Origin: Chryseobacterium taklimakanense
GTDB lineage: Bacteria; Bacteroidota; Bacteroidia; Flavobacteriales; Weeksellaceae
Direction of reading: 5' to 3'
NCBI RefSeq assembly: GCF_900187185.1
Contig: NZ_LT906465.1
Coordinates: forward strand, 1,550,001 to 1,614,000
DNA length: 64,000 bases
The notes beneath the pieces are model-generated. The model had not been told where the DNA came from. It was given only the letters and a program-made list of their open reading frames with translations, and did no database searches. Positions within the stretch are counted from its first letter, which is position 1. The number at the start of each line of letters is the position of its first letter. The translations under genes and the position numbers were made by a program. Positions 1-64,000 of the stretch are shown here, one piece after another.

Positions 1-888
1 GACTTCACCATTAAATATTATTTCCCGGAAATCACTTCGGAAGGAAAAGAAAAATATGCGGAATTCTTCAATGAAGTTTCAAAGAGGACTGCAGAAATGA
101 TTGTCGGCTGGTCCAGAGTAGGATTCACCCACGGCGTAATGAATACCGATAATATGTCGGTACTTGGTTTGACCATCGACTATGGCCCGTTTTCGATGAT
201 TGATGAATACGACCTTAATTTCACGCCCAATACCACCGATCTGCCCGGCAGAAGGTATGCTTTCGGGCAGCAGGGAAAAATCGCGCAGTGGAACCTGTGG
301 CAACTCGCCAACGCACTTTTCCCACTGATCGAAGACAGCCAACCGCTTCAGAAAACACTGGATGAATTTTCAAATTATTTTTGGCTGAAACATGATGAGA
401 TGCTCTGCAAAAAATTTGGTTTTGATGATTTAAAAGAATCTGATGAGGATTTCTTCAACGATTGGCAGCGTATGATGCAGGAACTGAAAGTTGATTATAC
501 CTTATTTTTTACTAAACTTGAGTATTTGGATAAATGCGAAAGCTCGAAAGAACTTTTTGGCGATATATTTTATAAAGATTTAAATGAAAACGATTATAAA
601 CAACTGGATGATTTTATCAAAAAATATAGAACCCGTCTTTCCGCAAATGAAATTTCACGCGAAGAAAGTCTGGATTTAATGCAGAAAAGCAATCCCAAAT
701 TTACACTTCGGAATTATTTGCTTTTTGAATGTATTGATGAATTAAATAACGGAAAAAAAGATTTGCTGAATAAGATCGTCAATGCTTTGCAAAACCCCTA
801 CGTTGAAAAATATCCTGAATTTAGTGTAAAACGGCCGGCAAAATACGATGACACACCTGGCTGCTCGATGCTCTCGTGCAGTTCCTAA
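1..888 (+). CDS. selO: Protein adenylyltransferase SelO (YdiU family), 3' part
   Basis: SelO is a pseudokinase-fold enzyme that transfers AMP to Ser, Thr or Tyr of target proteins. Frame 1 is open from the first base, so the N-terminal half with the nucleotide-binding lysine lies outside the window. What is visible is the metal-binding and catalytic stretch HGVMNTDNMS followed by DYGP, then FTPNTTD and RRYAFGQQ, all strongly diagnostic of SelO. The protein ends in SCSS, the usual bacterial C-terminus where animal SelO has selenocysteine. Gene order says nothing about substrate. The identification is firm; only the 5' end is missing. Confidence 0.93.
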   Translation, partial: DFTIKYYFPEITSEGKEKYAEFFNEVSKRTAEMIVGWSRVGFTHGVMNTDNMSVLGLTIDYGPFSMIDEYDLNFTPNTTDLPGRRYAFGQQGKIAQWNLWQLANALFPLIEDSQPLQKTLDEFSNYFWLKHDEMLCKKFGFDDLKESDEDFFNDWQRMMQELKVDYTLFFTKLEYLDKCESSKELFGDIFYKDLNENDYKQLDDFIKKYRTRLSANEISREESLDLMQKSNPKFTLRNYLLFECIDELNNGKKDLLNKIVNALQNPYVEKYPEFSVKRPAKYDDTPGCSMLSCSS

Positions 889-895
889 AATTGAT

Positions 896-903
896 TATTT
901 TTG
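896..903 (+). promoter_or_regulatory. Possible TAnnTTTG promoter -7 box
   Basis: TATTTTTG lies just after the selO stop. It fits the Bacteroidota -7 consensus, but there is no clear TTG box upstream. If it is used, transcription starts around 909, which would exclude the TTG at 901 as start codon of the next gene. Confidence 0.4.
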
Positions 904-2199
904 CAGCCAAATTTTTCACACTTGAACTTAAAACAAAAAACGGCAGATGTCTTCAAAACGGTTTTCCCAAGCCGCGGAGAGGAATTTCTGGTTTTCTCAG
1001 GATTCACGCTGCTGTATGGAATTTTGGCTACGAAAATCGCGTTAGGCTACACGATAATTTTTGATAACCGGATTCCCTGGGATGCCTATTTCAGTTTCGA
1101 TAACCGTGCCATTGTGATGACGGGCGGCGGTTTTGAGCGGCATCCGCTTTCCAATTACTTCTTTGGCTGGATCCGGGAATTTGCACTGTTGGTATCGGGC
1201 GGAAAAATGGATGCGAATTTCAGGCTGGCATTGGCATGGTTCAGCGTAGTTACAGTAAGTTTAAGCTTGGTGCAGATTTACAAATACCTGAGAAACATCA
1301 CCAGGCTTCCTATTTGGCTGTCTTATTTAATCGTGATATTCTTTTCGCTTTTTTCAACCAATATTTTACTTTCGTTCACTCCCGAAACCTATACTTATAC
1401 GCTGTTTTTCCTGTGCCTTTTTAATTATTACGCCGCGCTGAAACTTCGTAAAGAAGAAAAAATTTCAATGTTGGCACTTACAGCAGGCACCGTAGCAGTG
1501 GGCGGGCTGACCGTTACAAATGCGGTGAAAGTTTTCATTCCCGTACTTTTTGAAAAAGAGGTCTTTAAGAATTTCAAAAACTTTGGAAATGCGGTCCTTA
1601 GGGGAATTGTTGCCGTCGCAGTTTTTGGGCTGCTTTTTATGTACCGTCTCAATTTTGATTACATGAAGTTCCTCAGCAAAACAGGGGAACAATACGAGAA
1701 ATTTTCAAAACCAAAGGTTACACCGCTGTGGGACATGGTTGCGTCGTGGTTTTTTGGCGGGAACGTTTTATTTTCAAATTTCATCACGAGAGATTACCAC
1801 AACAGGAAAGGTTTTGAGTATAAAGCGCTTTTTATGGATGTCTATTCATCGTGGTTTCCGTATATTTTTATTGGGGTTTTAGTTGCGCTGGTTATTTGGG
1901 CTTACATCAAAAATTTCAAAAACAAGCTTGTTCAGATCCTGATGATTTCGTTTGCCGTTGACATTATCATTCACTGTATCCTGAAATTTGGGCTTCACAC
2001 CTCGTATATTTACGGTGGTCATTTTGTGTTTGTTTATCCGCTTTTACTGGGTTGGCTTTGTTACAGTTACCGGAATTCACCGAAGAAATTTTCAGCCATT
2101 TTAATTTTAGTAACGACAATGACTGTTTATCTCGGCATCAATAATTTTATTCGGCTTGAGGAGTTTTTCAGCTTCTTGAATGCTTATTACCAGAAATAA
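901..2199 (+). CDS. Multi-pass membrane protein, DUF6080-like
   Basis: A 432-residue protein with roughly ten hydrophobic segments. It includes a conserved-looking loop (IPWDAYFSFDNRAIVMTGGGFERHPLSNY) and a second loop ending in HNRKGFEYKA. It resembles the DUF6080 family of Bacteroidota, whose function is unknown; a glycosyltransferase C-like membrane fold is possible but not shown. The start is uncertain: TTG at 901 overlaps a possible -7 box, a second in-frame TTG lies at 922, and the nearest ATG (947) is in another frame that closes quickly. There is no in-frame ATG until the DNRAIVM stretch. A terminator follows directly. Confidence 0.75.
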   Translation: MQPNFSHLNLKQKTADVFKTVFPSRGEEFLVFSGFTLLYGILATKIALGYTIIFDNRIPWDAYFSFDNRAIVMTGGGFERHPLSNYFFGWIREFALLVSGGKMDANFRLALAWFSVVTVSLSLVQIYKYLRNITRLPIWLSYLIVIFFSLFSTNILLSFTPETYTYTLFFLCLFNYYAALKLRKEEKISMLALTAGTVAVGGLTVTNAVKVFIPVLFEKEVFKNFKNFGNAVLRGIVAVAVFGLLFMYRLNFDYMKFLSKTGEQYEKFSKPKVTPLWDMVASWFFGGNVLFSNFITRDYHNRKGFEYKALFMDVYSSWFPYIFIGVLVALVIWAYIKNFKNKLVQILMISFAVDIIIHCILKFGLHTSYIYGGHFVFVYPLLLGWLCYSYRNSPKKFSAILILVTTMTVYLGINNFIRLEEFFSFLNAYYQK

Positions 2200-2202
2200 A
2201 AA

Positions 2203-2223
2203 AATCCGGAAAATTACCGGATT
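2203..2223. terminator. Bidirectional intrinsic terminator
   Basis: AATCCGG (2203-2209), a 7-nt loop, then CCGGATT (2217-2223). An A-run lies on the left and a T-rich run on the right, so it can serve both the membrane protein gene (+) and the convergent SPOR gene (-). Confidence 0.8.
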
Positions 2224-2247
2224 ATTCTTTTTATAAATTATTAAAAA

Positions 2248-2802
2248 TTATTTCGCTTCTGCACAGAAAACTCTGTACTGAACCGGGATTGCTGATTTGA
2301 AATATTGCCTGATTCTTGCTAAATCTCCGGCAGCCGTCCCCTTGTTGAAATAACTTCCCGCAAGGATTTTATAGTTTGGCCTCAGGGATGCATCGGTTTC
2401 AACTTTTATGCTTGGGAACCTTCTTCTGAAATAGGACTTCACCTCGTTCGCTTCTTCATTGCTCTTCACTACAGCTATCTGTATTTTAACACCCAAAATT
2501 CTCGGATTTTGCCTGCAGATCTCTGCGGTAGTCATCGCTCTGCTTGCAACAGTCTTCGTCTCTCTCCGCGTCTCCGTGTTGGTATTTCTCTCCGCGGAAT
2601 CATAATTCCTGCGCTCTGCCGCTCTTACATTGGCAAGTGCACAGTTTTCCTCGAGTTTTTCCAGAGATTCGCTGATATTTCTGTCCATAGAAATTATAAG
2701 CGGAGTCCCCGAAATGGTATCATTTTTTGTAACCTGCTGTGCATCAATTTTATAAAAAACTGCTACAAAAACGAGAACCAAATATTTATGAAAGTTTTTC
2801 AT
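2248..2802 (-). CDS. SPOR domain-containing secreted protein
   Basis: A 184-residue protein starting at ATG 2802 (a TTG codon precedes it), with a signal peptide of about 22 residues ending in DAQ. A charged, low-complexity middle (about residues 50-95, RRETK-like) leads to a C-terminal SPOR-like domain. In that domain GVKIQIAVVKSNEEANEV, FRRRFPSIKV, YKILAGSYFNKGTAA and LARIRQYF match the beta-alpha-beta repeats of SPOR. SPOR domains bind denuded glycan strands of peptidoglycan, so a periplasmic cell-wall role is likely, with no catalytic domain visible. It is divergent from the act operon and convergent with the membrane protein gene. Confidence 0.8.
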   Translation of the reverse strand: MKNFHKYLVLVFVAVFYKIDAQQVTKNDTISGTPLIISMDRNISESLEKLEENCALANVRAAERRNYDSAERNTNTETRRETKTVASRAMTTAEICRQNPRILGVKIQIAVVKSNEEANEVKSYFRRRFPSIKVETDASLRPNYKILAGSYFNKGTAAGDLARIRQYFKSAIPVQYRVFCAEAK

Positions 2803-2910
2803 CAAGAAGTTATTTTGGGCAAATTTAATACAAATAAAAATTATACCAAAAACCTACTATTTAGAACAATTCCAAATTATAAGAAAAGCCGTAAACCCTG
2901 TTTTTGGGGG

Positions 2911-2942
2911 TTGTTAAATTACTGTTAAAAAGCTTACTTTTG
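2911..2942 (+). promoter_or_regulatory. Promoter of the act operon
   Basis: TTG at 2911-2913, 21 bases, then TACTTTTG at 2935-2942. This matches the flavobacterial TTG / TAnnTTTG pattern and lies 47 bases before the actA start. Confidence 0.7.
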
Positions 2943-2989
2943 CAGAATTGAATGTATACCATCAATTTTACTAACCCAAGATTATTTAA

Positions 2990-4366
2990 ATGATTAGTTG
3001 GAGAAAGCATTACAAAAAGGGGTTGGTTGCAATAGGTTTATTGCTAACAACCACCGCTTCAGTTCACGCACAGGAAGGTGATCCTGCCAATGGTGAAAAA
3101 CTCTTCAAAACGAACTGTTCCGCATGTCACACATTAGACAAGCAATTGGTTGGTCCGGCTTTGGGAGGTGTTGTAGACAGATTGAAAAAAGAACAAAATC
3201 TGGATACGGACTGGCTTCACAAGTGGATTAAAGACAACGAAGCCCTGCGTAAATCCGGCGACAAATACGCTAATGAGGTTTACGAAAAATTCAACAAAAC
3301 GGCGATGACTCCGTTCCCAAATCTTTCTGATACGGACATCAACGACATTCTTGCCTACACTTCAAATCCGCCGGCACCGGCACCAGCAGCAGGCGCTGCA
3401 GCAACTGGCACAGCACAGGACCAAAACTCGGCTGCTGCACTGGAAGAGGCAAAAAAACAAAGTACAAATTCAAAAATTCTTATAATCTCCCTTCTGGTAA
3501 TCGCAGGTCTGCTTATATGGCTGCTGATGCGATTGAGACAGCTCGTAAAACTGAACCAGACAGAAGAGCTTGCTGAACTTAATGCTACCAGAGCTTACTC
3601 TTTAGGGGATTTATACAAAAAATACCATTTTGTCGGTAAGGCGCTTTTAGGTGTTTTAGCACTGCTTGCATTCTATGGCGTTTGGAATTCATTAATGGGA
3701 ATCGGCGTTTACAAAGGTTATAAGCCTGATCAGCCAATCTATTTCTCTCACAAAATCCACGCAGGTGAAAACAAGATTGACTGCCAAATGTGCCACTCCT
3801 CCGCGAAATACGGCAAGGTATCAGAAATCCCTTCAATGAACGTTTGTATGAACTGTCACAGAAACATTTCTGAATACAAAGGAGCCTATATGGAACCTGG
3901 TAAAGACAAAGCTTTCTACGACGGTGAAATCCAGAAGATTTACGCTGCTACAGGTTGGGATCCGGAAAGCCAGTCTTACAAAAACAAACCACAGCCTGTG
4001 GAATGGGTTAGAATCCACAATATGCCGGATTTCGTTTACTTCAACCACGCACAGCACGTTGTAGCAGGCGAACAGGCGATCATCAGCTCACACAACAAGA
4101 AAAATCCTAACGACCAGATCGATGTGGTTTGTAAAGCGTGTCATGGTAAAGTTGATACCATGAACGTGGTACAGATGGCCAACGATTTTACAATGGGATG
4201 GTGTATCGAGTGTCACAGAACTACAGAAGTAGATATGAACAACGGATACAACAAGGAGTATTTCAAGAACCTTCACGAGAAACTTAAAAAACAGTATCCT
4301 AAAACTGAAGGTAAGATTACAGTAGACGCTATCGGTGGTCTTGAGTGTGGTAAATGTCACTATTAA
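2990..4366 (+). CDS. actA: Alternative complex III subunit ActA, multiheme cytochrome c
   Basis: ActA is the periplasmic multiheme electron-transfer subunit of alternative complex III, the menaquinol:acceptor oxidoreductase that replaces cytochrome bc1. The sequence has a signal peptide (cleavage near residue 27, HAQ), a monoheme class-I domain with CSACH at 43-47, an Ala/Pro-rich linker and two hydrophobic segments. A five-heme cytochrome c3/c7-like domain follows, with CxxCH at 265, 286, 381, 405 and 453, the last one residue from the C-terminus. That makes six predicted hemes, one more than the classical pentaheme ActA, because of the fused N-terminal domain. It is the first gene of actABCDEF, with actB 22 bases downstream. 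Confidence 0.93.
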   Translation: MISWRKHYKKGLVAIGLLLTTTASVHAQEGDPANGEKLFKTNCSACHTLDKQLVGPALGGVVDRLKKEQNLDTDWLHKWIKDNEALRKSGDKYANEVYEKFNKTAMTPFPNLSDTDINDILAYTSNPPAPAPAAGAAATGTAQDQNSAAALEEAKKQSTNSKILIISLLVIAGLLIWLLMRLRQLVKLNQTEELAELNATRAYSLGDLYKKYHFVGKALLGVLALLAFYGVWNSLMGIGVYKGYKPDQPIYFSHKIHAGENKIDCQMCHSSAKYGKVSEIPSMNVCMNCHRNISEYKGAYMEPGKDKAFYDGEIQKIYAATGWDPESQSYKNKPQPVEWVRIHNMPDFVYFNHAQHVVAGEQAIISSHNKKNPNDQIDVVCKACHGKVDTMNVVQMANDFTMGWCIECHRTTEVDMNNGYNKEYFKNLHEKLKKQYPKTEGKITVDAIGGLECGKCHY

Positions 4367-4388
4367 TAACAAAAAATCAGAAGTATAA

Positions 4389-7300
4389 ATGGCTTCAAAC
4401 AAAATACAATTCAGAAGTATTCACGAACTGAAAGATCCAACACTTACTCAGAAGTTGGCTCAAAAAGAGTTTCAGGAAGAAATTCCGGTTGATGAATTTC
4501 TGGGAGATGCCGAGAAGATGAATAATTCCGGGACTTCCAGAAGGGATTTCCTTAAATTATTGGGATTCTCTACTGCAGCTGTTACTTTGGCTGCGTGCGA
4601 GGCTCCGGTAATTAAGACCATTCCTTACGTAGTAAAACCTCACGACATCATTCCGGGTGTTCCGAATTATTACGCAACTTCATATTTTGACGGTTCGGAT
4701 TTCGCAAGCGTTTTGGTAAAAACAAGAGAAGGACGGCCCATCAAAATTGATCCGAATCCTGCAGCAAACGAACTTGGGAAAACAAGTGCCAGAATTCAGG
4801 CCGGCGTACTTTCACTTTATGACAATGATAAAGTAAAGCAGCCAAAACTAAACGGTAAAGACGAAACTTACGATAAAGTTGACGATTACGTTCTAAAGGC
4901 TCTTAATGAAGCTCAGGGAAGCGGTAAAAAGATTGTACTTTTATCACACTCTTACCCTTCACCGACGTTCAAAAAATTATTCGCAGATTTCAAAACGAAG
5001 TATCCTGCTGCAGAACTTGTAACTTACGACGCATATTCACATGCTGCGGCTCTGGATGCAGCCCAGGAAGTTTTCGGACAAAGAAGCCTCCCGGTTTACG
5101 ACCTTTCTGCAACTGAACTTGTGGTTTCTTTCCATGCGGACTTCCTTGGAAATTATAACGGCGGAAGCCTTGAAACTTCATACGCAGCGGCTAAAAAGCC
5201 TGGCGCAAACATGTTGAGACACATTCAGGTAGAATCCAACATGTCTCTTACCGGTGCTAATGCTGACGAAAGAATCAGAGTGAAACCAAGTGCAGCGAAC
5301 AAAATGTTGGTTGACGTTTACAATGCTCTAAACGGAGCTGCGGTAAGCGGAGAAGCTGCAAAAATTGCTAAAGAACTGCAGGCTAAAGGAAGCAAAGCGG
5401 TTGTTTTCGCTGATGGTTCCAAAGCGGCTTATGTTTTAGCGCACTTAATCAATCAAAAATTAGGCTCCAACGCTTTCACAGGAAAATCCAACCTATTGAA
5501 GGAATTCGACGGAGCAAGATATAACGAATTCCTTTCTTGGATGAACACAGGTCAGGTTGGCGTACTGATCGCTAACAACGTTAACCCTGTTTACTCATCA
5601 AACAAAGGTGCAGATTTCCAGAAATTATTGGCAAAAGTTCCTCACGTAGTCGCTGTTGTTGATAAGAAAAACGAAATGTACAAAGCTGCAAAAGTGGTAA
5701 TCCCGCTGGCGCACTGGTTAGAGTCTTGGGCAGACCTTACACCGCAAACCGGAGTTTACTCCCTTATGCAGCCTACGATTTCTAAAGTTTTCAAACCAAG
5801 ACAGATTGAGGAATCTCTTTTAGTTTGGATTAACGGTAAAGGACATCCTGCAAACAATTATTACGATTACCTTAAAGCAAATGCGACCACTCTGTTAGGC
5901 GGAACAAGCTTCAACAAAGGGCTTTATAACGGTATCAACGGAGCATCCGTAACTGCGGCTTCTGCTGTAGCATCTGCTGCCACAAATACCGTAAAAACGG
6001 ACAGCACTTCTGTACAGACTCAGGCTGCTGTCGCTCCGGTAACAGTGCAAAGAAGCGGAAATATGGGCTACAGCGGCGGAAACGGCGCACAGGCTATAGC
6101 TGAATTAAGCAATTTCAAAGCTTCTGATCTTGAACTTGTACTTTACACCAATACATCAATCGGTGACGGAACACAGGCCAACAACCCTTGGTTGCAGGAG
6201 TTACCGGATCCTATTACAAGACTTTCCTGGGATAACTATCTCACCGTTTCTCCAAAAGACGCTGAAAGATTAGGCCTTGAAAACGATCTTAATGCAAGAA
6301 TGCAGCTAGACGGTTCAAAGGTGAACCTAACCGTAAACGGTGTAACTCTAAAAGATGTTCCTGTTTTCATTCAACCTGGTCAGGCAGACGGATCATTAGG
6401 TCTGGCTCTTGGTTACGGTAAAAAAGATTCAGGAAAAGTTGCAGAAACAGGTGTGAATGCTTACCCACTATTCGACGGTTACAATACGGTCCTATCGAAT
6501 GTAAAAATCGAAAAAGTATCGGGAATGCATGAATTTGCAGGAATGCAGCTTCAGAATACCCTGATGGGACGTTATGACATTGCCAAAGAAGTTCCTCTGG
6601 ATACTTTCCTTAATGTGGCTTATGACGATAAAACCATCGAAAACGGACATCCGCGGGGATGGAACATTCCTCTGGAATACCATACTTTAACTCAGTCTAC
6701 CCCTGCCGGAAAAATCAGCCTTTGGGATGAATTCGACGACACAGACGGTCCGCACTTCAACCTTTCTGTAGACCTGAACTCCTGTACAGGATGTGGAGCG
6801 TGTATCATCGCCTGCCAGGCTGAAAACAACGTACCGGTTGTTGGTAAAGAAGAGGTAAGGATGTCCAGAGATATGTACTGGTTGAGAATCGACCGCTACT
6901 ATTCTGCAAAAGAAAAAATCACTACTAAGGAACAGCTTGACAAGAAGCTTAATGTTCCGCAGGTTTATGATATCCTGATCGATCCGGCAGAAAATCCGGA
7001 TGTGATCTTCCAGCCGGTGATGTGCCAGCACTGTAACCACGCTCCGTGCGAAACGGTTTGTCCGGTTGCAGCAACCTCTCACGGTAAACAGGGCCAGAAC
7101 CAAATGGCATACAACAGATGTGTTGGTACAAGATACTGTGCAAACAACTGTCCGTACAAAGTAAGAAGGTTCAACTGGTTCAACTATGCTCTGAATGACA
7201 GGTTCGACTACAATATGAACAACGATCTAGGACGTATGGTTCTTAATCCTGATGTTGTAGTAAGAACAAGAGGGGTAATGGAAAAATGTTCAATGTGTAT

Positions 7301-7553
7301 CCAAATGACGCAGACAACAATTCTTGAAGCGAAGAAAGAAGGCAGAACGATCAAGGATGGTGAGTTCCAGACAGCTTGTTCGAAAGCTTGCTCTACGGGG
7401 GCATTACAGTTCGGGGATATGAATGACAAGACTTCGAAAGTAAGGGAGCTTTATGCAAGCAACAGAAGATACACACTTCTTGAAGAGATTGGCACCAAAC
7501 CAAACGTCTTCTATCATACCAAAGTGAGAAACAGAAAAGAAAACAAAGTTTAA
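4389..7553 (+). CDS. actB: Alternative complex III subunit ActB, Fe-S protein with TAT-type signal
   Basis: A large 1054-residue subunit. The N-terminus carries a twin-arginine motif SRRDFLKLLG (RR at 51-52) and a lipobox ending at Cys70 (LAAC), so it is probably exported folded and lipidated. Residues about 75-750 are a molybdopterin-oxidoreductase-like region, which in this complex is known not to hold molybdenum. The C-terminal third is a ferredoxin-like part with cysteine clusters starting at 799 (CTGCGACIIAC), 879 (CQHCNHAPCETVC), 911 (CVGTRYCANNC) and 967 (CSMC, later CSKAC). These fit three 4Fe-4S and one 3Fe-4S centre. An Ala/Thr-rich stretch near 520-555 is a probable flexible insert. 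It lies between actA and actC. Confidence 0.93.
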   Translation: MASNKIQFRSIHELKDPTLTQKLAQKEFQEEIPVDEFLGDAEKMNNSGTSRRDFLKLLGFSTAAVTLAACEAPVIKTIPYVVKPHDIIPGVPNYYATSYFDGSDFASVLVKTREGRPIKIDPNPAANELGKTSARIQAGVLSLYDNDKVKQPKLNGKDETYDKVDDYVLKALNEAQGSGKKIVLLSHSYPSPTFKKLFADFKTKYPAAELVTYDAYSHAAALDAAQEVFGQRSLPVYDLSATELVVSFHADFLGNYNGGSLETSYAAAKKPGANMLRHIQVESNMSLTGANADERIRVKPSAANKMLVDVYNALNGAAVSGEAAKIAKELQAKGSKAVVFADGSKAAYVLAHLINQKLGSNAFTGKSNLLKEFDGARYNEFLSWMNTGQVGVLIANNVNPVYSSNKGADFQKLLAKVPHVVAVVDKKNEMYKAAKVVIPLAHWLESWADLTPQTGVYSLMQPTISKVFKPRQIEESLLVWINGKGHPANNYYDYLKANATTLLGGTSFNKGLYNGINGASVTAASAVASAATNTVKTDSTSVQTQAAVAPVTVQRSGNMGYSGGNGAQAIAELSNFKASDLELVLYTNTSIGDGTQANNPWLQELPDPITRLSWDNYLTVSPKDAERLGLENDLNARMQLDGSKVNLTVNGVTLKDVPVFIQPGQADGSLGLALGYGKKDSGKVAETGVNAYPLFDGYNTVLSNVKIEKVSGMHEFAGMQLQNTLMGRYDIAKEVPLDTFLNVAYDDKTIENGHPRGWNIPLEYHTLTQSTPAGKISLWDEFDDTDGPHFNLSVDLNSCTGCGACIIACQAENNVPVVGKEEVRMSRDMYWLRIDRYYSAKEKITTKEQLDKKLNVPQVYDILIDPAENPDVIFQPVMCQHCNHAPCETVCPVAATSHGKQGQNQMAYNRCVGTRYCANNCPYKVRRFNWFNYALNDRFDYNMNNDLGRMVLNPDVVVRTRGVMEKCSMCIQMTQTTILEAKKEGRTIKDGEFQTACSKACSTGALQFGDMNDKTSKVRELYASNRRYTLLEEIGTKPNVFYHTKVRNRKENKV

Positions 7554-7571
7554 ATAATAATAAGGTAAAAA

Positions 7572-8966
7572 ATGTCACATTACGAAGCCCCGATTAGGGA
7601 ACCTTTAATTATTGGTCACAAAACTTATCACGATATCACCGAAGATATCGCAAGACCTATCGAGGAAAGAGCAGGCAAACTATGGTGGATCTCATTCTAC
7701 GCAGCTCTTGTTCTTTTTATCTACGGATTCGGCTGCATCGCTTACACTATCGGTACCGGTATTGGAGCGTGGGGACTAAACAGAACCATTAACTGGGGTT
7801 GGGATATCACCAACTTCGTATGGTGGGTAGGTATTGGCCACGCCGGAACGCTGATCTCCGCAGTATTATTATTATTTAGACAAAGATGGAGAATGTCGGT
7901 AAACCGTTCTGCTGAAGCGATGACGATCTTCGCCGTTGTACAGGCCGCAATCTTCCCGGTAATTCACATGGGTAGAGTTTGGGTTGGTTACTGGGTATTC
8001 CCTATTCCAAACCAGTTCGGTTCACTTTGGACTAACTTTAACTCACCGCTGCTTTGGGACGTATTCGCGATTTCTACTTATTTCTCGGTATCTACAGTAT
8101 TCTGGTTCATGGGGCTTATCCCAGACTTTGCGATGATCCGTGACAGAGCCAAGACGCCGTGGACAAAAAAAATCTACACATTCCTGGCGTTTGGCTGGGG
8201 CGGTAAAGCAAAACACTGGCAAAGATTCGAAGAACTTTCTTTGGTTCTTGCAGGTTTGGCAACTCCACTTGTATTCTCGGTACACACCACTGTATCCTTC
8301 GACTTCGCCACATCGGTAATCAAGGGATGGCACTCAACAATCTACCCTCCGTACTTCGTGGCAGGTGCTATTTTTTCGGGATTCGCGATGGTACAGACGC
8401 TTCTCCTTGTTGCAAGAAAAGTGGCAAACCTTGAAGATTACATCACCATGTACCATATCGAGATCATGAACATCGTAATCATCGTTACCGGAGGAATGGT
8501 AACTGTAGCTTACGCGGTAGAATATTTCGTAGCATGGTATTCAGGTTCACGATTCGAAGACTTTGCGTACCTTACTCCCGGTGCAGCAACCGGTCCTTAC
8601 TGGTGGGCATTCTGGGCGTTGATTATATGTAACCTTGTTGTTCCTGCATCATTCTGGTTCAAAAAACTTAGAACCAATATTATCTGGACATTCATCGTGG
8701 CACTGATCATCAACATCGGTATGTGGTTCGAGCGTTTCGACATTATCGTAATCAACCTTTCCAGAGACTACCTTCCTTCAGCATGGACGATGTTTAAACC
8801 GACCATCATTGATGTAGGAGTTTATTTAGGAACTATAGGATTTTTCTCCGTATTATTCCTACTTTACGCAAGAACATTCCCTGTAATTGCACAGGCTGAA
8901 TTGAAATCTATTTTGAAAATTTCAGGTGAAACTTATAAAGCAAAAGAAGGAGATGAGCACCACTAA
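7572..8966 (+). CDS. actC: Alternative complex III subunit ActC, NrfD-like quinol-binding membrane protein
   Basis: A 464-residue integral membrane protein of the NrfD/PsrC family, with about ten hydrophobic helices. ActC is the main quinol-oxidising subunit and contacts the Fe-S protein ActB on the periplasmic side. Typical stretches are WWVGIGHAGTLISAVLLL, FPVIHMGR, FSVHTTVSFDFA and HIEIMNIVIIVTG. It starts 18 bases after actB, and its last 14 bases overlap the start of actD, so translation is probably coupled. Confidence 0.93.
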   Translation: MSHYEAPIREPLIIGHKTYHDITEDIARPIEERAGKLWWISFYAALVLFIYGFGCIAYTIGTGIGAWGLNRTINWGWDITNFVWWVGIGHAGTLISAVLLLFRQRWRMSVNRSAEAMTIFAVVQAAIFPVIHMGRVWVGYWVFPIPNQFGSLWTNFNSPLLWDVFAISTYFSVSTVFWFMGLIPDFAMIRDRAKTPWTKKIYTFLAFGWGGKAKHWQRFEELSLVLAGLATPLVFSVHTTVSFDFATSVIKGWHSTIYPPYFVAGAIFSGFAMVQTLLLVARKVANLEDYITMYHIEIMNIVIIVTGGMVTVAYAVEYFVAWYSGSRFEDFAYLTPGAATGPYWWAFWALIICNLVVPASFWFKKLRTNIIWTFIVALIINIGMWFERFDIIVINLSRDYLPSAWTMFKPTIIDVGVYLGTIGFFSVLFLLYARTFPVIAQAELKSILKISGETYKAKEGDEHH

Positions 8967-9474
8967 GATTATATACGGCCTTTACGCTGACGACGACGAT
9001 TTGATGAGCGGCGTAAAAGCTTTCAGAGAAAAAGGAATCGATATCAACGAAGTTTATACACCATTCCCGGTTCACGGCCTGGATAAGGCTCTTGGACTTA
9101 AAAAAACCAGAATCTCAGATGCTGCTTTTATGTATGCGGTATATGGTGTTACCCTCGGAGCACTGACTACCTGGTATATGATGAACCACGACTGGCCTCA
9201 AAATATTGGTGGTAAGCCCGCATTCTGGTGGGGTCACAATATGCCTGCTTTCGTAGTTCCCATGTTTGAGCTGATGGTATTCTGTGCTGCACACATGATG
9301 TCCCTTACGTTTCTTGTAAGAAATAAAATGTATCCGGGGGCTGCACCACAAAACCCAGATCCGCGTACTACAGATGACAAATTCATGATGGAATTTGTGA
9401 GTGACGATGTAGAAAAAATCAAACAGCTTCTTGTAGAAACAGGTGCTGAAGAAATATCCGTAAAAGATGCTTAA
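8953..9474 (+). CDS. actD: Alternative complex III subunit ActD (DUF3341)
   Basis: A 173-residue protein of the DUF3341 family. It has a cytoplasmic-type N-terminal domain (YGLYADDDDLMSGVKAFREKGI), then two hydrophobic helices (about 60-85 and 100-125, IWWGHN and FVVPMFELMVF region) and a C-terminal ferredoxin-like stretch (FVSDDVEKIKQLL). The start at ATG 8953 is preferred over the longer frame at 8926 because it begins the conserved domain and has AGAAGGAG just upstream, a strong Shine-Dalgarno match that is unusual in this phylum. It overlaps actC by 14 bases. Confidence 0.9.
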   Translation: MSTTKIIYGLYADDDDLMSGVKAFREKGIDINEVYTPFPVHGLDKALGLKKTRISDAAFMYAVYGVTLGALTTWYMMNHDWPQNIGGKPAFWWGHNMPAFVVPMFELMVFCAAHMMSLTFLVRNKMYPGAAPQNPDPRTTDDKFMMEFVSDDVEKIKQLLVETGAEEISVKDA

Positions 9475-9475
9475 G

Positions 9476-10153
9476 ATGAAAAAGAATATTTTAAAAGTTA
9501 CAACAGTCTTAGGTTTTGCCGGTTTAATATTAACTTCTTGCGGGAAAGGAAATCCCCCAATGGTATATTTTCCCGATATGTATTTTCCCGTAGCTTATGA
9601 TCCGTTGCAGAAAGCGGAAGATGCATATTCTAAACATGACAATGAAATTCCGGCTTTCGTAAAGATGAACGGTGCTACAGGCTTAACTCCTGTTGAAGGT
9701 ACAGTTGCTCAAAACAAAGACGGCGTTTTTGAGGAAGCGCTTCTTCCTAAAAATGTTGATGAATACAATGCAGGCTACGACGCTTCTAAAATGGTTACTG
9801 CTTCTCCACTAAATCCGGCAAATTCTGCAAAAGATCTGGAAAGAGGAAAAGTACTTTACGAAAGAACCTGTGCGGCGTGCCACGGTACTGGTGGTGACGG
9901 GCAGGGACCTATTGTAGCCAGCGGTGCATATTCCGGAGTTCCTAATTATGCAGACAGACAAATCACTGTAGGTAGCGTGCACTACGTTCTTACAAACGGT
10001 AGAAACGCAATGGGTTCGTACGCAGGCCAGCTGAATCCTGGCGACAGATGGAGAGTATCAATGTACGTGATGAACGCGTTTAAAGGTGGTATGACAGCAC
10101 CGGCGGCCGGTGATGCTGCTGCACCAAAAACAGATTCTACAGCAACTAAATAA
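9476..10153 (+). CDS. actE: Alternative complex III subunit ActE, monoheme cytochrome c lipoprotein
   Basis: A lipoprotein with signal MKKNILK...LILTSC, acylated Cys at residue 22. A class-I cytochrome c domain carries CAACH at 132-136, followed by GTGGDGQGP, and a probable axial methionine in NAMGSYAGQL. ActE is the monoheme subunit at the periplasmic face. The start at ATG 9476 gives a clean lipoprotein signal; an ATG three codons upstream (9467) would overlap actD. The tail is Ala/Pro/Thr-rich. It sits between actD and actF in the operon. Confidence 0.9.
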   Translation: MKKNILKVTTVLGFAGLILTSCGKGNPPMVYFPDMYFPVAYDPLQKAEDAYSKHDNEIPAFVKMNGATGLTPVEGTVAQNKDGVFEEALLPKNVDEYNAGYDASKMVTASPLNPANSAKDLERGKVLYERTCAACHGTGGDGQGPIVASGAYSGVPNYADRQITVGSVHYVLTNGRNAMGSYAGQLNPGDRWRVSMYVMNAFKGGMTAPAAGDAAAPKTDSTATK

Positions 10154-10167
10154 TAAAAAGACAAAAA

Positions 10168-11499
10168 ATGTATAGTTTTTCACCCAAATTAAGATTAACT
10201 TCTATAATTCTTATTATTGCAGGATTGGTTCTTTTTGCAGCTGGTTACTTCATTAATAAAAGCTACGATCAGGCGTCTGTAGAACATATGATGGAGGCGG
10301 TACACAGTGCCGGTCACACGGCACCTACACACTCAAGCGAAACTGTAGGCCCGCAGGATCATTCTGCTCACCTGGAGCACGCAATGATGCAGGTTGCGAA
10401 CCAGCCATTGGCTGCGCTTCACCTTGTTGCAGTATTCTTCTTTGCGGCTTCTTGCTGTGTATTGTTTTTCTACTCTATTCAGCATGCGGCACACGCAGGT
10501 TGGTCAATCATCATTACAAGAGTGATGGAAGCAATCGCTTCATTTATCCCTTGGGTCGGCGCAGTGCTTCTTATCATCATGGTTCTGAATGTAATGCACA
10601 TCGGACATTTATTCCACTGGATGGATCCGAGTTTGGTTGATCCGAACAGCCCTAACTTTGACGTTCTTACTTTAGAAAAGAGCAAATTCCTCAATGTAGG
10701 ATGGTATGTTTTCAGAAATATTTTATACGTAGCAGGTGCATCTTTCTTTGCCTGGAAACTTAGATCTCAATCTAAAAAAGTTGACCAAACTAAAGACAGA
10801 AGAGATTACCAAATGCTTTACAGATGGGCGGTAGGATACATTGTATTCTTCGGATTTGCTTCCGTAGGCTGGGCTTGGGATTGGTTAATGTCGATCGACC
10901 ACCACTGGTATTCTACAATGTATGTTTGGTATGCAATGGTGAGCTGCCTTGCCAGTGCAATTGCCCTGATCATTCTGGTTAGTGTTTATCTTAAAAGAAA
11001 AGGATTCTTGCCGGAATTCAATGACAATCACCTACACGATTTAGGGAAATTCCTTTTCGCAACCTCAATGCTGTGGACGTACACATGGTTCTGTCAGTTC
11101 ATGCTTTATTGGTATGCCAACGTACCTGAAGAAGTGAACTATTTCTTTGGAAGATTTGAACACTATAAGGAAACATTCCTGCCAATGCTCTTATTAAACT
11201 TCGTAGCGCCTTTATTGGTGATGGTAAGCTCAAGCATCAAGAGAAATTATAAAGTGGTTACAATCATGGCAGTTGTGGTAATCATCGGTCACATCGTAGA
11301 TTACTTCAATATGGTAATGCCGGGAACGGTTGGTCCTTACTGGAGAAACGCCGCGGTTCTCATGTTGGTCATTGGAGCAGTGGTATTCTTCGTAGGTCTG
11401 TTTATCTTCGTAGTAATGACCATGCTTACAAAACTTAAACTTATTCCTACAGGAAACCCTTTCCTGCACGAATCCAAGATTTACGAATATCCTTTCTAA
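10168..11499 (+). CDS. actF: Alternative complex III subunit ActF, NrfD-like membrane protein
   Basis: A 443-residue integral membrane subunit, the second NrfD-like protein of the complex and a structural paralogue of ActC. About ten helices are visible. A His-rich periplasmic loop (residues about 30-75, HSAGHTAPTHSS and DHSAHLEHAMM) follows the first helix, and later come WAWDWLMSIDHHWYSTMYVWY and LWTYTWFCQFMLYWYANVPEE, typical of the family. It is the last gene of the operon, and an intrinsic terminator follows 18 bases after its stop. In many relatives cytochrome oxidase genes come next; here they do not. Confidence 0.92.
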   Translation: MYSFSPKLRLTSIILIIAGLVLFAAGYFINKSYDQASVEHMMEAVHSAGHTAPTHSSETVGPQDHSAHLEHAMMQVANQPLAALHLVAVFFFAASCCVLFFYSIQHAAHAGWSIIITRVMEAIASFIPWVGAVLLIIMVLNVMHIGHLFHWMDPSLVDPNSPNFDVLTLEKSKFLNVGWYVFRNILYVAGASFFAWKLRSQSKKVDQTKDRRDYQMLYRWAVGYIVFFGFASVGWAWDWLMSIDHHWYSTMYVWYAMVSCLASAIALIILVSVYLKRKGFLPEFNDNHLHDLGKFLFATSMLWTYTWFCQFMLYWYANVPEEVNYFFGRFEHYKETFLPMLLLNFVAPLLVMVSSSIKRNYKVVTIMAVVVIIGHIVDYFNMVMPGTVGPYWRNAAVLMLVIGAVVFFVGLFIFVVMTMLTKLKLIPTGNPFLHESKIYEYPF

Positions 11500-11517
11500 A
11501 AAGGCAACCAGATAATC

Positions 11518-11554
11518 AAATCCCGGCAATATTGTCGGGATTTTTTTATTTTTG
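11518..11554 (+). terminator. act operon terminator fused to a downstream promoter
   Basis: A hairpin with arms AAATCCCGGC and GTCGGGATTT (11518-11543) is followed by a T7 run. The T-run continues as TATTTTTG (11547-11554), a perfect TAnnTTTG -7 box 16 bases before the next ATG. One sequence therefore appears to end the act mRNA and start the next. Confidence 0.75.
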
Positions 11555-11569
11555 TATAAAATCACGAAT

Positions 11570-12727
11570 ATGAGACGTTTATATTTCCTGCTGCTTTTGC
11601 TCCTTCTTGGGCTTACATCCTGCAAAAAAGATTCTGTAGATGCAACCAATACCAAGACCTTTCAGTCAAGTATTAATGATATGGCTTCCAGGCTCAATAC
11701 CCTTCAGCAGGTCAAGTTTAGTGAAGCACTGTACATCCTGAAGACTTTTGGGGTCGAAGGTAAATCAGACGTGGAAAAACTTTCAGCACTGGGAAAACTT
11801 TTAAACGGAAAAAAAGTTCCAGAGATTCTGGCCATGGCAGACCAAACTGCGCAAAAACACGGCATTGCGTGGACCAGCACGGGCCCGCCGTCACTTGGCG
11901 AAATGAATATCTTCGGGGCCGACGAAGCCACTGAATTCGATCCCAATGATATTAAAGCAAAATCTCTGAGCCTTACAACTTTTGAAACTTTAAAAGATTC
12001 TGTGCTCGGTCCCAAAGCAATCCAGGTGATTCCCAGACTGGTGGATGCCGCCGGAAAACCGATAGAATTTTCAGGCGCTGCGCTGGAAACGGTACTGGAA
12101 GTTTTCAGTAACGGTAACCGAATTCTGACTTCTAAAAATCTCATGCAGGATAACGATTTCCGTGGATTTACCTTGAGAATGGAAGCGTTGCCTTCGCAGA
12201 AAATATCAGACAACAAAATAGACGTTTCGGTCACTGTAAAAACCACCAATAAGGATTATAAAATGTCAAAAATCGGCCTTGCAGTAAATCCAAAAGCCTT
12301 ACTGATGCCACAAGTGGCTAAACCTGTAGAAACTGTGCCTGCTGTGCCGGATGACCTTTCCGGCGGCACAAACCAACCTTCTTCCACAGACGCGGTATCT
12401 CCTGCTCCAGCTGGTGACCCGAAGACTACCGTAACTCGCTTCCTCAATAATCTTGGTGCCCAAAACCTTCGCGGCGCCTATGAGGTTTCTGAAAATCCAA
12501 ACTGGGGATCTTATGAAACTTTCTCAAACCCTACTTCCGGTTTTGGCGGCGTGAAAAATGTAAACGTAAAAAGCATATCAACCAAATCTACAGGTGCCAA
12601 TTCCGCCTCAGTGGGCGGAACTTATGATGTGACCAGTAAAGATGGCAAAACAACGGCTTTGCAGGTAACTTTCGGGTTGAAAAATGTAAACGGTGAATGG
12701 AAAATTTCAAGCTATAACATTAATTAA
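11570..12727 (+). CDS. Lipoprotein, DUF6694-like with C-terminal NTF2-like domain
   Basis: A 385-residue lipoprotein starting at ATG 11570 (MRRLYFLLLLLLLGLTSC), with acylated Cys in TSCKK. The N-terminal part (KTFQSSINDMASRLNTLQQVKFSEALYIL) resembles the DUF6694 lipoprotein domain. The middle is unassigned. A Pro/Ser/Thr-rich linker (about 270-300) leads to a C-terminal domain (TVTRFLNNLGAQNLRGAYEVS to NGEWKISSYNIN) that looks like a DUF4878/SnoaL-type NTF2 fold. It is probably a periplasmic-facing lipoprotein, and no specific function can be assigned. apt begins one base after its stop, so the two are probably cotranscribed. Confidence 0.75.
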   Translation: MRRLYFLLLLLLLGLTSCKKDSVDATNTKTFQSSINDMASRLNTLQQVKFSEALYILKTFGVEGKSDVEKLSALGKLLNGKKVPEILAMADQTAQKHGIAWTSTGPPSLGEMNIFGADEATEFDPNDIKAKSLSLTTFETLKDSVLGPKAIQVIPRLVDAAGKPIEFSGAALETVLEVFSNGNRILTSKNLMQDNDFRGFTLRMEALPSQKISDNKIDVSVTVKTTNKDYKMSKIGLAVNPKALLMPQVAKPVETVPAVPDDLSGGTNQPSSTDAVSPAPAGDPKTTVTRFLNNLGAQNLRGAYEVSENPNWGSYETFSNPTSGFGGVKNVNVKSISTKSTGANSASVGGTYDVTSKDGKTTALQVTFGLKNVNGEWKISSYNIN

Positions 12728-12728
12728 A

Positions 12729-13265
12729 ATGGCTTCAAAGGAACTCATACACAAGCTCGAGCAGACCATTCAGAATATCCCTGATTTTCCACAACCGGGA
12801 ATTCAGTTCAAAGATATCACGCCAATTTTTCTCAATCCCAAACTTTACGAAGAGGTGATTGAAGACCTGGCCAATTTCAGCCGCGGGAAAGTTGATGCCG
12901 TTTGCGGAATCGAAAGCCGCGGCTATCTTTTCGGAATTGCAATTGCGGTAGCGCTCGAAGTACCTTTCATCCTAATTCGCAAAAAAGGGAAACTGCCACC
13001 GCCATTCGTTTCTGAAAAATATAACCTGGAATACGGCACTTCAGAAATTGAAATGCGTGAAGGCCAGCTGAAACCGGGCCAAAGAATCCTGATCCATGAC
13101 GATTTATTGGCAACCGGCGGAACAACAGAGGCTGCGGCACGGCTTGTTGAAAAACAGGGCGGCATAGTTTCAGAATTCAGCTTTCTTATAGGTTTAAAAG
13201 ACCTCAATGGTGCTGAAAGACTGAAAAAATTTAATGCTGAAGTTTACACTGTATTAGAATATTAA
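12729..13265 (+). CDS. apt: Adenine phosphoribosyltransferase
   Basis: Purine salvage: adenine plus PRPP gives AMP and pyrophosphate in the cytoplasm. The protein has 178 residues, normal for the family. The N-terminal signature is IPDFPQPGIQFKDITPIF, the substrate loop GIESRGYLFG, and the PRPP-binding motif ILIHDDLLATGGT. ATG 12729 is chosen; a longer frame would run back into the preceding gene. It follows the lipoprotein gene by one base. prs, which makes PRPP, lies 2.5 kb downstream. Confidence 0.96.
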   Translation: MASKELIHKLEQTIQNIPDFPQPGIQFKDITPIFLNPKLYEEVIEDLANFSRGKVDAVCGIESRGYLFGIAIAVALEVPFILIRKKGKLPPPFVSEKYNLEYGTSEIEMREGQLKPGQRILIHDDLLATGGTTEAAARLVEKQGGIVSEFSFLIGLKDLNGAERLKKFNAEVYTVLEY

Positions 13266-13305
13266 GGAGAAGAACGCCGCTGATACTACATTTCATCAGC
13301 TTTAT

Positions 13306-13336
13306 TTTGTAAATCATTCAGAAACAATTAAATTTG
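13306..13336 (+). promoter_or_regulatory. Promoter for the TPR protein-ribH pair
   Basis: TTTG (13306-13309), 19 bases, TAAATTTG (13329-13336). This is an almost ideal flavobacterial promoter 20 bases before the ATG at 13357. Confidence 0.8.
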
Positions 13337-13356
13337 CACCTCATTCAAAAAAAATT

Positions 13357-14058
13357 ATGGCAAAAAATACAAAGACAAACGAAGTTGAAGGGAAAGAAAC
13401 GGTAGAGTTCTTCAAAGATCTTGACAGAGAAGCGCTACAGACAGAGCGTTTCGTTGAGAAAAACTCGAAACTTCTTTCAATGATTTTCGGAGGTTTGGTT
13501 CTGTTGGTTTTAGCATATTTTGCATACCAGCAGTTTGTGATTGCTCCTAAAAATGAAGAAGCGACAAAAGGTTACCTCGCGGCTATCGCAAAACTTCAGA
13601 ATAATCAAACACCTGAAGCATTGGGCGGCAAATCTGCTGCAAATCCTGGTTTCCTGGGAACGTACAACAACTACTCCAACACAGATGCAGGTAAACTTTC
13701 TGCATATAACGCCGGACTTTTGAAGTTTAAAGAAGGCAAATTCAAAGAAGCATACGACTTACTGGATGATTTTTCTTCGGACAATAAAATCCTGATGGCT
13801 CTAAAATACGGGGCGATGGCAGACGCGTCAGCTAATCTTAACAAGGCTGATGATGCACTTTCACTTTTGGATAAAGCTTCATCGGCTTCAGACGACCCTT
13901 ACACGTCTTACTACTTCACCAGAAAAGCGGGAATCATGGCTTTGGCACTGAAGAAAAAAGCTGAGGCTAAGAAATACTTCTCTTCAATTGATGAAAAATA
14001 CAAAGAATACGACAACGGAATGTCTGATTCTTACATAGAAATGGTAAAATATTTTTAA
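13357..14058 (+). CDS. Membrane-anchored tetratricopeptide protein, YfgM-like
   Basis: 233 residues. The cytoplasmic N-terminus is charged (NEVEGKETVEFFKDLDREALQTERFVEKN), followed by one transmembrane helix at about 45-65 (LLSMIFGGLVLLVLAYFAYQQF) and a C-terminal helical-repeat domain with TPR-like units (AYNAGLLKFKEGKFKEAYDLL, ADASANLNKADDALSLL). The architecture matches YfgM-type proteins that sit at the translocon and interact with periplasmic chaperones; that role is an inference here. ribH starts 4 bases after its stop, so they share an mRNA. Confidence 0.8.
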   Translation: MAKNTKTNEVEGKETVEFFKDLDREALQTERFVEKNSKLLSMIFGGLVLLVLAYFAYQQFVIAPKNEEATKGYLAAIAKLQNNQTPEALGGKSAANPGFLGTYNNYSNTDAGKLSAYNAGLLKFKEGKFKEAYDLLDDFSSDNKILMALKYGAMADASANLNKADDALSLLDKASSASDDPYTSYYFTRKAGIMALALKKKAEAKKYFSSIDEKYKEYDNGMSDSYIEMVKYF

Positions 14059-14062
14059 AAAT

Positions 14063-14572
14063 ATGGCAACAGTAAATCTTTCAGATTACAAGCCACTGCA
14101 AATATCTAATGCCGATGAGTTCAACATCGGCATTGTGTTTTCCGAGTGGAATGATTTTGTGACCTTCAACCTGCGCGATGCCGCTTTGGAAATTCTTCAG
14201 AAAGAAGGCGTAAAAACAGAAAACATAAAACTGTATCCTGTTCCGGGAGCTTTTGAACTTTCTTACGCTTCAATGCAGCTGTGTAAAGAAAGAAAGTTTG
14301 ATGCAGTGATTGCCATTGGCTGCGTGATCCGTGGTGAAACACCGCATTTTGATTACGTTTGTTCGGCGGTAGCACAAGGAATAAAGGACTGTAACATACT
14401 TACAGAGACGCCGACCATTTTCTGCGTTCTTACTGATGACACCAAGGAACAATCCATTGCACGAAGCGGTGGCAACTTGGGAAACAAAGGTGTGGAAGCT
14501 GCCGTTACCGCCCTGAAAATGATCGACTTCAAAAAAAATCTTTCGGGCAGGAAAGCTCACATCGGTTTCTGA
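14063..14572 (+). CDS. ribH: 6,7-dimethyl-8-ribityllumazine synthase
   Basis: The penultimate step of riboflavin synthesis, joining 5-amino-6-ribitylaminouracil and 3,4-dihydroxybutanone phosphate. 169 residues with the family landmarks FNIGIVFSEWNDFV, YPVPGAFELSYA, AIGCVIRGETPHFDYVC (catalytic His in PHFDY) and NLGNKGVEAAVTALKM. It follows the TPR gene by 4 bases; no other rib genes are in the window. Confidence 0.96.
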   Translation: MATVNLSDYKPLQISNADEFNIGIVFSEWNDFVTFNLRDAALEILQKEGVKTENIKLYPVPGAFELSYASMQLCKERKFDAVIAIGCVIRGETPHFDYVCSAVAQGIKDCNILTETPTIFCVLTDDTKEQSIARSGGNLGNKGVEAAVTALKMIDFKKNLSGRKAHIGF

Positions 14573-14659
14573 TAAAATTGTAATAATTGTACTGAATTTT
14601 GCTAATCCCGTATTTTTATATTTTGTAATTTTATCTGCGATAAAAATAAACTATACTTT

Positions 14660-15514
14660 ATGAAATGGACAGAAGACCGAAGCAGTAATGTGGAAGACCG
14701 TCGTGGAATGGGCGGCGGCGGAGGATTACTCGGAGGCGGACTAATAACCCTGATCATTGCGGCAGTGATTTTCTTTTTGGGAGGCGACCCTTCTGCAATT
14801 TTATCTTCGGGAATGGGGAGCGCAGGGCCACAAACTGAACAGCGCGAACTTTCTGCAGAAGAAAAACAGGTAACACAGTTTATCAGTATGCTTACAGCTG
14901 AAAACGAACAGACCTGGACAAAAATATTCCAGGAAAACGGAATGCAGTACAGGCCGGCCAAGGTAGTAATGTTCGAAGGAATAACGCAATCGGGTTGTGG
15001 AACGGCGCAGGCTGCGATGGGGCCATTCTACTGTCCGAATGATGAAACGGTTTATATGGACCTAAGTTTCTTCAAGGAACTGCAGGACAGATTCGGTGCA
15101 AAAGTAACTGAATTCTCCGTAGCATACGTTCTGGCTCATGAAATGGGACACCACGTACAGAATGTATTGGGCACTTTAGGTAAAACTGAACAACTGAGAA
15201 GGAGCGGAAGATATTCCGAAGCAGATTTGAACAGAGTATCCGTAGCTACTGAACTTCAGGCGGATTTCTATGCGGGGCTTTGGGCCAGATATACCGATAA
15301 CAGGGAAAAATTCCTGGAACCGGGCGATATTGATGCGGCTATAAGCGCTGCGGAAGCTGTAGGTGATGACAATATCATGAAGAGAAGCCAGGGCTACGTA
15401 AATCAGGAAGCGTTTACGCATGGCAGTTCGGCACAGAGAAAAGAATGGTTTATGAAAGGCTATAACTCTGGAGATATACGTCAGGGAAATACTTTCGACC
15501 AGCTGCTGAGATAA
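14660..15514 (+). CDS. Neutral zinc metallopeptidase, YpfJ family
   Basis: 284 residues. The N-terminus has DRSSNVEDRRGMGGGGGLLGG, characteristic of the YpfJ/KPN_02809 family, then one transmembrane helix (about 25-42) and an extracytoplasmic domain with the zinc motif HEMGHHVQ. A downstream ELQADFYAGLWA supplies the third ligand (Glu). Substrates are unknown. The gene stands alone between ribH and prs, with an intrinsic terminator 25 bases after its stop. Confidence 0.9.
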   Translation: MKWTEDRSSNVEDRRGMGGGGGLLGGGLITLIIAAVIFFLGGDPSAILSSGMGSAGPQTEQRELSAEEKQVTQFISMLTAENEQTWTKIFQENGMQYRPAKVVMFEGITQSGCGTAQAAMGPFYCPNDETVYMDLSFFKELQDRFGAKVTEFSVAYVLAHEMGHHVQNVLGTLGKTEQLRRSGRYSEADLNRVSVATELQADFYAGLWARYTDNREKFLEPGDIDAAISAAEAVGDDNIMKRSQGYVNQEAFTHGSSAQRKEWFMKGYNSGDIRQGNTFDQLLR

Positions 15515-15539
15515 TTTTTCAACAAACAGATTTAGAGAT

Positions 15540-15566
15540 TCCTTCCGTTTTCGTGAAGGATTTTTT
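15540..15566 (+). terminator. Intrinsic terminator
   Basis: TCCTTC (15540-15545) and GAAGGA (15555-15560) with a 9-nt loop and a T6 run. It ends the metallopeptidase transcript. The rest of the 263-base gap to prs shows no gene. Confidence 0.7.
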
Positions 15567-15748
15567 ATTTTTAATGAAATTAAAATTTTACTTATTTGAA
15601 AACTAAATTGCTGAAGCTTGCTAAATGAATTAATAATACCCTTCCCAATAGAATGTATTTCTGAAGGCAAGTCCACCACTTGAAATATGAAAAAACAAAC
15701 GGCCGCAAGATTTAATATAACCCAATTCCGCCTACATTAATTTTTTCT

Positions 15749-15756
15749 TAAATTTG
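15749..15756 (+). promoter_or_regulatory. Probable prs promoter -7 box
   Basis: TAAATTTG 21 bases before the prs ATG. There is no convincing TTG box upstream. Confidence 0.6.
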
Positions 15757-15777
15757 CAGCAATCTAAAAAAGTAAAA

Positions 15778-16716
15778 ATGGCAGATCAGGCGAGCTACCT
15801 ATTTTCAACCAGAACCTCGAAGGCTTTAGCAGAAAAAATTGCTGAGCACTATGGACAGGAAATGGGAATTATTAATTTTCAGCAGTTTAGTGACGGTGAA
15901 TTTGAACCCGTTTTAGATACTTCAGTACGTGGCGGACGCGTATTCCTCATCGGCTCCACTTTCCCACCGGCAGACAATCTTTTAGAACTTCTCCTGATGA
16001 TTGATGCAGCAAAAAGAGCTTCCGCTAAAAGCATCACAGTAGTAATTCCGTACTACGGACTTGCAAGACAGGACAGAAAAGACAAGCCAAGAGCACCCAT
16101 CGGTGCCAAACTGGTGGCAAATCTGCTCACTGCAGCCGGAGCAACCAGAGTGATGACGATGGATCTGCACGCGGATCAGATACAGGGCTTTTTCGAAATT
16201 CCGGTGGATCATCTCTATGCATCCACAATTTTTATTGATTATATCAACTCTTTAAAACTTGACAATCTTACGATTGCATCACCGGATATGGGTGGTGCAA
16301 AAAGAGCAAAAAACTACGCCGGACATCTTGGTGCTGAAGTGGTAATTGCTTACAAAGAGCGTAAGAAGGCAAATGTGATCGAAGAAATGTTCCTGATCGG
16401 TGATGTAACCGACAAAAACGTAATCCTCATCGACGATATGATCGACACTGCGGGAACGCTTTGCAAAGCAGCAGATATCCTTCTTAAAAATGGAGCGAAA
16501 TCGGTAAGAGCTATGGCAACTCACCCGGTACTTTCAGGAAAAGCTTATGAAAATATCAACAATTCTCAGCTTCTAGAAGTTATTGTAACCGACACTATTC
16601 CGGTAAAAACAGAACTTTCAGACAAGATCAAAGTTCTGTCATGTGCAGCACTGTTCGCTGATGTGATGAAGATGGTTCATGAACACAAATCAATAAGCGA
16701 CAAATTCATCATTTAA
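15778..16716 (+). CDS. prs: Ribose-phosphate pyrophosphokinase (PRPP synthetase)
   Basis: Makes PRPP from ribose 5-phosphate and ATP for purine, pyrimidine, NAD, His and Trp synthesis. 312 residues, usual for class I. Motifs: FSDGEFEPVLDTSVRGGRVFLIG, YYGLARQDRKDKPRAPIGAKLVANLL (ATP and metal region), TMDLHADQIQGFF, and the PRPP loop VILIDDMIDTAGTL. ATG 15778 is chosen over the TTG at 15754 because that TTG falls inside the -7 box. Confidence 0.96.
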   Translation: MADQASYLFSTRTSKALAEKIAEHYGQEMGIINFQQFSDGEFEPVLDTSVRGGRVFLIGSTFPPADNLLELLLMIDAAKRASAKSITVVIPYYGLARQDRKDKPRAPIGAKLVANLLTAAGATRVMTMDLHADQIQGFFEIPVDHLYASTIFIDYINSLKLDNLTIASPDMGGAKRAKNYAGHLGAEVVIAYKERKKANVIEEMFLIGDVTDKNVILIDDMIDTAGTLCKAADILLKNGAKSVRAMATHPVLSGKAYENINNSQLLEVIVTDTIPVKTELSDKIKVLSCAALFADVMKMVHEHKSISDKFII

Positions 16717-16740
16717 GACTTTAGAAATCAAATTAATATT

Positions 16741-16794
16741 AATCCTTCTTTCTCCGGAAGGATTTTTTATTTTTGAAAATAATCTCTATATTTG
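16741..16794 (+). terminator. prs terminator followed by rplY promoter elements
   Basis: Arms AATCCTTC (16741-16748) and GAAGGATT (16757-16764) with a T6 run. The T-run continues into TATTTTTG (16768-16775), and a second box TATATTTG lies at 16787-16794, 30 bases before rplY. The second is the more likely rplY promoter by spacing. Confidence 0.75.
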
Positions 16795-16823
16795 CACCCT
16801 CAAAAAATAATATTTATTTACTT

Positions 16824-17474
16824 ATGAAATCTATTACAATTCAAGGTACAAAAAGAGAAAGCGTGGGCAAAAAGTCTACAAAAGCTTTACGTGATGCTGA
16901 ATTAGTTCCTTGTGTTGTTTATGGAGGCGGCGAACCTTTGAACTTCTCTACTGAAGAGAAATCATTCAAAAACCTGGTTTACACTCCTGAAGCACACACG
17001 GTATCTATTGAGGTTGATGGGCAAACTATTCCTGCCGTACTTCAGGACATCCAGTTTCACCCAATTACAGACAGAATCCTTCACGTAGACTTCTATCAGC
17101 TGGCAGACGATAAGCCAGTAATTATGGAAGTTCCTGTAAGAATTACAGGCCGTGCAAAAGGTGTTGTGGCGGGTGGTGTTCTTCGCCAGTCTTTCAGAAA
17201 ACTGAAATTAAAAGCAATTCCTGCGAACTTGCCGGACGAAATCGTGGTTGATGTAACACCGCTTAAAATCGGAAACAAGCTTTATGTTGGCGACATCAAG
17301 ACTACAGGTTTCACATTCATGCATCCTGACAACGCCGTAGTTGCCGCTGTGAAGATGTCTAGAAATGCAATGAAAGCCGGTGCCGGTGCAGCTGATGATG
17401 ATGATGAAGAAACTCCGGTGGCTGATGGTGATGCACCTGCTGCTGAAGCTCCAGCTGCTGAATCTGCAGAATAA
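16824..17474 (+). CDS. rplY: 50S ribosomal protein L25/general stress protein Ctc
   Basis: Binds 5S rRNA in the large ribosomal subunit. 216 residues of the long Ctc type: an N-terminal L25 beta-barrel ([33 protein letters not shown], then [16 protein letters not shown]) and a C-terminal TL5-type domain ([47 protein letters not shown]). An acidic, Ala-rich tail follows (DDDDEE, then [12 protein letters not shown]). The start is ATG 16824. Its terminator is split by IS3 copy 1. Confidence 0.95.
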
Positions 17475-17539
17475 AAAATTTGATTTTCTAAAAATAAAAA
17501 CCTGTCGTGTCTAGACTGCACCCAAAAGTTTAGACAAAA

Positions 17540-18328
17540 TTAAACAATATTCTCAAAGGAAAGAGTTCGGTACTGTACCGGACTCTTTCCTTTGAGATTG
17601 AGTCTTATTCTATCATTGTTGTAATAGTGAATGTACTTCACTATTTCCATCTTAAGTTCCTGAATGGAACCAAACTTTCTGGTATAAAACATTTCTGATT
17701 TTATTGTTCCAAAAAAGTTCTCTATCACCGCATTGTCCAAACAGTTTCCTTTTCTGGACATACTTTGAATAATGCCTTTTTCTTTTAACAAGTTTTGGTA
17801 ATGTTTCATTTGATACTGCCAACCTTGATCAGAATGTAGAATGATGTTTTGTGTAGATTTTACTTTTCTGAATGATTTCTTTAGCATCCTGATGATTTGG
17901 CTGAACACAGGTCTTTCAGATAGGTCAAAACTGACAATTTCACCATTAAATAGATCGATGATTGGAGATAGGTAAAGTTTATTACCCGATACATTAAACT
18001 CTGTAACATCGGTTGCCCATTTCTGATTAGGAGCGTCCGATTTGAAATTCCTCTGTAGAACATTGGGCGCAATTTTCCCTTGCTCTCCCTTGTAAGATTT
18101 ATATTTCTTCACTCGGATAATACTCTTTAAACCTAATATTTTCATAAGTCGTAAAACAGTTTTGTGATTAATCAAAATTCCTTTTTCTTTCAAAAGCAAA
18201 GTAATTCTTCTATAGCCCAACCTTCCTTTGTGACGATGATAAATCTGCTTAATCATTTCTTTTATTTCCGCATATTTATCTTTCATTTGAAAGCGTTTTT
18301 GATAGTAATAAAAACTGCTTCTTGCCAT
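17540..18328 (-). CDS. IS3-family transposase OrfB (DDE integrase domain), copy 1
   Basis: A 262-residue catalytic part. An HTH_21-like N-terminus (HRHKGRLGYRRITLLLKEKG) precedes the rve integrase core. The catalytic triad is Asp107 (WATDVTEF), Asp167 (LHSDQGWQY) and Glu203 (NAVIENFFGTIKSE); the D-35-E spacing is classical. It is probably made mainly as an OrfAB fusion through a -1 frameshift at CTTTTTT on this strand (18421-18427, A6G in the mRNA); the -1 frame is open from there to the ATG. The last codons coincide with a 22-bp hairpin (17552-17596). Confidence 0.93.
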   Translation of the reverse strand: MARSSFYYYQKRFQMKDKYAEIKEMIKQIYHRHKGRLGYRRITLLLKEKGILINHKTVLRLMKILGLKSIIRVKKYKSYKGEQGKIAPNVLQRNFKSDAPNQKWATDVTEFNVSGNKLYLSPIIDLFNGEIVSFDLSERPVFSQIIRMLKKSFRKVKSTQNIILHSDQGWQYQMKHYQNLLKEKGIIQSMSRKGNCLDNAVIENFFGTIKSEMFYTRKFGSIQELKMEIVKYIHYYNNDRIRLNLKGKSPVQYRTLSFENIV

Positions 18329-18369
18329 CGATGTACAATCCAGCAGTACTGCTAAATCAAAGTCCTGCC

Positions 18370-18894
18370 TTAACTCTTCGATGGCTTTGGATTTTTCCTT
18401 TCCTGAATTAAGGCGTCTAACTTTTTTAAAATGGCGTTCTCGGCTTCTAAATAATAAATCCTCTCCAACAGTTCTTCCTCCCTTGTTAAGGGTTTGCCTG
18501 TTTTCTTTTTTTTTCGCTTGTAATTACTCATGGTTTTAGGTCTTCCCCTGGGTCTGTTTTCTAAACCTAAAATACCATTTTTTTTGTAATTACGCTGCCA
18601 ACTAAGAATACTGGACTCCGCAGGAATATTAAACCTTCTCGACGCTTCTTTTAAACTTAAATTCTCTTTCTCAATTACTGATAAAATCTTTAATTTAAAA
18701 TCTTTTGTGTAATGCCTATTGGAAAGCCGAACAAGTCCTGAAACTCCATAAAGTTCATAAAATTTTATCCATTTACGAACCAATGAACCACAAACTCCAA
18801 TGCGTTTTCCTAAATCGTCTGTTCCAATGTCACCTTTGTGATATCTCTTTATAGCTTTTAATTTAAAGTCTGCTGAATATTTACTTTTCCCCAT
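18370..18894 (-). CDS. IS3-family OrfA, copy 1
   Basis: A 174-residue DNA-binding part of the transposase. Two helix-turn-helix regions are visible (YSADFKLKAIKRYHKGDIGTDDLGKRIGV and FKLKILSVIEKENLSLKEASRRFNI, SILSWQRNYKKNG), then a basic RGRPK stretch and a C-terminal leucine-zipper-like segment (EEELLERIYYLEAENAILKKL) that ends at the frameshift site. The start at ATG 18894 matches copy 2. A longer frame into flanking DNA exists but runs through the IS end and the host terminator, so it is not used. Confidence 0.92.
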   Translation of the reverse strand: MGKSKYSADFKLKAIKRYHKGDIGTDDLGKRIGVCGSLVRKWIKFYELYGVSGLVRLSNRHYTKDFKLKILSVIEKENLSLKEASRRFNIPAESSILSWQRNYKKNGILGLENRPRGRPKTMSNYKRKKKKTGKPLTREEELLERIYYLEAENAILKKLDALIQERKNPKPSKS

Positions 18895-18933
18895 AAAAAA
18901 TGCCCCTAAAAAGTGTCTAACTTTTTGGGGGCA
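18895..18933 (-). terminator. Intrinsic terminator inside the IS3 end, before orfA (copy 1)
   Basis: On the minus strand, TGCCCCCAAAAAG, a 7-nt loop and CTTTTTAGGGGCA are followed by T6 and directly by the orfA ATG. It would stop transcription entering from the GLPGLI gene. Confidence 0.75.
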
Positions 18934-18961
18934 GTCCAGTCGCTCGACAGGTTTTTTTATT

Positions 18962-19807
18962 TTATTTCTTCTCCGGAAGTTCAATCGGGTTACTGTTTTT
19001 AGCAATTTCTGTCTTTATCCTTGTTTCCATTTCCTTCATACGCTGGGGGTTATTTCGCATCACTGGCGGTGAAGGTGCTCCAGATGCGCTTGGCGGCGGC
19101 GGTGGAGCGCCTGGTCCTCCGATATTAAAAAATGACATTGGATCCTTGAGAAATTTGGCCTGCTGTTTATCAAAATCCGCACGTTTTACTTTTAACACAT
19201 TACCCCGGTCCTGCAATGTGGCAGCCTCTGAGATTCTTTTGGTTTCTTTAAGATCAAAACTGTAATCACCGGCTTCATCTTCCACTTTTACAATCAGCCC
19301 CGGCAAACCAGAAAATTTATATGGCCCGTCCTGAAATGGAACGTCAGTCGTAAACCACGCATTCCAGTTTCTTCCGCCAAAACTGGTTGTAGCTTTCTGA
19401 GCCTTATAGTTCCCGATGATCAAGGTTTCTGGAAGGATTTTCCAGTCAAAGGTTCTGTCTTCCTCATACGCATAAATATCCCGTCCAATTCTTTGCTTAA
19501 AAACGGATTTTTGAGTCTTAAAATCCTTCTCTACTGTGTATTCAATATTCGAGCGAAGATTTTCCATAGCATCACGGTTGAAATTTCCTGTGGTGCGCAT
19601 TCTTTCCATCAGCGAGTCACGCTTTACTCTGTTTTCAGCAACAAACACTGATCTTTCAGGAGATACGTCGAGGTAAACGTTTTCGGTTCTGACATCTGTT
19701 TTATCAGCGGAATTCGCTTTCATAGTCGCTTGGTAAACAAATCTTGATGTCTGCGAAAACAATAGCGAGGAAATGGCTATTCCTGCAAAGCTGAGTGCTT
19801 TTTTCAT
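18962..19807 (-). CDS. GLPGLI family secreted protein
   Basis: 281 residues with signal peptide MKKALSFAGIAISSLLFSQ. It contains the family signature FSGLPGLIVKVEDEAGDYSFDL preceded by NWNAWFTTDVPFQDGPYKF, which defines the Bacteroidota GLPGLI family (TIGR01200-like). The family's function is unknown; members are exported, probably to the periplasm or outer membrane. The C-terminus holds a Pro/Ala-rich segment (GGPGAPPPPPSASGAPSPP). It is convergent with rplY; the shared terminator downstream of its stop is interrupted by IS3 copy 1. A divergent partner is sufA. Confidence 0.88.
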   Translation of the reverse strand: MKKALSFAGIAISSLLFSQTSRFVYQATMKANSADKTDVRTENVYLDVSPERSVFVAENRVKRDSLMERMRTTGNFNRDAMENLRSNIEYTVEKDFKTQKSVFKQRIGRDIYAYEEDRTFDWKILPETLIIGNYKAQKATTSFGGRNWNAWFTTDVPFQDGPYKFSGLPGLIVKVEDEAGDYSFDLKETKRISEAATLQDRGNVLKVKRADFDKQQAKFLKDPMSFFNIGGPGAPPPPPSASGAPSPPVMRNNPQRMKEMETRIKTEIAKNSNPIELPEKK

Positions 19808-19895
19808 ATAAAATATTTTCTTTTTGATAAAATGGTGGCCTTAAAGTTAAATAAATTTCCATCAATGATAATTATAGTTAAAAAGGTAGGCTATA

Positions 19896-19927
19896 TTTGA
19901 TTATGAGTTTTATAGTTCGTATTTTTG
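19896..19927 (+). promoter_or_regulatory. Promoter of the suf cluster
   Basis: TTTG (19896-19899), 20 bases, TATTTTTG (19920-19927), ending 29 bases before the sufA ATG. Confidence 0.78.
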
Positions 19928-19956
19928 CAATCTAAAATCATTCTAAATAAATATAA

Positions 19957-20286
19957 ATGATTAAAGTTAGTGATAACGCAAAAGAAAAAGCAGCCATCCT
20001 GATGACTGAAGACGGCTTCAACCCTGCCACGGACTTTATAAGGGTCGGTGTGAAAAGCGGCGGATGCTCCGGTCTGGAATATGTGCTGAAATTCGATAAT
20101 AAAAAAGAAGAAACCGATCAGGTTTTTGAAGACAACGGCGTAAAAATCGTCGTGGACAAAAAATCCATCCTTTATCTTGCCGGGACAACCCTTGAATATT
20201 CCGGAGGACTGAACGGAAAAGGATTTGTATTTAATAATCCAAATGCAAGCAGGACTTGCGGTTGTGGAGAATCATTCAGTTTATAG
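19957..20286 (+). CDS. A-type iron-sulfur carrier (SufA/IscA/ErpA family)
   Basis: A 109-residue HesB-domain carrier protein that passes Fe-S clusters from the scaffold to apoproteins. The three ligand cysteines are present: one in KSGGCSGLEY and two in RTCGCGESFSL at the C-terminus. It lies first in the suf cluster, 72 bases ahead of sufB. Whether it is SufA or ErpA in function cannot be told from sequence. Confidence 0.92.
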   Translation: MIKVSDNAKEKAAILMTEDGFNPATDFIRVGVKSGGCSGLEYVLKFDNKKEETDQVFEDNGVKIVVDKKSILYLAGTTLEYSGGLNGKGFVFNNPNASRTCGCGESFSL

Positions 20287-20291
20287 ACACG

Positions 20292-20353
20292 AGATTTCAG
20301 ACACAAGACCTCAGACCGAGCGTCTGGAATCTGAACTCTGAAATCTGAAATCT
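20292..20353. repeat. Nested inverted repeats between sufA and sufB
   Basis: AGATTTCAGA (20292-20301) pairs with TCTGAAATCT (20344-20353), and CAGAC (20312-20316) pairs with GTCTG (20322-20326) inside it. The spacer is made almost wholly of CTGAAATC/CAGAC-like words. It has no T-run, so it is an intra-operon structure or repeat remnant rather than a terminator. Confidence 0.55.
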
Positions 20354-20358
20354 TAATT

Positions 20359-21807
20359 ATGGCAAAATACACAGAAGACGATTTAAGAGAAGACCTCAAA
20401 ACCAAAGAATATGAGGCCGGCTTTTACACCGACATAGAATACGAGGACTTTCCAACCGGCCTTAGCGAGGACATCATCCGGATGATCTCTGCAAAAAAAG
20501 AAGAACCGGAATGGATGACGGAATGGCGTTTGGAATCTTTCCGGATCTGGCAGAAAATGGAAGAGCCGGATTGGGCCAATATCTCTTATGAAAAACCTGA
20601 TTTTCAGGCAATCAAATATTATGCAGCGCCAAAGAAAAAACCGGAACTGGCAAGCCTGGATGAGGTAGACCCGGAACTTCTGAAAACTTTCGAAAAACTG
20701 GGAATCAACATTGAAGAACAGAAAAGACTGGCGGGAGTTGCTGTGGATATCGTGATGGATTCGGTTTCGGTGAAGACCACATTCCAGGAAACTCTGAAGG
20801 AAAAAGGCATCATCTTTATGTCAATCTCGGAAGCAATCCGCGAATATCCGGACCTTGTACAAAAATATATAGGAAAAGTGGTACCGCGCGGCGATAACTT
20901 CTATGCGGCACTGAACTCGGCAGTTTTTTCTGACGGATCTTTCTGCTACATCCCGAAAGGTGTGAAGTGCCCAATGGAACTTTCCACATATTTCCGCATC
21001 AACCAGGCCGGAACCGGGCAGTTTGAAAGAACCCTAGTAATTGCTGATGAAGGAAGCTACGTTTCCTATCTCGAAGGCTGCACCGCACCAGCGCGCGACG
21101 AAAACCAGCTTCACGCAGCAGTTGTGGAACTGATTGCGATGGATAATGCTGAAATTAAATATTCCACCGTGCAAAACTGGTTTCCGGGCGATGAGGAAGG
21201 AAAAGGAGGGGTTTACAATTTCGTGACCAAGAGGGGTTTATGCGAAAAAAATGCTAAAATTTCCTGGACACAGGTTGAAACCGGATCTGCCGTAACCTGG
21301 AAATATCCAAGTTGTATTCTGAAAGGTGACAATTCCATCGGAGAATTTTATTCCATTGCGGTTACCAACAACTATCAGTATGCGGATACCGGAACAAAGA
21401 TGATTCATATCGGAAAAAACACGCGTTCGACCATTATTTCCAAAGGGATATCGGCTGGAAGATCTAATAATTCCTACCGAGGGCTGGTGAAAGTAATGCC
21501 GACGGCAAAAGGCGCAAGAAATTTCTCACAGTGCGATTCTCTTTTGATGGGCAACGAATGTGGCGCGCACACTTTTCCGTACATTGAAATCAAAGATCCT
21601 TCCGCACAGCTGGAGCATGAGGCCACCACTTCAAAGATTGGTGAAGACCAGATCTTTTACTGCAACCAGCGTGGTATCGATACAGAAAAAGCAATTGCAC
21701 TGATTGTGAATGGTTTCAGCAAAGAAGTTTTAAATAAATTACCTATGGAGTTTGCCATTGAAGCTCAGAAACTGCTGGAAATTTCGTTGGAGGGAAGCGT
21801 AGGTTAG
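20359..21807 (+). CDS. sufB: Fe-S cluster assembly protein SufB
   Basis: The scaffold subunit of SufBC2D that assembles Fe-S clusters. 482 residues, normal for SufB. Conserved stretches: [96 protein letters not shown], and [14 protein letters not shown] near the C-terminus. It is followed by a 196-base gap and sufC. Confidence 0.96.
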
Positions 21808-22003
21808 ATTGTATTAACGCAAGGGCAAACAAAGGTGCATTCTTTACGTGAAAACATTTTTAAGATAAAAAAAGCACAAACCCTGATCAAAATAAAACGA
21901 GGAAAAAAATGATTATCATGGATAAGCGAAGCGGCCTAGCTTGAATTAAAGACAGGAACTTTCAAAATAACTCTGTTTATCCTTGTGATAAAAAATTAAA
22001 AAA

Positions 22004-22747
22004 ATGCTACATATCAAAAACTTACACGCCCAGATTGAAGACGGCGTAGAAATTTTAAAAGGAATCAACCTAGAAATAAAACCAGGCGAAGTGCACGCGA
22101 TTATGGGGCCAAACGGCGCCGGAAAATCTACACTTTCATCCGTAATTGCGGGAAAAGAAGATTATGAGGTTACGGAAGGTGAAATTCTTTTTGAAGGTGA
22201 AGAAATATCTGAAGATGCTCCTGAAGAACGGGCGCACAAAGGTATTTTCCTTTCTTTCCAGTATCCGGTTGAGATTCCCGGAGTTACGGTTACAAATTTC
22301 ATCAAAGCAGCCATCAACGAAACCAGAAAAGCCAAAGGCCTGGAAGAACTGCCTGCGAAAGAAATGCTGGCATTGGTTCGTGAAAATTCAGAAAAACTGA
22401 ACATTAAAAAGGATTTTCTCGGCCGTTCACTGAACGAAGGTTTTTCCGGAGGGGAGAAGAAACGAAACGAAATTTTCCAAATGCTGATGCTAAACCCAAA
22501 ACTCGCCATTTTGGACGAAACTGATTCCGGTTTGGATATCGATGCATTGCGGATTGTTGCCGATGGTGTAAACTCTTTCAAGAATGAAGGAAATGCCGTA
22601 TTACTTATTACGCACTACCAAAGACTTCTGGACTATATTCAGCCCGATTTTGTTCACGTTCTGGCAGACGGAAAAATCATCAAAACCGGCGATAAAACGC
22701 TTGCGCTTGAACTGGAAGAAAAAGGTTACGACTGGCTTTTAAACTAG
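22004..22747 (+). CDS. sufC: Fe-S cluster assembly ATPase SufC
   Basis: A soluble ABC ATPase that drives conformational change in SufBC2D. 247 residues. Walker A GPNGAGKST (35-43), the family signature LNEGFSGGEKKRNEIFQM, Walker B LAILDETDSGLDIDAL, and LLITHYQR with the switch His. The 196 bases between sufB and sufC hold no convincing gene or terminator, so cotranscription is likely. sufD follows after 89 bases containing a hairpin. Confidence 0.96.
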   Translation: MLHIKNLHAQIEDGVEILKGINLEIKPGEVHAIMGPNGAGKSTLSSVIAGKEDYEVTEGEILFEGEEISEDAPEERAHKGIFLSFQYPVEIPGVTVTNFIKAAINETRKAKGLEELPAKEMLALVRENSEKLNIKKDFLGRSLNEGFSGGEKKRNEIFQMLMLNPKLAILDETDSGLDIDALRIVADGVNSFKNEGNAVLLITHYQRLLDYIQPDFVHVLADGKIIKTGDKTLALELEEKGYDWLLN

Positions 22748-22797
22748 TTTGAAATCGTTTGAAAAATTTGAAATGGTTTGATGACAAACTGTTTCAA
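22748..22797. repeat. Hairpin and direct repeats between sufC and sufD
   Basis: A TTTGAAATSGTTTGA word occurs twice (from 22748 and from 22767). The second copy pairs with CAAACTGTTTCAA, giving a 13-bp stem with two G-U pairs and a 4-nt loop (22768-22797). There is no T-run. It may affect relative SufC and SufD levels or be a repeat relic. Confidence 0.55.
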
Positions 22798-22836
22798 GGT
22801 CATTGAACTATATCAAACTGCCTCAAAGAAAATGAA

Positions 22837-24144
22837 ATGGCTTTACTCGAAAACATACAAAATAATCACTCCGCATTTCTGGACACTTTAAAGCACCGCT
22901 TTTTAGATGAAACCAGGGTTTCTGCGCTGAAAAAATTCTTTCACGCCGGTTTTCCAACCAGAAAAGACGAGGAGTACAGGTACACAAACCTGCGTGAAAT
23001 CACGGAAAAAGATTATAACCTTTTCCCGACTGAACATCACAACATCACCAAAGAACAGTTGGATGAGCTGCATCTTGGCGAAGAAAACTTCGACTGGATT
23101 GTCTTCATCAACGGGCAACTTCACAAGGAACTTTCAAAAGTTTCCATTGAAAATGTGGAATTTATGTCCTTTAAACATGCTTTGAATGACGACCGCTACA
23201 AAGAGGTTTTCAATAAATACTTCAACAAGATTGCTGATCCGGAGCTGGCTTTTACCAATTTAAATCTTGCCTATTGCCGCAACGGGTTTTTCATGAAAGT
23301 ACCAAAAAATGTGGTGATTGAAAAACCGATCCATGTATTCTATCTTTCTCAGAATCAGAAAGATAACACTTTTTACAACACAAGAAATTTACTGATTGCC
23401 GAAGAGTCTTCAAAAGTGGAAGTGATTGAAAGCCACCACAATTTTGACAGCCATTTTGTGTTCACCAATTCGGTTACGGAAATTTTTACGTATCCAAACG
23501 CAAAAGCCGACTGGCACAAACTTCAGAACGACAGCGAAACATCGTATTTGGTTGACCACACTTTCGCCAAGCAGGAAAAAGACAGCCGCACGACGGTGAA
23601 TACCTTCTCATTCGGGGGAAAAATCGTGAGAAACAATCTGGATTTCATTCAGAACGGTTCCAATATCAACTCGTTTATGAACGGTATAACGATTATCGGA
23701 AATGAGCAACTGGTCGATCATCATACCGCGGTTCACCACAACCAGCCAAACTGTGAATCTTACCAGAATTATAAAGGAATTTTTAAGGATAAGTCGCACG
23801 GCGTTTTCAACGGGAAAGTTTTCGTAGATAAAATTGCACAGAAGACCAACGCTTATCAGCAGAATAACAACGTGTTGCTGAGCGAAGGCGCAACAATAGA
23901 CACCAAGCCCCAACTTGAAATTTTTGCTGATGATGTTAAATGTTCACACGGCTGTACGGTTGGGCAGCTGAACGAAGATGCATTATTTTACCTAAGAGCC
24001 AGAGGAATTTCAAAAAAAGAAGCTCAGGCCCTGTTGCTTTACGCTTTTGCCAACGATGCGATGCAGAATATTGACATTGAACCGCTTAAGAACAAAATTT
24101 CGAAGCTTTTAGCCGAAAAGCTGGAAGTAAGCCTTGAATTTTAA
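22837..24144 (+). CDS. sufD: Fe-S cluster assembly protein SufD
   Basis: The paralogue of SufB in SufBC2D, needed for iron entry. 435 residues. Typical stretches: FPTRKDEEYRYTNLREI near the N-terminus, NCESYQNYKGIFKDKSHGVFNGKVFVDKIAQKTNAYQQNNNVLLSEGA, and the C-terminal CSHGCTVGQLNEDALFYLRARGISKKEAQALLLYAFA. A strong terminator follows 22 bases after its stop, so the sufA-B-C-D transcript probably ends here without sufS or sufE. Confidence 0.95.
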   Translation: MALLENIQNNHSAFLDTLKHRFLDETRVSALKKFFHAGFPTRKDEEYRYTNLREITEKDYNLFPTEHHNITKEQLDELHLGEENFDWIVFINGQLHKELSKVSIENVEFMSFKHALNDDRYKEVFNKYFNKIADPELAFTNLNLAYCRNGFFMKVPKNVVIEKPIHVFYLSQNQKDNTFYNTRNLLIAEESSKVEVIESHHNFDSHFVFTNSVTEIFTYPNAKADWHKLQNDSETSYLVDHTFAKQEKDSRTTVNTFSFGGKIVRNNLDFIQNGSNINSFMNGITIIGNEQLVDHHTAVHHNQPNCESYQNYKGIFKDKSHGVFNGKVFVDKIAQKTNAYQQNNNVLLSEGATIDTKPQLEIFADDVKCSHGCTVGQLNEDALFYLRARGISKKEAQALLLYAFANDAMQNIDIEPLKNKISKLLAEKLEVSLEF

Positions 24145-24166
24145 ATTATATAAACCTTATTGGCAG

Positions 24167-24204
24167 AATCTGTAGTCTTTTGATTACAGATTTTTTTATT
24201 TTTG
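24167..24204 (+). terminator. suf terminator running into a TATTTTTG box
   Basis: AATCTGTAGTC (24167-24177), loop TTTT, GATTACAGATT (24182-24192), then a T-run that becomes TATTTTTG (24197-24204). The ATG at 24209 is only 4 bases further, so a promoter here would make a nearly leaderless mRNA. Confidence 0.75.
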
Positions 24205-24208
24205 ATCA

Positions 24209-24769
24209 ATGAACTTAGAAAATTTTCAAAACCATATTGATGCTTACAAGGCGCACGACCAGATTTTGGATGCCGCTGATTATCTGATCCGAAGTTTAGG
24301 TCTTGATCATCAGAATTTTGCAGGGTTCAGTTTCCGCCCTGAACTTTCTGCCACTTCAATTCTCCTTACTGCGGAAGGCGAAATTGGCGCAAGACAAACC
24401 GTTAAAATTCCAAAGAATCTCTTTGATTTCGATTTGTCCTTAGTGCTCAATATGATGGCCCACGAAATGCTGCATGTAAGGCAAAAAGCGCCGGAATCTT
24501 TGGTTGAAGACAAAAATGAGAGAGAATGGCAGGCTTATACCGAGATGCTTTTTCACAAGGTGTTTCCGCATATTCCTGATGCACCGGATTTTAACAGGAA
24601 ACAGTTTGCACAAAAGGCCCTGGAATATTACAGAAGAATGGGTGAAGGCTCCGAACTTCAGCAAAAATATGCAGAGGAAAAAATAAAAGTTGAGCAGCTG
24701 CTTGATGAAATTTTAATCAGAAGAGGCGAAAAACAGCTACAGAGTCCACCTTCGGAAAACATCAGTTAA
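24209..24769 (+). CDS. Putative zincin-like protein with HExxH motif
   Basis: A 186-residue protein of unknown function. MMAHEMLHVRQKA contains an HExxH motif, and a Glu lies about 17 residues later (NEREWQAYTEML), as in gluzincin-type metalloproteases. There is no signal peptide or transmembrane helix, so it is probably cytoplasmic. The C-terminus is helical and charged (QQKYAEEKIKVEQLLDEILIRRGEK). It is followed after 10 bases by the exonuclease gene and then the DUF59 gene. Peptidase activity is only suggested by the motif. Confidence 0.7.
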   Translation: MNLENFQNHIDAYKAHDQILDAADYLIRSLGLDHQNFAGFSFRPELSATSILLTAEGEIGARQTVKIPKNLFDFDLSLVLNMMAHEMLHVRQKAPESLVEDKNEREWQAYTEMLFHKVFPHIPDAPDFNRKQFAQKALEYYRRMGEGSELQQKYAEEKIKVEQLLDEILIRRGEKQLQSPPSENIS

Positions 24770-24779
24770 AAACTTAACC

Positions 24780-25493
24780 ATGATTAATTCAATACCAATC
24801 GAAAGAGTATTATTTCTTGATATCGAGACCGTTCCAAATGCTTCTGCCTGGGATGACCTTCCGGAATCTGAGCAGAAACTTTGGGATAAAAAAACATTTC
24901 AGCAGCGAAAAGATCAGTACACTGCCGAAGATTTCTACATGGAACGTGCAGGAGTAATGGCAGAATTCGGCAAAATTATTTGCATCTCGATTGGTAAAAC
25001 TGAAAGAAACGGCAAACTTCTCATCAAAAGTTTTTATGGCGATGATGAAAAAACGTTGCTTGAAGAATTCGGTGAACTTTTCAACCGGCCGCAACTGCGT
25101 GATGTCATTCTTTGCGCTCACAATGGAAAGGAATTCGATTTTCCGTGGATTGCAAGGCGCTTTCTGATTAACGGAATGCAGCCGCCGGTTCCGTTTCAGC
25201 TTTATGGCAAAAAACCCTGGGAAATCCCGCACATTGACACGATGGAACTGTGGAAGTTCGGTGATTACAAAAGTTATGTTTCGCTGGAGCTGCTCGCTCA
25301 CGTTTTCAATATTCCAACACCAAAAGACGATATCGACGGCTCAATGGTTTCATCAATTTATCACATAGACAAAGATTTAATTAGAATAGTTAAATATTGT
25401 GAAAAAGATGTCTTAACTTTGGCAAATGTTTTCCGTCGGCTTCGACAGGAAGATTTATTGGAACGATTTGACTCCGCATCAAGCTCAGACTGA
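24780..25493 (+). CDS. 3'-5' exonuclease, DEDD superfamily (PolB-like)
   Basis: 237 residues resembling the DnaQ-like DNA_pol_B_exo2 family. Exo I: FLDIETVP (Asp14, Glu16). Exo II: ILCAHNGKEFDFPWIARR. Exo III: YCEKDVLTLANVF. In between is GDYKSYVSLELLAHVFNIPTPKDDIDGSMV, typical of the family. There is no polymerase domain. It probably trims single-stranded DNA or RNA ends, substrate unknown. The DUF59 gene starts 8 bases after its stop. Confidence 0.87.
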   Translation: MINSIPIERVLFLDIETVPNASAWDDLPESEQKLWDKKTFQQRKDQYTAEDFYMERAGVMAEFGKIICISIGKTERNGKLLIKSFYGDDEKTLLEEFGELFNRPQLRDVILCAHNGKEFDFPWIARRFLINGMQPPVPFQLYGKKPWEIPHIDTMELWKFGDYKSYVSLELLAHVFNIPTPKDDIDGSMVSSIYHIDKDLIRIVKYCEKDVLTLANVFRRLRQEDLLERFDSASSSD

Positions 25494-25501
25494 CAATTAA
25501 A

Positions 25502-25831
25502 ATGAATTACACAGACGAACAAATCGCCGTGATTGGCGATAGCATCATACAGGCTTTAAAAACAGTTTACGACCCGGAAATTCCGGTAGACATCTACGAA
25601 CTTGGATTAATTTACGACGTACAGATTTCGGAAGAAGGCGAGGTAAAAGTAGTGATGACGCTCACGACGCCAAACTGCCCCGTAGCAGAATCCCTGCCGG
25701 CTGAAGTACGTGAAAAAGTTTCCGCTGTGGAGGGCGTGAAGGATGTCGATTTGGAACTCACTTTCGAGCCAGCCTGGAACAAGGATATGATGAGCGAAGA
25801 AGCGAAATTTGAATTAGGAATTCTTTTTTAA
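25502..25831 (+). CDS. DUF59/MIP18 family Fe-S assembly protein (SufT/PaaD-like)
   Basis: A 109-residue DUF59 domain protein: ALKTVYDPEIPVDIYELGLIYDV, then VVMTLTTPNCPVAESLPAEV with the conserved Cys in the NCP motif, and ELTFEPAWNKDMMSEEAKFELGIL. DUF59 proteins help Fe-S maturation, and in related genomes this gene belongs to the suf cluster. Here it lies 1.4 kb after sufD, behind the HExxH and exonuclease genes. Confidence 0.9.
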   Translation: MNYTDEQIAVIGDSIIQALKTVYDPEIPVDIYELGLIYDVQISEEGEVKVVMTLTTPNCPVAESLPAEVREKVSAVEGVKDVDLELTFEPAWNKDMMSEEAKFELGILF

Positions 25832-25835
25832 GCTT

Positions 25836-25856
25836 AATAAAGCCCTTAGGTTTATT
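25836..25856. terminator. Weak hairpin between convergent genes
   Basis: AATAAAGCC (25836-25844) pairs with GGTTTATT (25849-25856), loop CTTA. No clear T-run follows. It lies between the DUF59 gene and the convergent OsmC gene, so it may be a weak terminator. Confidence 0.4.
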
Positions 25857-25892
25857 GAGATACATTCGGCGTTGAAAATTTCATCGCTTTTT

Positions 25893-26294
25893 TTATTTTC
25901 CGTATTTGAATTTCATAGTCTGCTTCAGATAAGGATGCAGGCTCAGTGCAACCGGACAGTTGTGGGCAGTAGATTCAATAAACTCTTTCTCTTCATCGGA
26001 AAACTCCCCAGGAAATTCAAAATAGCAAACGATTTCCCCGATTCTTCTCGGATTGGAAAGCATGATTTTCTGGATTTCACAGGTAGCGCCGGTTATATTT
26101 ACTTTGTCTTTCCCCAGAATTGCAGTTGTGGTTAAGGCACATTCCGCCAGAGATGTGGCGCAGAGGTCAGTCGGTGAAAATTTCTCGCCTTTCCCGTGAT
26201 TATCAGTGGGGGCATCAGTCAAAATTTTGGTTCCGCTCTGGAGATGTACAGCTTCACAGCGCAGATCGCCGGTATAGGTTACTTTTGATGTCAT
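25893..26294 (-). CDS. OsmC family protein
   Basis: A 133-residue OsmC/Ohr-fold protein: TDAPTDNHGKGEKFSPTDLCATSLAECALTTTAI and the C-terminal ESTAHNCPVALSLHP. The two family cysteines are present (DLCATSLAEC and HNCPV), consistent with thiol-dependent peroxidase activity toward organic peroxides. YhfA-type members also exist, so the exact substrate is open. It is followed on the same strand by nothing; HMG-CoA lyase lies upstream on the same strand. Confidence 0.9.
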   Translation of the reverse strand: MTSKVTYTGDLRCEAVHLQSGTKILTDAPTDNHGKGEKFSPTDLCATSLAECALTTTAILGKDKVNITGATCEIQKIMLSNPRRIGEIVCYFEFPGEFSDEEKEFIESTAHNCPVALSLHPYLKQTMKFKYGK

Positions 26295-26347
26295 GATGAG
26301 ATATTGTTATGCTTCGTAAAATTTCAAAAAACTTCGGGTGATTACAA

Positions 26348-27196
26348 TTAAAAATGAAAAATATCTTTCGCCCTGTTATACGAGCTTTCGAAGTTGAGCA
26401 AATTAAGTTTATGGCTGATTTTTTCCCCAGCCATAAAATTGATCACCTGTTCGGTAGGCATATTTCCGACCAAATCATCCTTTGCCATCGGGCAGCCGCC
26501 AATTCCTTTTATTGCACTGTCAAATCTCCGGCAGCCTTTGTTGTAAGCGGCCTTTAATTTAGAATAAGAATCCTCATAACGGTTGTGAAAATGTGCTCCA
26601 AAATTCATTTCAGGATTATTTGGGGGAATTTTATCAAACAGTAAATCAATGGTTTCTACTGTAGCAACCCCAGTGGTATCTGAAAGCTGAACTTCCTTTA
26701 TACCAATTTCCGCGAATCTTTTTGCCCAATAGTCAACCTCTTCCCATTTCCAGGTTTCACCGTACGGATTACCGAAAGCCATAGAAAAATAAATATTCAG
26801 TTCACGCCCGGCGCTTTCACTCATCCTTTTGATTTCCTGAATCTGCCGGAACGCCTCTTCCTGATCTTTATTTGTATTGCGGTATTGAAACGTTTCTGAA
26901 ATCGAAAACGGAAACCCCAGAATATCGACATTTTCATGCTTCAAAGCCCGTTCTGCACCGCTGATATTGGCGACAATAACAGACAGTTGGGTTTCAGAAA
27001 GAGATTTGTCAATATGATCCACAACTTCTCCGGAATCAGCCATTTGTGGTATGGCTATAGGGGAAACAAAACTGCCGCAATCCAGCACATCAAAACCCAC
27101 GCTCATCAGTGAGTTGATATAATCGATCTTCTTCTGTGTCGGGATAAATTCACCCCAACCCTGCATCGCATCACGAGGACATTCGGTAAGAAACAT
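26348..27196 (-). CDS. Hydroxymethylglutaryl-CoA lyase
   Basis: Cleaves HMG-CoA to acetoacetate and acetyl-CoA in leucine breakdown. A 282-residue HMGL-like TIM barrel. The start MFLTECPRDAMQGW holds the catalytic Arg-Asp pair. Metal ligands are seen in NFGAHFHNRYEDSYS (HxH), and the C-terminal loop GIGGCPMAKDDLVGNMPTEQV contains the active-site Cys of the family signature. It is short compared with many homologues (about 300) but no domain is missing. The other leucine-degradation genes are not in the window. Confidence 0.9.
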   Translation of the reverse strand: MFLTECPRDAMQGWGEFIPTQKKIDYINSLMSVGFDVLDCGSFVSPIAIPQMADSGEVVDHIDKSLSETQLSVIVANISGAERALKHENVDILGFPFSISETFQYRNTNKDQEEAFRQIQEIKRMSESAGRELNIYFSMAFGNPYGETWKWEEVDYWAKRFAEIGIKEVQLSDTTGVATVETIDLLFDKIPPNNPEMNFGAHFHNRYEDSYSKLKAAYNKGCRRFDSAIKGIGGCPMAKDDLVGNMPTEQVINFMAGEKISHKLNLLNFESSYNRAKDIFHF

Positions 27197-27236
27197 TTTA
27201 CTTGTTTAGGTTTTCGTAAAGATAATATTTTTAGTT

Positions 27237-27388
27237 GGAAGCGGGAAAATGGAAGTTGGCAGACTGAAATGGAAAGCGGACTATGGAAGCGATAAATAAT
27301 TCGTTGAACACGAAATTTTACATTTATTCGTCCTTGCAATATTGATGAAACCGGGAAATCTTCTGTTTTCCATCTGCCGTCTTCCCGC
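27237..27388. repeat. Degenerate inverted repeat between divergent genes
   Basis: GCGGGAA (27241-27247) and GGCAGA (27258-27263) are mirrored as TCTGCC (27373-27378) and TTCCCGC (27382-27388). The left half consists of GGAAG-type words repeated with variation. It lies in the 230-base gap between HMG-CoA lyase (-) and pepT (+), which has no gene. It may be a relic of a dispersed intergenic repeat. Confidence 0.45.
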
Positions 27389-27395
27389 TTTTTCC

Positions 27396-27403
27396 TACCT
27401 TTG
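27396..27403 (+). promoter_or_regulatory. Probable pepT promoter -7 box
   Basis: TACCTTTG fits TAnnTTTG and lies 23 bases before the pepT ATG. No clear TTG box. Confidence 0.55.
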
Positions 27404-27426
27404 TTACAAACGAAAACTTCAAAAAT

Positions 27427-28686
27427 ATGCAGACGATAGACTTCACCCTGGAATGGAAACTTAAGTTACAAAACCGTTTCATCAACTACGCAAAAATTTA
27501 CTCAACAAGCGATCCGGAGAGTGAAAGCACGCCCTCTACCGCGCAGCAGTGGAATATTGCCAAATATATTTTCGAGGAACTGAAATCTCTCGGACTCGAG
27601 AATGTAGAGCTTGACGGAAACGGCTATATTTATGCCTATATTCCTTCAAATCTTGAACATGACGACGAGCCGACCATAGGTTTCATCGCGCATTACGATA
27701 CTTCACCCGATTTTAACGGTGAGAATGTCAATCCACAAATTTGGGACAATTATGACGGTGGTGACTTGCTTTTAAACAAAGAAACCGGCTTCACGCTTTC
27801 GCCAGATAAATTTGAAAGCTTAAAAGATTATGTTGGAAAAACCCTCATTACAACGGATGGAACTTCGCTTTTAGGCGCTGATGACAAGGCCGGAGTTGCA
27901 GAAATCGTCACCGCAGCGGAGTTTTTACTCGCACATCCTGAAATCAAACACGGAAGAATTGCCATAGGCTTTACGCCTGACGAGGAAATCGGGCGCGGCG
28001 CCCATAAATTTGATGTTGAAAAATTTGGGGCAGAATGGGCTTATACCATGGATGGCAGCGAAGCCGGCGAACTGGAGTACGAAAACTTCAATGCCGCTGG
28101 CGCGGTGGTGAAAATCCACGGGCTGAGCGTTCACCCCGGTTATGCCTTTGGGAAAATGGTTAATGCAGCACTTTTGGCTGCTGAATTTGTGAAAACGCTG
28201 CCCGAAAATGAAACCCCAGCCACAACCAAAGGTTTTGAAGGGTTTTTCCACCTGACGGAGATGTCCGCAGATGTTTCCGAAGCCAAGCTGCAGTATATCA
28301 TCCGCGACCACGATTCAGAAAAATTTGAGGCAAGAAAAAAATTCATTCAGGAAAAAGTGGATGAATTAAATAAAAAATACGGTGAAGGAACTGCAGAAAT
28401 TGAGGTAAAAGAACAATACCGCAACATGAAACAGCAGTTTGAAGGCAAAATGCACATCATTGATATCGCAGCTCAGGCCATGAAGGATGCCAATGTAGAA
28501 CCAAAAATAAAAGCGATTCGTGGCGGTACAGACGGCGCACAACTGTCTTATATGGGACTGCCCTGCCCAAACATTTTTGCTGGAGGCATGAATTTCCATG
28601 GCCCATACGAATATGTTGCCCTGGAAACCATGGAAAAAGCGGTGAAGGTGATTGTGAATATCGCCCGAGCAGTAAAAAAGAAATAG
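27427..28686 (+). CDS. pepT: Peptidase T (tripeptidase)
   Basis: A zinc aminotripeptidase of family M20B, cytoplasmic. 419 residues. Metal-site motifs: FIAHYDTSPDFNG, DDKAGVAEIVTA (bridging Asp), FTPDEEIGRGAHKFD (catalytic and metal Glu), YTMDGSEAGELEYENFNAA, and the C-terminal IRGGTDGAQLSYMGLPCPNIFAGGMNFHGPYEYV. Length and motifs match PepT throughout. It is monocistronic, with a terminator after it. Confidence 0.95.
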   Translation: MQTIDFTLEWKLKLQNRFINYAKIYSTSDPESESTPSTAQQWNIAKYIFEELKSLGLENVELDGNGYIYAYIPSNLEHDDEPTIGFIAHYDTSPDFNGENVNPQIWDNYDGGDLLLNKETGFTLSPDKFESLKDYVGKTLITTDGTSLLGADDKAGVAEIVTAAEFLLAHPEIKHGRIAIGFTPDEEIGRGAHKFDVEKFGAEWAYTMDGSEAGELEYENFNAAGAVVKIHGLSVHPGYAFGKMVNAALLAAEFVKTLPENETPATTKGFEGFFHLTEMSADVSEAKLQYIIRDHDSEKFEARKKFIQEKVDELNKKYGEGTAEIEVKEQYRNMKQQFEGKMHIIDIAAQAMKDANVEPKIKAIRGGTDGAQLSYMGLPCPNIFAGGMNFHGPYEYVALETMEKAVKVIVNIARAVKKK

Positions 28687-28731
28687 TTAATTAAAAACAT
28701 TCTCAGAACCCGAAGGGTTTAATTTGAATTG

Positions 28732-28755
28732 CCGTGGATTATATCCGCGGTTTTT
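28732..28755 (+). terminator. pepT terminator
   Basis: CCGTGGAT (28732-28739), loop TAT, ATCCGCGG (28743-28750), then a T5 run. A smaller AACCC/GGGTT hairpin lies just upstream. Confidence 0.8.
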
Positions 28756-28807
28756 ATTTAAATAAGAAATTTAATTTTAAGTTAAAATTCACGAAACACT
28801 AAGGTTT

Positions 28808-28815
28808 TAATTTTG
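28808..28815 (+). promoter_or_regulatory. Probable promoter -7 box for the phosphoesterase gene
   Basis: TAATTTTG 12 bases before ATG 28828. It overlaps the alternative TTG start at 28813, which argues for the ATG. Confidence 0.55.
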
Positions 28816-28827
28816 GAAAAACTCAAA

Positions 28828-29691
28828 ATGCCCGATAAACGCGACGTAGAAATTGTAATTCTCTCCGATATCCATCTGGGAACTTACGGCTGTCATGCGA
28901 CCGAACTGGTGGCTTACCTGAAAAGTGTAAGACCAAAACTCCTCATTCTGAACGGTGATATTATCGACGGATGGGCATTCTCCAAAAGGTATTTCCCCAA
29001 TTCGCACATGGCGGTGATTTCTGAAATTTTCAGAATGATGCAGAAGGACACCAAAGTTATCTATATCACCGGAAACCACGATGAATTCCTGCGTAAGTAC
29101 ACTGATCTATCAATGGGCAACCTTTTCCTTACCGATAAATATTTACTTGAAATCGACGGAAAAAAACACTGGATTTTCCATGGCGACATCTTTGACCACA
29201 CGACCAAAGGCGGCGCAAAAATCATCGCAAAAATCGGCGGAATCGGTTACGACTGGCTGATTTTGCTGAACCGGGCCATCAATTGGTTTTTAGACAGCAT
29301 CGGTCGGCAGAAAGTCTCGCTTTCCAAAAAAATAAAAAATTCGGTGAAAAAAGCCGTGAAATTCATTGCAGATTTCGAGGAAAAAGCGATAGAATTGGCG
29401 ATCGACAATCATTACGAGTATGTGATCTGCGGGCACATTCATATGCCTTCGGACAGAGAGGTGGTAACAGAAAAAGGAAAAACCCACTACCTGAATTCCG
29501 GCGACTGGATTGAAAATCTTTCCTGGTTAGAATACAATGAAGGAAAATGGTCGCTCAATTTCTTTGACGAAACCAAGTTCAAAAAGCCCGAAATTGAAAC
29601 CTACGACATGAGCGTGAATATGGAAGAACTCATCCATCCCACTACGCTTGCTGCATTCACTGTCCAAAAAACCATACAAACTTTGGCATAA
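28828..29691 (+). CDS. UDP-2,3-diacylglucosamine diphosphatase-like metallophosphoesterase (LpxH type)
   Basis: A 287-residue calcineurin-like phosphoesterase with the five metal blocks: LSDIHLG (Asp14, His16), LNGDIIDGW, ITGNHDEFL, FHGDIFDH and ICGHIHMPSD. The family to which this belongs hydrolyses UDP-2,3-diacylglucosamine to lipid X in lipid A synthesis. The central helical insert (IGYDWLILLNRAINWFLDSIGRQ) fits the LpxH cap. The start at ATG 28828 is chosen over TTG 28813. The stop codon abuts the half-terminator next to the IS1182-like element. Confidence 0.86.
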   Translation: MPDKRDVEIVILSDIHLGTYGCHATELVAYLKSVRPKLLILNGDIIDGWAFSKRYFPNSHMAVISEIFRMMQKDTKVIYITGNHDEFLRKYTDLSMGNLFLTDKYLLEIDGKKHWIFHGDIFDHTTKGGAKIIAKIGGIGYDWLILLNRAINWFLDSIGRQKVSLSKKIKNSVKKAVKFIADFEEKAIELAIDNHYEYVICGHIHMPSDREVVTEKGKTHYLNSGDWIENLSWLEYNEGKWSLNFFDETKFKKPEIETYDMSVNMEELIHPTTLAAFTVQKTIQTLA

Positions 29692-29729
29692 AGAATCCGT
29701 CTCACAATAAAAATTGAGGCGGATTTTTT
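29692..29729 (+). terminator. Left terminator at the IS1182-like element
   Basis: Stem AATCCGTCTCA / TGAGGCGGATT (29695-29705 and 29715-29725, one U-G pair) followed by T6. The left arm begins one base after the phosphoesterase stop; the right arm probably belongs to the end of the element. An inverted near-copy lies at 31379-31410. Confidence 0.8.
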
Positions 29730-31394
29730 ATTGCAGTTCCAATCTTCAATGTTTTGGAAAAAGAAAAAGTTGTCTTCTTTAGGCAACTTTCTTTCTTAAA
29801 TTGTGTGCTAATGCGTGCAATCCGAACTCCAATTCTACTTTTTTCAGACCTTTCAGGGTAAACCGCTTAAAATTGTTGCAATGTTTCAGATGTGCAAACA
29901 CGGGTTCTACTTCAACTGAGCGTTGTCTGCGTTTTTTAATGCCTTCTTGGCTGTTTAAGAGTTCCCTGATTTTCTCTTTGTACTGCTCCAGATGATGGTT
30001 TCGCTCTACACTGCGATTTTCTTTGGAACTGTGACAAACGCCTCTGATTGGGCATCCATCACAGTTTTTAGCCTGATAATGCGAGAGTTTCTGAGGGTAA
30101 CCGGTCTTGGTTTTCCGAGTGCTTTCGTGTGTTTTTTCCATCTTTTGACCCATCGGACAGACGTAATAATCTTCTTCTTGGCTGTAGTGCAGATTTTCTT
30201 TGCTGAATGTTTTGTGTTTCGCCTGATAATGGGCATCCTGCTCTTTGTCGAAGGTGTTGTATTTTACATAAGGTGTAATATTGTTCTGTTCCAGCAATTC
30301 ATAGTTCTGCTCGCTCCCATAACCTGCATCGGCAGTGAGTTCTTCTAATTCAGCCAATCTTTTTTCCCCATAGAGTTCCTCAAAATTTTTAAGATGATGC
30401 TCCAGGGTATTGAAGTCATTGGTCTGCTGATGAATGGTATAATTGACGATGATTTGATTCTCGGTAGAAATTTGTGCATTGTAGGCGGGTTTAAGTTGTC
30501 CGTTCTGCATGTGATCATCCTTCATTCTCATAAAAGTGGCGTCTTCATCCGTCTTGCTGTAAGAGTTTCTTTCTTTTAAAATCGCTTCCTGAGCTTCGTA
30601 TTTATCGAGGTTTTTCTCAAAATTATTTTTAATGTAATTCAGCTTGGCTTTAGCTTTTTTGTCGGAATCGGTCTTGCCGTCGCTGCCTTTCAATTTGGCA
30701 TTGATATTTGCTACGGTTTGCTGGATCTTTTCTTTGCTGATTTCTTTAAACTCAGGCGGCTCAGGGTCTTTGTCTTCCTCTCTTGCAACGCTTTGGGCGT
30801 ATTTCCAAAGATCTTCCAATTGGCGGAGCATTTTTTCTTTATTGGTTTTAATGGCGTTTGCCCAAACAAAAGTGTAGCGGTTTGCCTGTGCTTCGATTTT
30901 CGTTCCATCCACAAAAACCTGTCTCAAACTCACCAAGCCTTCCTCTGCCAAAAGCAAAACTACTTGCGAGAAAATATCCTTGAAAGCCGCTTCCAGCTTA
31001 TTGCTCCGGAAGCGGTTCACGGTATTGTGATCCACAATGCTCATGTTGGAAAGCCACATAAAATTGATATTTTCCCGAAGCGCTTTTTCTATCTTCCGGG
31101 AGGAATAAATATTATTCATGTACGCAAAAACCATCACTTTGAGCATCATCACGGGATGATAACTGGGATTTCCTTCTTTGCTGTAGGCTTTTAGAAGCGG
31201 ATCTATATTAATCCTCTCCAAAATATCATTGACAATCCGAACAGGGTGATTTTCGGGAATCAATTCCTCAAAACTATAAGGAAACAGCACCAGCTGATTT
31301 TGGTTATAATGCTTGAAATTCATAAACAACTATCTGATTATCAATGATAAATATACAAAAATCCTAAATAATAACCAAAAAAAATCCGCCTCAG
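29708..31394 (-). mobile_element. IS1182-family-like insertion sequence
   Basis: A single transposase gene on the minus strand, bounded by 15-bp inverted repeats TGAGGCGGATTTTTT (29715-29729, and its complement at 31379-31393). Directly outside lie AGAATCCGTCTCACAA (29692-29707) and its exact complement (31395-31410). The outer pair looks like the two halves of a single terminator between the phosphoesterase gene and bioB. The boundaries given are the inner limits of those host halves and are uncertain by a few bases. No ordinary target duplication is seen. Confidence 0.7.
29779..31323 (-). CDS. IS1182-family transposase
   Basis: A 514-residue full-length transposase. It has an N-terminal DUF772-type region (PENHPVRIVNDILERINIDPLLKAYSKEGNPSYHPVMMLKVMVFAYMNNIYSSRKIEKALRENINFMWL) and a DDE_Tnp_1 core (VFVDGTKIEAQANRYTFVWANA, then YNAQISTENQIIVNYTIHQQTNDFNTLEHHL and ELTADAGYGSEQNYELL). 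Next come a cysteine-containing stretch (YVCPMGQKM, CDGCPIRGVCHSS) and the C-terminal RRQRSVEVEPVFAHLKHCNNFKRFTLKGL with the last acidic residue. The start is ATG 31323. A small hairpin with T-rich tail (29785-29805 region) follows the stop on this strand. It appears intact. Confidence 0.9.
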   Translation of the reverse strand: MNFKHYNQNQLVLFPYSFEELIPENHPVRIVNDILERINIDPLLKAYSKEGNPSYHPVMMLKVMVFAYMNNIYSSRKIEKALRENINFMWLSNMSIVDHNTVNRFRSNKLEAAFKDIFSQVVLLLAEEGLVSLRQVFVDGTKIEAQANRYTFVWANAIKTNKEKMLRQLEDLWKYAQSVAREEDKDPEPPEFKEISKEKIQQTVANINAKLKGSDGKTDSDKKAKAKLNYIKNNFEKNLDKYEAQEAILKERNSYSKTDEDATFMRMKDDHMQNGQLKPAYNAQISTENQIIVNYTIHQQTNDFNTLEHHLKNFEELYGEKRLAELEELTADAGYGSEQNYELLEQNNITPYVKYNTFDKEQDAHYQAKHKTFSKENLHYSQEEDYYVCPMGQKMEKTHESTRKTKTGYPQKLSHYQAKNCDGCPIRGVCHSSKENRSVERNHHLEQYKEKIRELLNSQEGIKKRRQRSVEVEPVFAHLKHCNNFKRFTLKGLKKVELEFGLHALAHNLRKKVA

Positions 31395-31410
31395 TTGTGA
31401 GACGGATTCT
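31379..31410 (-). terminator. Right terminator at the IS1182-like element (for bioB)
   Basis: Read on the minus strand, AATCCGTCTCA and TGAGGCGGATT pair around a 4-nt loop, followed by eight T. It starts 8 bases after the bioB stop. It is the inverted counterpart of the hairpin at 29692-29729. Confidence 0.82.
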
Positions 31411-31415
31411 TTTGT

Positions 31416-32504
31416 TTACTTTAAGTCTTTTGCTTTTTGTTTGGCCGCTTCATTTCTCTCGATGGTATGTTCCGGTCTCGTCCATTTGGGATTTTCTCCT
31501 AACGGAACATACTGTGAATCTTCTTTTTCTACCACTTTTCTTTTAGCATGTTTTTCAAAAGGGGCTTGTGGCACTATTCCTAATTTATTAAAAAGGCTTT
31601 TGTCTTCGTTTATTTCAGGATTAGGTGTCGTTAAGAGTTTATCTCCGGCAAAAATTGAATTTGCTCCCGCGAAAAAACACAGAGCCTGCCCCTCCTGCGA
31701 AAGTCCCGTTCTACCCGCAGAAAGTCTCACCTGCGTTTTAGGCAATACGATTCTGGCAGTGGCTACCATCCTCACGAATTCGAAAATATCAACCGGTTTT
31801 TCTTTTTCGAGTGGTGTTCCTTCCACGGCAACCAAGGCGTTTATCGGGACACTTTCAGGTTGGGGTGTCATATTGGCTAATGTTTTCAGCATCCCGCAAC
31901 GGTCTTCTACACGTTCTCCCATTCCTATAATTCCGCCAGAACAAAGCGTGATTGAGGTTTTACGTATGTTTCCAATCGTTTCCAGACGATCCTCGAATGC
32001 ACGGGTAGAAATGACTTCTTTATAATATTCCTCAGAACTGTCGATATTGTGGTTGTAGGCATAAAGACCGGCTTCTTCCAGCCTCTTTGCCTGATTTTCG
32101 GTAAGCATCCCCAAGGTACAGCATACTTCCATATCGAGTTTTGTCACTTCCCGAACCATATCCAAAACTTGCTCGAATTCCGGTCCGTCTTTTACATTGC
32201 GCCAAGCGGCACCGAGACAAACCCTGGAAATGCCGTTTTCCTTGGCGGTCATCGCTTGATTTTTCACTTCATCCACAGGTAATAGACCATGAATTTTCAC
32301 CTCGGTATGGTATCTTGCGGCTTGAGGGCAATATCCACAATCTTCAGGGCAACCCCCTGTTTTTACCGAAATTAGCGAAGAAACCTGCACCTTGTTAGCG
32401 TCATGGTGTTCACGGTGAACGGTCGCTGACTTATAAATTAAATCAAGAAAAGGGAGACTATAAATTTCTAAAATTTCTTCTGTGGTCCAATTTTGCTTTA
32501 TCAT
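31416..32504 (-). CDS. bioB: Biotin synthase
   Basis: A radical SAM enzyme that inserts sulfur into dethiobiotin. 362 residues. The AdoMet cluster motif is CPEDCGYC (Cys52, 56, 59). Next are AAWRNVKDG, MEVCCTLGML, YNHNIDSSEEYY, the 2Fe-2S ligand region TLCSGGIIGMGE, and RLSAGR with the conserved Arg. The C-terminus is extended by a charged tail (about 30 residues). No other bio genes are nearby; thiL lies 16 bases upstream on the same strand and may be cotranscribed. Confidence 0.96.
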   Translation of the reverse strand: MIKQNWTTEEILEIYSLPFLDLIYKSATVHREHHDANKVQVSSLISVKTGGCPEDCGYCPQAARYHTEVKIHGLLPVDEVKNQAMTAKENGISRVCLGAAWRNVKDGPEFEQVLDMVREVTKLDMEVCCTLGMLTENQAKRLEEAGLYAYNHNIDSSEEYYKEVISTRAFEDRLETIGNIRKTSITLCSGGIIGMGERVEDRCGMLKTLANMTPQPESVPINALVAVEGTPLEKEKPVDIFEFVRMVATARIVLPKTQVRLSAGRTGLSQEGQALCFFAGANSIFAGDKLLTTPNPEINEDKSLFNKLGIVPQAPFEKHAKRKVVEKEDSQYVPLGENPKWTRPEHTIERNEAAKQKAKDLK

Positions 32505-32520
32505 TTTCTGGTATTTCAGT

Positions 32521-33579
32521 TTATTGTTTATTCAAAAATGCATCCCAGCCTTGTGCCGTAAGCTGAGAGAGTTCGTTTCTACCTCTTAAAACCATGTAAT
32601 TGCCCTGTTCCAAATCTACGGCGTGGCCAATCACGGTGAAATCCGGGTGATTTTTAATTTTATCAAAATCGTTTGGCGAAATTGTGAAAAGCAGCTCATA
32701 ATCTTCGCCGCCGCTCAAGGCGCACATTACAGGATTTAGATTGAATTCTTCGGAAGTTGTGATCGTCATCGTATCCATAGGAATCTTTTCCTCATATAGC
32801 CTGAAACCGACCTGGGACTGGTCTGAAAGATGAAGGATTTCTGAAGCCAAACCATCGGAAACATCGATCATCGATGTGGGCAAAACCTCAAGTTCGTCCA
32901 GAATTTTTTTCACATCGGTTCTTGCTTCCGGTTTTAGTTGCCGTTCCAAAATATAATCATAACCTTCCATTTCAGGCTGCATATTTGGATTTGCCAGAAA
33001 AACGGCGTGCTCTCTTTCCAGAATCTGCAATCCCAGATAAGCACCGCCTAGATCTCCGGAAACAACCAAAAGATCGTTTGGTTTTGCATTTTTTCGGGTA
33101 GCAATTTTATCAGAATTTTCCATTCCGATTGCGGTAATGCTCATCACCAACCCCGACGTTGAACTCGTTGTATCGCCACCTACCAAATCAACACCATATT
33201 TTCCGCACGCCAACTTTATACCTTCATAAATTTCGTCCAGCGCCTCAACCGGAAACCTGTTGGAAACTGCGAGTGAAACCAAAATCTGCGTGGGAGCTGC
33301 ATTCATCGCTGCAATGTCACTTAGATTTACGATTACGGCTTTATATCCCAAATGTTTTAAGGGCACGTATCCGAGGTTAAAATGCACACCTTCCGCCAAA
33401 ATGTCGGTTGTAACTACCACTTTTTTTCCATCGGGATTAATGATTGCGGCATCATCTCCTACCGAAAGTTCAGATGAATCCTGTTTTAAACTAAATTTTT
33501 CGGTAAGGCGTTTTATGAGACCAAATTCTCCTAATGCGGAAATTGGTGTTAAGTGTTGGTTTTTATCTTCAAGCATCAT
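32521..33579 (-). CDS. thiL: Thiamine-monophosphate kinase
   Basis: Phosphorylates thiamine phosphate to thiamine diphosphate. 352 residues of the PurM/ThiL fold: LGEFGLIKRLTEKF, ELSVGDDAAIINPDGKKVVVTTDILAEGVHFNL (metal-binding Asp residues), GGDTTSSTSGLVMSITAIG, SMIDVSDGLASEILHLS, and ALSGGEDYELLFTI. It lies between the thioesterase gene (10 bases upstream) and bioB (16 bases downstream) on the same strand. Confidence 0.95.
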   Translation of the reverse strand: MMLEDKNQHLTPISALGEFGLIKRLTEKFSLKQDSSELSVGDDAAIINPDGKKVVVTTDILAEGVHFNLGYVPLKHLGYKAVIVNLSDIAAMNAAPTQILVSLAVSNRFPVEALDEIYEGIKLACGKYGVDLVGGDTTSSTSGLVMSITAIGMENSDKIATRKNAKPNDLLVVSGDLGGAYLGLQILEREHAVFLANPNMQPEMEGYDYILERQLKPEARTDVKKILDELEVLPTSMIDVSDGLASEILHLSDQSQVGFRLYEEKIPMDTMTITTSEEFNLNPVMCALSGGEDYELLFTISPNDFDKIKNHPDFTVIGHAVDLEQGNYMVLRGRNELSQLTAQGWDAFLNKQ

Positions 33580-33588
33580 TATCTCAAG

Positions 33589-34101
33589 TTAATTTTTCCA
33601 CTTTTGATCTTCAAAGACTTTCGGATCCAAATTTTCCGGGCGGAAAGGCAAAGCCTTGATATCTTGTTTGGTGAAAACTTTGGCGTCAGGCGATTTATAA
33701 GTGTTCAAAACCTCCAGAATTTCGTCCGGCGGCGTCGTAGATTTCCTCAGCATCATATCAATCCAAACGCCGAATGCTTCGGCTGTTGCACAATGTGTCC
33801 CGTCCGGCAGATAAAACTTATGAACAAACTGGTAAATGCTGCCGTCTTCGGCAAAACCATCAATTTCCAGGCTCACAAAAACCTCCTGATCCATATAAAT
33901 TTCCTTGAAAAAAGAATATCTTTCATGCAGAATCACTGGCCCTATTCCCCAGCGGTTCAGCTCACTAAGCCCCATTTTATGGTTCGACATAAATGCCATC
34001 CGCGTCTGTGCGCAGTATTCAACATATGACGAGTTCGCCAAGTGACGGTTCGCATCGATATCGCTCCAGCGCACTTCAAATTTATGGTAGTATACAGACA
34101 T
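33589..34101 (-). CDS. Acyl-CoA thioesterase, hotdog fold
   Basis: A 170-residue 4HBT-type thioesterase. VRWSDIDANRHLANSSYVEYCAQTR contains the catalytic Asp in the usual place, followed by GIGPVILHERYSFFKEIYMDQEVFVSLEIDGF. Substrate unknown. The start at ATG 34101 begins the conserved domain; the frame extends 14 codons further upstream without homology and across a hairpin. It is first in a probable thioesterase-thiL-bioB operon. Confidence 0.87.
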   Translation of the reverse strand: MSVYYHKFEVRWSDIDANRHLANSSYVEYCAQTRMAFMSNHKMGLSELNRWGIGPVILHERYSFFKEIYMDQEVFVSLEIDGFAEDGSIYQFVHKFYLPDGTHCATAEAFGVWIDMMLRKSTTPPDEILEVLNTYKSPDAKVFTKQDIKALPFRPENLDPKVFEDQKWKN

Positions 34102-34127
34102 ATTTTTTATTTTTTTATTTGGGCAAT

Positions 34128-34158
34128 CCCCACGCCCATGCAAAGCAGCTGCGTGGGG
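34128..34158. repeat. GC-rich hairpin upstream of the thioesterase gene
   Basis: CCCCACGC (34128-34135) and GCGTGGGG (34151-34158) around a 15-nt loop. It is unusually GC-rich for this genome's intergenic DNA and sits 27 bases before the thioesterase start. The 229-base gap between the divergent genes holds no other gene. Confidence 0.6.
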
Positions 34159-34279
34159 CCGGGCTGTTCACTGCAATCTTTTTTTACAAAAAAGGATTTC
34201 CGTTTCCATCCCTATTGCGTGAGATTCCCCGTAAAACTATCGCCTCAAAATTACGCATTAAAGGTGGTTTAAAAAATAG

Positions 34280-34320
34280 TATTTTTGCAAACGCTGTTAG
34301 GGCTTGAAGCCCTAATAGCG
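34280..34320 (+). promoter_or_regulatory. Promoter -7 box followed by 5' leader hairpin
   Basis: TATTTTTG (34280-34287) is followed by CGCTGTTAGGGC (34292-34303), loop TTGAA, GCCCTAATAGCG (34309-34320), a 12-bp stem with one G-U pair. By usual spacing the mRNA would begin at or beside the stem. The ATG is 10 bases after it. The stem could protect the 5' end or control translation. Confidence 0.6.
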
Positions 34321-34330
34321 CTCCTCTCCT

Positions 34331-35539
34331 ATGAACAAAAAGAAAATCATCATTGTCGGCGGCGGTGCAGCAGGTTTTTTCTGTGCGGCAAATCTGGATC
34401 CAGAGAAATTTGAAGTTAAAATCCTGGAGCAGAATTCCGATGTCCTTCAAAAGGTGAAAATTTCCGGCGGCGGACGCTGTAATGTGACACACGCCTGCTT
34501 TGATCCGCGCGAACTTGTACAGTTCTACCCTCGCGGAAACCGTGAACTGATGAGCGTTTTCAGTAAATTTCAGCCAGGCGATACAATGGAATGGTTCACA
34601 AACCGAAATATCCCGTTGAAGATTGAAAATGACAACCGGATTTTTCCAGAAAGCAACTCCTCACAAACCATTATCGGCTGCTTCAAAAAGGAAATTGCAG
34701 AAAAAAACTTTGAAATTCTGACCAAAACAACCGTGCTGGACATTCAGAAAGAGGAAAATCAATACCTCATCAAAACCAATAAGGGCAATTTTTCTGCAGA
34801 TTTTGTGATTTACACCACCGGAAGTTCGCCAAAATCCCTTAAAATCCTTGAGGATTTAGGTCACAAAACCGTTTTGGCGGTTCCGTCGCTCTTCACTTTC
34901 AATATTAAAGATGATTTGCTGAAAAATTTGCCCGGAACCAGTTTCGATTATGCCGAAGTGTCGATCCCAAAACTGAAAACGGAAGAAAATGGCCCGCTTC
35001 TTATCACGCACTGGGGACTTTCCGGACCGGCAATCCTGAAAATTTCTGCGTGGAAAGCGCGCGAGCTTTTCGGTTTAAATTATCAGTTTGAAATTGAGGT
35101 GAATTTCATTGCAAAAAACATGTATGAAGCCGAAGCACTATTTTTAGAATTTAAACAGAATCATCCCAAAAAAACCATCGGACAAAGTAAGATTTTCGAT
35201 GTCACCAGCCGTTTCTGGAACAAACTTTTAGAAATTTCAGGCATCAATCCCGAAAAACAGATCGCCAACATTTCAGCAAAGGAAATAAAAACCCTACTGG
35301 AAAATCTCTGCAAAAAAACCTTTAAAGTAGACGGAAAATCCACCTTTAAAGACGAATTTGTAACCGCAGGTGGCGTGGAACTGAAGGAAATTAATTTCAA
35401 AAATATGTCCTCAAAAATCCTGGAAAATTTCTATATCGCCGGTGAAGTATTAAATATTGATGCGGTGACGGGCGGTTTCAATTTTCAGGCGTGCTGGAGT
35501 GAAGGTTGGCTGATTGCGCAGGATTTGAATTCGAAATAA
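34331..35539 (+). CDS. NAD(P)/FAD-dependent oxidoreductase, BaiN/HI0933 family
   Basis: A 402-residue flavoprotein. The N-terminal dinucleotide-binding motif is IIIVGGGAAGFFCAANL. It continues VKISGGGRCNVTHACFDPRELVQFYPRG, typical of the HI0933/YhiN family, with YTTGSSPKSLKILEDLGH and TAGGVELKEINFKNMSSKILENFYIAGEVLNIDAVTGGFNFQACWSEGWLIAQ at the C-terminus. The substrate is unknown; annotations as aminoacetone oxidase or bile-acid reductase are by family only. It is convergent with mutS. Confidence 0.9.
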   Translation: MNKKKIIIVGGGAAGFFCAANLDPEKFEVKILEQNSDVLQKVKISGGGRCNVTHACFDPRELVQFYPRGNRELMSVFSKFQPGDTMEWFTNRNIPLKIENDNRIFPESNSSQTIIGCFKKEIAEKNFEILTKTTVLDIQKEENQYLIKTNKGNFSADFVIYTTGSSPKSLKILEDLGHKTVLAVPSLFTFNIKDDLLKNLPGTSFDYAEVSIPKLKTEENGPLLITHWGLSGPAILKISAWKARELFGLNYQFEIEVNFIAKNMYEAEALFLEFKQNHPKKTIGQSKIFDVTSRFWNKLLEISGINPEKQIANISAKEIKTLLENLCKKTFKVDGKSTFKDEFVTAGGVELKEINFKNMSSKILENFYIAGEVLNIDAVTGGFNFQACWSEGWLIAQDLNSK

Positions 35540-35558
35540 TTTCTAAAAAGTGTGATGG

Positions 35559-38144
35559 TTATCTCCCAATCATCTTTTTTATCGCGTTCAGTTTCATCAG
35601 CGCTTCGATGGGGGTAAGTGTGTTGATGTCGATTTTAGTAAGTTCTTCACGGATATTTTCCAGAACCGGATCATCCAGTTGAAAAAACGAAAGCTGTAAA
35701 TTTTCTTCAGTCACTTTCTTGATTTTTTCTTTGGAGCTGCCCTGAGTTCGGCTTTCTTCCAGGGTCTTTAAAATTTCATTGGCGCGGTTCACAACTTTTG
35801 AAGGCATTCCTGCCAATTTTGCCACGTGAATTCCGAAACTGTGCTCGCTTCCGCCCGGAACCAGTTTTCTCAAAAAAATAATATTCCCTTTATTTTCCTG
35901 AATGGTGACGTGGAAATTTTTGACTCTTTCAAAATTCAAAGTCATTTCGTTCAGTTCGTGGTAATGTGTCGCGAACAGCGTTTTCGGCTGTGCCGGATGC
36001 TGATGAAGATATTCCGCAATAGCCCAGGCGATGGAAACGCCATCGTAAGTAGAAGTTCCACGACCGATTTCATCCAACAGGATCAAACTTCTTTCAGAAA
36101 TATTGTTGAGAATATTCGCGGCTTCGTTCATCTCCACCATAAATGTCGATTCACCTGCAGAAATGTTATCCGTAGCCCCCACCCGGGTGAAAATTTTATC
36201 CAAAATCCCAATTTCTGCATGCTTTGCCGGTACAAAACTTCCAATCTGGGCCAGAAGGCAAACCACGGCAGTCTGACGAAGAATCGCCGATTTACCTGCC
36301 ATGTTCGGCCCCGTAACCATAATGATTTGCTGGGAATCTTTATCCAGATAAATATCGTTGGGAATATATTTTTCCCCCAATGGAAGTGCATTTTCAATGA
36401 TTGGGTGGCGCGCCTCTTTTAAATCGACCGCGAACCCTTCATTCAGAATTGGTCTGGTATAACTCTCAGAAACAGCGAGTTCGCTCAATCCCACTGCAAC
36501 ATCCAGCTGCGCAATGATGTTTGAATTTTCCTGAATCTGATCGATATAATTCATCACATATTCGCACGCTTTGCGGTACAGTTGGTGTTCCAAAACCGAA
36601 ATTTTCTCTTCCGCGCCCAGTATTTGGGTTTCATATTCTTTCAGTTCTTCGGTGATGTAGCGCTCTGCGTTTACCAAAGTCTGTTTCCGGATCCACTCAG
36701 CAGGAACTTTGTCTTTATGGGTATTTCGGACTTCGATATAATAACCAAAAACGTTGTTGAAATCGATTTTCAGCGAAGAAATTCCGGTGCGTTCCACTTC
36801 GCGCTGGCACATTTCATCCAAAAACCCTTTGCCTTTGCTTTGAAGGTTGCGAAGACGGTCAAGTTCCTCATTCACACCTTCTTTTATGACGTTTCCCTTT
36901 GCCAGATTCACTGGAAGCTCATCATTCAGGTGGGATTTCAGATATTCAATCAAATCCGAAAGATCATTTAGAGGTTCCAGCCAAGCCAGAAAATCGTGGT
37001 GCGGTTTCAGTTTTTCTTTAATTTCTTTGATGGAAGCCAAACTCTGGCGCAGATGACCCAATTCTTTCGGGGAGAGTTTTTCGGCCGCGAGTTTTCCCAT
37101 TAACCGGTCCAAATCAGAAATGGATTTCAGTAAGCCCTGAATTTCATATTTCAGATAATCTTCATTATTAAAAAACTCAACCAAAGAAAGCCTTCTATTG
37201 ATTTCATCGACGTTCTTCAGGGGCAGAATGATTCTTCGTCGCAGCAGCCTTCCGCCCATCGGCGTAGAGGTTTTATCCACGATATCGAGCAGGCTTTTTC
37301 CCTCTTTGTTTGACGGGAAAACAATTTCCAAATTCCGGAGTGTAAACTGGTCCATCATCAAATAATCCTCCTGCGGAATTTTCTGAATTTTGGTGATGTG
37401 TGTGAGCAAATCGTGGTGCGTATCTTCAACCAAATAAGCGAAGATGGCACCCGCAGCGGTAATTCCCAGTTCCATTTTCTCGACACCGAAACCTTTTAAA
37501 GAATTGGTTTTAAAATGATTCGTGAGTTTTTCCGTTGCGTATTTATACTGAAAAGCCCAGTCTTCGAGTTTAAATGAATTTTTATTTTTCAGTTGTAACG
37601 GCAGTTCCTTCGTCCTTTGGTAAATAATTTCACTCGGATCAAACGTGTGGGCGATGTGGAGTAATTTTTCGAGATTGCCTTCGGAAACGAGAAACTCCCC
37701 GGTAGAAATATCCACCAAGGCCAAACCATACTTCTCCTTTTCTTTATGAATGGAAAGCAGGAAATTGTTTTTCTTGGAATTAAGGACCTGATCATTAAAA
37801 GTAACCCCGGGCGTAACCAGTTCAGTAACACCACGTTTCACAATGCCTTTTACCATTTTAGGGTCTTCCAACTGATCGCAGATCGCTACCCGTAGCCCAG
37901 CACGAACCAACTTTGGCAAATAAGAATCAATGGAATGATGGGGAAAACCCGCCAGTTCGATATGCGAATCACCGTTGTTCCTTTTGGTTAAAACTATGCC
38001 CAAAACTTGCGACGCCTTGATGGCATCGGTCCCGAAAGTTTCGTAAAAATCCCCTACCCTAAAGAGCAAAAGAGCATCCGGATATTTCGCCTTGATGCTG
38101 TTGTACTGTGTCATTAAAGGGGTTTCTTTCTTCGCTTTTGACAT
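35559..38144 (-). CDS. mutS: DNA mismatch repair protein MutS
   Basis: Recognises mismatches and small loops. 861 residues, normal for MutS1. The mismatch-reading motif is LLLFRVGDFYETFGTDA (Phe-x-Glu). The Walker A is GPNMAGKSAILRQ, then VGATDNISAGESTFMVEM and LLDEIGRGTSTYDGVSIAWA, with TLFATHYHEL after it. The start ATG 38144 (MSKAKKETPLMTQY) is preferred; the longer frame adds 73 unrelated residues that overlap the promoter of the divergent gene. mutL is not in the window. Confidence 0.97.
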   Translation of the reverse strand: MSKAKKETPLMTQYNSIKAKYPDALLLFRVGDFYETFGTDAIKASQVLGIVLTKRNNGDSHIELAGFPHHSIDSYLPKLVRAGLRVAICDQLEDPKMVKGIVKRGVTELVTPGVTFNDQVLNSKKNNFLLSIHKEKEKYGLALVDISTGEFLVSEGNLEKLLHIAHTFDPSEIIYQRTKELPLQLKNKNSFKLEDWAFQYKYATEKLTNHFKTNSLKGFGVEKMELGITAAGAIFAYLVEDTHHDLLTHITKIQKIPQEDYLMMDQFTLRNLEIVFPSNKEGKSLLDIVDKTSTPMGGRLLRRRIILPLKNVDEINRRLSLVEFFNNEDYLKYEIQGLLKSISDLDRLMGKLAAEKLSPKELGHLRQSLASIKEIKEKLKPHHDFLAWLEPLNDLSDLIEYLKSHLNDELPVNLAKGNVIKEGVNEELDRLRNLQSKGKGFLDEMCQREVERTGISSLKIDFNNVFGYYIEVRNTHKDKVPAEWIRKQTLVNAERYITEELKEYETQILGAEEKISVLEHQLYRKACEYVMNYIDQIQENSNIIAQLDVAVGLSELAVSESYTRPILNEGFAVDLKEARHPIIENALPLGEKYIPNDIYLDKDSQQIIMVTGPNMAGKSAILRQTAVVCLLAQIGSFVPAKHAEIGILDKIFTRVGATDNISAGESTFMVEMNEAANILNNISERSLILLDEIGRGTSTYDGVSIAWAIAEYLHQHPAQPKTLFATHYHELNEMTLNFERVKNFHVTIQENKGNIIFLRKLVPGGSEHSFGIHVAKLAGMPSKVVNRANEILKTLEESRTQGSSKEKIKKVTEENLQLSFFQLDDPVLENIREELTKIDINTLTPIEALMKLNAIKKMIGR

Positions 38145-38198
38145 TGCAGTTTTATCACAGATTTTCAAAGTTTGATATAGTGGACTCCGCGCAAAAAC

Positions 38199-38230
38199 TT
38201 TGTGTGCTCCGTGTTTAAGTTTTAATTTTG
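38199..38230 (+). promoter_or_regulatory. Promoter of the RNA methyltransferase gene
   Basis: TTTG (38199-38202), 20 bases, TAATTTTG (38223-38230), 14 bases before ATG 38245. Confidence 0.72.
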
Positions 38231-38244
38231 CCAAAAATACGAAA

Positions 38245-38781
38245 ATGTCATCCACCAAAAAACTGAAACTCCAGGAACTGGGCAGAATTGATGTAGAAAC
38301 CTTCAAGCGCACGGAAAAGATTCCCTTGGTTGTGGTTTTGGATAATGTCCGCAGCATGCACAATGTGGGGGCGGTTTTCAGAACGGCGGATGCTTTTATT
38401 ATAGAAAAAATTGTCCTTTGCGGAATTACGCCGGTTCCGCCACACCGGGAAATTCATAAAGCCGCGCTGGGAGCCACCGAAAGCGTGGACTGGATTTTTG
38501 AGAAAGAAATCTCAGCAGCGCTGCAAAACCTTAAAAATGAAGGTTTTGAAATCATTGGAATTGAGCAGACCTCTGACAGTCAAAACATTGAAGATTTCAA
38601 AATTGACCCAAACAAAAAATACGCCTTAGTCCTTGGTAATGAAGTAGATGGACTGAGCGAAGAAGCACTTCATCTATACGATACATTTCTTGAAATTCCA
38701 CAGTTGGGTACCAAACATTCGCTGAACGTTTCCGTATGCGGCGGAATTGTGATGTGGGATTTCTTTAAAAAACTGAAATAA
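38245..38781 (+). CDS. TrmH/SpoU family RNA 2'-O-methyltransferase
   Basis: A 178-residue SPOUT-fold methyltransferase lacking an extra N-terminal domain. Motif 1: PLVVVLDNVRSMHNVGAVFRTADAF (Asn and Arg). Motif 2: ALVLGNEVDGLSEEAL. Motif 3: LEIPQLGTKHSLNVSVCGGIVMWDF. These are the knot residues that bind AdoMet. tRNA or rRNA target is not decided by sequence. ATG 38245 is chosen since it follows a good promoter; the longer frame overlaps it. Divergent from mutS. Confidence 0.9.
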   Translation: MSSTKKLKLQELGRIDVETFKRTEKIPLVVVLDNVRSMHNVGAVFRTADAFIIEKIVLCGITPVPPHREIHKAALGATESVDWIFEKEISAALQNLKNEGFEIIGIEQTSDSQNIEDFKIDPNKKYALVLGNEVDGLSEEALHLYDTFLEIPQLGTKHSLNVSVCGGIVMWDFFKKLK

Positions 38782-38956
38782 AAAAAAACCGCAAAATCCT
38801 GAGGGACAGTGCAGTTTTAAATAAATCTAATAAAAAGTAAAAATGAAAGGCTGCAAATATACTTCTTCGGAAACATATGATCCAAGATTTTTTTTAGGAA
38901 TTTTATTAAATTTTCATTTTGGCTTCTTTTTTTCAGGAAATTCTTAAATTAGCCTA

Positions 38957-39610
38957 ATGTTTATCAAAGATTATATCTCGAAAGACTATCCTGCATTCAA
39001 TCATACAGATTCAATTGAAGTAGCTTCTGAAATAGCGACTGAATTTGGGTACTCTCACGTTTTTATAAAGAAAAAAGGGGTTTATGTTGGTGCTTTAAGT
39101 CAAAGTTTTCTGGAAGAAAGCCCTGAAGGCACGCTCGGCAGCCTGGAAATCCATTATGACAGATTTGCAATTCCGGAAGACGGAAATATTCTGGACACTG
39201 TGAAATTATTCCACATTTTCAACTCAAATGTAGTTCCGGTAATCACGCAAACCGAAAAATACCTTGGTTATATTTCCTGCGACGATATTTTCAGTGAGTT
39301 CTCAAAATATCCTCTCTTTTCGGAAAATGGCGCCATCCTGACGGTTCAGAGCAATAATCTTTACTACTCTTTTACTGAAATTGCAAAAATTGTGGAGAGC
39401 AATAATGCAAAAATGTACGGCTGTTACGTCAGCGGAATCAATGACGACAGTATTTTGATAACTTTGAAAATCAGCAATGATAATCTGAGCTCGATCGATG
39501 AAACTTTTGAAAGATACGGCTACAACGTAGTGAATAAACATTACGGTGACGAAAAAGAAGAACTGATGAAAGACCGTTTTGGCTTTTTCCAAAAATACCT
39601 TGAATTCTAA
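38957..39610 (+). CDS. CBS-domain protein, upstream of nadK
   Basis: 217 residues. The first half resembles a CBS pair (KDYPAFNHTDSIEVASEIATEFGYSHVFIKKKGVYVGALSQSFL, then DTVKLFHIFNSNVVPVITQTEKYLGYISCDDIFSEF). The second half looks like an ACT-like or unassigned alpha-beta domain (ILTVQSNNLYYSFTEIAKIVESNNAKMYGCYV). There is no catalytic motif. CBS pairs bind adenine nucleotides; lying 5 bases before nadK suggests a role linked to NAD or energy sensing, which is an inference. The 175-base gap upstream shows no clear promoter. Confidence 0.8.
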   Translation: MFIKDYISKDYPAFNHTDSIEVASEIATEFGYSHVFIKKKGVYVGALSQSFLEESPEGTLGSLEIHYDRFAIPEDGNILDTVKLFHIFNSNVVPVITQTEKYLGYISCDDIFSEFSKYPLFSENGAILTVQSNNLYYSFTEIAKIVESNNAKMYGCYVSGINDDSILITLKISNDNLSSIDETFERYGYNVVNKHYGDEKEELMKDRFGFFQKYLEF

Positions 39611-39615
39611 AAATT

Positions 39616-40482
39616 ATGGTAGCCGCAATTTATACGCAAAAAAGCGATCTGGATACATTTCTTTATCTGAGCAAATTTATTTCTGAACTGGATAAGAGAG
39701 GTGTGAAATCCATACTTTTCTCCGGAATGGCAGAATCTATGCAGTTTTCAAAAGATTTTGTCACCTTCAGCAACAAGGAAGATCTGCTTGAAAACAACAC
39801 CAATTTCTTTTTTACGTTTGGCGGCGACGGAACGCTGGTAGCCTCGCTCTTGTTTGTGCAGGACACGAACATTCCTGTAGTCGGCGTCAACACAGGCCGC
39901 CTGGGTTTTCTTGCAAGTTTCACCAAAGAAGATGCCTTTAGGGAACTGGATGACATCATTGACGGCGACGTTAAAATCTCAAAACGTTCTGTAATTGAAG
40001 TGGTTACTCCCAAGTCGGAGCTGTTTTTTCCTTTTGCTTTAAATGACATCACCATTTCAAGACGGGAAACCACCTCGATGATTACCGTTGATTCTTATAT
40101 AAACAATGAATTTCTGAATGTTTTTTGGGGCGACGGTGTCATTATTTCTACGCCAACCGGTTCTACCGCCTATTCGTTGAGCTGCGGCGGGCCAATTATC
40201 TCTCCCGAAAACGACAATTTTGTAATTACGCCGATTGCACCGCACAATCTCAACGTTAGGCCTTTAATTGTAAAGGACGATTCCGAATTCAGATTAAAAG
40301 TTGAAAGCCGCGTACCTCAGTATGCCCTGTCCCTGGATTCAAGACTTGTACACATCGATACAGATGTAGAAATCGTGATACGGAAAGCCCGTTACAGCAT
40401 GGCACTCATTCAGCCAAAAAGCCTCAGTTTTTATGAGACCATCAGGCAAAAGCTGCTTTGGGGACGGGATAAAAGAAATTAG
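39616..40482 (+). CDS. nadK: NAD kinase
   Basis: Phosphorylates NAD to NADP. A 288-residue protein with the glycine-rich motif FTFGGDGTLVASLLF (catalytic Asp), PVVGVNTGRLGFLASF, NDITISRRETTSMITVDSYIN, and DGVIISTPTGSTAYSLSCGGPII. It follows the CBS gene by 5 bases, so they are cotranscribed. Confidence 0.96.
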   Translation: MVAAIYTQKSDLDTFLYLSKFISELDKRGVKSILFSGMAESMQFSKDFVTFSNKEDLLENNTNFFFTFGGDGTLVASLLFVQDTNIPVVGVNTGRLGFLASFTKEDAFRELDDIIDGDVKISKRSVIEVVTPKSELFFPFALNDITISRRETTSMITVDSYINNEFLNVFWGDGVIISTPTGSTAYSLSCGGPIISPENDNFVITPIAPHNLNVRPLIVKDDSEFRLKVESRVPQYALSLDSRLVHIDTDVEIVIRKARYSMALIQPKSLSFYETIRQKLLWGRDKRN

Positions 40483-40556
40483 GGCTTTTCGCATAATTTT
40501 CGTAACTTTACGTGATTAAAAATCCATAAATAAATTTCTAAAAAAGTAAAAAAATT

Positions 40557-41627
40557 ATGAGCAGAATGTTTCCGGCAGGTGTTGCCACAGGACAATTGGT
40601 TACAGACATTTTTCAGTACGCAAAAGAAAACAGGTTCGCGCTTCCTGCAGTGAATGTTATCGGTTCCAGCAATGTGAACGCTACGATGGAAACAGCTGCA
40701 AAACTAAACGCACCAGTGATCATTCAGTTTTCTAACGGTGGTGCAGCTTTCAACGCCGGAAAAGGCTTGAGCAGCGACGGGCAAAAATCTGCAGTCCTGG
40801 GTGGTATTGCCGGTGCAAAACACATTCACACACTTGCCGAAGCTTATGGAGCAACAGTAATCCTTCACACAGACCACTGTGCAAAGAAACTTTTGCCTTG
40901 GATCGACGGACTGATGGATGCTAACGAAGAATTCTTCAAACAAACCGGGAAATCTCTTTATTCATCACACATGCTTGACCTTTCCGAGGAGCCTTTGGAG
41001 GAAAATATGGATATTTCAACCCAATATTTCGAAAGAATGGCAAAAATGGGAATGACCCTGGAAATCGAACTTGGTGTAACCGGCGGTGAAGAAGACGGTG
41101 TAGACAATACCGGAGTTGATTCTTCAAAACTTTACACTCAGCCTGAAGAAGTGGCTTACGCTTACGAAAAACTGAAAGCAGTTTCTCCAAACTTCACTAT
41201 TGCCGCTGCTTTCGGAAACGTACACGGTGTTTACAAGCCAGGAAACGTAAAACTAACACCAAAAATCCTTGACAATTCACAAAAATTTGTTCAGGAGAAA
41301 TTCGGAACTGGCGAGAAGCCGATCAATTTCGTATTCCACGGTGGTTCCGGTTCTTCACTGGAGGAGATCAGAGAAGCGATCGATTACGGTGTAATCAAAA
41401 TGAATATTGATACAGACCTTCAGTTTGCATACACAGAAGGCATCAGAGATTATATGGGTGAAAGAGTAGATTATCTTAAAACTCAGATTGGAAACCCTGA
41501 AGGTGACGACAAACCAAACAAAAAATTCTATGATCCTAGAGTTTGGTTAAGAAAAGGTGAAGAAACCTTCTCAAAAAGACTGGTGCAGGCCTTTGAAGAC
41601 CTGAACAACGTAAATACTTTAAAATAA
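40557..41627 (+). CDS. fbaA: Class II fructose-bisphosphate aldolase
   Basis: The glycolysis and gluconeogenesis enzyme, zinc-dependent. 356 residues, the long class IIA type. Motifs: FALPAVNVIGSSNVNATMETAAKLNAPVIIQFSNGGAAFNAGKG, ATVILHTDHCAKKLLPWIDG (catalytic Asp and zinc His), ELGVTGGEEDGVDN, AAFGNVHGVYKPGNVKL (zinc His), NFVFHGGSGSSLEEI and KMNIDTDLQFAYTEG. A TAACTTTA element at 40503-40510 is one base off the -7 consensus. Confidence 0.96.
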   Translation: MSRMFPAGVATGQLVTDIFQYAKENRFALPAVNVIGSSNVNATMETAAKLNAPVIIQFSNGGAAFNAGKGLSSDGQKSAVLGGIAGAKHIHTLAEAYGATVILHTDHCAKKLLPWIDGLMDANEEFFKQTGKSLYSSHMLDLSEEPLEENMDISTQYFERMAKMGMTLEIELGVTGGEEDGVDNTGVDSSKLYTQPEEVAYAYEKLKAVSPNFTIAAAFGNVHGVYKPGNVKLTPKILDNSQKFVQEKFGTGEKPINFVFHGGSGSSLEEIREAIDYGVIKMNIDTDLQFAYTEGIRDYMGERVDYLKTQIGNPEGDDKPNKKFYDPRVWLRKGEETFSKRLVQAFEDLNNVNTLK

Positions 41628-41680
41628 TTTGAAATTCAGAGTTTGGAATTTGATATTTTTGCAAAATCAAATTTCAAACT
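41628..41680 (+). promoter_or_regulatory. accD promoter with a 15-bp inverted repeat around the -7 box
   Basis: TTTG (41628-41631), 22 bases, TATTTTTG (41654-41661). AGTTTGGAATTTGAT (41640-41654) and ATCAAATTTCAAACT (41666-41680) are inverted repeats with one mismatch (a G-U pair in RNA), placed symmetrically around the -7 box. It could be an operator for a dimeric repressor or a 5' hairpin. Confidence 0.62.
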
Positions 41681-41698
41681 TCTAATAAGAGCTGAACT

Positions 41699-42550
41699 AT
41701 GGCATTCGACTGGTTTAAAAGAAAAGCAAAAAACATCACCACTTCCACTGAAGATAAAAAGGACGTTCCAAAAGGTCTTTGGCACCAAACGCCTTCAGGA
41801 AAAATCGTAGAACACGATGAGCTCCGCAGAAATAATTATGTGTCTCCGGAAGACGGTTTCCACGTAAGAATCGGAAGTAATGAGTTTTATGAAATGTTCT
41901 TTGATGACAATAAATACAAAGAACTTGATGCAGGTGTAGAAAGTGTTGATATGCTTAATTTTAAAGACACGAAAGCCTATAGCGACCGGCTGAAGGAAGT
42001 AAAAGCCAAAACCAAACTTAATGACTCTATCAGAAATGCTGTGGGTAAAGTTGGTGGCCATGAAATGGTGATTTCCTGTATGGATTTCGCTTTCATCGGC
42101 GGCTCGCTGGGTTCGGTTATGGGGGAAAAAATCCGAAGAGCGGTTGATTATTGCATTAAAAACAAACTTCCGTACATGATTATCTGTCAGTCCGGTGGAG
42201 CAAGGATGCAGGAAGCGGCTTTTTCACTGATGCAGTTGGCAAAAGTTCAAAGCAAACTGGCGCAGCTCTCTGATGAAGGTTTGCCGTACATTGCTTACCT
42301 GTGCGACCCGACATTTGGCGGTATTACGGCGTCGTTTGCGATGACTGCCGACATCATTATGGCTGAGCCGGGCGCACTGATCGGTTTTGCAGGCCCAAGA
42401 GTTATCCGCGAAACCATTGGTAAGGACTTGCCGGAAGGCTTCCAGACTTCTGAATTCCTTGTGGAAAAAGGGTTTGTTGATTTCATTGTAAAACGAAATG
42501 ATGCAAAAGCGAAAGTGGCGCAGACGGTCTCGCTTTTAACCCACGCTTAA
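41699..42550 (+). CDS. accD: Acetyl-CoA carboxylase carboxyltransferase subunit beta
   Basis: Transfers carboxyl from biotin to acetyl-CoA to form malonyl-CoA, the first step of fatty acid synthesis. 283 residues. The crotonase-type core is normal: [97 protein letters not shown]. The N-terminal zinc ribbon lacks all four cysteines: where other AccD proteins have two CxxC pairs, this has [11 protein letters not shown] and [13 protein letters not shown]. That seems a lineage feature rather than damage. accA is not in the window. Confidence 0.95.
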
Positions 42551-42573
42551 AAATATTTGTAACAAAATGATAA

Positions 42574-42600
42574 AAATCTCACCTTATTCAGGTGAGATTT
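42574..42600 (+). terminator. accD terminator abutting the next start codon
   Basis: AAATCTCACC (42574-42583), 7-nt loop, GGTGAGATTT (42591-42600), then GTTTT and ATG 42606. A perfect 10-bp stem. It either ends accD or controls entry to the next gene. Confidence 0.75.
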
Positions 42601-42605
42601 GTTTT

Positions 42606-43118
42606 ATGAGAAATGCATTCAAGGTTTTTTTCAACTCCGCGAGAAGACTTTCTTTTGGTAAGATAGTCAGGCTTTTGCGCTTGACTTTACCACATCCTCT
42701 TTTTTCGGTTTTGAGTTTTTATGCGACGCTTAAAACCTATTCTATAGCAAAAAAATATTTCCCGAAAACTAATTCCAATGACGGGATCGGCAATGCGTTT
42801 CGACATGCGCTTTGGACCGCTTTGGCAATGATGTATTGCTGCAAAATCTCCTCACCTCAAAAATCTTATGTATTCTGCAAAAGGTTTACAGATATGCACG
42901 AAGAGCTTTTCCCCAATGAGCCTATCCAGACTAAAATGGATCTGCACAATAATCAGGTTGGCCTCAATATCTTTATGGAAATGCTTCCGGGAATTCACCG
43001 CCAGTTTTTTGAAACGGGCTTTCTGATTGATAAGATATTAGAAAAAACAAAAACCGCCGTAATTTTGCAAAGTGTGGATGACAACCCGGGAAACGAGTTG
43101 GTTTACTTAACGATTTAA
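42606..43118 (+). CDS. DUF6973-like protein
   Basis: A 170-residue protein of unknown function. NAFRHALWTALAMMYCC and a later FTDMHEELFPNEPIQTKMDLHNNQVGLNIF contain conserved His, Arg, Glu and Asn residues, as in the DUF6973 family; a metal-dependent hydrolase-like site is conceivable but unproven. There is no signal peptide, though the N-terminal half is moderately hydrophobic. ATG 42606 is used because the longer frame from 42567 would translate through the terminator stem. Confidence 0.72.
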   Translation: MRNAFKVFFNSARRLSFGKIVRLLRLTLPHPLFSVLSFYATLKTYSIAKKYFPKTNSNDGIGNAFRHALWTALAMMYCCKISSPQKSYVFCKRFTDMHEELFPNEPIQTKMDLHNNQVGLNIFMEMLPGIHRQFFETGFLIDKILEKTKTAVILQSVDDNPGNELVYLTI

Positions 43119-43188
43119 TTCTTCGTATTTAGGTTGCATAAAATTCCACTCAATATTTAATTTGAAATAAACATTTCGATTCTTTAAA

Positions 43189-44889
43189 ATGAAAAAAATA
43201 CTCTTTCTTCTGCTTATAAGCCAACTGATCTTTGCACAAAATCAAAAAACACCCTACGAAAAAGGTAACGGCAACCAAACGCCAACCTATGAGGAAATGG
43301 TCAGGTTTTATGATGAACTGGATGCCAAACACCAAAGTATTTGCATAAAAACCTATGGACTGACGGACAGCGGAGAACCGCTGAAGGTCATTTTTTTCAG
43401 TAATGACGGTAAATTCGATAAAAATAAATCCGTCATTCTCATCAATAACGGCATTCATCCCGGCGAACCGGACGGAATCGACGCTTCGATAATGATGCTC
43501 CGAAATTTTGCGGAAGGAAAACTGAAGGCCCCTAAAAATCTCATCATCGCGGTAATGGAATCCTACAACATCGGTGGAATGATGAACCGCGGAAAATACT
43601 CACGGGCGAACCAAAACGGACCGGAAGAACACGGTTTTCGCGGAAATGCAAGAAATTACGACCTGAACCGGGATTTTATCAAGACAGATTCCCGAAACGC
43701 CATGAGTTTTCAGGAAATGTTTCATGATGTTAATCCTATTTATTTCATTGATAATCACGTGAGTAACGGTGCCGATTACCAGTACACATTTACTTATATC
43801 AACACCAATAAAGAAAGGCTGGGGAAGATTTTAGGAAATTTTCAGAATGATGAAATGTCACCAACGATTAAAGAAAACTTATTAAAAAAAGGAATTATCT
43901 CCACACCTTATGTAGAAATCAACGGTCTGAAACCGGAACTGGGCTACGAAACCTTCATGGATTCGCCAAGATACGCGACGGGCTATACTTCTCTGTTCAA
44001 TACTTTGGGTGAAGTGCCGGAAACGCATATGCTGAAACCCTATAAAGACCGTGTAAAAGTAACTTACGAGAATATGCTTTCCACGATCGAATATCTTGAT
44101 GACAATATTGCGAAAATCAAGGATTTAAGACAGAAAAACCTGGGACAATATCAACCGGGAATGAAGTACGGCATCCAGTGGAAAATTGACTCAACCAAAA
44201 CAAAAACTATAGAATTCAGAGGTTATGAAGCCGGAATGAAACCAAGTGAAATATCAGGAAAACCCAGGCTTTTCTACGACAGAAATAAGCCTTACACAAA
44301 GAAAATTCCTTTTTATGATACTTATACCGCCACAAAAGAAATTACGATTCCCAGATATTATGTTGTGCCACAATCTGAATGGCAAGTTCTGGCGCACCTG
44401 AAGCGTAACCAAATAGAAATGAAACCGCTGAAAAAAGACAGCACGATTACTGTTGAGCAATACAAGATTGCAGATTTCAAAACCTACCAGCGGCCGTACG
44501 AAGGGCACTATGCACATTACGACACAAAAGTTTCTGCCTCAGCTGAAAATGTAAAATTCAGAAAAGGAGATTATCTTATTTCTTTAAATCAAAAAGGCGT
44601 AAAATACCTTCTCGAAACTTTGGAACCGGAAGCTGTGGACAGCTTCTTCAACTGGAATTTGTTTGATTCCATCCTCGGCCAAAAAGAATACTATTCCGAT
44701 TATGTTTTCGAAGATACGGGTGCCGAAATCCTTAAAAACAACCCAAAACTTCGTGAAGCCCTGGAGAAAAAGAAAGCCGAAGACCAAAAATTTGCAGAAG
44801 ACGGACGCGCTCAACTGGATTGGGTTTACCGGAATTCCGAGTATTATGAAAAAACACATATGAGGTATCCGATATTTAGAATTTTATAA
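43189..44889 (+). CDS. M14 family zinc carboxypeptidase-like protein, secreted
   Basis: 566 residues with signal peptide MKKILFLLLISQLIFAQ. The M14 zinc site is NNGIHPGEPDGIDA (HxxE) with the third ligand in IDNHVSNGADYQYTFTY. An Arg-rich stretch NARNYDLNRDFIKTDSRNA holds the substrate-binding Asn-Arg. The remaining 300 residues are a long C-terminal part without a recognisable domain. Substrate unknown; likely periplasmic peptide degradation. It ends 2 bases before the convergent uvrB stop, with no terminator hairpin between. Confidence 0.88.
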   Translation: MKKILFLLLISQLIFAQNQKTPYEKGNGNQTPTYEEMVRFYDELDAKHQSICIKTYGLTDSGEPLKVIFFSNDGKFDKNKSVILINNGIHPGEPDGIDASIMMLRNFAEGKLKAPKNLIIAVMESYNIGGMMNRGKYSRANQNGPEEHGFRGNARNYDLNRDFIKTDSRNAMSFQEMFHDVNPIYFIDNHVSNGADYQYTFTYINTNKERLGKILGNFQNDEMSPTIKENLLKKGIISTPYVEINGLKPELGYETFMDSPRYATGYTSLFNTLGEVPETHMLKPYKDRVKVTYENMLSTIEYLDDNIAKIKDLRQKNLGQYQPGMKYGIQWKIDSTKTKTIEFRGYEAGMKPSEISGKPRLFYDRNKPYTKKIPFYDTYTATKEITIPRYYVVPQSEWQVLAHLKRNQIEMKPLKKDSTITVEQYKIADFKTYQRPYEGHYAHYDTKVSASAENVKFRKGDYLISLNQKGVKYLLETLEPEAVDSFFNWNLFDSILGQKEYYSDYVFEDTGAEILKNNPKLREALEKKKAEDQKFAEDGRAQLDWVYRNSEYYEKTHMRYPIFRIL

Positions 44890-44891
44890 AA

Positions 44892-46886
44892 TTATCCGCC
44901 TTTCAATACCGCTAACTCGTCCCGCAATTTCGCAGCCTTTATAAAATCCAGATTTTTTGCTGCTGCTTCCATCGCTTTTTGTTTTTCGGCAATGAGCATA
45001 TCAAGATCAGCCTCACCATAAGAAGCGCGCTGCTCGGCAACCTGTTTCAGGATTTCTTTTTGGGTGTATTTGTCGTCCGGGAAATCCTTGGCTCTGCCAA
45101 CCAATGCCTCAGATATTTTCTTGTTGACCTGCTTTGGCGTGATGTTATGGGCTTCGTTATATTCCTGTTGTTTTTGGCGGCGGTAATTGGTTTCATCGAT
45201 GGTTTTCTGCATCGAACTGGTCATTTTGTCGGCGTACATGATCGCTTTTCCATTGATGTTTCTTGCCGCTCTACCCACGGTTTGTATCATCGAACGGCGC
45301 GACCTCAGCATACCTTCTTTATCGGCATCCAAAATGGCTACGAGCGAAACTTCGGGTAAATCCAAGCCTTCACGAAGAAGGTTAACCCCAATCAACACAT
45401 CAAACAAACCGGTCCGCAAATCCTGCATAATCTGGATACGTTCCAAAGTTTCCACATCGGAATGGATGTAGCGGCAGCGGATGCCAAATTTTGTGAAATA
45501 TTTCGTGAGTTCCTCTGCCATTTTTTTGGTTAATGTGGTTACCAGAACCCTTTCATCAATTTCTGCGCGCTTCTGTATTTCTTCCATCAAATCATCAATC
45601 TGGTTGATGGTCGGGCGAATTTCAATCACCGGGTCTAAAAGTCCGGTAGGACGGATGATTTGCTCGATGTATTCGCCACCGGTTTTTTCCAGTTCGTAAT
45701 CGGCCGGCGTAGCGGAAACGTAAATCACCTGATTCTGCATGCCCTCAAATTCTTCAAATTTCAAAGGACGGTTATCCATCGCTGCGGGCAGACGGAAGCC
45801 ATACTCCACCAAAGATTCCTTTCTGCTGCGGTCACCGCCGTACATGGCGTGAACCTGCGGAACCGTTACGTGGGATTCATCAATCACCATCAGATAATCT
45901 TTAGGGAAATAATCTAAAAGGCAGAACGGCCGTGAGCCTGGCAACCTTCCGTCTAAATATCTTGAGTAATTTTCAATTCCGGAACAGTAGCCCAGTTCTT
46001 TAATCATTTCAAGATCGAGTTCTGTACGCTCCTGCAAGCGTTTGGCTTCCAGCGGTTTTTCTATGCTTTCAAAAAACGCGACCTGTTTCACCAGATCATC
46101 CTGAATATCGCGGATCGCACCGTTTAGAGTTTCCTTTGACGTCACAAATAAATTTGCCGGATAAATCTGAATCTGGTCAAAATTGCTTTCCACGTTTCCT
46201 GAAACCGGATCGAAAGTCTGAATTTTCTCAATTTCATCACCAAAAAACTGAACACGGATCGCATTGTCAGCATATGCCGGATAAATATCAATCACATCAC
46301 CCTTCACCCTGAACGTACCGCGCTGAAACTCGTTTAAGGTTCTCGCATACAGTGCATTAACCAAAGAATGAAGCAATGCCGTACGTGTCACTTTATCACC
46401 AACCGCAATTGAAATCAATGACTTATGGAATTCTGCTGGATTCCCAATACCGTAAATGCAGGAAACCGATGCTACAATCAGCACATCCCGTCTTCCGGAA
46501 AGCAAACTGGCCGTCGCAGAAAGTCTTAATTTTTCTACTTCTTCATTGATCGAAAGGTCTTTCTCAATATAAGTTCCGGTGCTCGAAATGTAAGCTTCGG
46601 GCTGGTAGTAATCGTAGTAGGAAACGAAATATTCTACCGCGTTCTCCGGGAAAAATTCCTTGAACTCCATAAAGAGTTGCGCGGCCAAAGTTTTATTATG
46701 CGCCAAAACAATAGTAGGGCGCTGGATATTGTTTACCACATTCGCAATGGTAAAAGTTTTTCCGGAACCTGTAACGCCCAGCAAAGTCTGGTATTTCTCA
46801 CCGATCAGTACACCTTCGGTCAGTTTTTCGATGGCATTGGGCTGATCGCCGGTAGGTTGGAATTCGGACTGAAGATTGAATTTCAT
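44892..46886 (-). CDS. uvrB: Excinuclease ABC subunit UvrB
   Basis: The damage-verification helicase of nucleotide excision repair. 664 residues. Walker A GVTGSGKTFT (about 37-46), the beta-hairpin region YYDYYQPEAYISSTGTYIEKD, DESHVTVPQVHAMYGGDRSRK (DEAD-like box), ILDADKEGMLRSRRSMIQTVGRAARN (motif VI), and the C-terminal UVR domain (AAAKNLDFIKAAKLRDELAVLK). The other uvr genes are not in the window. Confidence 0.97.
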   Translation of the reverse strand: MKFNLQSEFQPTGDQPNAIEKLTEGVLIGEKYQTLLGVTGSGKTFTIANVVNNIQRPTIVLAHNKTLAAQLFMEFKEFFPENAVEYFVSYYDYYQPEAYISSTGTYIEKDLSINEEVEKLRLSATASLLSGRRDVLIVASVSCIYGIGNPAEFHKSLISIAVGDKVTRTALLHSLVNALYARTLNEFQRGTFRVKGDVIDIYPAYADNAIRVQFFGDEIEKIQTFDPVSGNVESNFDQIQIYPANLFVTSKETLNGAIRDIQDDLVKQVAFFESIEKPLEAKRLQERTELDLEMIKELGYCSGIENYSRYLDGRLPGSRPFCLLDYFPKDYLMVIDESHVTVPQVHAMYGGDRSRKESLVEYGFRLPAAMDNRPLKFEEFEGMQNQVIYVSATPADYELEKTGGEYIEQIIRPTGLLDPVIEIRPTINQIDDLMEEIQKRAEIDERVLVTTLTKKMAEELTKYFTKFGIRCRYIHSDVETLERIQIMQDLRTGLFDVLIGVNLLREGLDLPEVSLVAILDADKEGMLRSRRSMIQTVGRAARNINGKAIMYADKMTSSMQKTIDETNYRRQKQQEYNEAHNITPKQVNKKISEALVGRAKDFPDDKYTQKEILKQVAEQRASYGEADLDMLIAEKQKAMEAAAKNLDFIKAAKLRDELAVLKGG

Positions 46887-46953
46887 TTTGTAGAATAAAG
46901 AACAAAGATAAAATTTTAAAGTCTCTGAACTTTTACAAAATTATGGAAAAAGA

Positions 46954-46977
46954 AAAGAGCAGGAATTCCTGCTCTTT
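46954..46977 (-). terminator. Intrinsic terminator after the M56 gene
   Basis: A perfect 24-nt palindrome, AAAGAGCAGGAA and its complement, followed on the minus strand by a T-rich run. It lies 7 bases after the M56 stop. Confidence 0.78.
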
Positions 46978-46984
46978 GGGGATA

Positions 46985-48442
46985 TTATTTTTTATCAAAT
47001 GCTTCGAAACTCATTATTAACGGCAGCTTAAACATATACTTGACCGGTTTTCCATCTTTTAAGGCCGGTTCCCATTTTACAGTGGTATTTGCTGCCTTTG
47101 TTGCGAGCAAAGCTTCTTTATTAAATATTGAATTTTCACCTTCCGCTGTGAAATTTGATGTATTGCCATTTTCATCAATAACAAAATATACTGTGGCTTT
47201 CAATAAGCCTTCATTGCCTTTCATTTTTGATACATCGAAGTTGTTTGCAACTTTTGCTCTCATTGAATTAATTCCGCCCGGATACATTGGCAGTTTATCA
47301 ACTTCGCTTTGTGCTTCTCTCAAAGATTTTTCTTCTTTTGGATTGAGCGAAAGAGGTGGCGGCGGTGGATTTTCAGCAACCGGTGATTTTTCACTATCCA
47401 TTTCTTCTTTTGGCGGCGGCGGTGGAATTGATCTGTCTGCAGATTGTTTTGGTTTTACCGTATCTGCATTCGCACTGAGAATTGTTCCGCTTTCTACAGA
47501 TTTATTTAATTCTTTTTCAAAATTTTTAATTTTTGCTTGTGGAACTTCATGCCCACCTTTTACATTTTTTGAGGAATTTTCTTCTTTCTGTGCGGGAACC
47601 TTCTCCACAAACACAAAGAACAGTCCTGCTGCGAGCGGCAATGTAAGCCACGAATAAAATTTAGATTTTTTGTTATTAGGTGTTGTCATCATTTTAATTC
47701 TTTTTTTGGTGTTACTTAAATTGAACTGGTTTGTAAATAATATTCTTTCAGAAATAAGTTCCGTTAAAAGAAGTTGCTGGTAAGACCTGATGTTGCCATC
47801 GTATTTCAGTACGTGTTCGTCTGCCAGAAATTCGTGGTTGGTTAGCATTGCTTTTTTGTAAAAGTAAAATGCCGGATTAAACCAAAATACCGTCAGTAAA
47901 AATTCAATCAACACTACATCGAAACTGTGTTTCTGGTTTAGATGAAGTTCCTCGTGACGGATGATTTTTTCATCAATTTTTCCGTCTTCAAAATCTTTCC
48001 GGTTGAGGAAAATATAGTTCCAGAAACTGTGAGCGGTTAATTTTTCTTCCTGCAAAACCAATGTGTAGTTTTCCTTTTTGATTTTCTTACCCGAAGCGAT
48101 TTCTTTTCTTAAAGCATTTAAACTGATTAAAAACCTCACCAGAAGAATCGTTGTCACTAAAATATAAACGCCGTAAATAATATTTTCGAATGTAAAAATG
48201 GATTGCTCTGCAACAATCGGCGTCATCGCTTCACCCTGACTTTCAATAAAAATTAATTTTTCACTTACTTCTTTTTCAACTCCGTAAGTTATTGACATAA
48301 AAGGAATAAGCATTGAAAACAAAATACTCGACAAAAGATAAAATCTTTTAAAATGATGAGATTTCTGCCGTTCCAAAATCAGATAATAAAATCCAATCAA
48401 AATGAAGGAACATAAAATCATTTTCAATAAATAAGTTTCCAT
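46985..48442 (-). CDS. M56 (BlaR1-like) membrane metallopeptidase with TonB C-terminal domain
   Basis: 485 residues. Several N-terminal transmembrane helices (about 5-25, 35-55, 85-110) frame an M56 peptidase domain with KIIRHEELHLNQKHSFDVVL (HExxH zinc motif) and HEFLADEHVLKYDG. A further helix at about 262-280 is followed by a Pro-rich linker (PPPPPKEEMDSE, NPPPPPLSLNP). A C-terminal TonB-like domain comes last (KATVYFVIDENGNTSNFTAEGENSIFNKEALLATKAANTTVKWEPALKDGKPV). The start ATG at 48442 overlaps the blaI-like stop as TGATG. BlaR1 relatives sense a signal outside the cell and cleave the BlaI repressor; the signal here is unknown. Confidence 0.9.
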   Translation of the reverse strand: METYLLKMILCSFILIGFYYLILERQKSHHFKRFYLLSSILFSMLIPFMSITYGVEKEVSEKLIFIESQGEAMTPIVAEQSIFTFENIIYGVYILVTTILLVRFLISLNALRKEIASGKKIKKENYTLVLQEEKLTAHSFWNYIFLNRKDFEDGKIDEKIIRHEELHLNQKHSFDVVLIEFLLTVFWFNPAFYFYKKAMLTNHEFLADEHVLKYDGNIRSYQQLLLTELISERILFTNQFNLSNTKKRIKMMTTPNNKKSKFYSWLTLPLAAGLFFVFVEKVPAQKEENSSKNVKGGHEVPQAKIKNFEKELNKSVESGTILSANADTVKPKQSADRSIPPPPPKEEMDSEKSPVAENPPPPPLSLNPKEEKSLREAQSEVDKLPMYPGGINSMRAKVANNFDVSKMKGNEGLLKATVYFVIDENGNTSNFTAEGENSIFNKEALLATKAANTTVKWEPALKDGKPVKYMFKLPLIMSFEAFDKK

Positions 48443-48816
48443 CACTTTTGCTTTTTCTCGATTTCGCTTTCTATAATTTTCTTGATTTCAAGCAGATCTT
48501 TCTCGCTCAATTTGGCATTGGCGGTAAAGAACGACGCAAACTGCGTTACCGAATTGTTAAAGAATTTACCAATCATTCCGTTCATTTCCTTCGTGAAATA
48601 TTTTCCCTTTTCGACCATCGGGAAGTATTCACGGGAATTACCGAAAGTTTTGTAACCCACCATATTTTTATTCTGCATTCTTTTGAGCAGTGTTGCTATG
48701 GTTGTGGTTGCGGGTTTCGGTTCCGGATAAGCCTCAATAACGTCTTTCATAAAGGCTTTTTCCTTTTCCCAAAGGATTTCCATCAGTTCTTTTTCAGCAT
48801 CGGTTAACTTTTCCAT
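48442..48816 (-). CDS. BlaI/MecI/CopY family transcriptional repressor
   Basis: A 124-residue winged-helix repressor: LTDAEKELMEILWEKEKAFMKDVIEAYPEPKPATTTIATLLKRMQNKNMVGYKTFGNSREYFPMVEK, then a C-terminal dimerisation helix pair. In the BlaI/BlaR1 system the repressor is cleaved by the M56 partner. It is the first gene of the pair, with a TGATG overlap, and a matching palindromic operator overlies its promoter, so the pair is autoregulated. Confidence 0.93.
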   Translation of the reverse strand: MEKLTDAEKELMEILWEKEKAFMKDVIEAYPEPKPATTTIATLLKRMQNKNMVGYKTFGNSREYFPMVEKGKYFTKEMNGMIGKFFNNSVTQFASFFTANAKLSEKDLLEIKKIIESEIEKKQK

Positions 48817-48838
48817 TTCTACAAAAATATTATTTACT

Positions 48839-48871
48839 CTACAAATGTAGAATTAATTTTTGAATATGCAA
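48839..48871 (-). promoter_or_regulatory. BlaI-type operator overlapping the promoter
   Basis: The palindrome CTACAAATGTAG (48839-48850) has the TACA/TGTA halves bound by BlaI/MecI repressors. On the minus strand it contains TACATTTG (48842-48849), a perfect -7 box, and TTG lies 19 bases upstream of that. Repressor binding would block the polymerase directly. Confidence 0.75.
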
Positions 48872-48885
48872 GTTTTTAAACAAAA

Positions 48886-48910
48886 AAACTTCAGAAAATT
48901 TCTGAAGTTT
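48886..48910 (-). terminator. Terminator after the S41 peptidase gene
   Basis: AAACTTCAGAAA and its complement TTTCTGAAGTTT face each other with almost no loop. On the minus strand it follows the S41 stop by 22 bases and is trailed by a T-run. It lies just upstream of the blaI-like promoter. Confidence 0.75.
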
Positions 48911-48932
48911 TTGAATATTGTGTTAGAGTTGA

Positions 48933-50489
48933 TTAGTTTCTCTTTCTTTTCAGGTAATCGTTGATGTCATCGATATGCAATCCACTGGTGTTTTTCTCCT
49001 GAGAGATAACTTTCTGCGTTGTTTCTACAAACGGCACCGCCATTCTGGAAACCGGCTGGCCGGTAATTAATTCCAGCGCTCTTTTAAGTTCAGGATCTGT
49101 CGTTGCTCCGAATTCTTTCACATTACCGATCCACTGGTAAGGATGTACTCTGTTTCCGGATTTCGGTAATATTCCTTCCTCTACCGTTCCGTCTGCATAT
49201 GTTACGGTCGGATGCGGATCTTTGGCACTGTTATAATACTTGAAAGTAATTGGCTGAAGCTTCCAGTTATGAGATGTATTTCGCTTCTCGTACGAAACCC
49301 AGTTGTCGTTTGGTGAATCATACAGCGTATGTGAACCTACAAATTTACCAACTGTTACATAGCCAATGGTTTCAACAGGGATAATCTTATTCAAAGCAAT
49401 AACCGTCAGCTCACTCGCCGAAGCGGTTTGATAAGAAACCAAAACATAAACTTTTGGCAAGGCAACGGTATTGATCGGCTGGCTTCCAGTTTTTTCCGGA
49501 TGGCCGTTTACTACATTATAAATATCAATATTTGGTAAAAGCGGATCATAGCCGCTCCAGTTCGGGTGTTTGCTGTTGTACTCCAGATACACATAATTGC
49601 TGGATGTATTTCCGCTGATCATGGTTGCTAAGCCGCTGGCAGAAGTAAGCGAACCACCACCATTGTACCGGAGGTCAAGGATAAGATCGGTGATTCCGTC
49701 AGCTTTCATTTTTGCAAATTGCACATTCAGTTCATCATTATAATCGATTTTAAACCCGTTGTAAACCAAGTAACCGATTTTTTTGCCGCCCATTTCAAAA
49801 ACTTTGTAGAATGCAATGGGGTTTTCATCTATATTTGTTTTTACGATTGGGATGTTCTCATTCTTGTCGGTTGTGGTCACCACATACGCATTGCCTATAA
49901 CAGCGCTGGTCGCCGTCTCAGCTCTGGTAATTGTAAATGAATCACCGAATAAGCCGCCATAATTGGTTTGCGTTAAATAAGTTCCGTTTATTTTGGTAAT
50001 AACATCTCCTCTTTTCACTCCCGCAATTGCTGCTGAAGAACCCGGAACAACGTAATTTACAAGCGCTACATAGTTAGCAGAACCGCCTCCTTTCGGGAAA
50101 AGCGACAGTTCTAAACCTGTAATGCTCTCAACTTCCGCTGTTCTGGCGCTCGCTTCAATGATTTTATTATTGTTTTCGATCCAGGAAAAACGGTCGGTTT
50201 TACCATATTCGTAGAGTAAACTTCCATAAAAAAGTTTGTCCGGCGTTTTTCCGTTTAGCAGTGCGGCATATTTAGCTGCATCATTCTTGTAGGAATCTGC
50301 CAGAGTCGGAACATTCGCCTGCCAGTAATACCAGGAGTTCATCGCTTTCCACACGAATTCGTTTACCGGATCAACGGTGGTTGCCGGAGGTGTTGGTGTT
50401 GGCTCCGGCGCAGGATCTTCACTGCGGCAGGATGTAGCCAGTGCAAGCGAGCCTAGAGCTGCTGCAAATAAATATTTTTTAATGTTCAT
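48933..50489 (-). CDS. S41 family C-terminal processing peptidase, lipoprotein
   Basis: 518 residues with a lipoprotein signal MNIKKYLFAAALGSLALATSC and a Pro/Glu-rich linker (PAPEPTPTPP). A tail-specific protease cap (NEFVWKAMNSWYYWQANVP) is followed by a PDZ-like domain (VNYVVPGSSAAIAGVKRGDVITKINGTYLT) and the S41 core. In the core are DLRYNGGGSLTSASGLATMISG and VSYQTASASELTVIALNKIIPVETIG with the probable catalytic Ser in SASE. The Lys of the dyad is expected in GKFVGS. Likely on the periplasmic or outer surface. No partner gene indicates a substrate. Confidence 0.9.
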   Translation of the reverse strand: MNIKKYLFAAALGSLALATSCRSEDPAPEPTPTPPATTVDPVNEFVWKAMNSWYYWQANVPTLADSYKNDAAKYAALLNGKTPDKLFYGSLLYEYGKTDRFSWIENNNKIIEASARTAEVESITGLELSLFPKGGGSANYVALVNYVVPGSSAAIAGVKRGDVITKINGTYLTQTNYGGLFGDSFTITRAETATSAVIGNAYVVTTTDKNENIPIVKTNIDENPIAFYKVFEMGGKKIGYLVYNGFKIDYNDELNVQFAKMKADGITDLILDLRYNGGGSLTSASGLATMISGNTSSNYVYLEYNSKHPNWSGYDPLLPNIDIYNVVNGHPEKTGSQPINTVALPKVYVLVSYQTASASELTVIALNKIIPVETIGYVTVGKFVGSHTLYDSPNDNWVSYEKRNTSHNWKLQPITFKYYNSAKDPHPTVTYADGTVEEGILPKSGNRVHPYQWIGNVKEFGATTDPELKRALELITGQPVSRMAVPFVETTQKVISQEKNTSGLHIDDINDYLKRKRN

Positions 50490-50692
50490 ATCCTATAAAA
50501 ATTTTTAAGTGCATAAAATTATAAAACTAATATTATAATCAAAGTTTATTTGAGGTTAATATTTCATTTTACAGCACTTATTATAGATAAATAAATCAGA
50601 TAAAAGTTAAAGCCGATTTATATCAAACGTCCAGTTGTAAATACAAACTAAAAAATTAATTCGTTAACTTTAAAAACCAAAATATAAAAAGT

Positions 50693-51913
50693 ATGAAAAA
50701 TATTATTGCAGCAGCAGCCATTTTGTGCCTCACAGCATGTAAGAATGGCAACCCAACCAATTCCGAAAACGGCGCGCCGACAAATTCAGTTTCAAATAAA
50801 AATCCAGAGACCGGCACTCCTAATACGGAAATTAAACCGGCATTCGAGGGACAAACAAGAATTAAAGGAATAAAAACCTCAACCCCTTACGAGGCTTCTG
50901 TTATTGCAGAAAACCTTGGCCGCCCGTGGGGAATTACAGATTTTCCCGGTGGAAAATTCCTGGTTACCGAAAAATCCGGCTTTCTGTATCTTATTTCTAA
51001 TGACGGGAAAACAGTTACCAAAATCACGGGAATCCCAAAAGTCGATGACGGTGGACAGGGCGGGCTCTTAGATGTTGCGCTGGATCCGGATTTTACTTCT
51101 AACCGAATGATATTTTGGAGCTTCTCCGAACCTTACGCTGGCGGAAATCATACGGCTGTAGCAAAAGGGAAACTTTCCGCTGACGAAAAAATCATAGAAA
51201 ACCCGCAGGTCATCTTCAGGGCCACGCCAACTTATGACGGAAAACTGCACTACGGGAGCCGTCTCGCATTTGACAAAGAAGGATATCTTTTTGTAAGCAC
51301 CGGCGAACGGTCCGATCTGGCAACAAGACCGTTAGCACAGGATCAAACCACATATCTTGGGAAAATCGTGAAGATAACAAAAGACGGCAAACCCGCACCG
51401 GGAAATCCGCAAATCGCAGGCTGGAAACCTGAAATTTATTCGACAGGACACCGGAATCCACAGGGCACTGCCATTCATCCGGTAACGGGCGAACTTTGGG
51501 AAGCTGAAATGGGACCGCGGGGTGGTGACGAAATCAACCTCATAAAACCCGGAAAAAATTACGGCTGGCCAACCATAACTTACGGTGAAGAATACAGCGG
51601 CGTAAAAGTTGGAGAGGGAATCGGACAAAAAGCAGGATTGGAACAGCCCATCTACTATTGGGATCCATCAGTCTCCATGAGTGGAATTGATTTTTACAAA
51701 GGAAATATACCGGAATGGAAAAACAACCTGATGATCGGCTGCCTCAGCGGACAAAAAATAATCAGACTGATGATTGAAAATAATAAAGTTGTAGGCGAAG
51801 AATGGCTTTTAACCGATAAAAACGAAAGGTTCCGGGATGTACTTAGTGCAGCAGACGGCAATCTCTACGCGATTACTGACAGCGGAAAACTCTTTAAAAT
51901 CGCTCAAAAATAA
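50693..51913 (+). CDS. PQQ-dependent sugar dehydrogenase, lipoprotein
   Basis: A 406-residue six-bladed beta-propeller of the soluble glucose/sorbosone dehydrogenase family, with lipoprotein signal MKNIIAAAAILCLTAC. Motifs: LGRPWGITDFPGGKFLVTEKSG, GGQGGLLDVALDPDF, HYGSRLAFDKEGYLFVSTGER, YSTGHRNPQGTAIHPVTGELWEAEMGPRGGDEINLIKPGKNYGWP. These contain the PQQ- and calcium-binding positions (HRNPQG, GPRGGDE). It oxidises sugars in the periplasm if PQQ is available; PQQ synthesis genes are not in the window. The 203-base gap upstream has no gene. Confidence 0.92.
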   Translation: MKNIIAAAAILCLTACKNGNPTNSENGAPTNSVSNKNPETGTPNTEIKPAFEGQTRIKGIKTSTPYEASVIAENLGRPWGITDFPGGKFLVTEKSGFLYLISNDGKTVTKITGIPKVDDGGQGGLLDVALDPDFTSNRMIFWSFSEPYAGGNHTAVAKGKLSADEKIIENPQVIFRATPTYDGKLHYGSRLAFDKEGYLFVSTGERSDLATRPLAQDQTTYLGKIVKITKDGKPAPGNPQIAGWKPEIYSTGHRNPQGTAIHPVTGELWEAEMGPRGGDEINLIKPGKNYGWPTITYGEEYSGVKVGEGIGQKAGLEQPIYYWDPSVSMSGIDFYKGNIPEWKNNLMIGCLSGQKIIRLMIENNKVVGEEWLLTDKNERFRDVLSAADGNLYAITDSGKLFKIAQK

Positions 51914-51919
51914 TATGTG

Positions 51920-51927
51920 TAAATTTG
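51920..51927 (+). promoter_or_regulatory. Probable promoter -7 box for the DUF6646 gene
   Basis: TAAATTTG, 6 bases after the dehydrogenase stop and 25 bases before ATG 51953. This supports 51953 as the original start site. Confidence 0.6.
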
Positions 51928-51952
51928 CCGGGTAAAATTTAAAAATAGAATT

Positions 51953-52460
51953 ATGGAAAAAAGTATTGTTGGCATTTGCGTTTGCAGCATTCGGACTGGC
52001 CAGCGCGCAAAACGACGCTTTCAGTGGTAAAGGTGACGCAAGAGTAAATGTTGGTGCAAACTTCCAAAAAGGTGGTACAGGTATTCAAACATCTTTGGAT
52101 TACGGTTTAGGCGAAAGCTTTTCTATCGGTGCTCAGGCTGGGTATCTTTTAGGTGTTAAAGAATATGATGGCGAAAAACCATCCGGAACTCACCGCTTTG
52201 ATGCAAAAGCGAGATTGAGTGCACACCTTGGCGATGTTTTGGGATTACCGGAAAACTTTGACATCTATCCTGGACTGAACTTAGGTTTGAAGAATTTCGG
52301 CGGCCACGTAGGTTCAAGAGTATTTTTCGATAAAGGTTTCGGACTTTTCGCAGAGGCACAGTTTCCAATCGCGAAATTCAACACGGAAGCTTCTTCTTAC
52401 AGATTGCTGAACAACCAGTTTGCATTTGCTGTTGGTGCTTCTTTCGACCTTACTAAATAA
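51953..52460 (+). pseudogene. DUF6646-like outer membrane protein with a frameshift at the start
   Basis: The frame that encodes the protein is open from 51954 to 52460 but has no ATG; its first TTG codons are at 51966 and 51969. The ATG at 51953 is one base out of frame. Dropping the G at 51956 joins ATG to AAAAAAGTATTG, giving MKKVLLAFAFAAFGLASAQ, a perfect signal peptide. The mature part (NDAFSGKGDARVNVGANFQKGG to LNNQFAFAVGASFDLTK) has alternating hydrophobic strands and looks like a small outer-membrane beta-barrel of the DUF6646 type. Either a real mutation, a sequencing error in the G/A run, or weak TTG initiation. IS3 copy 2 lies 37 bases after its stop. Confidence 0.75.
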
Positions 52461-52502
52461 GTTGAAATTTAGTTCAAAATAAAATCCCGGATTAATCTGG
52501 AC

Positions 52503-52541
52503 TGCCCCCAAAAAGTTAGACACTTTTTAGGGGCATTTTTT
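52503..52541 (+). terminator. Intrinsic terminator inside the IS3 end, before orfA (copy 2)
   Basis: TGCCCCCAAAAAG (52503-52515), loop TTAGACA, CTTTTTAGGGGCA (52523-52535) with one mismatch, then T6 (52536-52541). The orfA ATG is the next base, so no promoter fits between terminator and gene. Confidence 0.78.
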
Positions 52542-53066
52542 ATGGGGAAAAGTAAATATTCAGCAGACTTTAAATTAAAAGCTATAAAGAGATATCACAA
52601 AGGTGACATTGGAACAGACGATTTAGGAAAACGCATTGGAGTTTGTGGTTCATTGGTTCGTAAATGGATAAAATTTTATGAACTTTATGGAGTTTCAGGA
52701 CTTGTTCGGCTTTCCAATAGGCATTACACAAAAGATTTTAAATTAAAGATTTTATCAGTAATTGAGAAAGAGAATTTAAGTTTAAAAGAAGCGTCGAGAA
52801 GGTTTAATATTCCTGCGGAGTCCAGTATTCTTAGTTGGCAGCGTAATTACAAAAAAAATGGTATTTTAGGTTTAGAAAACAGACCCAGGGGAAGACCTAA
52901 AACCATGAGTAATTACAAGCGAAAAAAAAAGAAAACAGGCAAACCCTTAACAAGGGAGGAAGAACTGTTGGAGAGGATTTATTATTTAGAAGCCGAGAAC
53001 GCCATTTTAAAAAAGTTAGACGCCTTAATTCAGGAAAGGAAAAATCCAAAGCCATCGAAGAGTTAA
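52542..53066 (+). CDS. IS3-family OrfA, copy 2
   Basis: 174 residues, identical to OrfA of copy 1: two helix-turn-helix regions, a basic RGRPK segment and a C-terminal zipper-like helix. The start ATG directly follows the T6 run of the IS terminator. The frameshift site AAAAAAG is at 53009-53015; from there the -1 frame reads without stop to orfB, giving a fusion that continues VRRLNSGKEKSKAIEELR. Confidence 0.93.
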   Translation: MGKSKYSADFKLKAIKRYHKGDIGTDDLGKRIGVCGSLVRKWIKFYELYGVSGLVRLSNRHYTKDFKLKILSVIEKENLSLKEASRRFNIPAESSILSWQRNYKKNGILGLENRPRGRPKTMSNYKRKKKKTGKPLTREEELLERIYYLEAENAILKKLDALIQERKNPKPSKS

Positions 53067-53107
53067 GGCAGGACTTTGATTTAGCAGTACTGCTGGATTG
53101 TACATCG

Positions 53108-53896
53108 ATGGCAAGAAGCAGTTTTTATTACTATCAAAAACGCTTTCAAATGAAAGATAAATATGCGGAAATAAAAGAAATGATTAAGCAGATTTATCAT
53201 CGTCACAAAGGAAGGTTGGGCTATAGAAGAATTACTTTGCTTTTGAAAGAAAAAGGAATTTTGATTAATCACAAAACTGTTTTACGACTTATGAAAATAT
53301 TAGGTTTAAAGAGTATTATCCGAGTGAAGAAATATAAATCTTACAAGGGAGAGCAAGGGAAAATTGCGCCCAATGTTCTACAGAGGAATTTCAAATCGGA
53401 CGCTCCTAATCAGAAATGGGCAACCGATGTTACAGAGTTTAATGTATCGGGTAATAAACTTTACCTATCTCCAATCATCGATCTATTTAATGGTGAAATT
53501 GTCAGTTTTGACCTATCTGAAAGACCTGTGTTCAGCCAAATCATCAGGATGCTAAAGAAATCATTCAGAAAAGTAAAATCTACACAAAACATCATTCTAC
53601 ATTCTGATCAAGGTTGGCAGTATCAAATGAAACATTACCAAAACTTGTTAAAAGAAAAAGGCATTATTCAAAGTATGTCCAGAAAAGGAAACTGTTTGGA
53701 CAATGCGGTGATAGAGAACTTTTTTGGAACAATAAAATCAGAAATGTTTTATACCAGAAAGTTTGGTTCCATTCAGGAACTTAAGATGGAAATAGTGAAG
53801 TACATTCACTATTACAACAATGATAGAATAAGACTCAATCTCAAAGGAAAGAGTCCGGTACAGTACCGAACTCTTTCCTTTGAGAATATTGTTTAA
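53108..53896 (+). CDS. IS3-family transposase OrfB (DDE integrase domain), copy 2
   Basis: 262 residues, identical to copy 1, with the triad Asp107, Asp167 and Glu203. It is in the -1 frame relative to orfA, and the frame is open upstream to the A6G site, as expected for programmed frameshifting. Bases 53840-53884, within the last codons, form a 22-bp hairpin with one mismatch (arms beginning CTCAAAGGAAAGAG), which may end the transposase mRNA or stabilise it. Confidence 0.94.
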   Translation: MARSSFYYYQKRFQMKDKYAEIKEMIKQIYHRHKGRLGYRRITLLLKEKGILINHKTVLRLMKILGLKSIIRVKKYKSYKGEQGKIAPNVLQRNFKSDAPNQKWATDVTEFNVSGNKLYLSPIIDLFNGEIVSFDLSERPVFSQIIRMLKKSFRKVKSTQNIILHSDQGWQYQMKHYQNLLKEKGIIQSMSRKGNCLDNAVIENFFGTIKSEMFYTRKFGSIQELKMEIVKYIHYYNNDRIRLNLKGKSPVQYRTLSFENIV

Positions 53897-53938
53897 TTTT
53901 GTCTAAACTTTTGGGTGCAGTCTAATCTCGGGATTTTT

Positions 53939-54616
53939 TTATGATTTTTCAGATTTCTTTACGCCGTGGAAGTCCTTAAGATAGAAAGGTTCAAAATAGG
54001 CCACATCTTCAAAATCTTTATTATTAAATTTTTCTGCAGCCTTTTTAATTAAATATTGTGCCGAAGGAAATATATCTTCCTTGTACTCCGCATTTTCTAA
54101 TTTTAAAATTTCTTTGGCTTTTGTGCAGCCGTCTCCAACAAACAAAATTTTCTTGCCGGAATATTGCTGAAACGAACTTTCATCCAAAATAAGATTATCG
54201 GTTTTGGAAAGTTCCTGTCCGATTTTTCCGTCATAAACTGCAGTGTAAACCTCCATTCGCCGGGCATCAATTAAAGGAATAATTAATTCAAATCCCTGGT
54301 CCACAAACGGCTCCACCATGGTCTCCATAGAATTTATTGCAATCAAAGGAACATTTAACCCAAAGCAAAATCCTTTAGCCGCCGAAGCGCCGATCCGTAA
54401 TCCGGTGTAGGAACCCGGACCTTTCCCCAATGAAACCGCATCAATGTCCTTCAAACTGATTTCAGCACCTTCAAAAGCCCATTCAACAAACGTGTGCAGG
54501 CTTTCGCTCTGCTTATAATTTTCCGAAACTTCTTCGCAAAGACAAAGCAGTTTTTCACCATCAGAAATGGCGACCGAGCAGTTTTTTGAAGAGGTTTCCA
54601 GGTGTAAGATTTTCAT
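53939..54616 (-). CDS. tsaB: tRNA N6-threonylcarbamoyladenosine synthesis protein TsaB
   Basis: The partner of TsaD in making t6A at position 37 of ANN-decoding tRNAs. 225 residues of the ASKHA fold: ILHLETSSKNCSVAISDG, VEWAFEGAEISLKDIDAVSLGKGPGSYTGLRIGASAAKGFCFGLNVPLIAINSMETM, and PLIDARRMEVYTAVY. The stop codon lies just inside the T-run of the split terminator. It follows the SDR gene by 9 bases and is probably cotranscribed with it. Confidence 0.95.
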   Translation of the reverse strand: MKILHLETSSKNCSVAISDGEKLLCLCEEVSENYKQSESLHTFVEWAFEGAEISLKDIDAVSLGKGPGSYTGLRIGASAAKGFCFGLNVPLIAINSMETMVEPFVDQGFELIIPLIDARRMEVYTAVYDGKIGQELSKTDNLILDESSFQQYSGKKILFVGDGCTKAKEILKLENAEYKEDIFPSAQYLIKKAAEKFNNKDFEDVAYFEPFYLKDFHGVKKSEKS

Positions 54617-54625
54617 CCTGCAAAA

Positions 54626-55378
54626 TTACAGATTTCTGTGGATAGTCCGCGGCTCGCTCTGCGCACTGGGATAGATAGTCAAATCTGAAATGGAAACATG
54701 TTTTGGGGCATTCACGCAATAACCGATGGCATCAGCGATGTCATCTGGTTTCAGCGCTTCATAACCGGCGTAAACGGTTGCTGCGCGTTCTTTATCACCT
54801 TTAAACCTGATTTCAGAAAACTCCGTTTCCACTGCTCCAGGCTGTATGTTGGTCACTTTTATCCCAAATTCTGTCAGTTCCAGCCGCATACCTTCAGAAA
54901 TCACATCAACTGCACGTTTTGAGGCGCAATAAACTACGCCGTTCGCATAGGTTTGCCTTGCCGCGACCGACGAGATATTCACTATATGGCCACTTTTCCT
55001 GTCTTTCATTCCCGGAATCAGGAATTTTGAAACATAGAGCAAACCTTTCACATTGCCGTCCATCATCGCGTCCCAGTCTGCGAAGCTGCCGTCACACACC
55101 GGTTCCAGCCCATGGGCATTTCCGGCATTATTGATCAGGACATCGATGCTTTTGAAACCTTCAGGTAGAGAATTAATGGCGTTTTCAACCTCATCGGCAT
55201 TTCTCACATCAAATTTTAGGGTATGAACTTCATTTGTTCCGGAAAAACGCTCCTTTAACTCTGCGAGTTTGTCTTCTCTTCTTCCGCAAAGGATCAGTCT
55301 GTTTCCCTGTTTTGCAAACAATTCTGCGCAGGCTTTCCCAATTCCGGAAGTTGCGCCGGTGATGAATATCGTTTTCAT
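54626..55378 (-). CDS. Short-chain dehydrogenase/reductase, YdfG-like
   Basis: A 250-residue classical SDR. Cofactor motif TGATSGIGKACAELF, then LIINN-type LINNAGNAHGLEPV, and catalytic Ser and Tyr-x-x-x-Lys in VNISSVAARQTYANGVVYCASKRAVDVISEG. The sequence as a whole resembles YdfG-type NADP-dependent serine/3-hydroxy acid dehydrogenases; substrate not determined. ATG 55378 (MKTIFITG) is the start; the longer frame adds 18 residues with no homology. It precedes tsaB by 9 bases. Confidence 0.9.
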   Translation of the reverse strand: MKTIFITGATSGIGKACAELFAKQGNRLILCGRREDKLAELKERFSGTNEVHTLKFDVRNADEVENAINSLPEGFKSIDVLINNAGNAHGLEPVCDGSFADWDAMMDGNVKGLLYVSKFLIPGMKDRKSGHIVNISSVAARQTYANGVVYCASKRAVDVISEGMRLELTEFGIKVTNIQPGAVETEFSEIRFKGDKERAATVYAGYEALKPDDIADAIGYCVNAPKHVSISDLTIYPSAQSEPRTIHRNL

Positions 55379-55466
55379 TTTTGGTAAATGATTTGGTAAA
55401 TAAAAAATCGCCAAATCTGATTTTGCAACCATAAATTTAGCGATTAAATTCTTAAAATATATTGTT

Positions 55467-57587
55467 TTATTTTATTTCTGAAACAATATTCACAGCTTCT
55501 TTCAGATAGATATCGCGCTGAAGATTCTTAATCCAGTTTTCAGATTTCTTCTTGAAAGCTTCGTCTGTTTTTTCCCTTGCCAGTTCATCGGTATAGCGCA
55601 CGAATTTCAGTCCGTTTTCAAATTTGTTGAGAGATTCAAATTTCTTGATCTGCTCTTTTCGGTGTTTCATTAGCTCGTTGAATTTGGTTTGGTTAAGGGT
55701 TATCGTTTCCTCCTTATCCAAATCTTCTTTCCATTTCGCAGATTCCTGAAGCAATTGGTAAGCTTTGTTTACTTCCAGTCTTGCAGCACTGTTTTTCTGC
55801 AGCTTTGCAATATCAAATGACGTAAGCCTATTGAATTTCGCGGGAGCAATTTTGTCCCAAGCCAGCGCATACTCGTCGAACCTTTCACCGATTTCTGAAT
55901 GGGTGAAATAATCGTTCATTTTAATGTCAGATTCAATACCTTTTCTTTGTGTGGATTCGCCGGTTACTCTGTAAAACTTCTGAATGGTCAGCTTCAATGC
56001 ACCAAAATCATCATTGGAACTTAAAAACCTGTTCAAATCTACAAAAGTCTGCACAGTTCCTTTACCAAAGGACTGAGGCGAACCGATGACAACACCACGG
56101 CCATAATCCTGAATCACGCCGGCTAAAATCTCAGACGCTGATGCTGATAGTTCGTTCTGCATAATCACCAGTGGACCGGTCCATATGGGTGCGTTGGTCT
56201 TGCTTCTCAAGGTCTGGATTTTTCCGTTGCCTTCTTTCACCTGAACATAAGGGCCTTCATTCATGAAAAGTCCCATGATGTCGCCAACTTCCGTAAGCGA
56301 ACCGCCACCGTTGTTCCTTAAATCCAGGATAATTCCTGAAATGCCCTGGGCTTTCAGTTTGATAATTTCATTTTTAATATCATCGGAAGCATTTCTTCCT
56401 TTAGCGTCTTCAAAATCAGCGTTGAAGCCCGGCAGGTTGATGAATCCATATTTCTTTCCGTTTGGTGCATTTATGATAATACTTCTTGCGAAAGTATCTT
56501 CAATGGCAACTTCCTCACGGATCATCGTAACTTCACGGATTGTTTTGTCTTTTTTCTCTACGGTTAAAGTTACTTTTGTTCCTTTTTCACCGCGGATAAG
56601 CCTTACAGCTTCATCGGAAAGCATTCCCACAACATTCACCGGCTCCTCATTCGGTTTGCTGCGGACTTTCAAAATTTTATCGCCTTCGTTAAGCTGTTTC
56701 GATTTCCAGGCAGGAGCGCCTATTGTAAGCGGACCTAAATAAAGGTACCCCTTTTTCTCCTGGATCAAAGCACCGATACCGATAATTTTTCCCTTGAATT
56801 GAGAATCAAATTCATCTTTATCTTTTGGTGAGAAATAGCTCGTGTGCGGATCAAAGACTTCAGTATAAGCATTCATATAAACCGTGAACCAGTCCATTTT
56901 CTTCCTCTTCTTGATACGCTTAAACGATTCAGTTACAAGGTCTTTCACCTCATTTGTTGCCTTTAGCCTTTTCTGTTCCGGTGTCAAAATCTCAACTTTG
57001 ATCGTGTCTTTTAGATTATGTTTCTGTACAGAATCTTTTTTCTTTTTCTGGGTTTCTTCACGCGCATTCAGGGTTTCAATTTCCTGAAGGATGTTGTATT
57101 TAATGAACTTCTTCCATTCATTGTACTGCTCCTGTTCTGTAGCCGGGAACTTTTTCTTTTTTGGCTCAAGGATTATGGTTTCGTCCTCATCAAGATTTAT
57201 GGGCTTGCTTAAAATGTCCTTAGTTGCCTTGTCGATCTTGTCTATCCGGTCGAATAATCTGTTGTAGGTGAGGTTATAAAATACCAGGTCGCCTTTGTTG
57301 ATATAATCATCAAGTTTTGTCTTATGCTTTGCAAATTCATCAATGTCCGACTGCAGGAAATACCTTTTTGCAGGATCGATCATCTCCAGATATTTATCAT
57401 AAACATTCTGTGAATAGGCGTCATTGATGGGTTTTGGGCTGTAGTGAAGATAGCTTAAAGTGTTTTTTACACTTACCATAATCGTCTGCATTTTCTCATC
57501 ATCATTTTTAGGAGAATTGAAACAGAAAATTAGTGTAGTAAGCGGCAGAAAAAGTAGAAGTGTATTAAGTTTAAATTTTTTGAACAT
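55467..57587 (-). CDS. Carboxy-terminal (tail-specific) protease, Prc type
   Basis: A 706-residue periplasmic S41A protease. Start ATG 57587, followed by a signal sequence (KFKLNTLLLFLPLTTLIFCFNS). An N-terminal helical cap (HYSPKPINDAYSQNVYDKYLEMIDPAKRYFLQSDIDEF) is typical of Prc. A PDZ domain (GIGALIQEKKGYLYLGPLTIGAPAWKSKQLNEGDKILKV) precedes the core, LRNNGGGSLTEVGDIMGLF and MQNELSASASEILAGVIQDYGRGVVIGSPQSFGKGTVQTF with the Ser-Lys dyad. The C-terminal DUF3340-like part (about 560-700) is charged. It degrades or trims periplasmic proteins, such as cell-wall enzymes in other bacteria. Confidence 0.94.
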   Translation of the reverse strand: MFKKFKLNTLLLFLPLTTLIFCFNSPKNDDEKMQTIMVSVKNTLSYLHYSPKPINDAYSQNVYDKYLEMIDPAKRYFLQSDIDEFAKHKTKLDDYINKGDLVFYNLTYNRLFDRIDKIDKATKDILSKPINLDEDETIILEPKKKKFPATEQEQYNEWKKFIKYNILQEIETLNAREETQKKKKDSVQKHNLKDTIKVEILTPEQKRLKATNEVKDLVTESFKRIKKRKKMDWFTVYMNAYTEVFDPHTSYFSPKDKDEFDSQFKGKIIGIGALIQEKKGYLYLGPLTIGAPAWKSKQLNEGDKILKVRSKPNEEPVNVVGMLSDEAVRLIRGEKGTKVTLTVEKKDKTIREVTMIREEVAIEDTFARSIIINAPNGKKYGFINLPGFNADFEDAKGRNASDDIKNEIIKLKAQGISGIILDLRNNGGGSLTEVGDIMGLFMNEGPYVQVKEGNGKIQTLRSKTNAPIWTGPLVIMQNELSASASEILAGVIQDYGRGVVIGSPQSFGKGTVQTFVDLNRFLSSNDDFGALKLTIQKFYRVTGESTQRKGIESDIKMNDYFTHSEIGERFDEYALAWDKIAPAKFNRLTSFDIAKLQKNSAARLEVNKAYQLLQESAKWKEDLDKEETITLNQTKFNELMKHRKEQIKKFESLNKFENGLKFVRYTDELAREKTDEAFKKKSENWIKNLQRDIYLKEAVNIVSEIK

Positions 57588-57702
57588 ATGCTCTGAAAAT
57601 AGTTTAATTAATTGGTTGTAAAAAGCCCTGATTTTGTTACAAAAGGCACTACAAAGGATCAAATTTAATACCTTATTTACAAAAAGCCGGTTATTTTTTA
57701 AT

Positions 57703-57710
57703 TATTTTTG
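57703..57710 (+). promoter_or_regulatory. Probable surE promoter -7 box
   Basis: TATTTTTG, 19 bases before the surE ATG, in the 142-base gap to the divergent protease gene. Confidence 0.6.
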
Positions 57711-57729
57711 TTGAAAAAGATTATAAAAG

Positions 57730-58497
57730 ATGCAAAAACCACTGATATTAGTGACTAATGACGACGGAATTACAGCACCGGGAATAAGGAATTTAGTTGA
57801 ATTTATGAATGAAATCGGCGAGGTGGTCGTGGTAGCGCCCAACTCACCTCAGAGCGGGAAAGGCCACGCCATTACCATCAATTCCACCTTAACTTTTGAA
57901 GAAATTTCTCTGGACGGCCCACAAACCGACTACTCGCTCAGCGGTACGCCTGTGGACTGTGTAAAATTCGCCCTCGATAAAATATTGGATAGAAAGCCAA
58001 ATATCGTAGTGTCCGGCATTAACCACGGCGCAAATTCATCAATCAATGTAATTTACTCCGGAACCATGTCAGCAGCTGTGGAAGCTGGTGTTGAAGGGTT
58101 GCAGGCAATCGGTTTTTCACTGCTAGATTTTTCATGGGATGCAGATTTTTCTCAAGCTAAGGAATATATTCAGCAGATCGTCCTTAAAACCTTGGAAAAC
58201 CCTTTGCCAAAAGGCGTTGTGCTGAACGTCAATATTCCAAAACTAAAAAAAGAAGAAATAAAAGGCGTGAAAGTTTGCCGCCAGGCCAATGCAAAATGGG
58301 AAGAAAGTTTTGATGAAAGAACCAACCCACACGGCAAAAAATATTATTGGCTTACCGGCTATTTCAACAATATGGATGATGGCAAAGATGCGGACGAGAC
58401 CGCACTTGGCGAAGGTTACATTTCTGTGGTTCCTGTGAAGTTTGACCTTACGGCACATGAACATTTGGAGAACATAGGAAAGGTATTGAATACTTAA
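57730..58497 (+). CDS. surE: 5'/3'-nucleotidase SurE
   Basis: Dephosphorylates nucleoside monophosphates (and short polyphosphate). 255 residues, normal length. The metal site is ILVTNDDGITAPG (Asp11, Asp12), with SPQSGKGHAIT (Ser) and VSGINHGANSSINVIYSGTMSAAVEAG (Asn). A terminator separates it from the HD gene, but the three genes surE, HD hydrolase and guaC lie in a row on one strand and all deal with purine nucleotides. Confidence 0.96.
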   Translation: MQKPLILVTNDDGITAPGIRNLVEFMNEIGEVVVVAPNSPQSGKGHAITINSTLTFEEISLDGPQTDYSLSGTPVDCVKFALDKILDRKPNIVVSGINHGANSSINVIYSGTMSAAVEAGVEGLQAIGFSLLDFSWDADFSQAKEYIQQIVLKTLENPLPKGVVLNVNIPKLKKEEIKGVKVCRQANAKWEESFDERTNPHGKKYYWLTGYFNNMDDGKDADETALGEGYISVVPVKFDLTAHEHLENIGKVLNT

Positions 58498-58502
58498 TAA
58501 GA

Positions 58503-58529
58503 AAAGTCTTCTTTGGAAGGCTTTTTTTA
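58503..58529 (+). terminator. Intrinsic terminator after surE
   Basis: AAAGTCTTC (58503-58511), loop TTTG, GAAGGCTTT (58516-58524) with a G-U pair, and a T-run. Confidence 0.72.
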
Positions 58530-58565
58530 CGGAATAAAATTTGAATTTCTCCTCAAAACAGATGT

Positions 58566-59123
58566 ATGGACGAAATCCTGGCAAAAATTACTGATTTTGG
58601 CGATCAGGCACATGGCGAACAGCTCCGGAAATACGCGCCGGACCGTTATATGGTTCACCCCGTGCGTGTAATGCAAAAACTAAAAAGTTATACCGACGAT
58701 ATCACGATTCTTGCGGCGGCCCTGCTTCACGATGTTCTGGAAGACACCCCGGTAACGCGCTCCGAAATGCAGGATTTTCTGGAAACTCTGCTCACTGCAC
58801 AGCAGGCGGAACGCACTGCAGAACTTGTGGTAGAACTGTCTGACGTGTTTGTAAAAAAAGACTTCCCAAACCTGAACAGACGAACCAGAAAAAGCAAAGA
58901 ACTTGCAAGGCTGGAGAAAACGTCTGCAGACTCGCAAACCATAAAATACTCTGATATTCTGGACAACAGCCTCGAAATCTCCGATCAGGACCCGCAGTTT
59001 GCACGCGTTTATTTAAGCGAAGTAAGCTTGGTTCTGAAGAAACTTGACAAAGGAAACCCTGAACTTCGGAAAGAAGCAATAAAAGCGGTAGAGCAGAGCC
59101 TTCAAAAAATTAAAAGAAGGTAA
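58566..59123 (+). CDS. HD-domain hydrolase resembling small alarmone hydrolases (MESH1/SpoT type)
   Basis: 185 residues, essentially one HD domain. The metal ligands of the HD family are in place: His31 (YMVHPVRVM), His55-Asp56 (ALLHDVLEDTP) and Asp130 (IKYSDILDNSLEI). The EDTP stretch after the HD pair (Glu59, Asp60) matches (p)ppGpp hydrolases such as MESH1 and the SpoT hydrolase half. There is no synthetase or regulatory domain, so if the assignment holds it is a stand-alone hydrolase. guaC follows after 45 bases. Other HD phosphohydrolases of unknown substrate are an alternative. Confidence 0.78.
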   Translation: MDEILAKITDFGDQAHGEQLRKYAPDRYMVHPVRVMQKLKSYTDDITILAAALLHDVLEDTPVTRSEMQDFLETLLTAQQAERTAELVVELSDVFVKKDFPNLNRRTRKSKELARLEKTSADSQTIKYSDILDNSLEISDQDPQFARVYLSEVSLVLKKLDKGNPELRKEAIKAVEQSLQKIKRR

Positions 59124-59168
59124 AACATCAAAAATTTTTCTTTATTTTTAATTATAAATATCAATAGT

Positions 59169-60209
59169 ATGCGCATAGAAAACGATATAAAACTTGGCTT
59201 TAAAGACGTAATGTTCCGCCCAAAAAGATCAACGCTAAAGTCCCGTTCGGAGGTGAATCTTGAAAGGGAATTCACCTTCCTCCACACGCAAAAAAAATGG
59301 AAAGGAGTGCCCGTGATCGCTGCAAATATGGATACCGTGGGAACTTTTGAAATGGCGGTCGCCTTAGCAAAAGATAGAATAATTACCGCGGTTCATAAGC
59401 ATTACACGATCGGGGAATGGACTGATTTTCTGAAAGATAAGCCCGACGAATTATATAATTATATCGCTTTAAGCACCGGAACAGGAAAGGCGGATGAAGA
59501 AAAGATAAAAAAAATTTGTGAACTCCATCCTAAAATTCAGTTTCTCTGCATTGACGTGGCAAACGGATATTCCGAGCATTTTGTATCGTTTGTGAAGCAG
59601 GCGCGGCAAAATTTTCCCGATAAAATAATAATAGCCGGAAACGTGGTGACCGGCGAAATGGTGGAAGAACTGCTTTTGGCCGGCGCAGATATTATTAAGG
59701 TCGGCATTGGTCCCGGTTCCGTGTGTACTACCCGTGTAAAAACCGGTGTCGGTTATCCGCAACTTTCCGCAATTATTGAATGTGCCGATGCAGCGCACGG
59801 TTTGAAAGGCCACATCATCGGAGACGGCGGCTGTAAAGTACCGGGAGATGTGGCAAAGGCGTTCGGTGGCGGTGCAGATTTTGTGATGCTCGGCGGAATG
59901 TTTGCCGGACACGACGAGAGCGGCGGCGAAATGATGGAAGAAAACGGAAAAAAATACCGACTTTTCTACGGCATGAGTTCCAAAACCGCGATGGACAAAC
60001 ATTCTGGTGGCGTTGCTGAATACCGTGCTTCCGAGGGAAAAACAGTGAAAGTTCCGTATAAAGGTCCGGTTTCAGAAACGGTAAAAGATATTTTGGGCGG
60101 CGTACGCTCAACCTGCACGTATGTAGGCGCTTCGGAATTAAGAGAACTGTCAAAAAGGACGACTTTTATCCGTGTTCAGGAGCAGGAAAATCAGATTTTT
60201 AAAGATTAG
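59169..60209 (+). CDS. guaC: GMP reductase
   Basis: Converts GMP to IMP with NADPH. 346 residues, close to the E. coli enzyme throughout: [55 protein letters not shown], the catalytic loop [21 protein letters not shown] with Cys186, [27 protein letters not shown], and the flap [14 protein letters not shown]. There is no CBS pair, which separates it from IMP dehydrogenase. It lies behind the HD hydrolase gene. Confidence 0.95.
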
Positions 60210-60264
60210 CAGCTGCCACTGCTGCACTGAATTAAATTTTTCAATCGGCATTAAAAAGGTTTTT

Positions 60265-61308
60265 TTAAAACAATCTGAGCTGCTGCTCCTTTGAGCCTGT
60301 AAAATGTTCAGTTGCAAGTGGGGCAATGTGTTTTCCGTGAAAGTATTTCCTGCGTGCGAGTGCAAAAGTCTGGTGAATCATTTCTGCAATGTTTCCTTCG
60401 CCTTTATAACGTTCAAAATATCTTTTTTCGCCGAGATTTCCGGCACGCATCGAACGAATCAGATTTAAAACTTTTTGCGAACGCTCCGGGAAATGCGCAT
60501 TTACCCATTGCACAAAAACCGGCTCTACAGTATCATTAAGCCGGATAAGAGCGTGATGGGCACTTTTGGCACCCAGCTCGGAAACGGTTTTATAAATATT
60601 CAACCCTTCCTCCGAATTGAGTCCGGGGATTACCGGCGCTGCCATAACATTCACCGGAATTCCGTTTTGCGATAAGATTTCGAGCGCTTTCAGTTTATTT
60701 TTAACTGAGGAAGTTCGTGGCTCCATCACTTTTCTTAAATCTTCATTAATCGTCGGAATGCTCAAATTCACCGAAACCAGATTTTTTTCGGCTAACTGTA
60801 TCAGCAAGTCCAAATCTCTTAAAATCAGTGCGTTTTTGGTGATGAATGAGACAGGGTGACGGTAATCTAAAAATACCTGAAGCAGTTTTCGGGTGATTTC
60901 AAGTTTTCTTTCAACAGGCTGATAAGGGTCAGTATTTCCCGACATCACAATGGTTTTCGGTGTGTAACCTCTTTTCTTAAAGAATTTTTCTAAAAGCTCG
61001 GGAGCGTTTTTCTTCACCATAATTTTCCTTTCAAAATCAATTCCGGCAGAAAATCCCCAATACTCGTGCGTTGGCCTTGCAAAGCAATAAGAGCAGCCGT
61101 GTTCGCAACCCTGATATGGATTTAAAGAATATTCCATAGATAAATCCGGGCTTTTTACAGGATTCACTATGGACTTTGGAAACACTTCAGTGAAGGTCGT
61201 TTTCACGGTTTCAAAATCTTCATCTTCAGGCTCATAAGTGTATTTGTCGAAACGGTTTATGACGTTTCGCTGCGCACCCTGTCCTTTGATGTGATTGCTT
61301 CGTTCCAT
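60265..61308 (-). CDS. PA0069-type radical SAM protein (SplB-like)
   Basis: 347 residues. The AdoMet iron-sulfur motif is CEHGCSYCFAR within NPYQGCEHGCSYCFARPTHEYW. Next come MSGNTDPYQPVERKLEITRKLL, TKNALILRDLDLL and VNLSIPTINEDLRKVMEPR, all typical of the PA0069/Rv2578c family related to spore photoproduct lyase. Substrate unknown. ATG 61308 is used; the longer frame overlaps the promoter. It is convergent with guaC, and no clear terminator is seen in the 55-base gap. Confidence 0.9.
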   Translation of the reverse strand: MERSNHIKGQGAQRNVINRFDKYTYEPEDEDFETVKTTFTEVFPKSIVNPVKSPDLSMEYSLNPYQGCEHGCSYCFARPTHEYWGFSAGIDFERKIMVKKNAPELLEKFFKKRGYTPKTIVMSGNTDPYQPVERKLEITRKLLQVFLDYRHPVSFITKNALILRDLDLLIQLAEKNLVSVNLSIPTINEDLRKVMEPRTSSVKNKLKALEILSQNGIPVNVMAAPVIPGLNSEEGLNIYKTVSELGAKSAHHALIRLNDTVEPVFVQWVNAHFPERSQKVLNLIRSMRAGNLGEKRYFERYKGEGNIAEMIHQTFALARRKYFHGKHIAPLATEHFTGSKEQQLRLF

Positions 61309-61319
61309 TTTATAAGAAA

Positions 61320-61327
61320 CAAAGATA
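61320..61327 (-). promoter_or_regulatory. Promoter -7 box of the radical SAM gene
   Basis: On the minus strand TATCTTTG, 11 bases before ATG 61308. No TTG box was found. Confidence 0.5.
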
Positions 61328-61437
61328 GTGATGTAATTTAACATAATAATAAATATTTGAGCTATATTTTATATCAAGATATAAATCCTGTAAACGCTAT
61401 ACTCCTTGCTAAACTTAGTCCTTATATTTAAAAAAGT

Positions 61438-61463
61438 AAAGCCTGCTCAACCGAACAGGCTTT
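61438..61463 (-). terminator. clpC terminator
   Basis: AAAGCCTG (61438-61445) and CAGGCTTT (61456-61463) around a 10-nt loop. On the minus strand it follows the clpC stop by 20 bases and is trailed by a T-rich run. Confidence 0.78.
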
Positions 61464-61483
61464 TAATATTAATTGTAAGATGC

Positions 61484-63997
61484 TTAAGCTTTTTCAGTTA
61501 CTGAAGCTTCTTTTTCCAGCGCATCTTTCGAGTCGTTCAGCCTCAGTACTACTGTTTCATTTTCAGAAATCTGCTTATTGACTAAAAGTTCTGCCAATAA
61601 ATCTTCGATGTATTTCTGTACGGCACGTTTCAGCGGCCTTGCTCCGAAATCTTTGTCCCAGCCTTTCTCCGCGATAAAATCTTTGGCTTCATCGGTAAGT
61701 TCAACTTTGTAGCCAAGTTTTTCAAGCCTGCCATAAAGTTTGGAAAGCTCAAGATCAATGATTTTTCTGATGTCTTCCTGTTGAAGCGAATTGAAAATAA
61801 TGATGTCATCAATCCTGTTGAGGAATTCAGGAGCAAAGGCTTTTTTCAAGGCATTTTCGATTGTCGCTCTCGCTCTCGCGTCAGACGTTGATTTTTTAGC
61901 ACTTGTGCCGAAACCGACTCCGTCACCAAAATCTTTCAAATCTCTGGTCCCGATGTTTGAAGTAAGGATGATAATCGTGTTTCTGAAATCGATTTTTCTT
62001 CCCAAAGAATCGGTCACATGGCCTTCATCCAAAATTTGGAGAAGAATATTGAAAACATCCGGATGGGCTTTTTCAATCTCATCTAATAACACAACGGCGT
62101 AAGGTTTTCTTCTTACCGCTTCGGTCAGTTGTCCGCCTTCTTCGTAGCCCACATATCCCGGAGGCGCACCAACCAATCTTGATACGGCAAATTTTTCCAT
62201 ATATTCACTCATATCAATACGGATTAATGCCTCATCTGAATCGAAAAGTTCGCGAGCCATTACTTTCGCCAATTCGGTTTTACCCACACCGGTTGTACCA
62301 AGGAAAATAAATGTTCCGATCGGGCGGTTCGGATCTTTCAGTCCGGCACGGTTTCTTTGTATCGCTTTCACGACTTTTTTCACCGCATCTTCCTGTCCGA
62401 TTACTTTTCCGTTTAATTTATCATCCATCTGGGCGAGTTTATCCAACTCATTTTTACCGACTTTAGTTACCGGTACACCGCTCATCATAGAAACCACTTC
62501 GGCCACATTTTCCTCGGTTACGGTTTCTTTTTTCTCCTTTACATCTTTGTCCCATTTTTCCTGAGCTGCAGAAAGTTCCATTACCAGACGCTCCTCCTCA
62601 TCTTTCAGTTTTCTGGCTTCAAGATAATCCTGGGCTTTTACGGCCTGCTGTTTCTGTTCCTTGATCTCTTCTATTTTCTTTTCATTTTTAATGATCTCTG
62701 TAGGCACTTTCATGTTTTTGATGTAAACACGAGAACCAGCTTCGTCCATCGCATCAATAGCTTTGTCCGGAAGGAAACGGTCGGTAATATATCTCGAAGT
62801 AAGATTCACACACGCTGCAATCGCCTCATCAGTGTAGGTTACGTTGTGGTGATCTTCGTATTTATCTTTAATCTGATTTAAAATCTGAATGGTTTCCTCA
62901 ATGGAAGTTGGCTCTACCATAACTTTCTGGAAACGTCTCTCCAAAGCACCGTCTTTCTCGATGTACTGCCTGTATTCATCAAGTGTTGTAGCACCGATGC
63001 ACTGAATTTCGCCTCTTGCCAGCGCAGGTTTGAACATATTTGATGCGTCTAAACTTCCGGTAGAACTTCCCGCTCCAACAATCGTATGCAATTCATCAAT
63101 GAAAAGAATGACATCACGGTTTTTTTCGAGTTCGGTCATGATGGCTTTCATACGTTCCTCAAACTGCCCGCGGTACTTTGTGCCGGCAACCAAACTTGCC
63201 AAATCCAAAGTAATCACACGTTTTCCGTAAAGAACCCTCGAAACTTTTTTCTGATGAATTCTAAGCGCCAAACCTTCTGCGATGGCAGATTTACCAACGC
63301 CCGGCTCACCAATTAAAAGTGGATTGTTTTTCTTTCTTCTGGAGAGAATCTGCGAAACGCGTTCAATTTCCTTCTCACGGCCGATTACCGGATCAAGCTT
63401 GCCGTCTTTAGCCAAAGCGGTTAAATCCCTACCGAAATTATCCAGCGTAGGCGTTTTGCTCTTCCCTGTTCCGATATTACCGGTGGGTCTGCGCATCTGT
63501 CCGTATTCTTCACGCTCATCATCATCGTCGTAAGCACTCATTTTCGGTCCTTCGCCGGAATTTTTAAGCATGGTCTGATATTCTCTGGAAACTCTTTCAT
63601 AATCTACGTCATAAGCTCCTAAAATACTGGAAGTAGGATCTTCGAACTTGTAAAGAATTCCAAGAAGAAGATGAACTGTATTAATTTCACCGCTGCGGTA
63701 TTGCCTGCATTCCAGCTCAGCACGTTTTACTGCCTGATCTGCCATTTTTGTAAAAGAAATGTTTGAAACCTCTTCCGCCAAAGGGTTGATGCCGGAAACG
63801 TTCATCGTTTCAATTTTTCTTCTGATTTGTGTAAGGTCGGCATTCAGGTTCTGAAGGATTTCCCGTGCAGAGTTATCAGTTTTGATGATGCCCAGCAGCA
63901 GGTGCTCTGTGTTCAGGAACTCACTTTTCAGTCTTCGTGCCTCGTTTTTGCTTTGTTTGAACACTTTGTCCAAACCGTCTGAAAACTTATAATCCAT
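61484..63997 (-). CDS. clpC: ATP-dependent Clp protease ATP-binding subunit ClpC
   Basis: A hexameric AAA+ unfoldase that feeds ClpP. 837 residues with all parts: a double Clp_N repeat ([35 protein letters not shown]), first ATPase domain (Walker [17 protein letters not shown]), and a middle coiled-coil of ClpC length ([41 protein letters not shown]). The second ATPase follows (Walker [17 protein letters not shown], sensor region [14 protein letters not shown]) with the D2-small domain at the end. The start ATG is at 63997, 3 bases from the window edge, so the promoter is outside. Confidence 0.96.
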
Positions 63998-64000
63998 AAT

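Follow-up and report, generated by a model that had tools for sequence, protein, structure and literature searches.

An IS1182-family element between convergent genes of Chryseobacterium taklimakanense whose terminal repeats are predicted terminators and which probably replaced a host hairpin

Stem-loop-replacing transposition has been published for IS1272 and TnSha1 of staphylococci (PMC4923244, PMC5678879), which belong to the IS1182 family, as does the element described here. Their target is a hairpin, often a terminator, which is removed on insertion, and no target duplication is formed. We found no discussion of element-carried terminators in these two papers. Bacteroidota members of the same family include ISMsp1 and ISCaa15 of Amoebophilus (PMC3196728). 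According to that article, ISCaa15 has stable hairpins in its first 50 bp that might interfere with its expression; we found no mention there of these hairpins as terminators or of a link to target hairpins. In a large survey, IS1182 elements were over-represented between convergent genes (PMC9208149).

We found no description in the open-licence literature of terminal repeats that double as intrinsic terminators. Group IIC introns are mobile elements that insert at intrinsic terminators and use host terminator hairpins as benign targets, but they are retroelements and are not known to remove the hairpin or to bring terminators as their ends. The transposase expression of IS10 and IS50 is kept low against impinging host transcripts, but this protection depends on mRNA structure or promoter arrangement and is not known to involve terminators in the terminal repeats. 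Here we describe a locus at which a stem-loop-replacing IS1182 element with predicted inward terminators as its ends has probably replaced a hairpin between a phosphoesterase gene and bioB. The use of a terminal repeat as a predicted terminator, together with direct empty-site evidence in Bacteroidota, appears to be new.

The window, the whole stretch of 64,000 nucleotides that was analyzed, contains the features listed in Table 1. The identification of the element as IS1182-like in the first-pass annotation was confirmed, as the transposase open reading frame scored 454.7 bits against NF033551 (cut-off, 270) and contains the DDE_Tnp_1_6 and DUF772 domains. This is the one gene of the element, and it is bounded by terminal inverted repeats. 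The phosphoesterase stop codon TAA occupies 29689-29691, and the element starts after one further base. Host DNA on the left ends in GGCATAAA, and that on the right begins with TTTTGTTTAC; no direct repeat was present at the flanks of the element. Where the transposase gene ends, a further hairpin plausibly serves to terminate its transcript. A −7 box was found within 70 bp in 23 of 27 related elements, compared with 51% in shuffled sequences, and the box listed for the present copy is a weak candidate for part of the transposase promoter.

Table 1 Features of the element and its flanking genes (positions in the window).
Feature	Position	Strand	Remark
Phosphoesterase gene, calcineurin-like (LpxH-like)	28813..29691	+	Score under the LpxH equivalog cut-off
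TAAA, left host remnant (stop codon plus A)	29689..29692	.	Side on which the 5′ A-tract of the lost hairpin is expected
IS1182-family insertion sequence, complete, 1717 bp	29693..31409	-	Refined boundaries
Transposase-distal terminal inverted repeat, hairpin and T-run	29693..29729	+	Predicted terminator for phosphoesterase-side transcription
Parts of the transposase-distal repeat	29693-29704; 29715-29729	+	Arm GAATCCGTCTCA; loop; arm and T-run TGAGGCGGATTTTTT
Hairpin at the transposase gene 3′ end, with a T-run on each strand	29766..29790	-	Scan reported + strand
DDE transposase gene of the IS1182 family, 516 aa	29779..31329	-	
Possible −7 box of the transposase promoter, TATATTTA (TANNTTTG-like)	31348..31355	-	Just inside the terminal hairpin
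Transposase-proximal terminal inverted repeat, hairpin and T-run, GAATCCGTCTCACAACTGAGGCGGATTTTTTTT	31377..31409	-	Predicted terminator for bioB-side transcription
TTTT, right host remnant	31410..31413	.	Expected T-tract side of the lost hairpin
bioB (biotin synthase)	31416..32504	-	Convergent to the phosphoesterase gene

The inverted arms noted at first flanking the element are present and are exact complements (AAAGAATCCGTCTCACAA at 29690-29707 and its partner at 31395-31412). The inner arms, AATTGAGGCGGATTTTTT at 29712-29729 and its partner at 31379-31396, match at 17 of 18 positions. At each end, the element itself contains the two stem arms and the T-run, in the order GAATCCGTCTCA-loop-TGAGGCGGATTTTTT; the outer 15 bases are the same at both ends and are followed by loops of unequal length. 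The sequence GAATCCGTCTCACAA occurs twice in the window, at the two ends of the element, compared with 0.17 occurrences expected from shuffling. Exact matches of TGAGGCGGATTTTTT are likewise confined in the window to the two element ends, and the four matches in the whole genome are the ends of two copies of the element. RNA that enters the element from the host side has folding energies of −18.3 and −19.5 kcal/mol at the two junctions (z about −6.2), and none of 200 shuffled sequences folded as well. Outward RNA at the same ends folds more weakly (−10.2 and −12.3 kcal/mol). Each terminal repeat is described here as a predicted inward-facing intrinsic terminator.

Comparison with other copies defined the boundaries of the element. 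A second copy, in the opposite orientation and 620 kb away (G000:C1, approximately 2,199,989-2,201,705), has no mismatches over 1717 bp, and the same genome also contains a copy with 71% identity, as well as several remnants. Recombination between the two identical copies, which are inverted and 620 kb apart, could invert a fifth of the chromosome. Both ends of the second copy, and of relatives from Chryseobacterium and Epilithonimonas, read GAATCCGTCTCACAA...TGAGGCGGATTTTTT or differ from it slightly, as the first-pass annotation had predicted for TGAGGCGGATTTTTT; the flanks of these copies are unrelated, with divergence beginning right before the first G. In 13 copies from Vaginella massiliensis and 20 from Flavobacterium covae, conservation halts exactly at GAAGCC or GAGGCT. 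The end hairpins span 33-37 nt and are the same at both ends of the second copy and in the relatives. Because conservation in the copies and relatives stops at the outer arms, the element is delimited at 29693-31409. From these alignments, the sequences that had been taken for halves of a host terminator are the outermost 12 to 15 bases of the element.

Covariation was analyzed in a 12-pair stem using 35 distinct ends of IS1182 elements from across the Bacteroidota. In this stem, 97.5% of cells were paired, and two-sided changes occurred at 9 of the 12 pairs, in 43 cells compared with 11.6 in shuffles. When the partner was shifted by 1 to 3 columns, pairing fell to 41-56%. In the 65 copies examined, almost every end has a hairpin with a T-run, although the automatic choice took a different hairpin at three ends (left of L148, right of L062 and left of L056). 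The mean hairpin-plus-T-run score was −36.5 on the inward strand (130 ends of the 65 copies), −14.8 within the transposase gene and −22.8 on the outward strand; only means were compared, as the score threshold was too loose to separate the controls. These ends combine a G/C-containing hairpin, a T-run and compensatory changes.

Recognition of folded DNA by the transposase may be what maintains the end hairpins, instead of or besides a role as terminators. In its stronger form, this explanation makes the terminator activity incidental: the hairpins would fold as DNA and be recognized in the same way as target hairpins. This is possible, but we consider it unlikely. Transposases of the family do act on stem-loops (PMC4923244, PMC5678879), and terminal repeats are usually the binding sites of the transposase. 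Among non-Watson-Crick core pairs on the inward strand, 62 were G-T and 7 were A-C, numbers that overstate the independent events, as the predominant T-G wobble in part reflects a single column shared by descent; a G-T bias would also fit a single DNA strand. However, at almost all ends the inward 3′ arm runs straight into a T-run, which DNA recognition would not need; together with the G-T asymmetry, this T-run points to an inward RNA terminator.

Members from Firmicutes also speak against a purely structural role in DNA. They have an inward hairpin and T-run just inside a terminal repeat that is not itself a hairpin, at one or both ends; in the case of the staphylococcal and plasmid members, this was judged by scanning for terminators and reading the ends. 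Thus, a terminator is retained also when the repeat does not provide it. In IS1272-like copies, the terminal GAGGCTGGGACATAA is followed by the inward hairpin and T-run at the transposase-proximal end, whereas in the Bacteroidota elements the repeat itself forms the hairpin, at both ends. The loci with a hairpin inside the repeat are L149, L150, L199-L201, L223, L227 and L229, which include IS1182 itself and IS1272-like copies. This arrangement could show how the Bacteroidota form arose. We found no strong terminator-like ends in the proteobacterial members ISKpn6 and ISCfr1 and one Agrobacterium copy; such ends are therefore not universal in the IS1182 family.

We searched for empty sites by comparing the joined flanks of seven sister copies with 320 genomes of the bacterial family. 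Empty sites with 94-99% identical flanks were found for five insertions. In every case the element had taken the place of a single host hairpin, 21-27 bp long, which was lost from its base or from close to it, and the target was not duplicated. The replaced sequences were AACCTTCCGGATCGGAAGGTT at L044 (flank identity, 318/320), ACCTCCGGAAATTCCGGAGGT at L053 (317/320, in two genomes), AATAGAGCCTGAATTTCAGGCTCTATT at L018 (315/320), AAAGACTAATATTTCTATTAGTCTT at L011 (312/320) and AGAATCCTGCAATTTCGCAGGAT at L045 (301/320). T-rich sequence follows four of the five hairpins and is less pronounced after the L011 target. Most element hairpins (−17 to −25 kcal/mol) match or exceed the removed ones (−9.5 to −19.3 kcal/mol) in stability. 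In deleting a hairpin and forming no target site duplication, the sister copies behave like IS1272.

Each of the three flank positions closest to the element is an A in 74-86% of cases. At L049, complementary stem remnants of 8 bp (AAGAGGAT) survive in both flanks, which would fit a cut partway up the target stem. The flank remnants of one copy showed more complementarity than permuted ones (2.9 compared with 1.99 nt; 0 of 5000 permutations). At L077 and L057, the element lies, by eye, directly after apparent tRNA 3′ ends, and tRNA terminators may also serve as targets.

An ordinary insertion into an A/T-rich intergenic gap, with no terminator removed and a coincidental match to hairpins, would fit the A/T-rich flanks, and exclusion of insertions from essential genes would enrich intergenic sites anyway. 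We regard this as very unlikely, as all five sister copies with close empty sites have lost exactly one hairpin and facing gene ends exceed the intergenic controls. A gene 3′ end faces the element within 100 bp in 35 of 55 copies and on both sides in 10 of 55; the corresponding values are 27% and 1.1% for random intergenic points and 8% and 0.4% for random flank points.

For the present copy, a DNA search of the 320 family genomes gave a single match across the phosphoesterase/bioB junction. This genome, the metagenome-assembled genome G013 (80% complete, 7% contamination), belongs to another genus and shows a low DNA identity of 67%; its two genes are convergent, with no element between them. 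No closer empty site was available for this copy, as its own genus was represented by this genome alone. In this distant relative, the junction holds one long hairpin of unrelated sequence that extends into the end of bioB. At this empty junction (L135, G013:C192), the long intergenic hairpin seems to include the bioB stop codon, and the phosphoesterase match is in two pieces. From the sister sites and the TAAA and TTTT remnants, we infer that a host hairpin was replaced between the phosphoesterase gene and bioB.

The first-pass annotation had instead proposed that the insertion split a single 16-bp host stem (AGAATCCGTCTCACAA) and that each half now re-pairs with an element repeat, an idea to which we give practically no credence, as the outer arms, although exact complements adjoining the stop codons, recur with unrelated flanks at the second copy and in relatives, both arms of each terminator are element DNA so that the terminators are not hybrids, and the expected AGAATCCGTCTCA hairpin is absent from the G013 junction and from the five sister empty sites, which carry other hairpins; recurring arms and sister sites together rule it out. 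The outcome proposed there, an element lodged in a terminator with both genes still terminated, probably holds at the level of predicted termination, as sister copies sit exactly at former host hairpins and each junction has a terminator-like hairpin with a T-run. The mechanism does not hold, as the hairpin would have been replaced and not split and then rebuilt.

In the replacement that we favor, the transposase would excise the host terminator hairpin and put the element at the hairpin base with no target duplication, leaving short A and T remnants of the host hairpin on both sides. Each repeat, with its outer arm, inner arm and T-run, would then fold into a complete inward intrinsic terminator. 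Each convergent host gene would meet an element-encoded terminator just beyond its stop codon, restoring termination, and the transposase gene would be shielded from host read-through on both sides; such insulation may be the selective reason for the arrangement. A broader proposal is that IS1182 elements have evolved an exchange of terminator for terminator, seeking out host terminator hairpins, excising them and inserting terminator ends, and here we see the chances as evenly balanced. If this is true, insertion would be nearly neutral for flanking genes and the transposase would be insulated, the repeat recognized by the transposase and the RNA terminator would be one sequence in Bacteroidota, and the element end may mimic its own target.

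Replacement of this kind would account for a transposon that abuts two genes at their stop codons and causes no obvious harm. The five clean empty sites extend stem-loop replacement beyond staphylococci. A testable design rule follows, in which one target hairpin goes out and two element terminators come in, and it suggests a reason for the excess of IS1182 between convergent genes (PMC9208149). For annotation, terminator-like hairpins next to these elements should be treated as parts of the element.

Two IS3-family copies with equal NCBIfam scores are also present in the window, at 17540-19005 (− strand) and 52542-53896 (+ strand). The former lies directly after the ribosomal protein L25/Ctc gene. 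Within the 3′ portion of orfB, each copy has a nearly perfect palindrome of 47 bp (17551-17597 and 53839-53885).

Follow-up and report, generated by a model that had tools for sequence, protein, structure and literature searches.

Terminator-like hairpins as insertion sites of an IS150-type element of Chryseobacterium taklimakanense and its relatives

Among IS3-family elements, ISPsy8 of Pseudomonas syringae lies in 5 of 5 copies on the symmetry axis of a hairpin predicted for a REP sequence, and IS1397 and ISKpn1 insert in the REP/PU palindromes of enterobacteria, their transposases apparently setting the target specificity (PMC1525189). IS1272/TnSha1 (IS1182 family) is reported to hit hairpins without a primary sequence consensus, several of them terminators confirmed by RNA-seq (PMC4923244, PMC5678879). 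Group IIC introns take intrinsic terminators as landmarks (PMC3522654). For the IS150 group, no report of terminator targeting was found in the literature searched, subscription journals, ISfinder and TnPedia lying outside its scope.

Here we describe an IS150-type element that occurs twice in a window of 64,000 nucleotides (the whole stretch of DNA analysed) from C. taklimakanense, together with the insertion sites of its relatives.

The element and the target site of copy 2

Table 1. Positions, in window coordinates, of copy 1, of copy 2 and its parts, and of the target site and genes around copy 2.
Feature	Position	Strand	Remark
Copy 1, same element	17512-18938	-	duplication GTC (17509-17511, 18939-18941)
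DUF6646 protein gene	51966-52460	+	convergent, upstream of copy 2
Left half-stem of split terminator-like hairpin	52481-52489	no strand	AAAATCCCG
Loop 5' segment GATTA	52490-52494	no strand	ahead of target duplication
Target site duplication ATC, left	52495-52497	no strand	
IS3-family (IS150-type) insertion sequence, copy 2	52498-53924	+	1427 bp
Left terminal inverted repeat	52498-52522	+	TGGACTGCCCCCAAAAAGTTAGACA; 21/26 positions agree with right end
Terminator-like hairpin and T6 from left inverted repeat	52503-52541	+	ends just ahead of orfA
orfA	52542-53066	+	174 aa; helix-turn-helix domains HTH_Tnp_1 and HTH_28
Heptamer A AAA AAG	53009-53015	+	inside orfA/orfB overlap; presumed -1 frameshift site
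orfB, DDE integrase-like transposase	53108-53896	+	262 aa from ATG; D-D-35-E
Imperfect palindrome, end of orfB	53839-53885	no strand	47 bp; 94% self match on other strand
Right terminal inverted repeat	53900-53924	+	TGTCTAAACTTTTGGGTGCAGTCTA; tip TA instead of CA
Target site duplication ATC, right	53925-53927	no strand	
Right half-stem of split terminator-like hairpin	53929-53937	no strand	CGGGATTTT
tsaB (T6A_YeaZ)	53939-54616	-	convergent, downstream of copy 2

The 25-bp inverted repeats of the element and its 3-bp duplication fit the IS3 family. Its right tip TA is shared with most relatives from the Bacteroidota, CA being found in most other relatives. The orfB frame is open from about 52913 and overlaps that of orfA at 52913-53066; going by IS150-type elements in general, we take the heptamer in this overlap to be the putative site of frameshifting. 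OrfB matched the profiles NF033516 (319.7 bits, cut-off 160), PF00665 and PF13276, and 35 residues lead from the second D to the E of its catalytic motif, as counted by eye on the translation. It is 58% identical to the OrfB of E. coli IS150, whose OrfA has 173 residues against 174 here. From the closeness of the transposase and the long OrfA the element is assigned to the IS150 group, as we presume that group to be defined. The 47-bp palindrome at the end of orfB is common to all seven copies in the genome.

The left end of copy 2 also holds a hairpin of its own, TGCCCCCAAAAAGT-tagac-ACTTTTTAGGGGCA-TTTTTT. Such a left-end hairpin with a T-run occurs in 20 of 31 distinct elements against 2% of letter-shuffled ends. 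A terminator in the right end was considered as well, and dropped as a claim with just 4 of 31 elements against 1% of shuffles. The left-end hairpin may keep read-through from reaching the transposase gene; it may also terminate the transcript of the upstream gene in place of the terminator that was split, so that it would act as shield and replacement at once.

Across 52481-53937 the order is AAAATCCCG, GATTA, ATC, the element, ATC, T and CGGGATTTT. A preliminary description of this DNA had claimed exact reverse-complement arms around copy 2 and, after excision, a 9-bp stem with a 9-nt loop between convergent genes, and both claims hold: the outer segments are exact reverse complements, and removal of the element with one ATC gives AAAATCCCG-GATTAATCT-CGGGATTTT, with a stem of 9 bp (10 bp with a G.T pair) and a loop of 9 nt. 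The site of copy 1 is the loop of AAAAACCTGTCG-tgtcgct-CGACAGGTTTTT, a 12-bp stem with a 7-nt loop. That the two sites share no sequence, as had also been stated, is true of the inner stem and loop and has to be limited to them, since both sites possess a frame of A-tract and T-tract with neighbouring C/G, as do most target hairpins.

The tsaB gene is present in 30 of 31 genomes, the source genome counted in. A DUF6646 gene was found within reach of tsaB in 0 of the 29 other loci (some of which end at contig edges), and these loci therefore yielded no strict empty homologue for the site of copy 2. A hairpin score of at least 9 is reached within 35 nt of the tsaB end in 6 of 18 other loci of the same family.

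Insertion sites in the genome and among relatives

The 2.76-Mb chromosome contains seven full copies, which are 99-100% identical. All seven have a 3-4-bp duplication that lies in, or touches, the loop of a hairpin once the element is removed; the hairpin score is at least 7 at each, and RNAfold gives the seven rejoined 56-nt sites -11.6 to -16.5 kcal/mol. In the window outside both copies this score is reached at 2.9% of 60,943 positions, at 12.2% of the 4,076 intergenic ones and at 2.2% of coding ones. The chance of seven in seven is thus p ~1.6e-11 from all window positions or 4e-7 from the intergenic positions, and chance placement is ruled out by these copies together with the wider survey.

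A scan of named genomes supplied a first set of relatives, the best 80 of 566 confirmed stretches being kept, and family-wide searches added more. Element ends were picked by inverted-repeat match and duplication, the hairpin never being used. We left out 45 duplicates, 6 loci lacking ends, 24 whose inverted repeats were weak and 13 at the edge of a contig, which reduced the 225 loci that had a transposase hit to 137 distinct sites; 31 of the 137 are without duplication and were excluded from the counts that follow. A first tally gave 106 sites with a duplication of at least 3, of which 93 score at least 7. The final set, again of 106, has the sites of E. coli IS150 and IS1397 (5 with duplication) set apart and 5 new sites from genome G055 added. 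Its transposases are 55-100% identical to that of the window element, and the hosts of the relatives sampled belong to the Bacteroidota, Bacillota and Pseudomonadota, with one Streptomyces.

In the final set 96 sites score at least 7, 93 at least 8 and 80 at least 10, with a median of 11.5. Two pairs of sites share both flanks; with these merged, 94 of 104 score at least 7. The duplication measures 3 bp at 87 sites, 4 bp at 18 and 5 bp at one. Ten sites fall under the threshold, six of which fold as an imperfect hairpin round the insertion when RNAfold structures are judged by eye; by the same procedure no hairpin was seen round the insertion at the other four, L040, L061, L132 and L162. Among the 31 copies without duplication (e.g. 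L026, L037, L069 and L129), 12 score at least 7 and the other 19 are without hairpin. Ends or flanks may have been rearranged at these 31 sites. Some of them seemingly have half a hairpin left in one flank, which recombination between copies or an adjacent deletion would be expected to produce.

Random flank positions in the same loci reach the threshold in 2.6% of 2950 cases. Other IS elements, scored in the same way with ends taken from copy alignment or annotation, reach it at 2 of 42 sites: 1 of 30 for five elements from the same host family, each present in several copies and with a transposase of related type, and 1 of 12 for E. coli IS1, IS2, IS3, IS5 and IS30. Control copies are often without duplication (8 of 11 in genome G008), and some control flanks may be rearranged; two control copies of G031 (L331 and L334) were removed for a core identity below 95%. 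The length of OrfA was considered as the cause of the trait and rejected: the control element G055b has an OrfA of 180 aa and is without the trait, so length alone is an insufficient explanation. At G000:C1 345641-346992 and in three other places (L234-L237) there is another multi-copy element of IS3 type, whose ends are AGTTCCCCCC; TAT stands on both sides of all four copies, and the hairpin is absent.

These controls also bear on the idea that insertion is random and that copies simply survive at harmless spots downstream of genes. The site of copy 2 is intergenic, and IS elements are generally expected to persist better between genes. Survival leaves unexplained why the insertions lie about 1 nt from a symmetry axis; the other elements of the same host family show 1 of 30 sites, the intergenic chance is 12%, and a split terminator should be no safer than the spot beside it. 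We therefore regard selection as the sole cause as very improbable.

Could the inverted repeats have been created by the insertion itself, say through inverted duplication of flanking DNA? Nothing beyond the inverted flanks themselves speaks for this. Ten rejoined sites from two genomes were used as queries for homologues spanning the junction, and ten such matches were examined, chosen for locus and long coverage, with shorter spanning matches left out. In 10 of 10 comparisons, which cover 6 sites, the empty homologue carries a hairpin in the corresponding position, with scores of 10-18. At these six sites a hairpin made by insertion is ruled out, and as a general account the idea deserves next to no credence. 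Empty homologues such as L369, that of L133, show that no bases were lost on insertion. In a single case the loop of L134, CGTAAA, is TTTACG (its exact reverse complement) in the empty homologue L373, as if the centre of the hairpin had been flipped. Cruciform resolution is known to produce flips of this kind.

A quickly built tree of 48 transposase clusters has 43 on the IS150 side, and in 36 of these hairpin sites predominate. Outside that side, at 99% SH-aLRT, stand the five control elements, with long outgroup branches. The hairpin group spans the Bacteroidota, Bacillota, Pseudomonadota and one Streptomyces. Two E. coli copies annotated as IS1397 lie inside this group, and have REP-like hairpins and 4-bp duplications.

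Structure, sequence and the proposed mechanism

Column statistics were obtained from 93 sites chosen for a stem of at least 8, with positions counted outward from the loop. Stem positions 1-8 hold 0.03-0.44 bits of sequence information per column and 1.5-1.8 bits of mutual information, and 94-99% of their pairs are Watson-Crick against 26-43% expected by composition; the selection for long stems accounts for part of this pairing, and does not account for the diversity of sequence. When arms were swapped between sites, 18.7% of 1590 swaps reached the threshold. Swaps within one genome pair in 12-60% of cases, with the highest values in Cupriavidus and G055, where stems are alike, and the stem sequence is therefore partly shared. 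The centre of the best hairpin found without constraint in 90 nt is at most 3 nt from the insertion at 97 of 106 sites. The offset of the insertion from the hairpin axis has an SD of 1.19 nt (n=92), against 3.98 for its distance to the T-run (n=83) and 5.34 for that to the A-run (n=82).

Target stems from 65 sites with at least 70% transposase identity to the window element are longer than those of 48 background terminator-like hairpins of the same genomes (median 12.5 vs 9.0, p=2e-6), and loops of at most 5 nt are found in 53 of these 65 targets and in 24 of the 48 background hairpins.

Farther out, at stem positions 9-14, the left arm is rich in A and the right arm in T, with 0.6-1.2 bits. 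This is what would be expected if the transposase were to read A- and T-tracts about 10 bp on either side, the hairpins merely following from the layout of terminators. Under a strict definition of the tract layout, hairpins are found at 39 of 222 window positions (18%) against 54 of 58 IS sites, and the layout is absent at 48 of 106 sites; moreover, the complementarity at stem positions 1-8 is far above column expectation. The comparison of tract layouts makes recognition of the tracts alone unlikely, and we consider sequence recognition improbable as an explanation of the targets.

A stronger contender is a transcription-coupled process, in which the complex is drawn to paused RNA polymerase, to the nascent RNA hairpin or to an R-loop at an intrinsic terminator. 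By a lenient measure, 83 of 93 target hairpins have tracts on both sides and 8 more have one; 2 (L053 and L087) have neither. Targets devoid of tracts are few (L064 and L190 are each flanked by a T-rich stretch at one side), which makes this explanation slightly likelier, and their rarity makes terminators as such hard to tell from dyads. Against it, insertion tracks the dyad axis (SD 1.2 nt) and keeps no constant distance from the T-run (SD 4.0). Dyads without tracts are used, namely L053, L087, L211 (which is without duplication and outside the 106) and the two REP-like sites of IS1397. No orientation bias relative to the tracts was seen among the target hairpins, although this result is uninformative since most targets are two-sided. 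Overall we judge the transcription-coupled explanation unlikely. In Paraburkholderia adhaesiva, the copies L087, L190 and L211 sit in long dyads of the type GTGTCCACCT..AGGTGGACAC or GTCCCCAC..GTGGGGAC, whose A/T tracts are absent or one-sided; L087 and L190 have both flanks in common, oppositely oriented, which suggests a target that is itself repeated.

Structure-directed targeting is, on these sequence comparisons, very probably a property of the sampled element group at large. The preliminary description had suggested that structure rather than sequence is recognised, and this is supported by the 96 of 106 loops, the tracking of the axis, the diverse and complementary stems and the 2 of 42 for other IS elements. 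A survey of insertion sites, which it had proposed, agrees with the same reading, 96 of 106 duplication-bearing sites being hairpin loops. Its judgement that two insertions out of two were improbable by chance proves to have been an understatement, with all seven copies in loops. The two hits in the window are indeed independent, as it had held, and the coincidence of two copies falls away, since the behaviour is that of the element group.

As the best explanation overall, and one that we think reasonably likely, we propose that this IS150-type element chooses its targets by DNA shape, with OrfAB acting on a cruciform. The targets would be short inverted repeats around a central stretch that mostly measures 3-9 nt, and repeats of this kind in genomes are mostly intrinsic terminators. 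OrfAB, perhaps aided by the second helix-turn-helix of the long OrfA, would bind a cruciform that is extruded, or easily melted, under negative supercoiling, and supercoiling from convergent transcription may assist the extrusion. DDE transposases of IS3-type elements make two staggered joins in double-stranded target DNA. Here the element ends would be joined 3-4 bp apart at the symmetry axis, giving rise to the 3-4-bp duplication in the loop. The geometry of the hairpin would resemble that of the junction in the element's own circle, where a 3-bp spacer separates two inverted repeats, so that one complex could act on both. Since proteins poorly sense self-complementarity in B-form DNA without reading its letters, a hairpin-forming state would be the simplest thing to sense. 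Whether it is the transposase that senses the cruciform we regard as evenly balanced, and extrusion of stems of 9-12 bp in vivo is doubtful.

More tentatively, and here we lean against it, the IS150 group may be a widely distributed clade of copy-out-paste-in DDE elements, sensing cruciforms like their own junction and swapping terminator for terminator. On that reading a hairpin with a 3-4-nt loop would share the geometry of the circle junction, by which the group would find extruded cruciforms; and since the left end of many copies would supply a terminator, their spread would be almost free of cost.

If shape-directed targeting is correct, intrinsic terminators would serve a widespread IS group quite generally as safe harbours, which would explain in part why such elements lie between convergent genes, and their insertions would be natural reporters of cruciform formation inside cells. 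Scattered reports of IS3 elements that target REP sequences would be joined under one rule, and the group would offer a simple test case for structure-specific target choice by a DDE transposase. Terminator prediction could locate empty and filled sites alike, and split terminators could be re-annotated. The behaviour would also suggest tools for insertion downstream of genes instead of inside them.

Comparison with known systems

E. coli IS150 resembles the window element in its 58% transposase identity, similar ends, 3-bp duplication and long OrfA, and differs from it in its targets. The E. coli records were hand-picked from spread lists, and 5 of 19 loci were removed as duplicates. None of the 11 distinct sites examined (L219-L221, L224, L256, L257, L260, L261, L263, L265 and L267) passed the short-loop hairpin test; 2 of the 11 have a stem of score 9 with a loop of 16-17 nt. 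The flanks show a sequence preference (GAGGC/GGGGC): in 9 of 11 the duplication is followed on the right by TGAGGC, CGAGGC or TGGGGC, and GCCCC or GCCTC often stands some 15-25 nt leftward, forming half sites of the type GCCCC..GAGGC. Eight of the 11 flank pairs adjoin loci of type I toxin-antitoxin systems (hokA, hokE, plasmid hok and ibs). Perhaps E. coli IS150 uses a stem with a larger loop together with a half-site. L181, a near twin of this element, is also an exception, and folds as an imperfect hairpin.

ISPsy8 is like the window element in family, in its 3-bp direct repeat and in its insertion at a hairpin axis; it uses one repeated REP and one fixed point, so that sequence and structure are inseparable there, whereas the window element has mostly terminator-like targets with differing stems (PMC1525189). 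Likewise, the targets of IS1397 and ISKpn1 are presented there as repeated and sequence-specific, while in the window element's group the stems vary by site (PMC1525189). Targeting of the REP type, with a repeated palindrome hit at one sequence position, is thus not what was observed, since stems differ from site to site. Group IIC introns differ in that they retrohome downstream of the terminator and pair with IBS motifs (PMC3522654). IS1272/TnSha1, of an unrelated family, is reported to insert bluntly in the stem, with part of the hairpin lost and no duplication (PMC4923244, PMC5678879). With the window element nothing is lost, and the insertion is staggered by 3-4 bp in the loop; replacement of the stem-loop was not found, all 7 copies and the 106 sites having duplications of 3-5 bp. 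From the sequences compared, the trait in the window element's group appears to reach wider than in these precedents.
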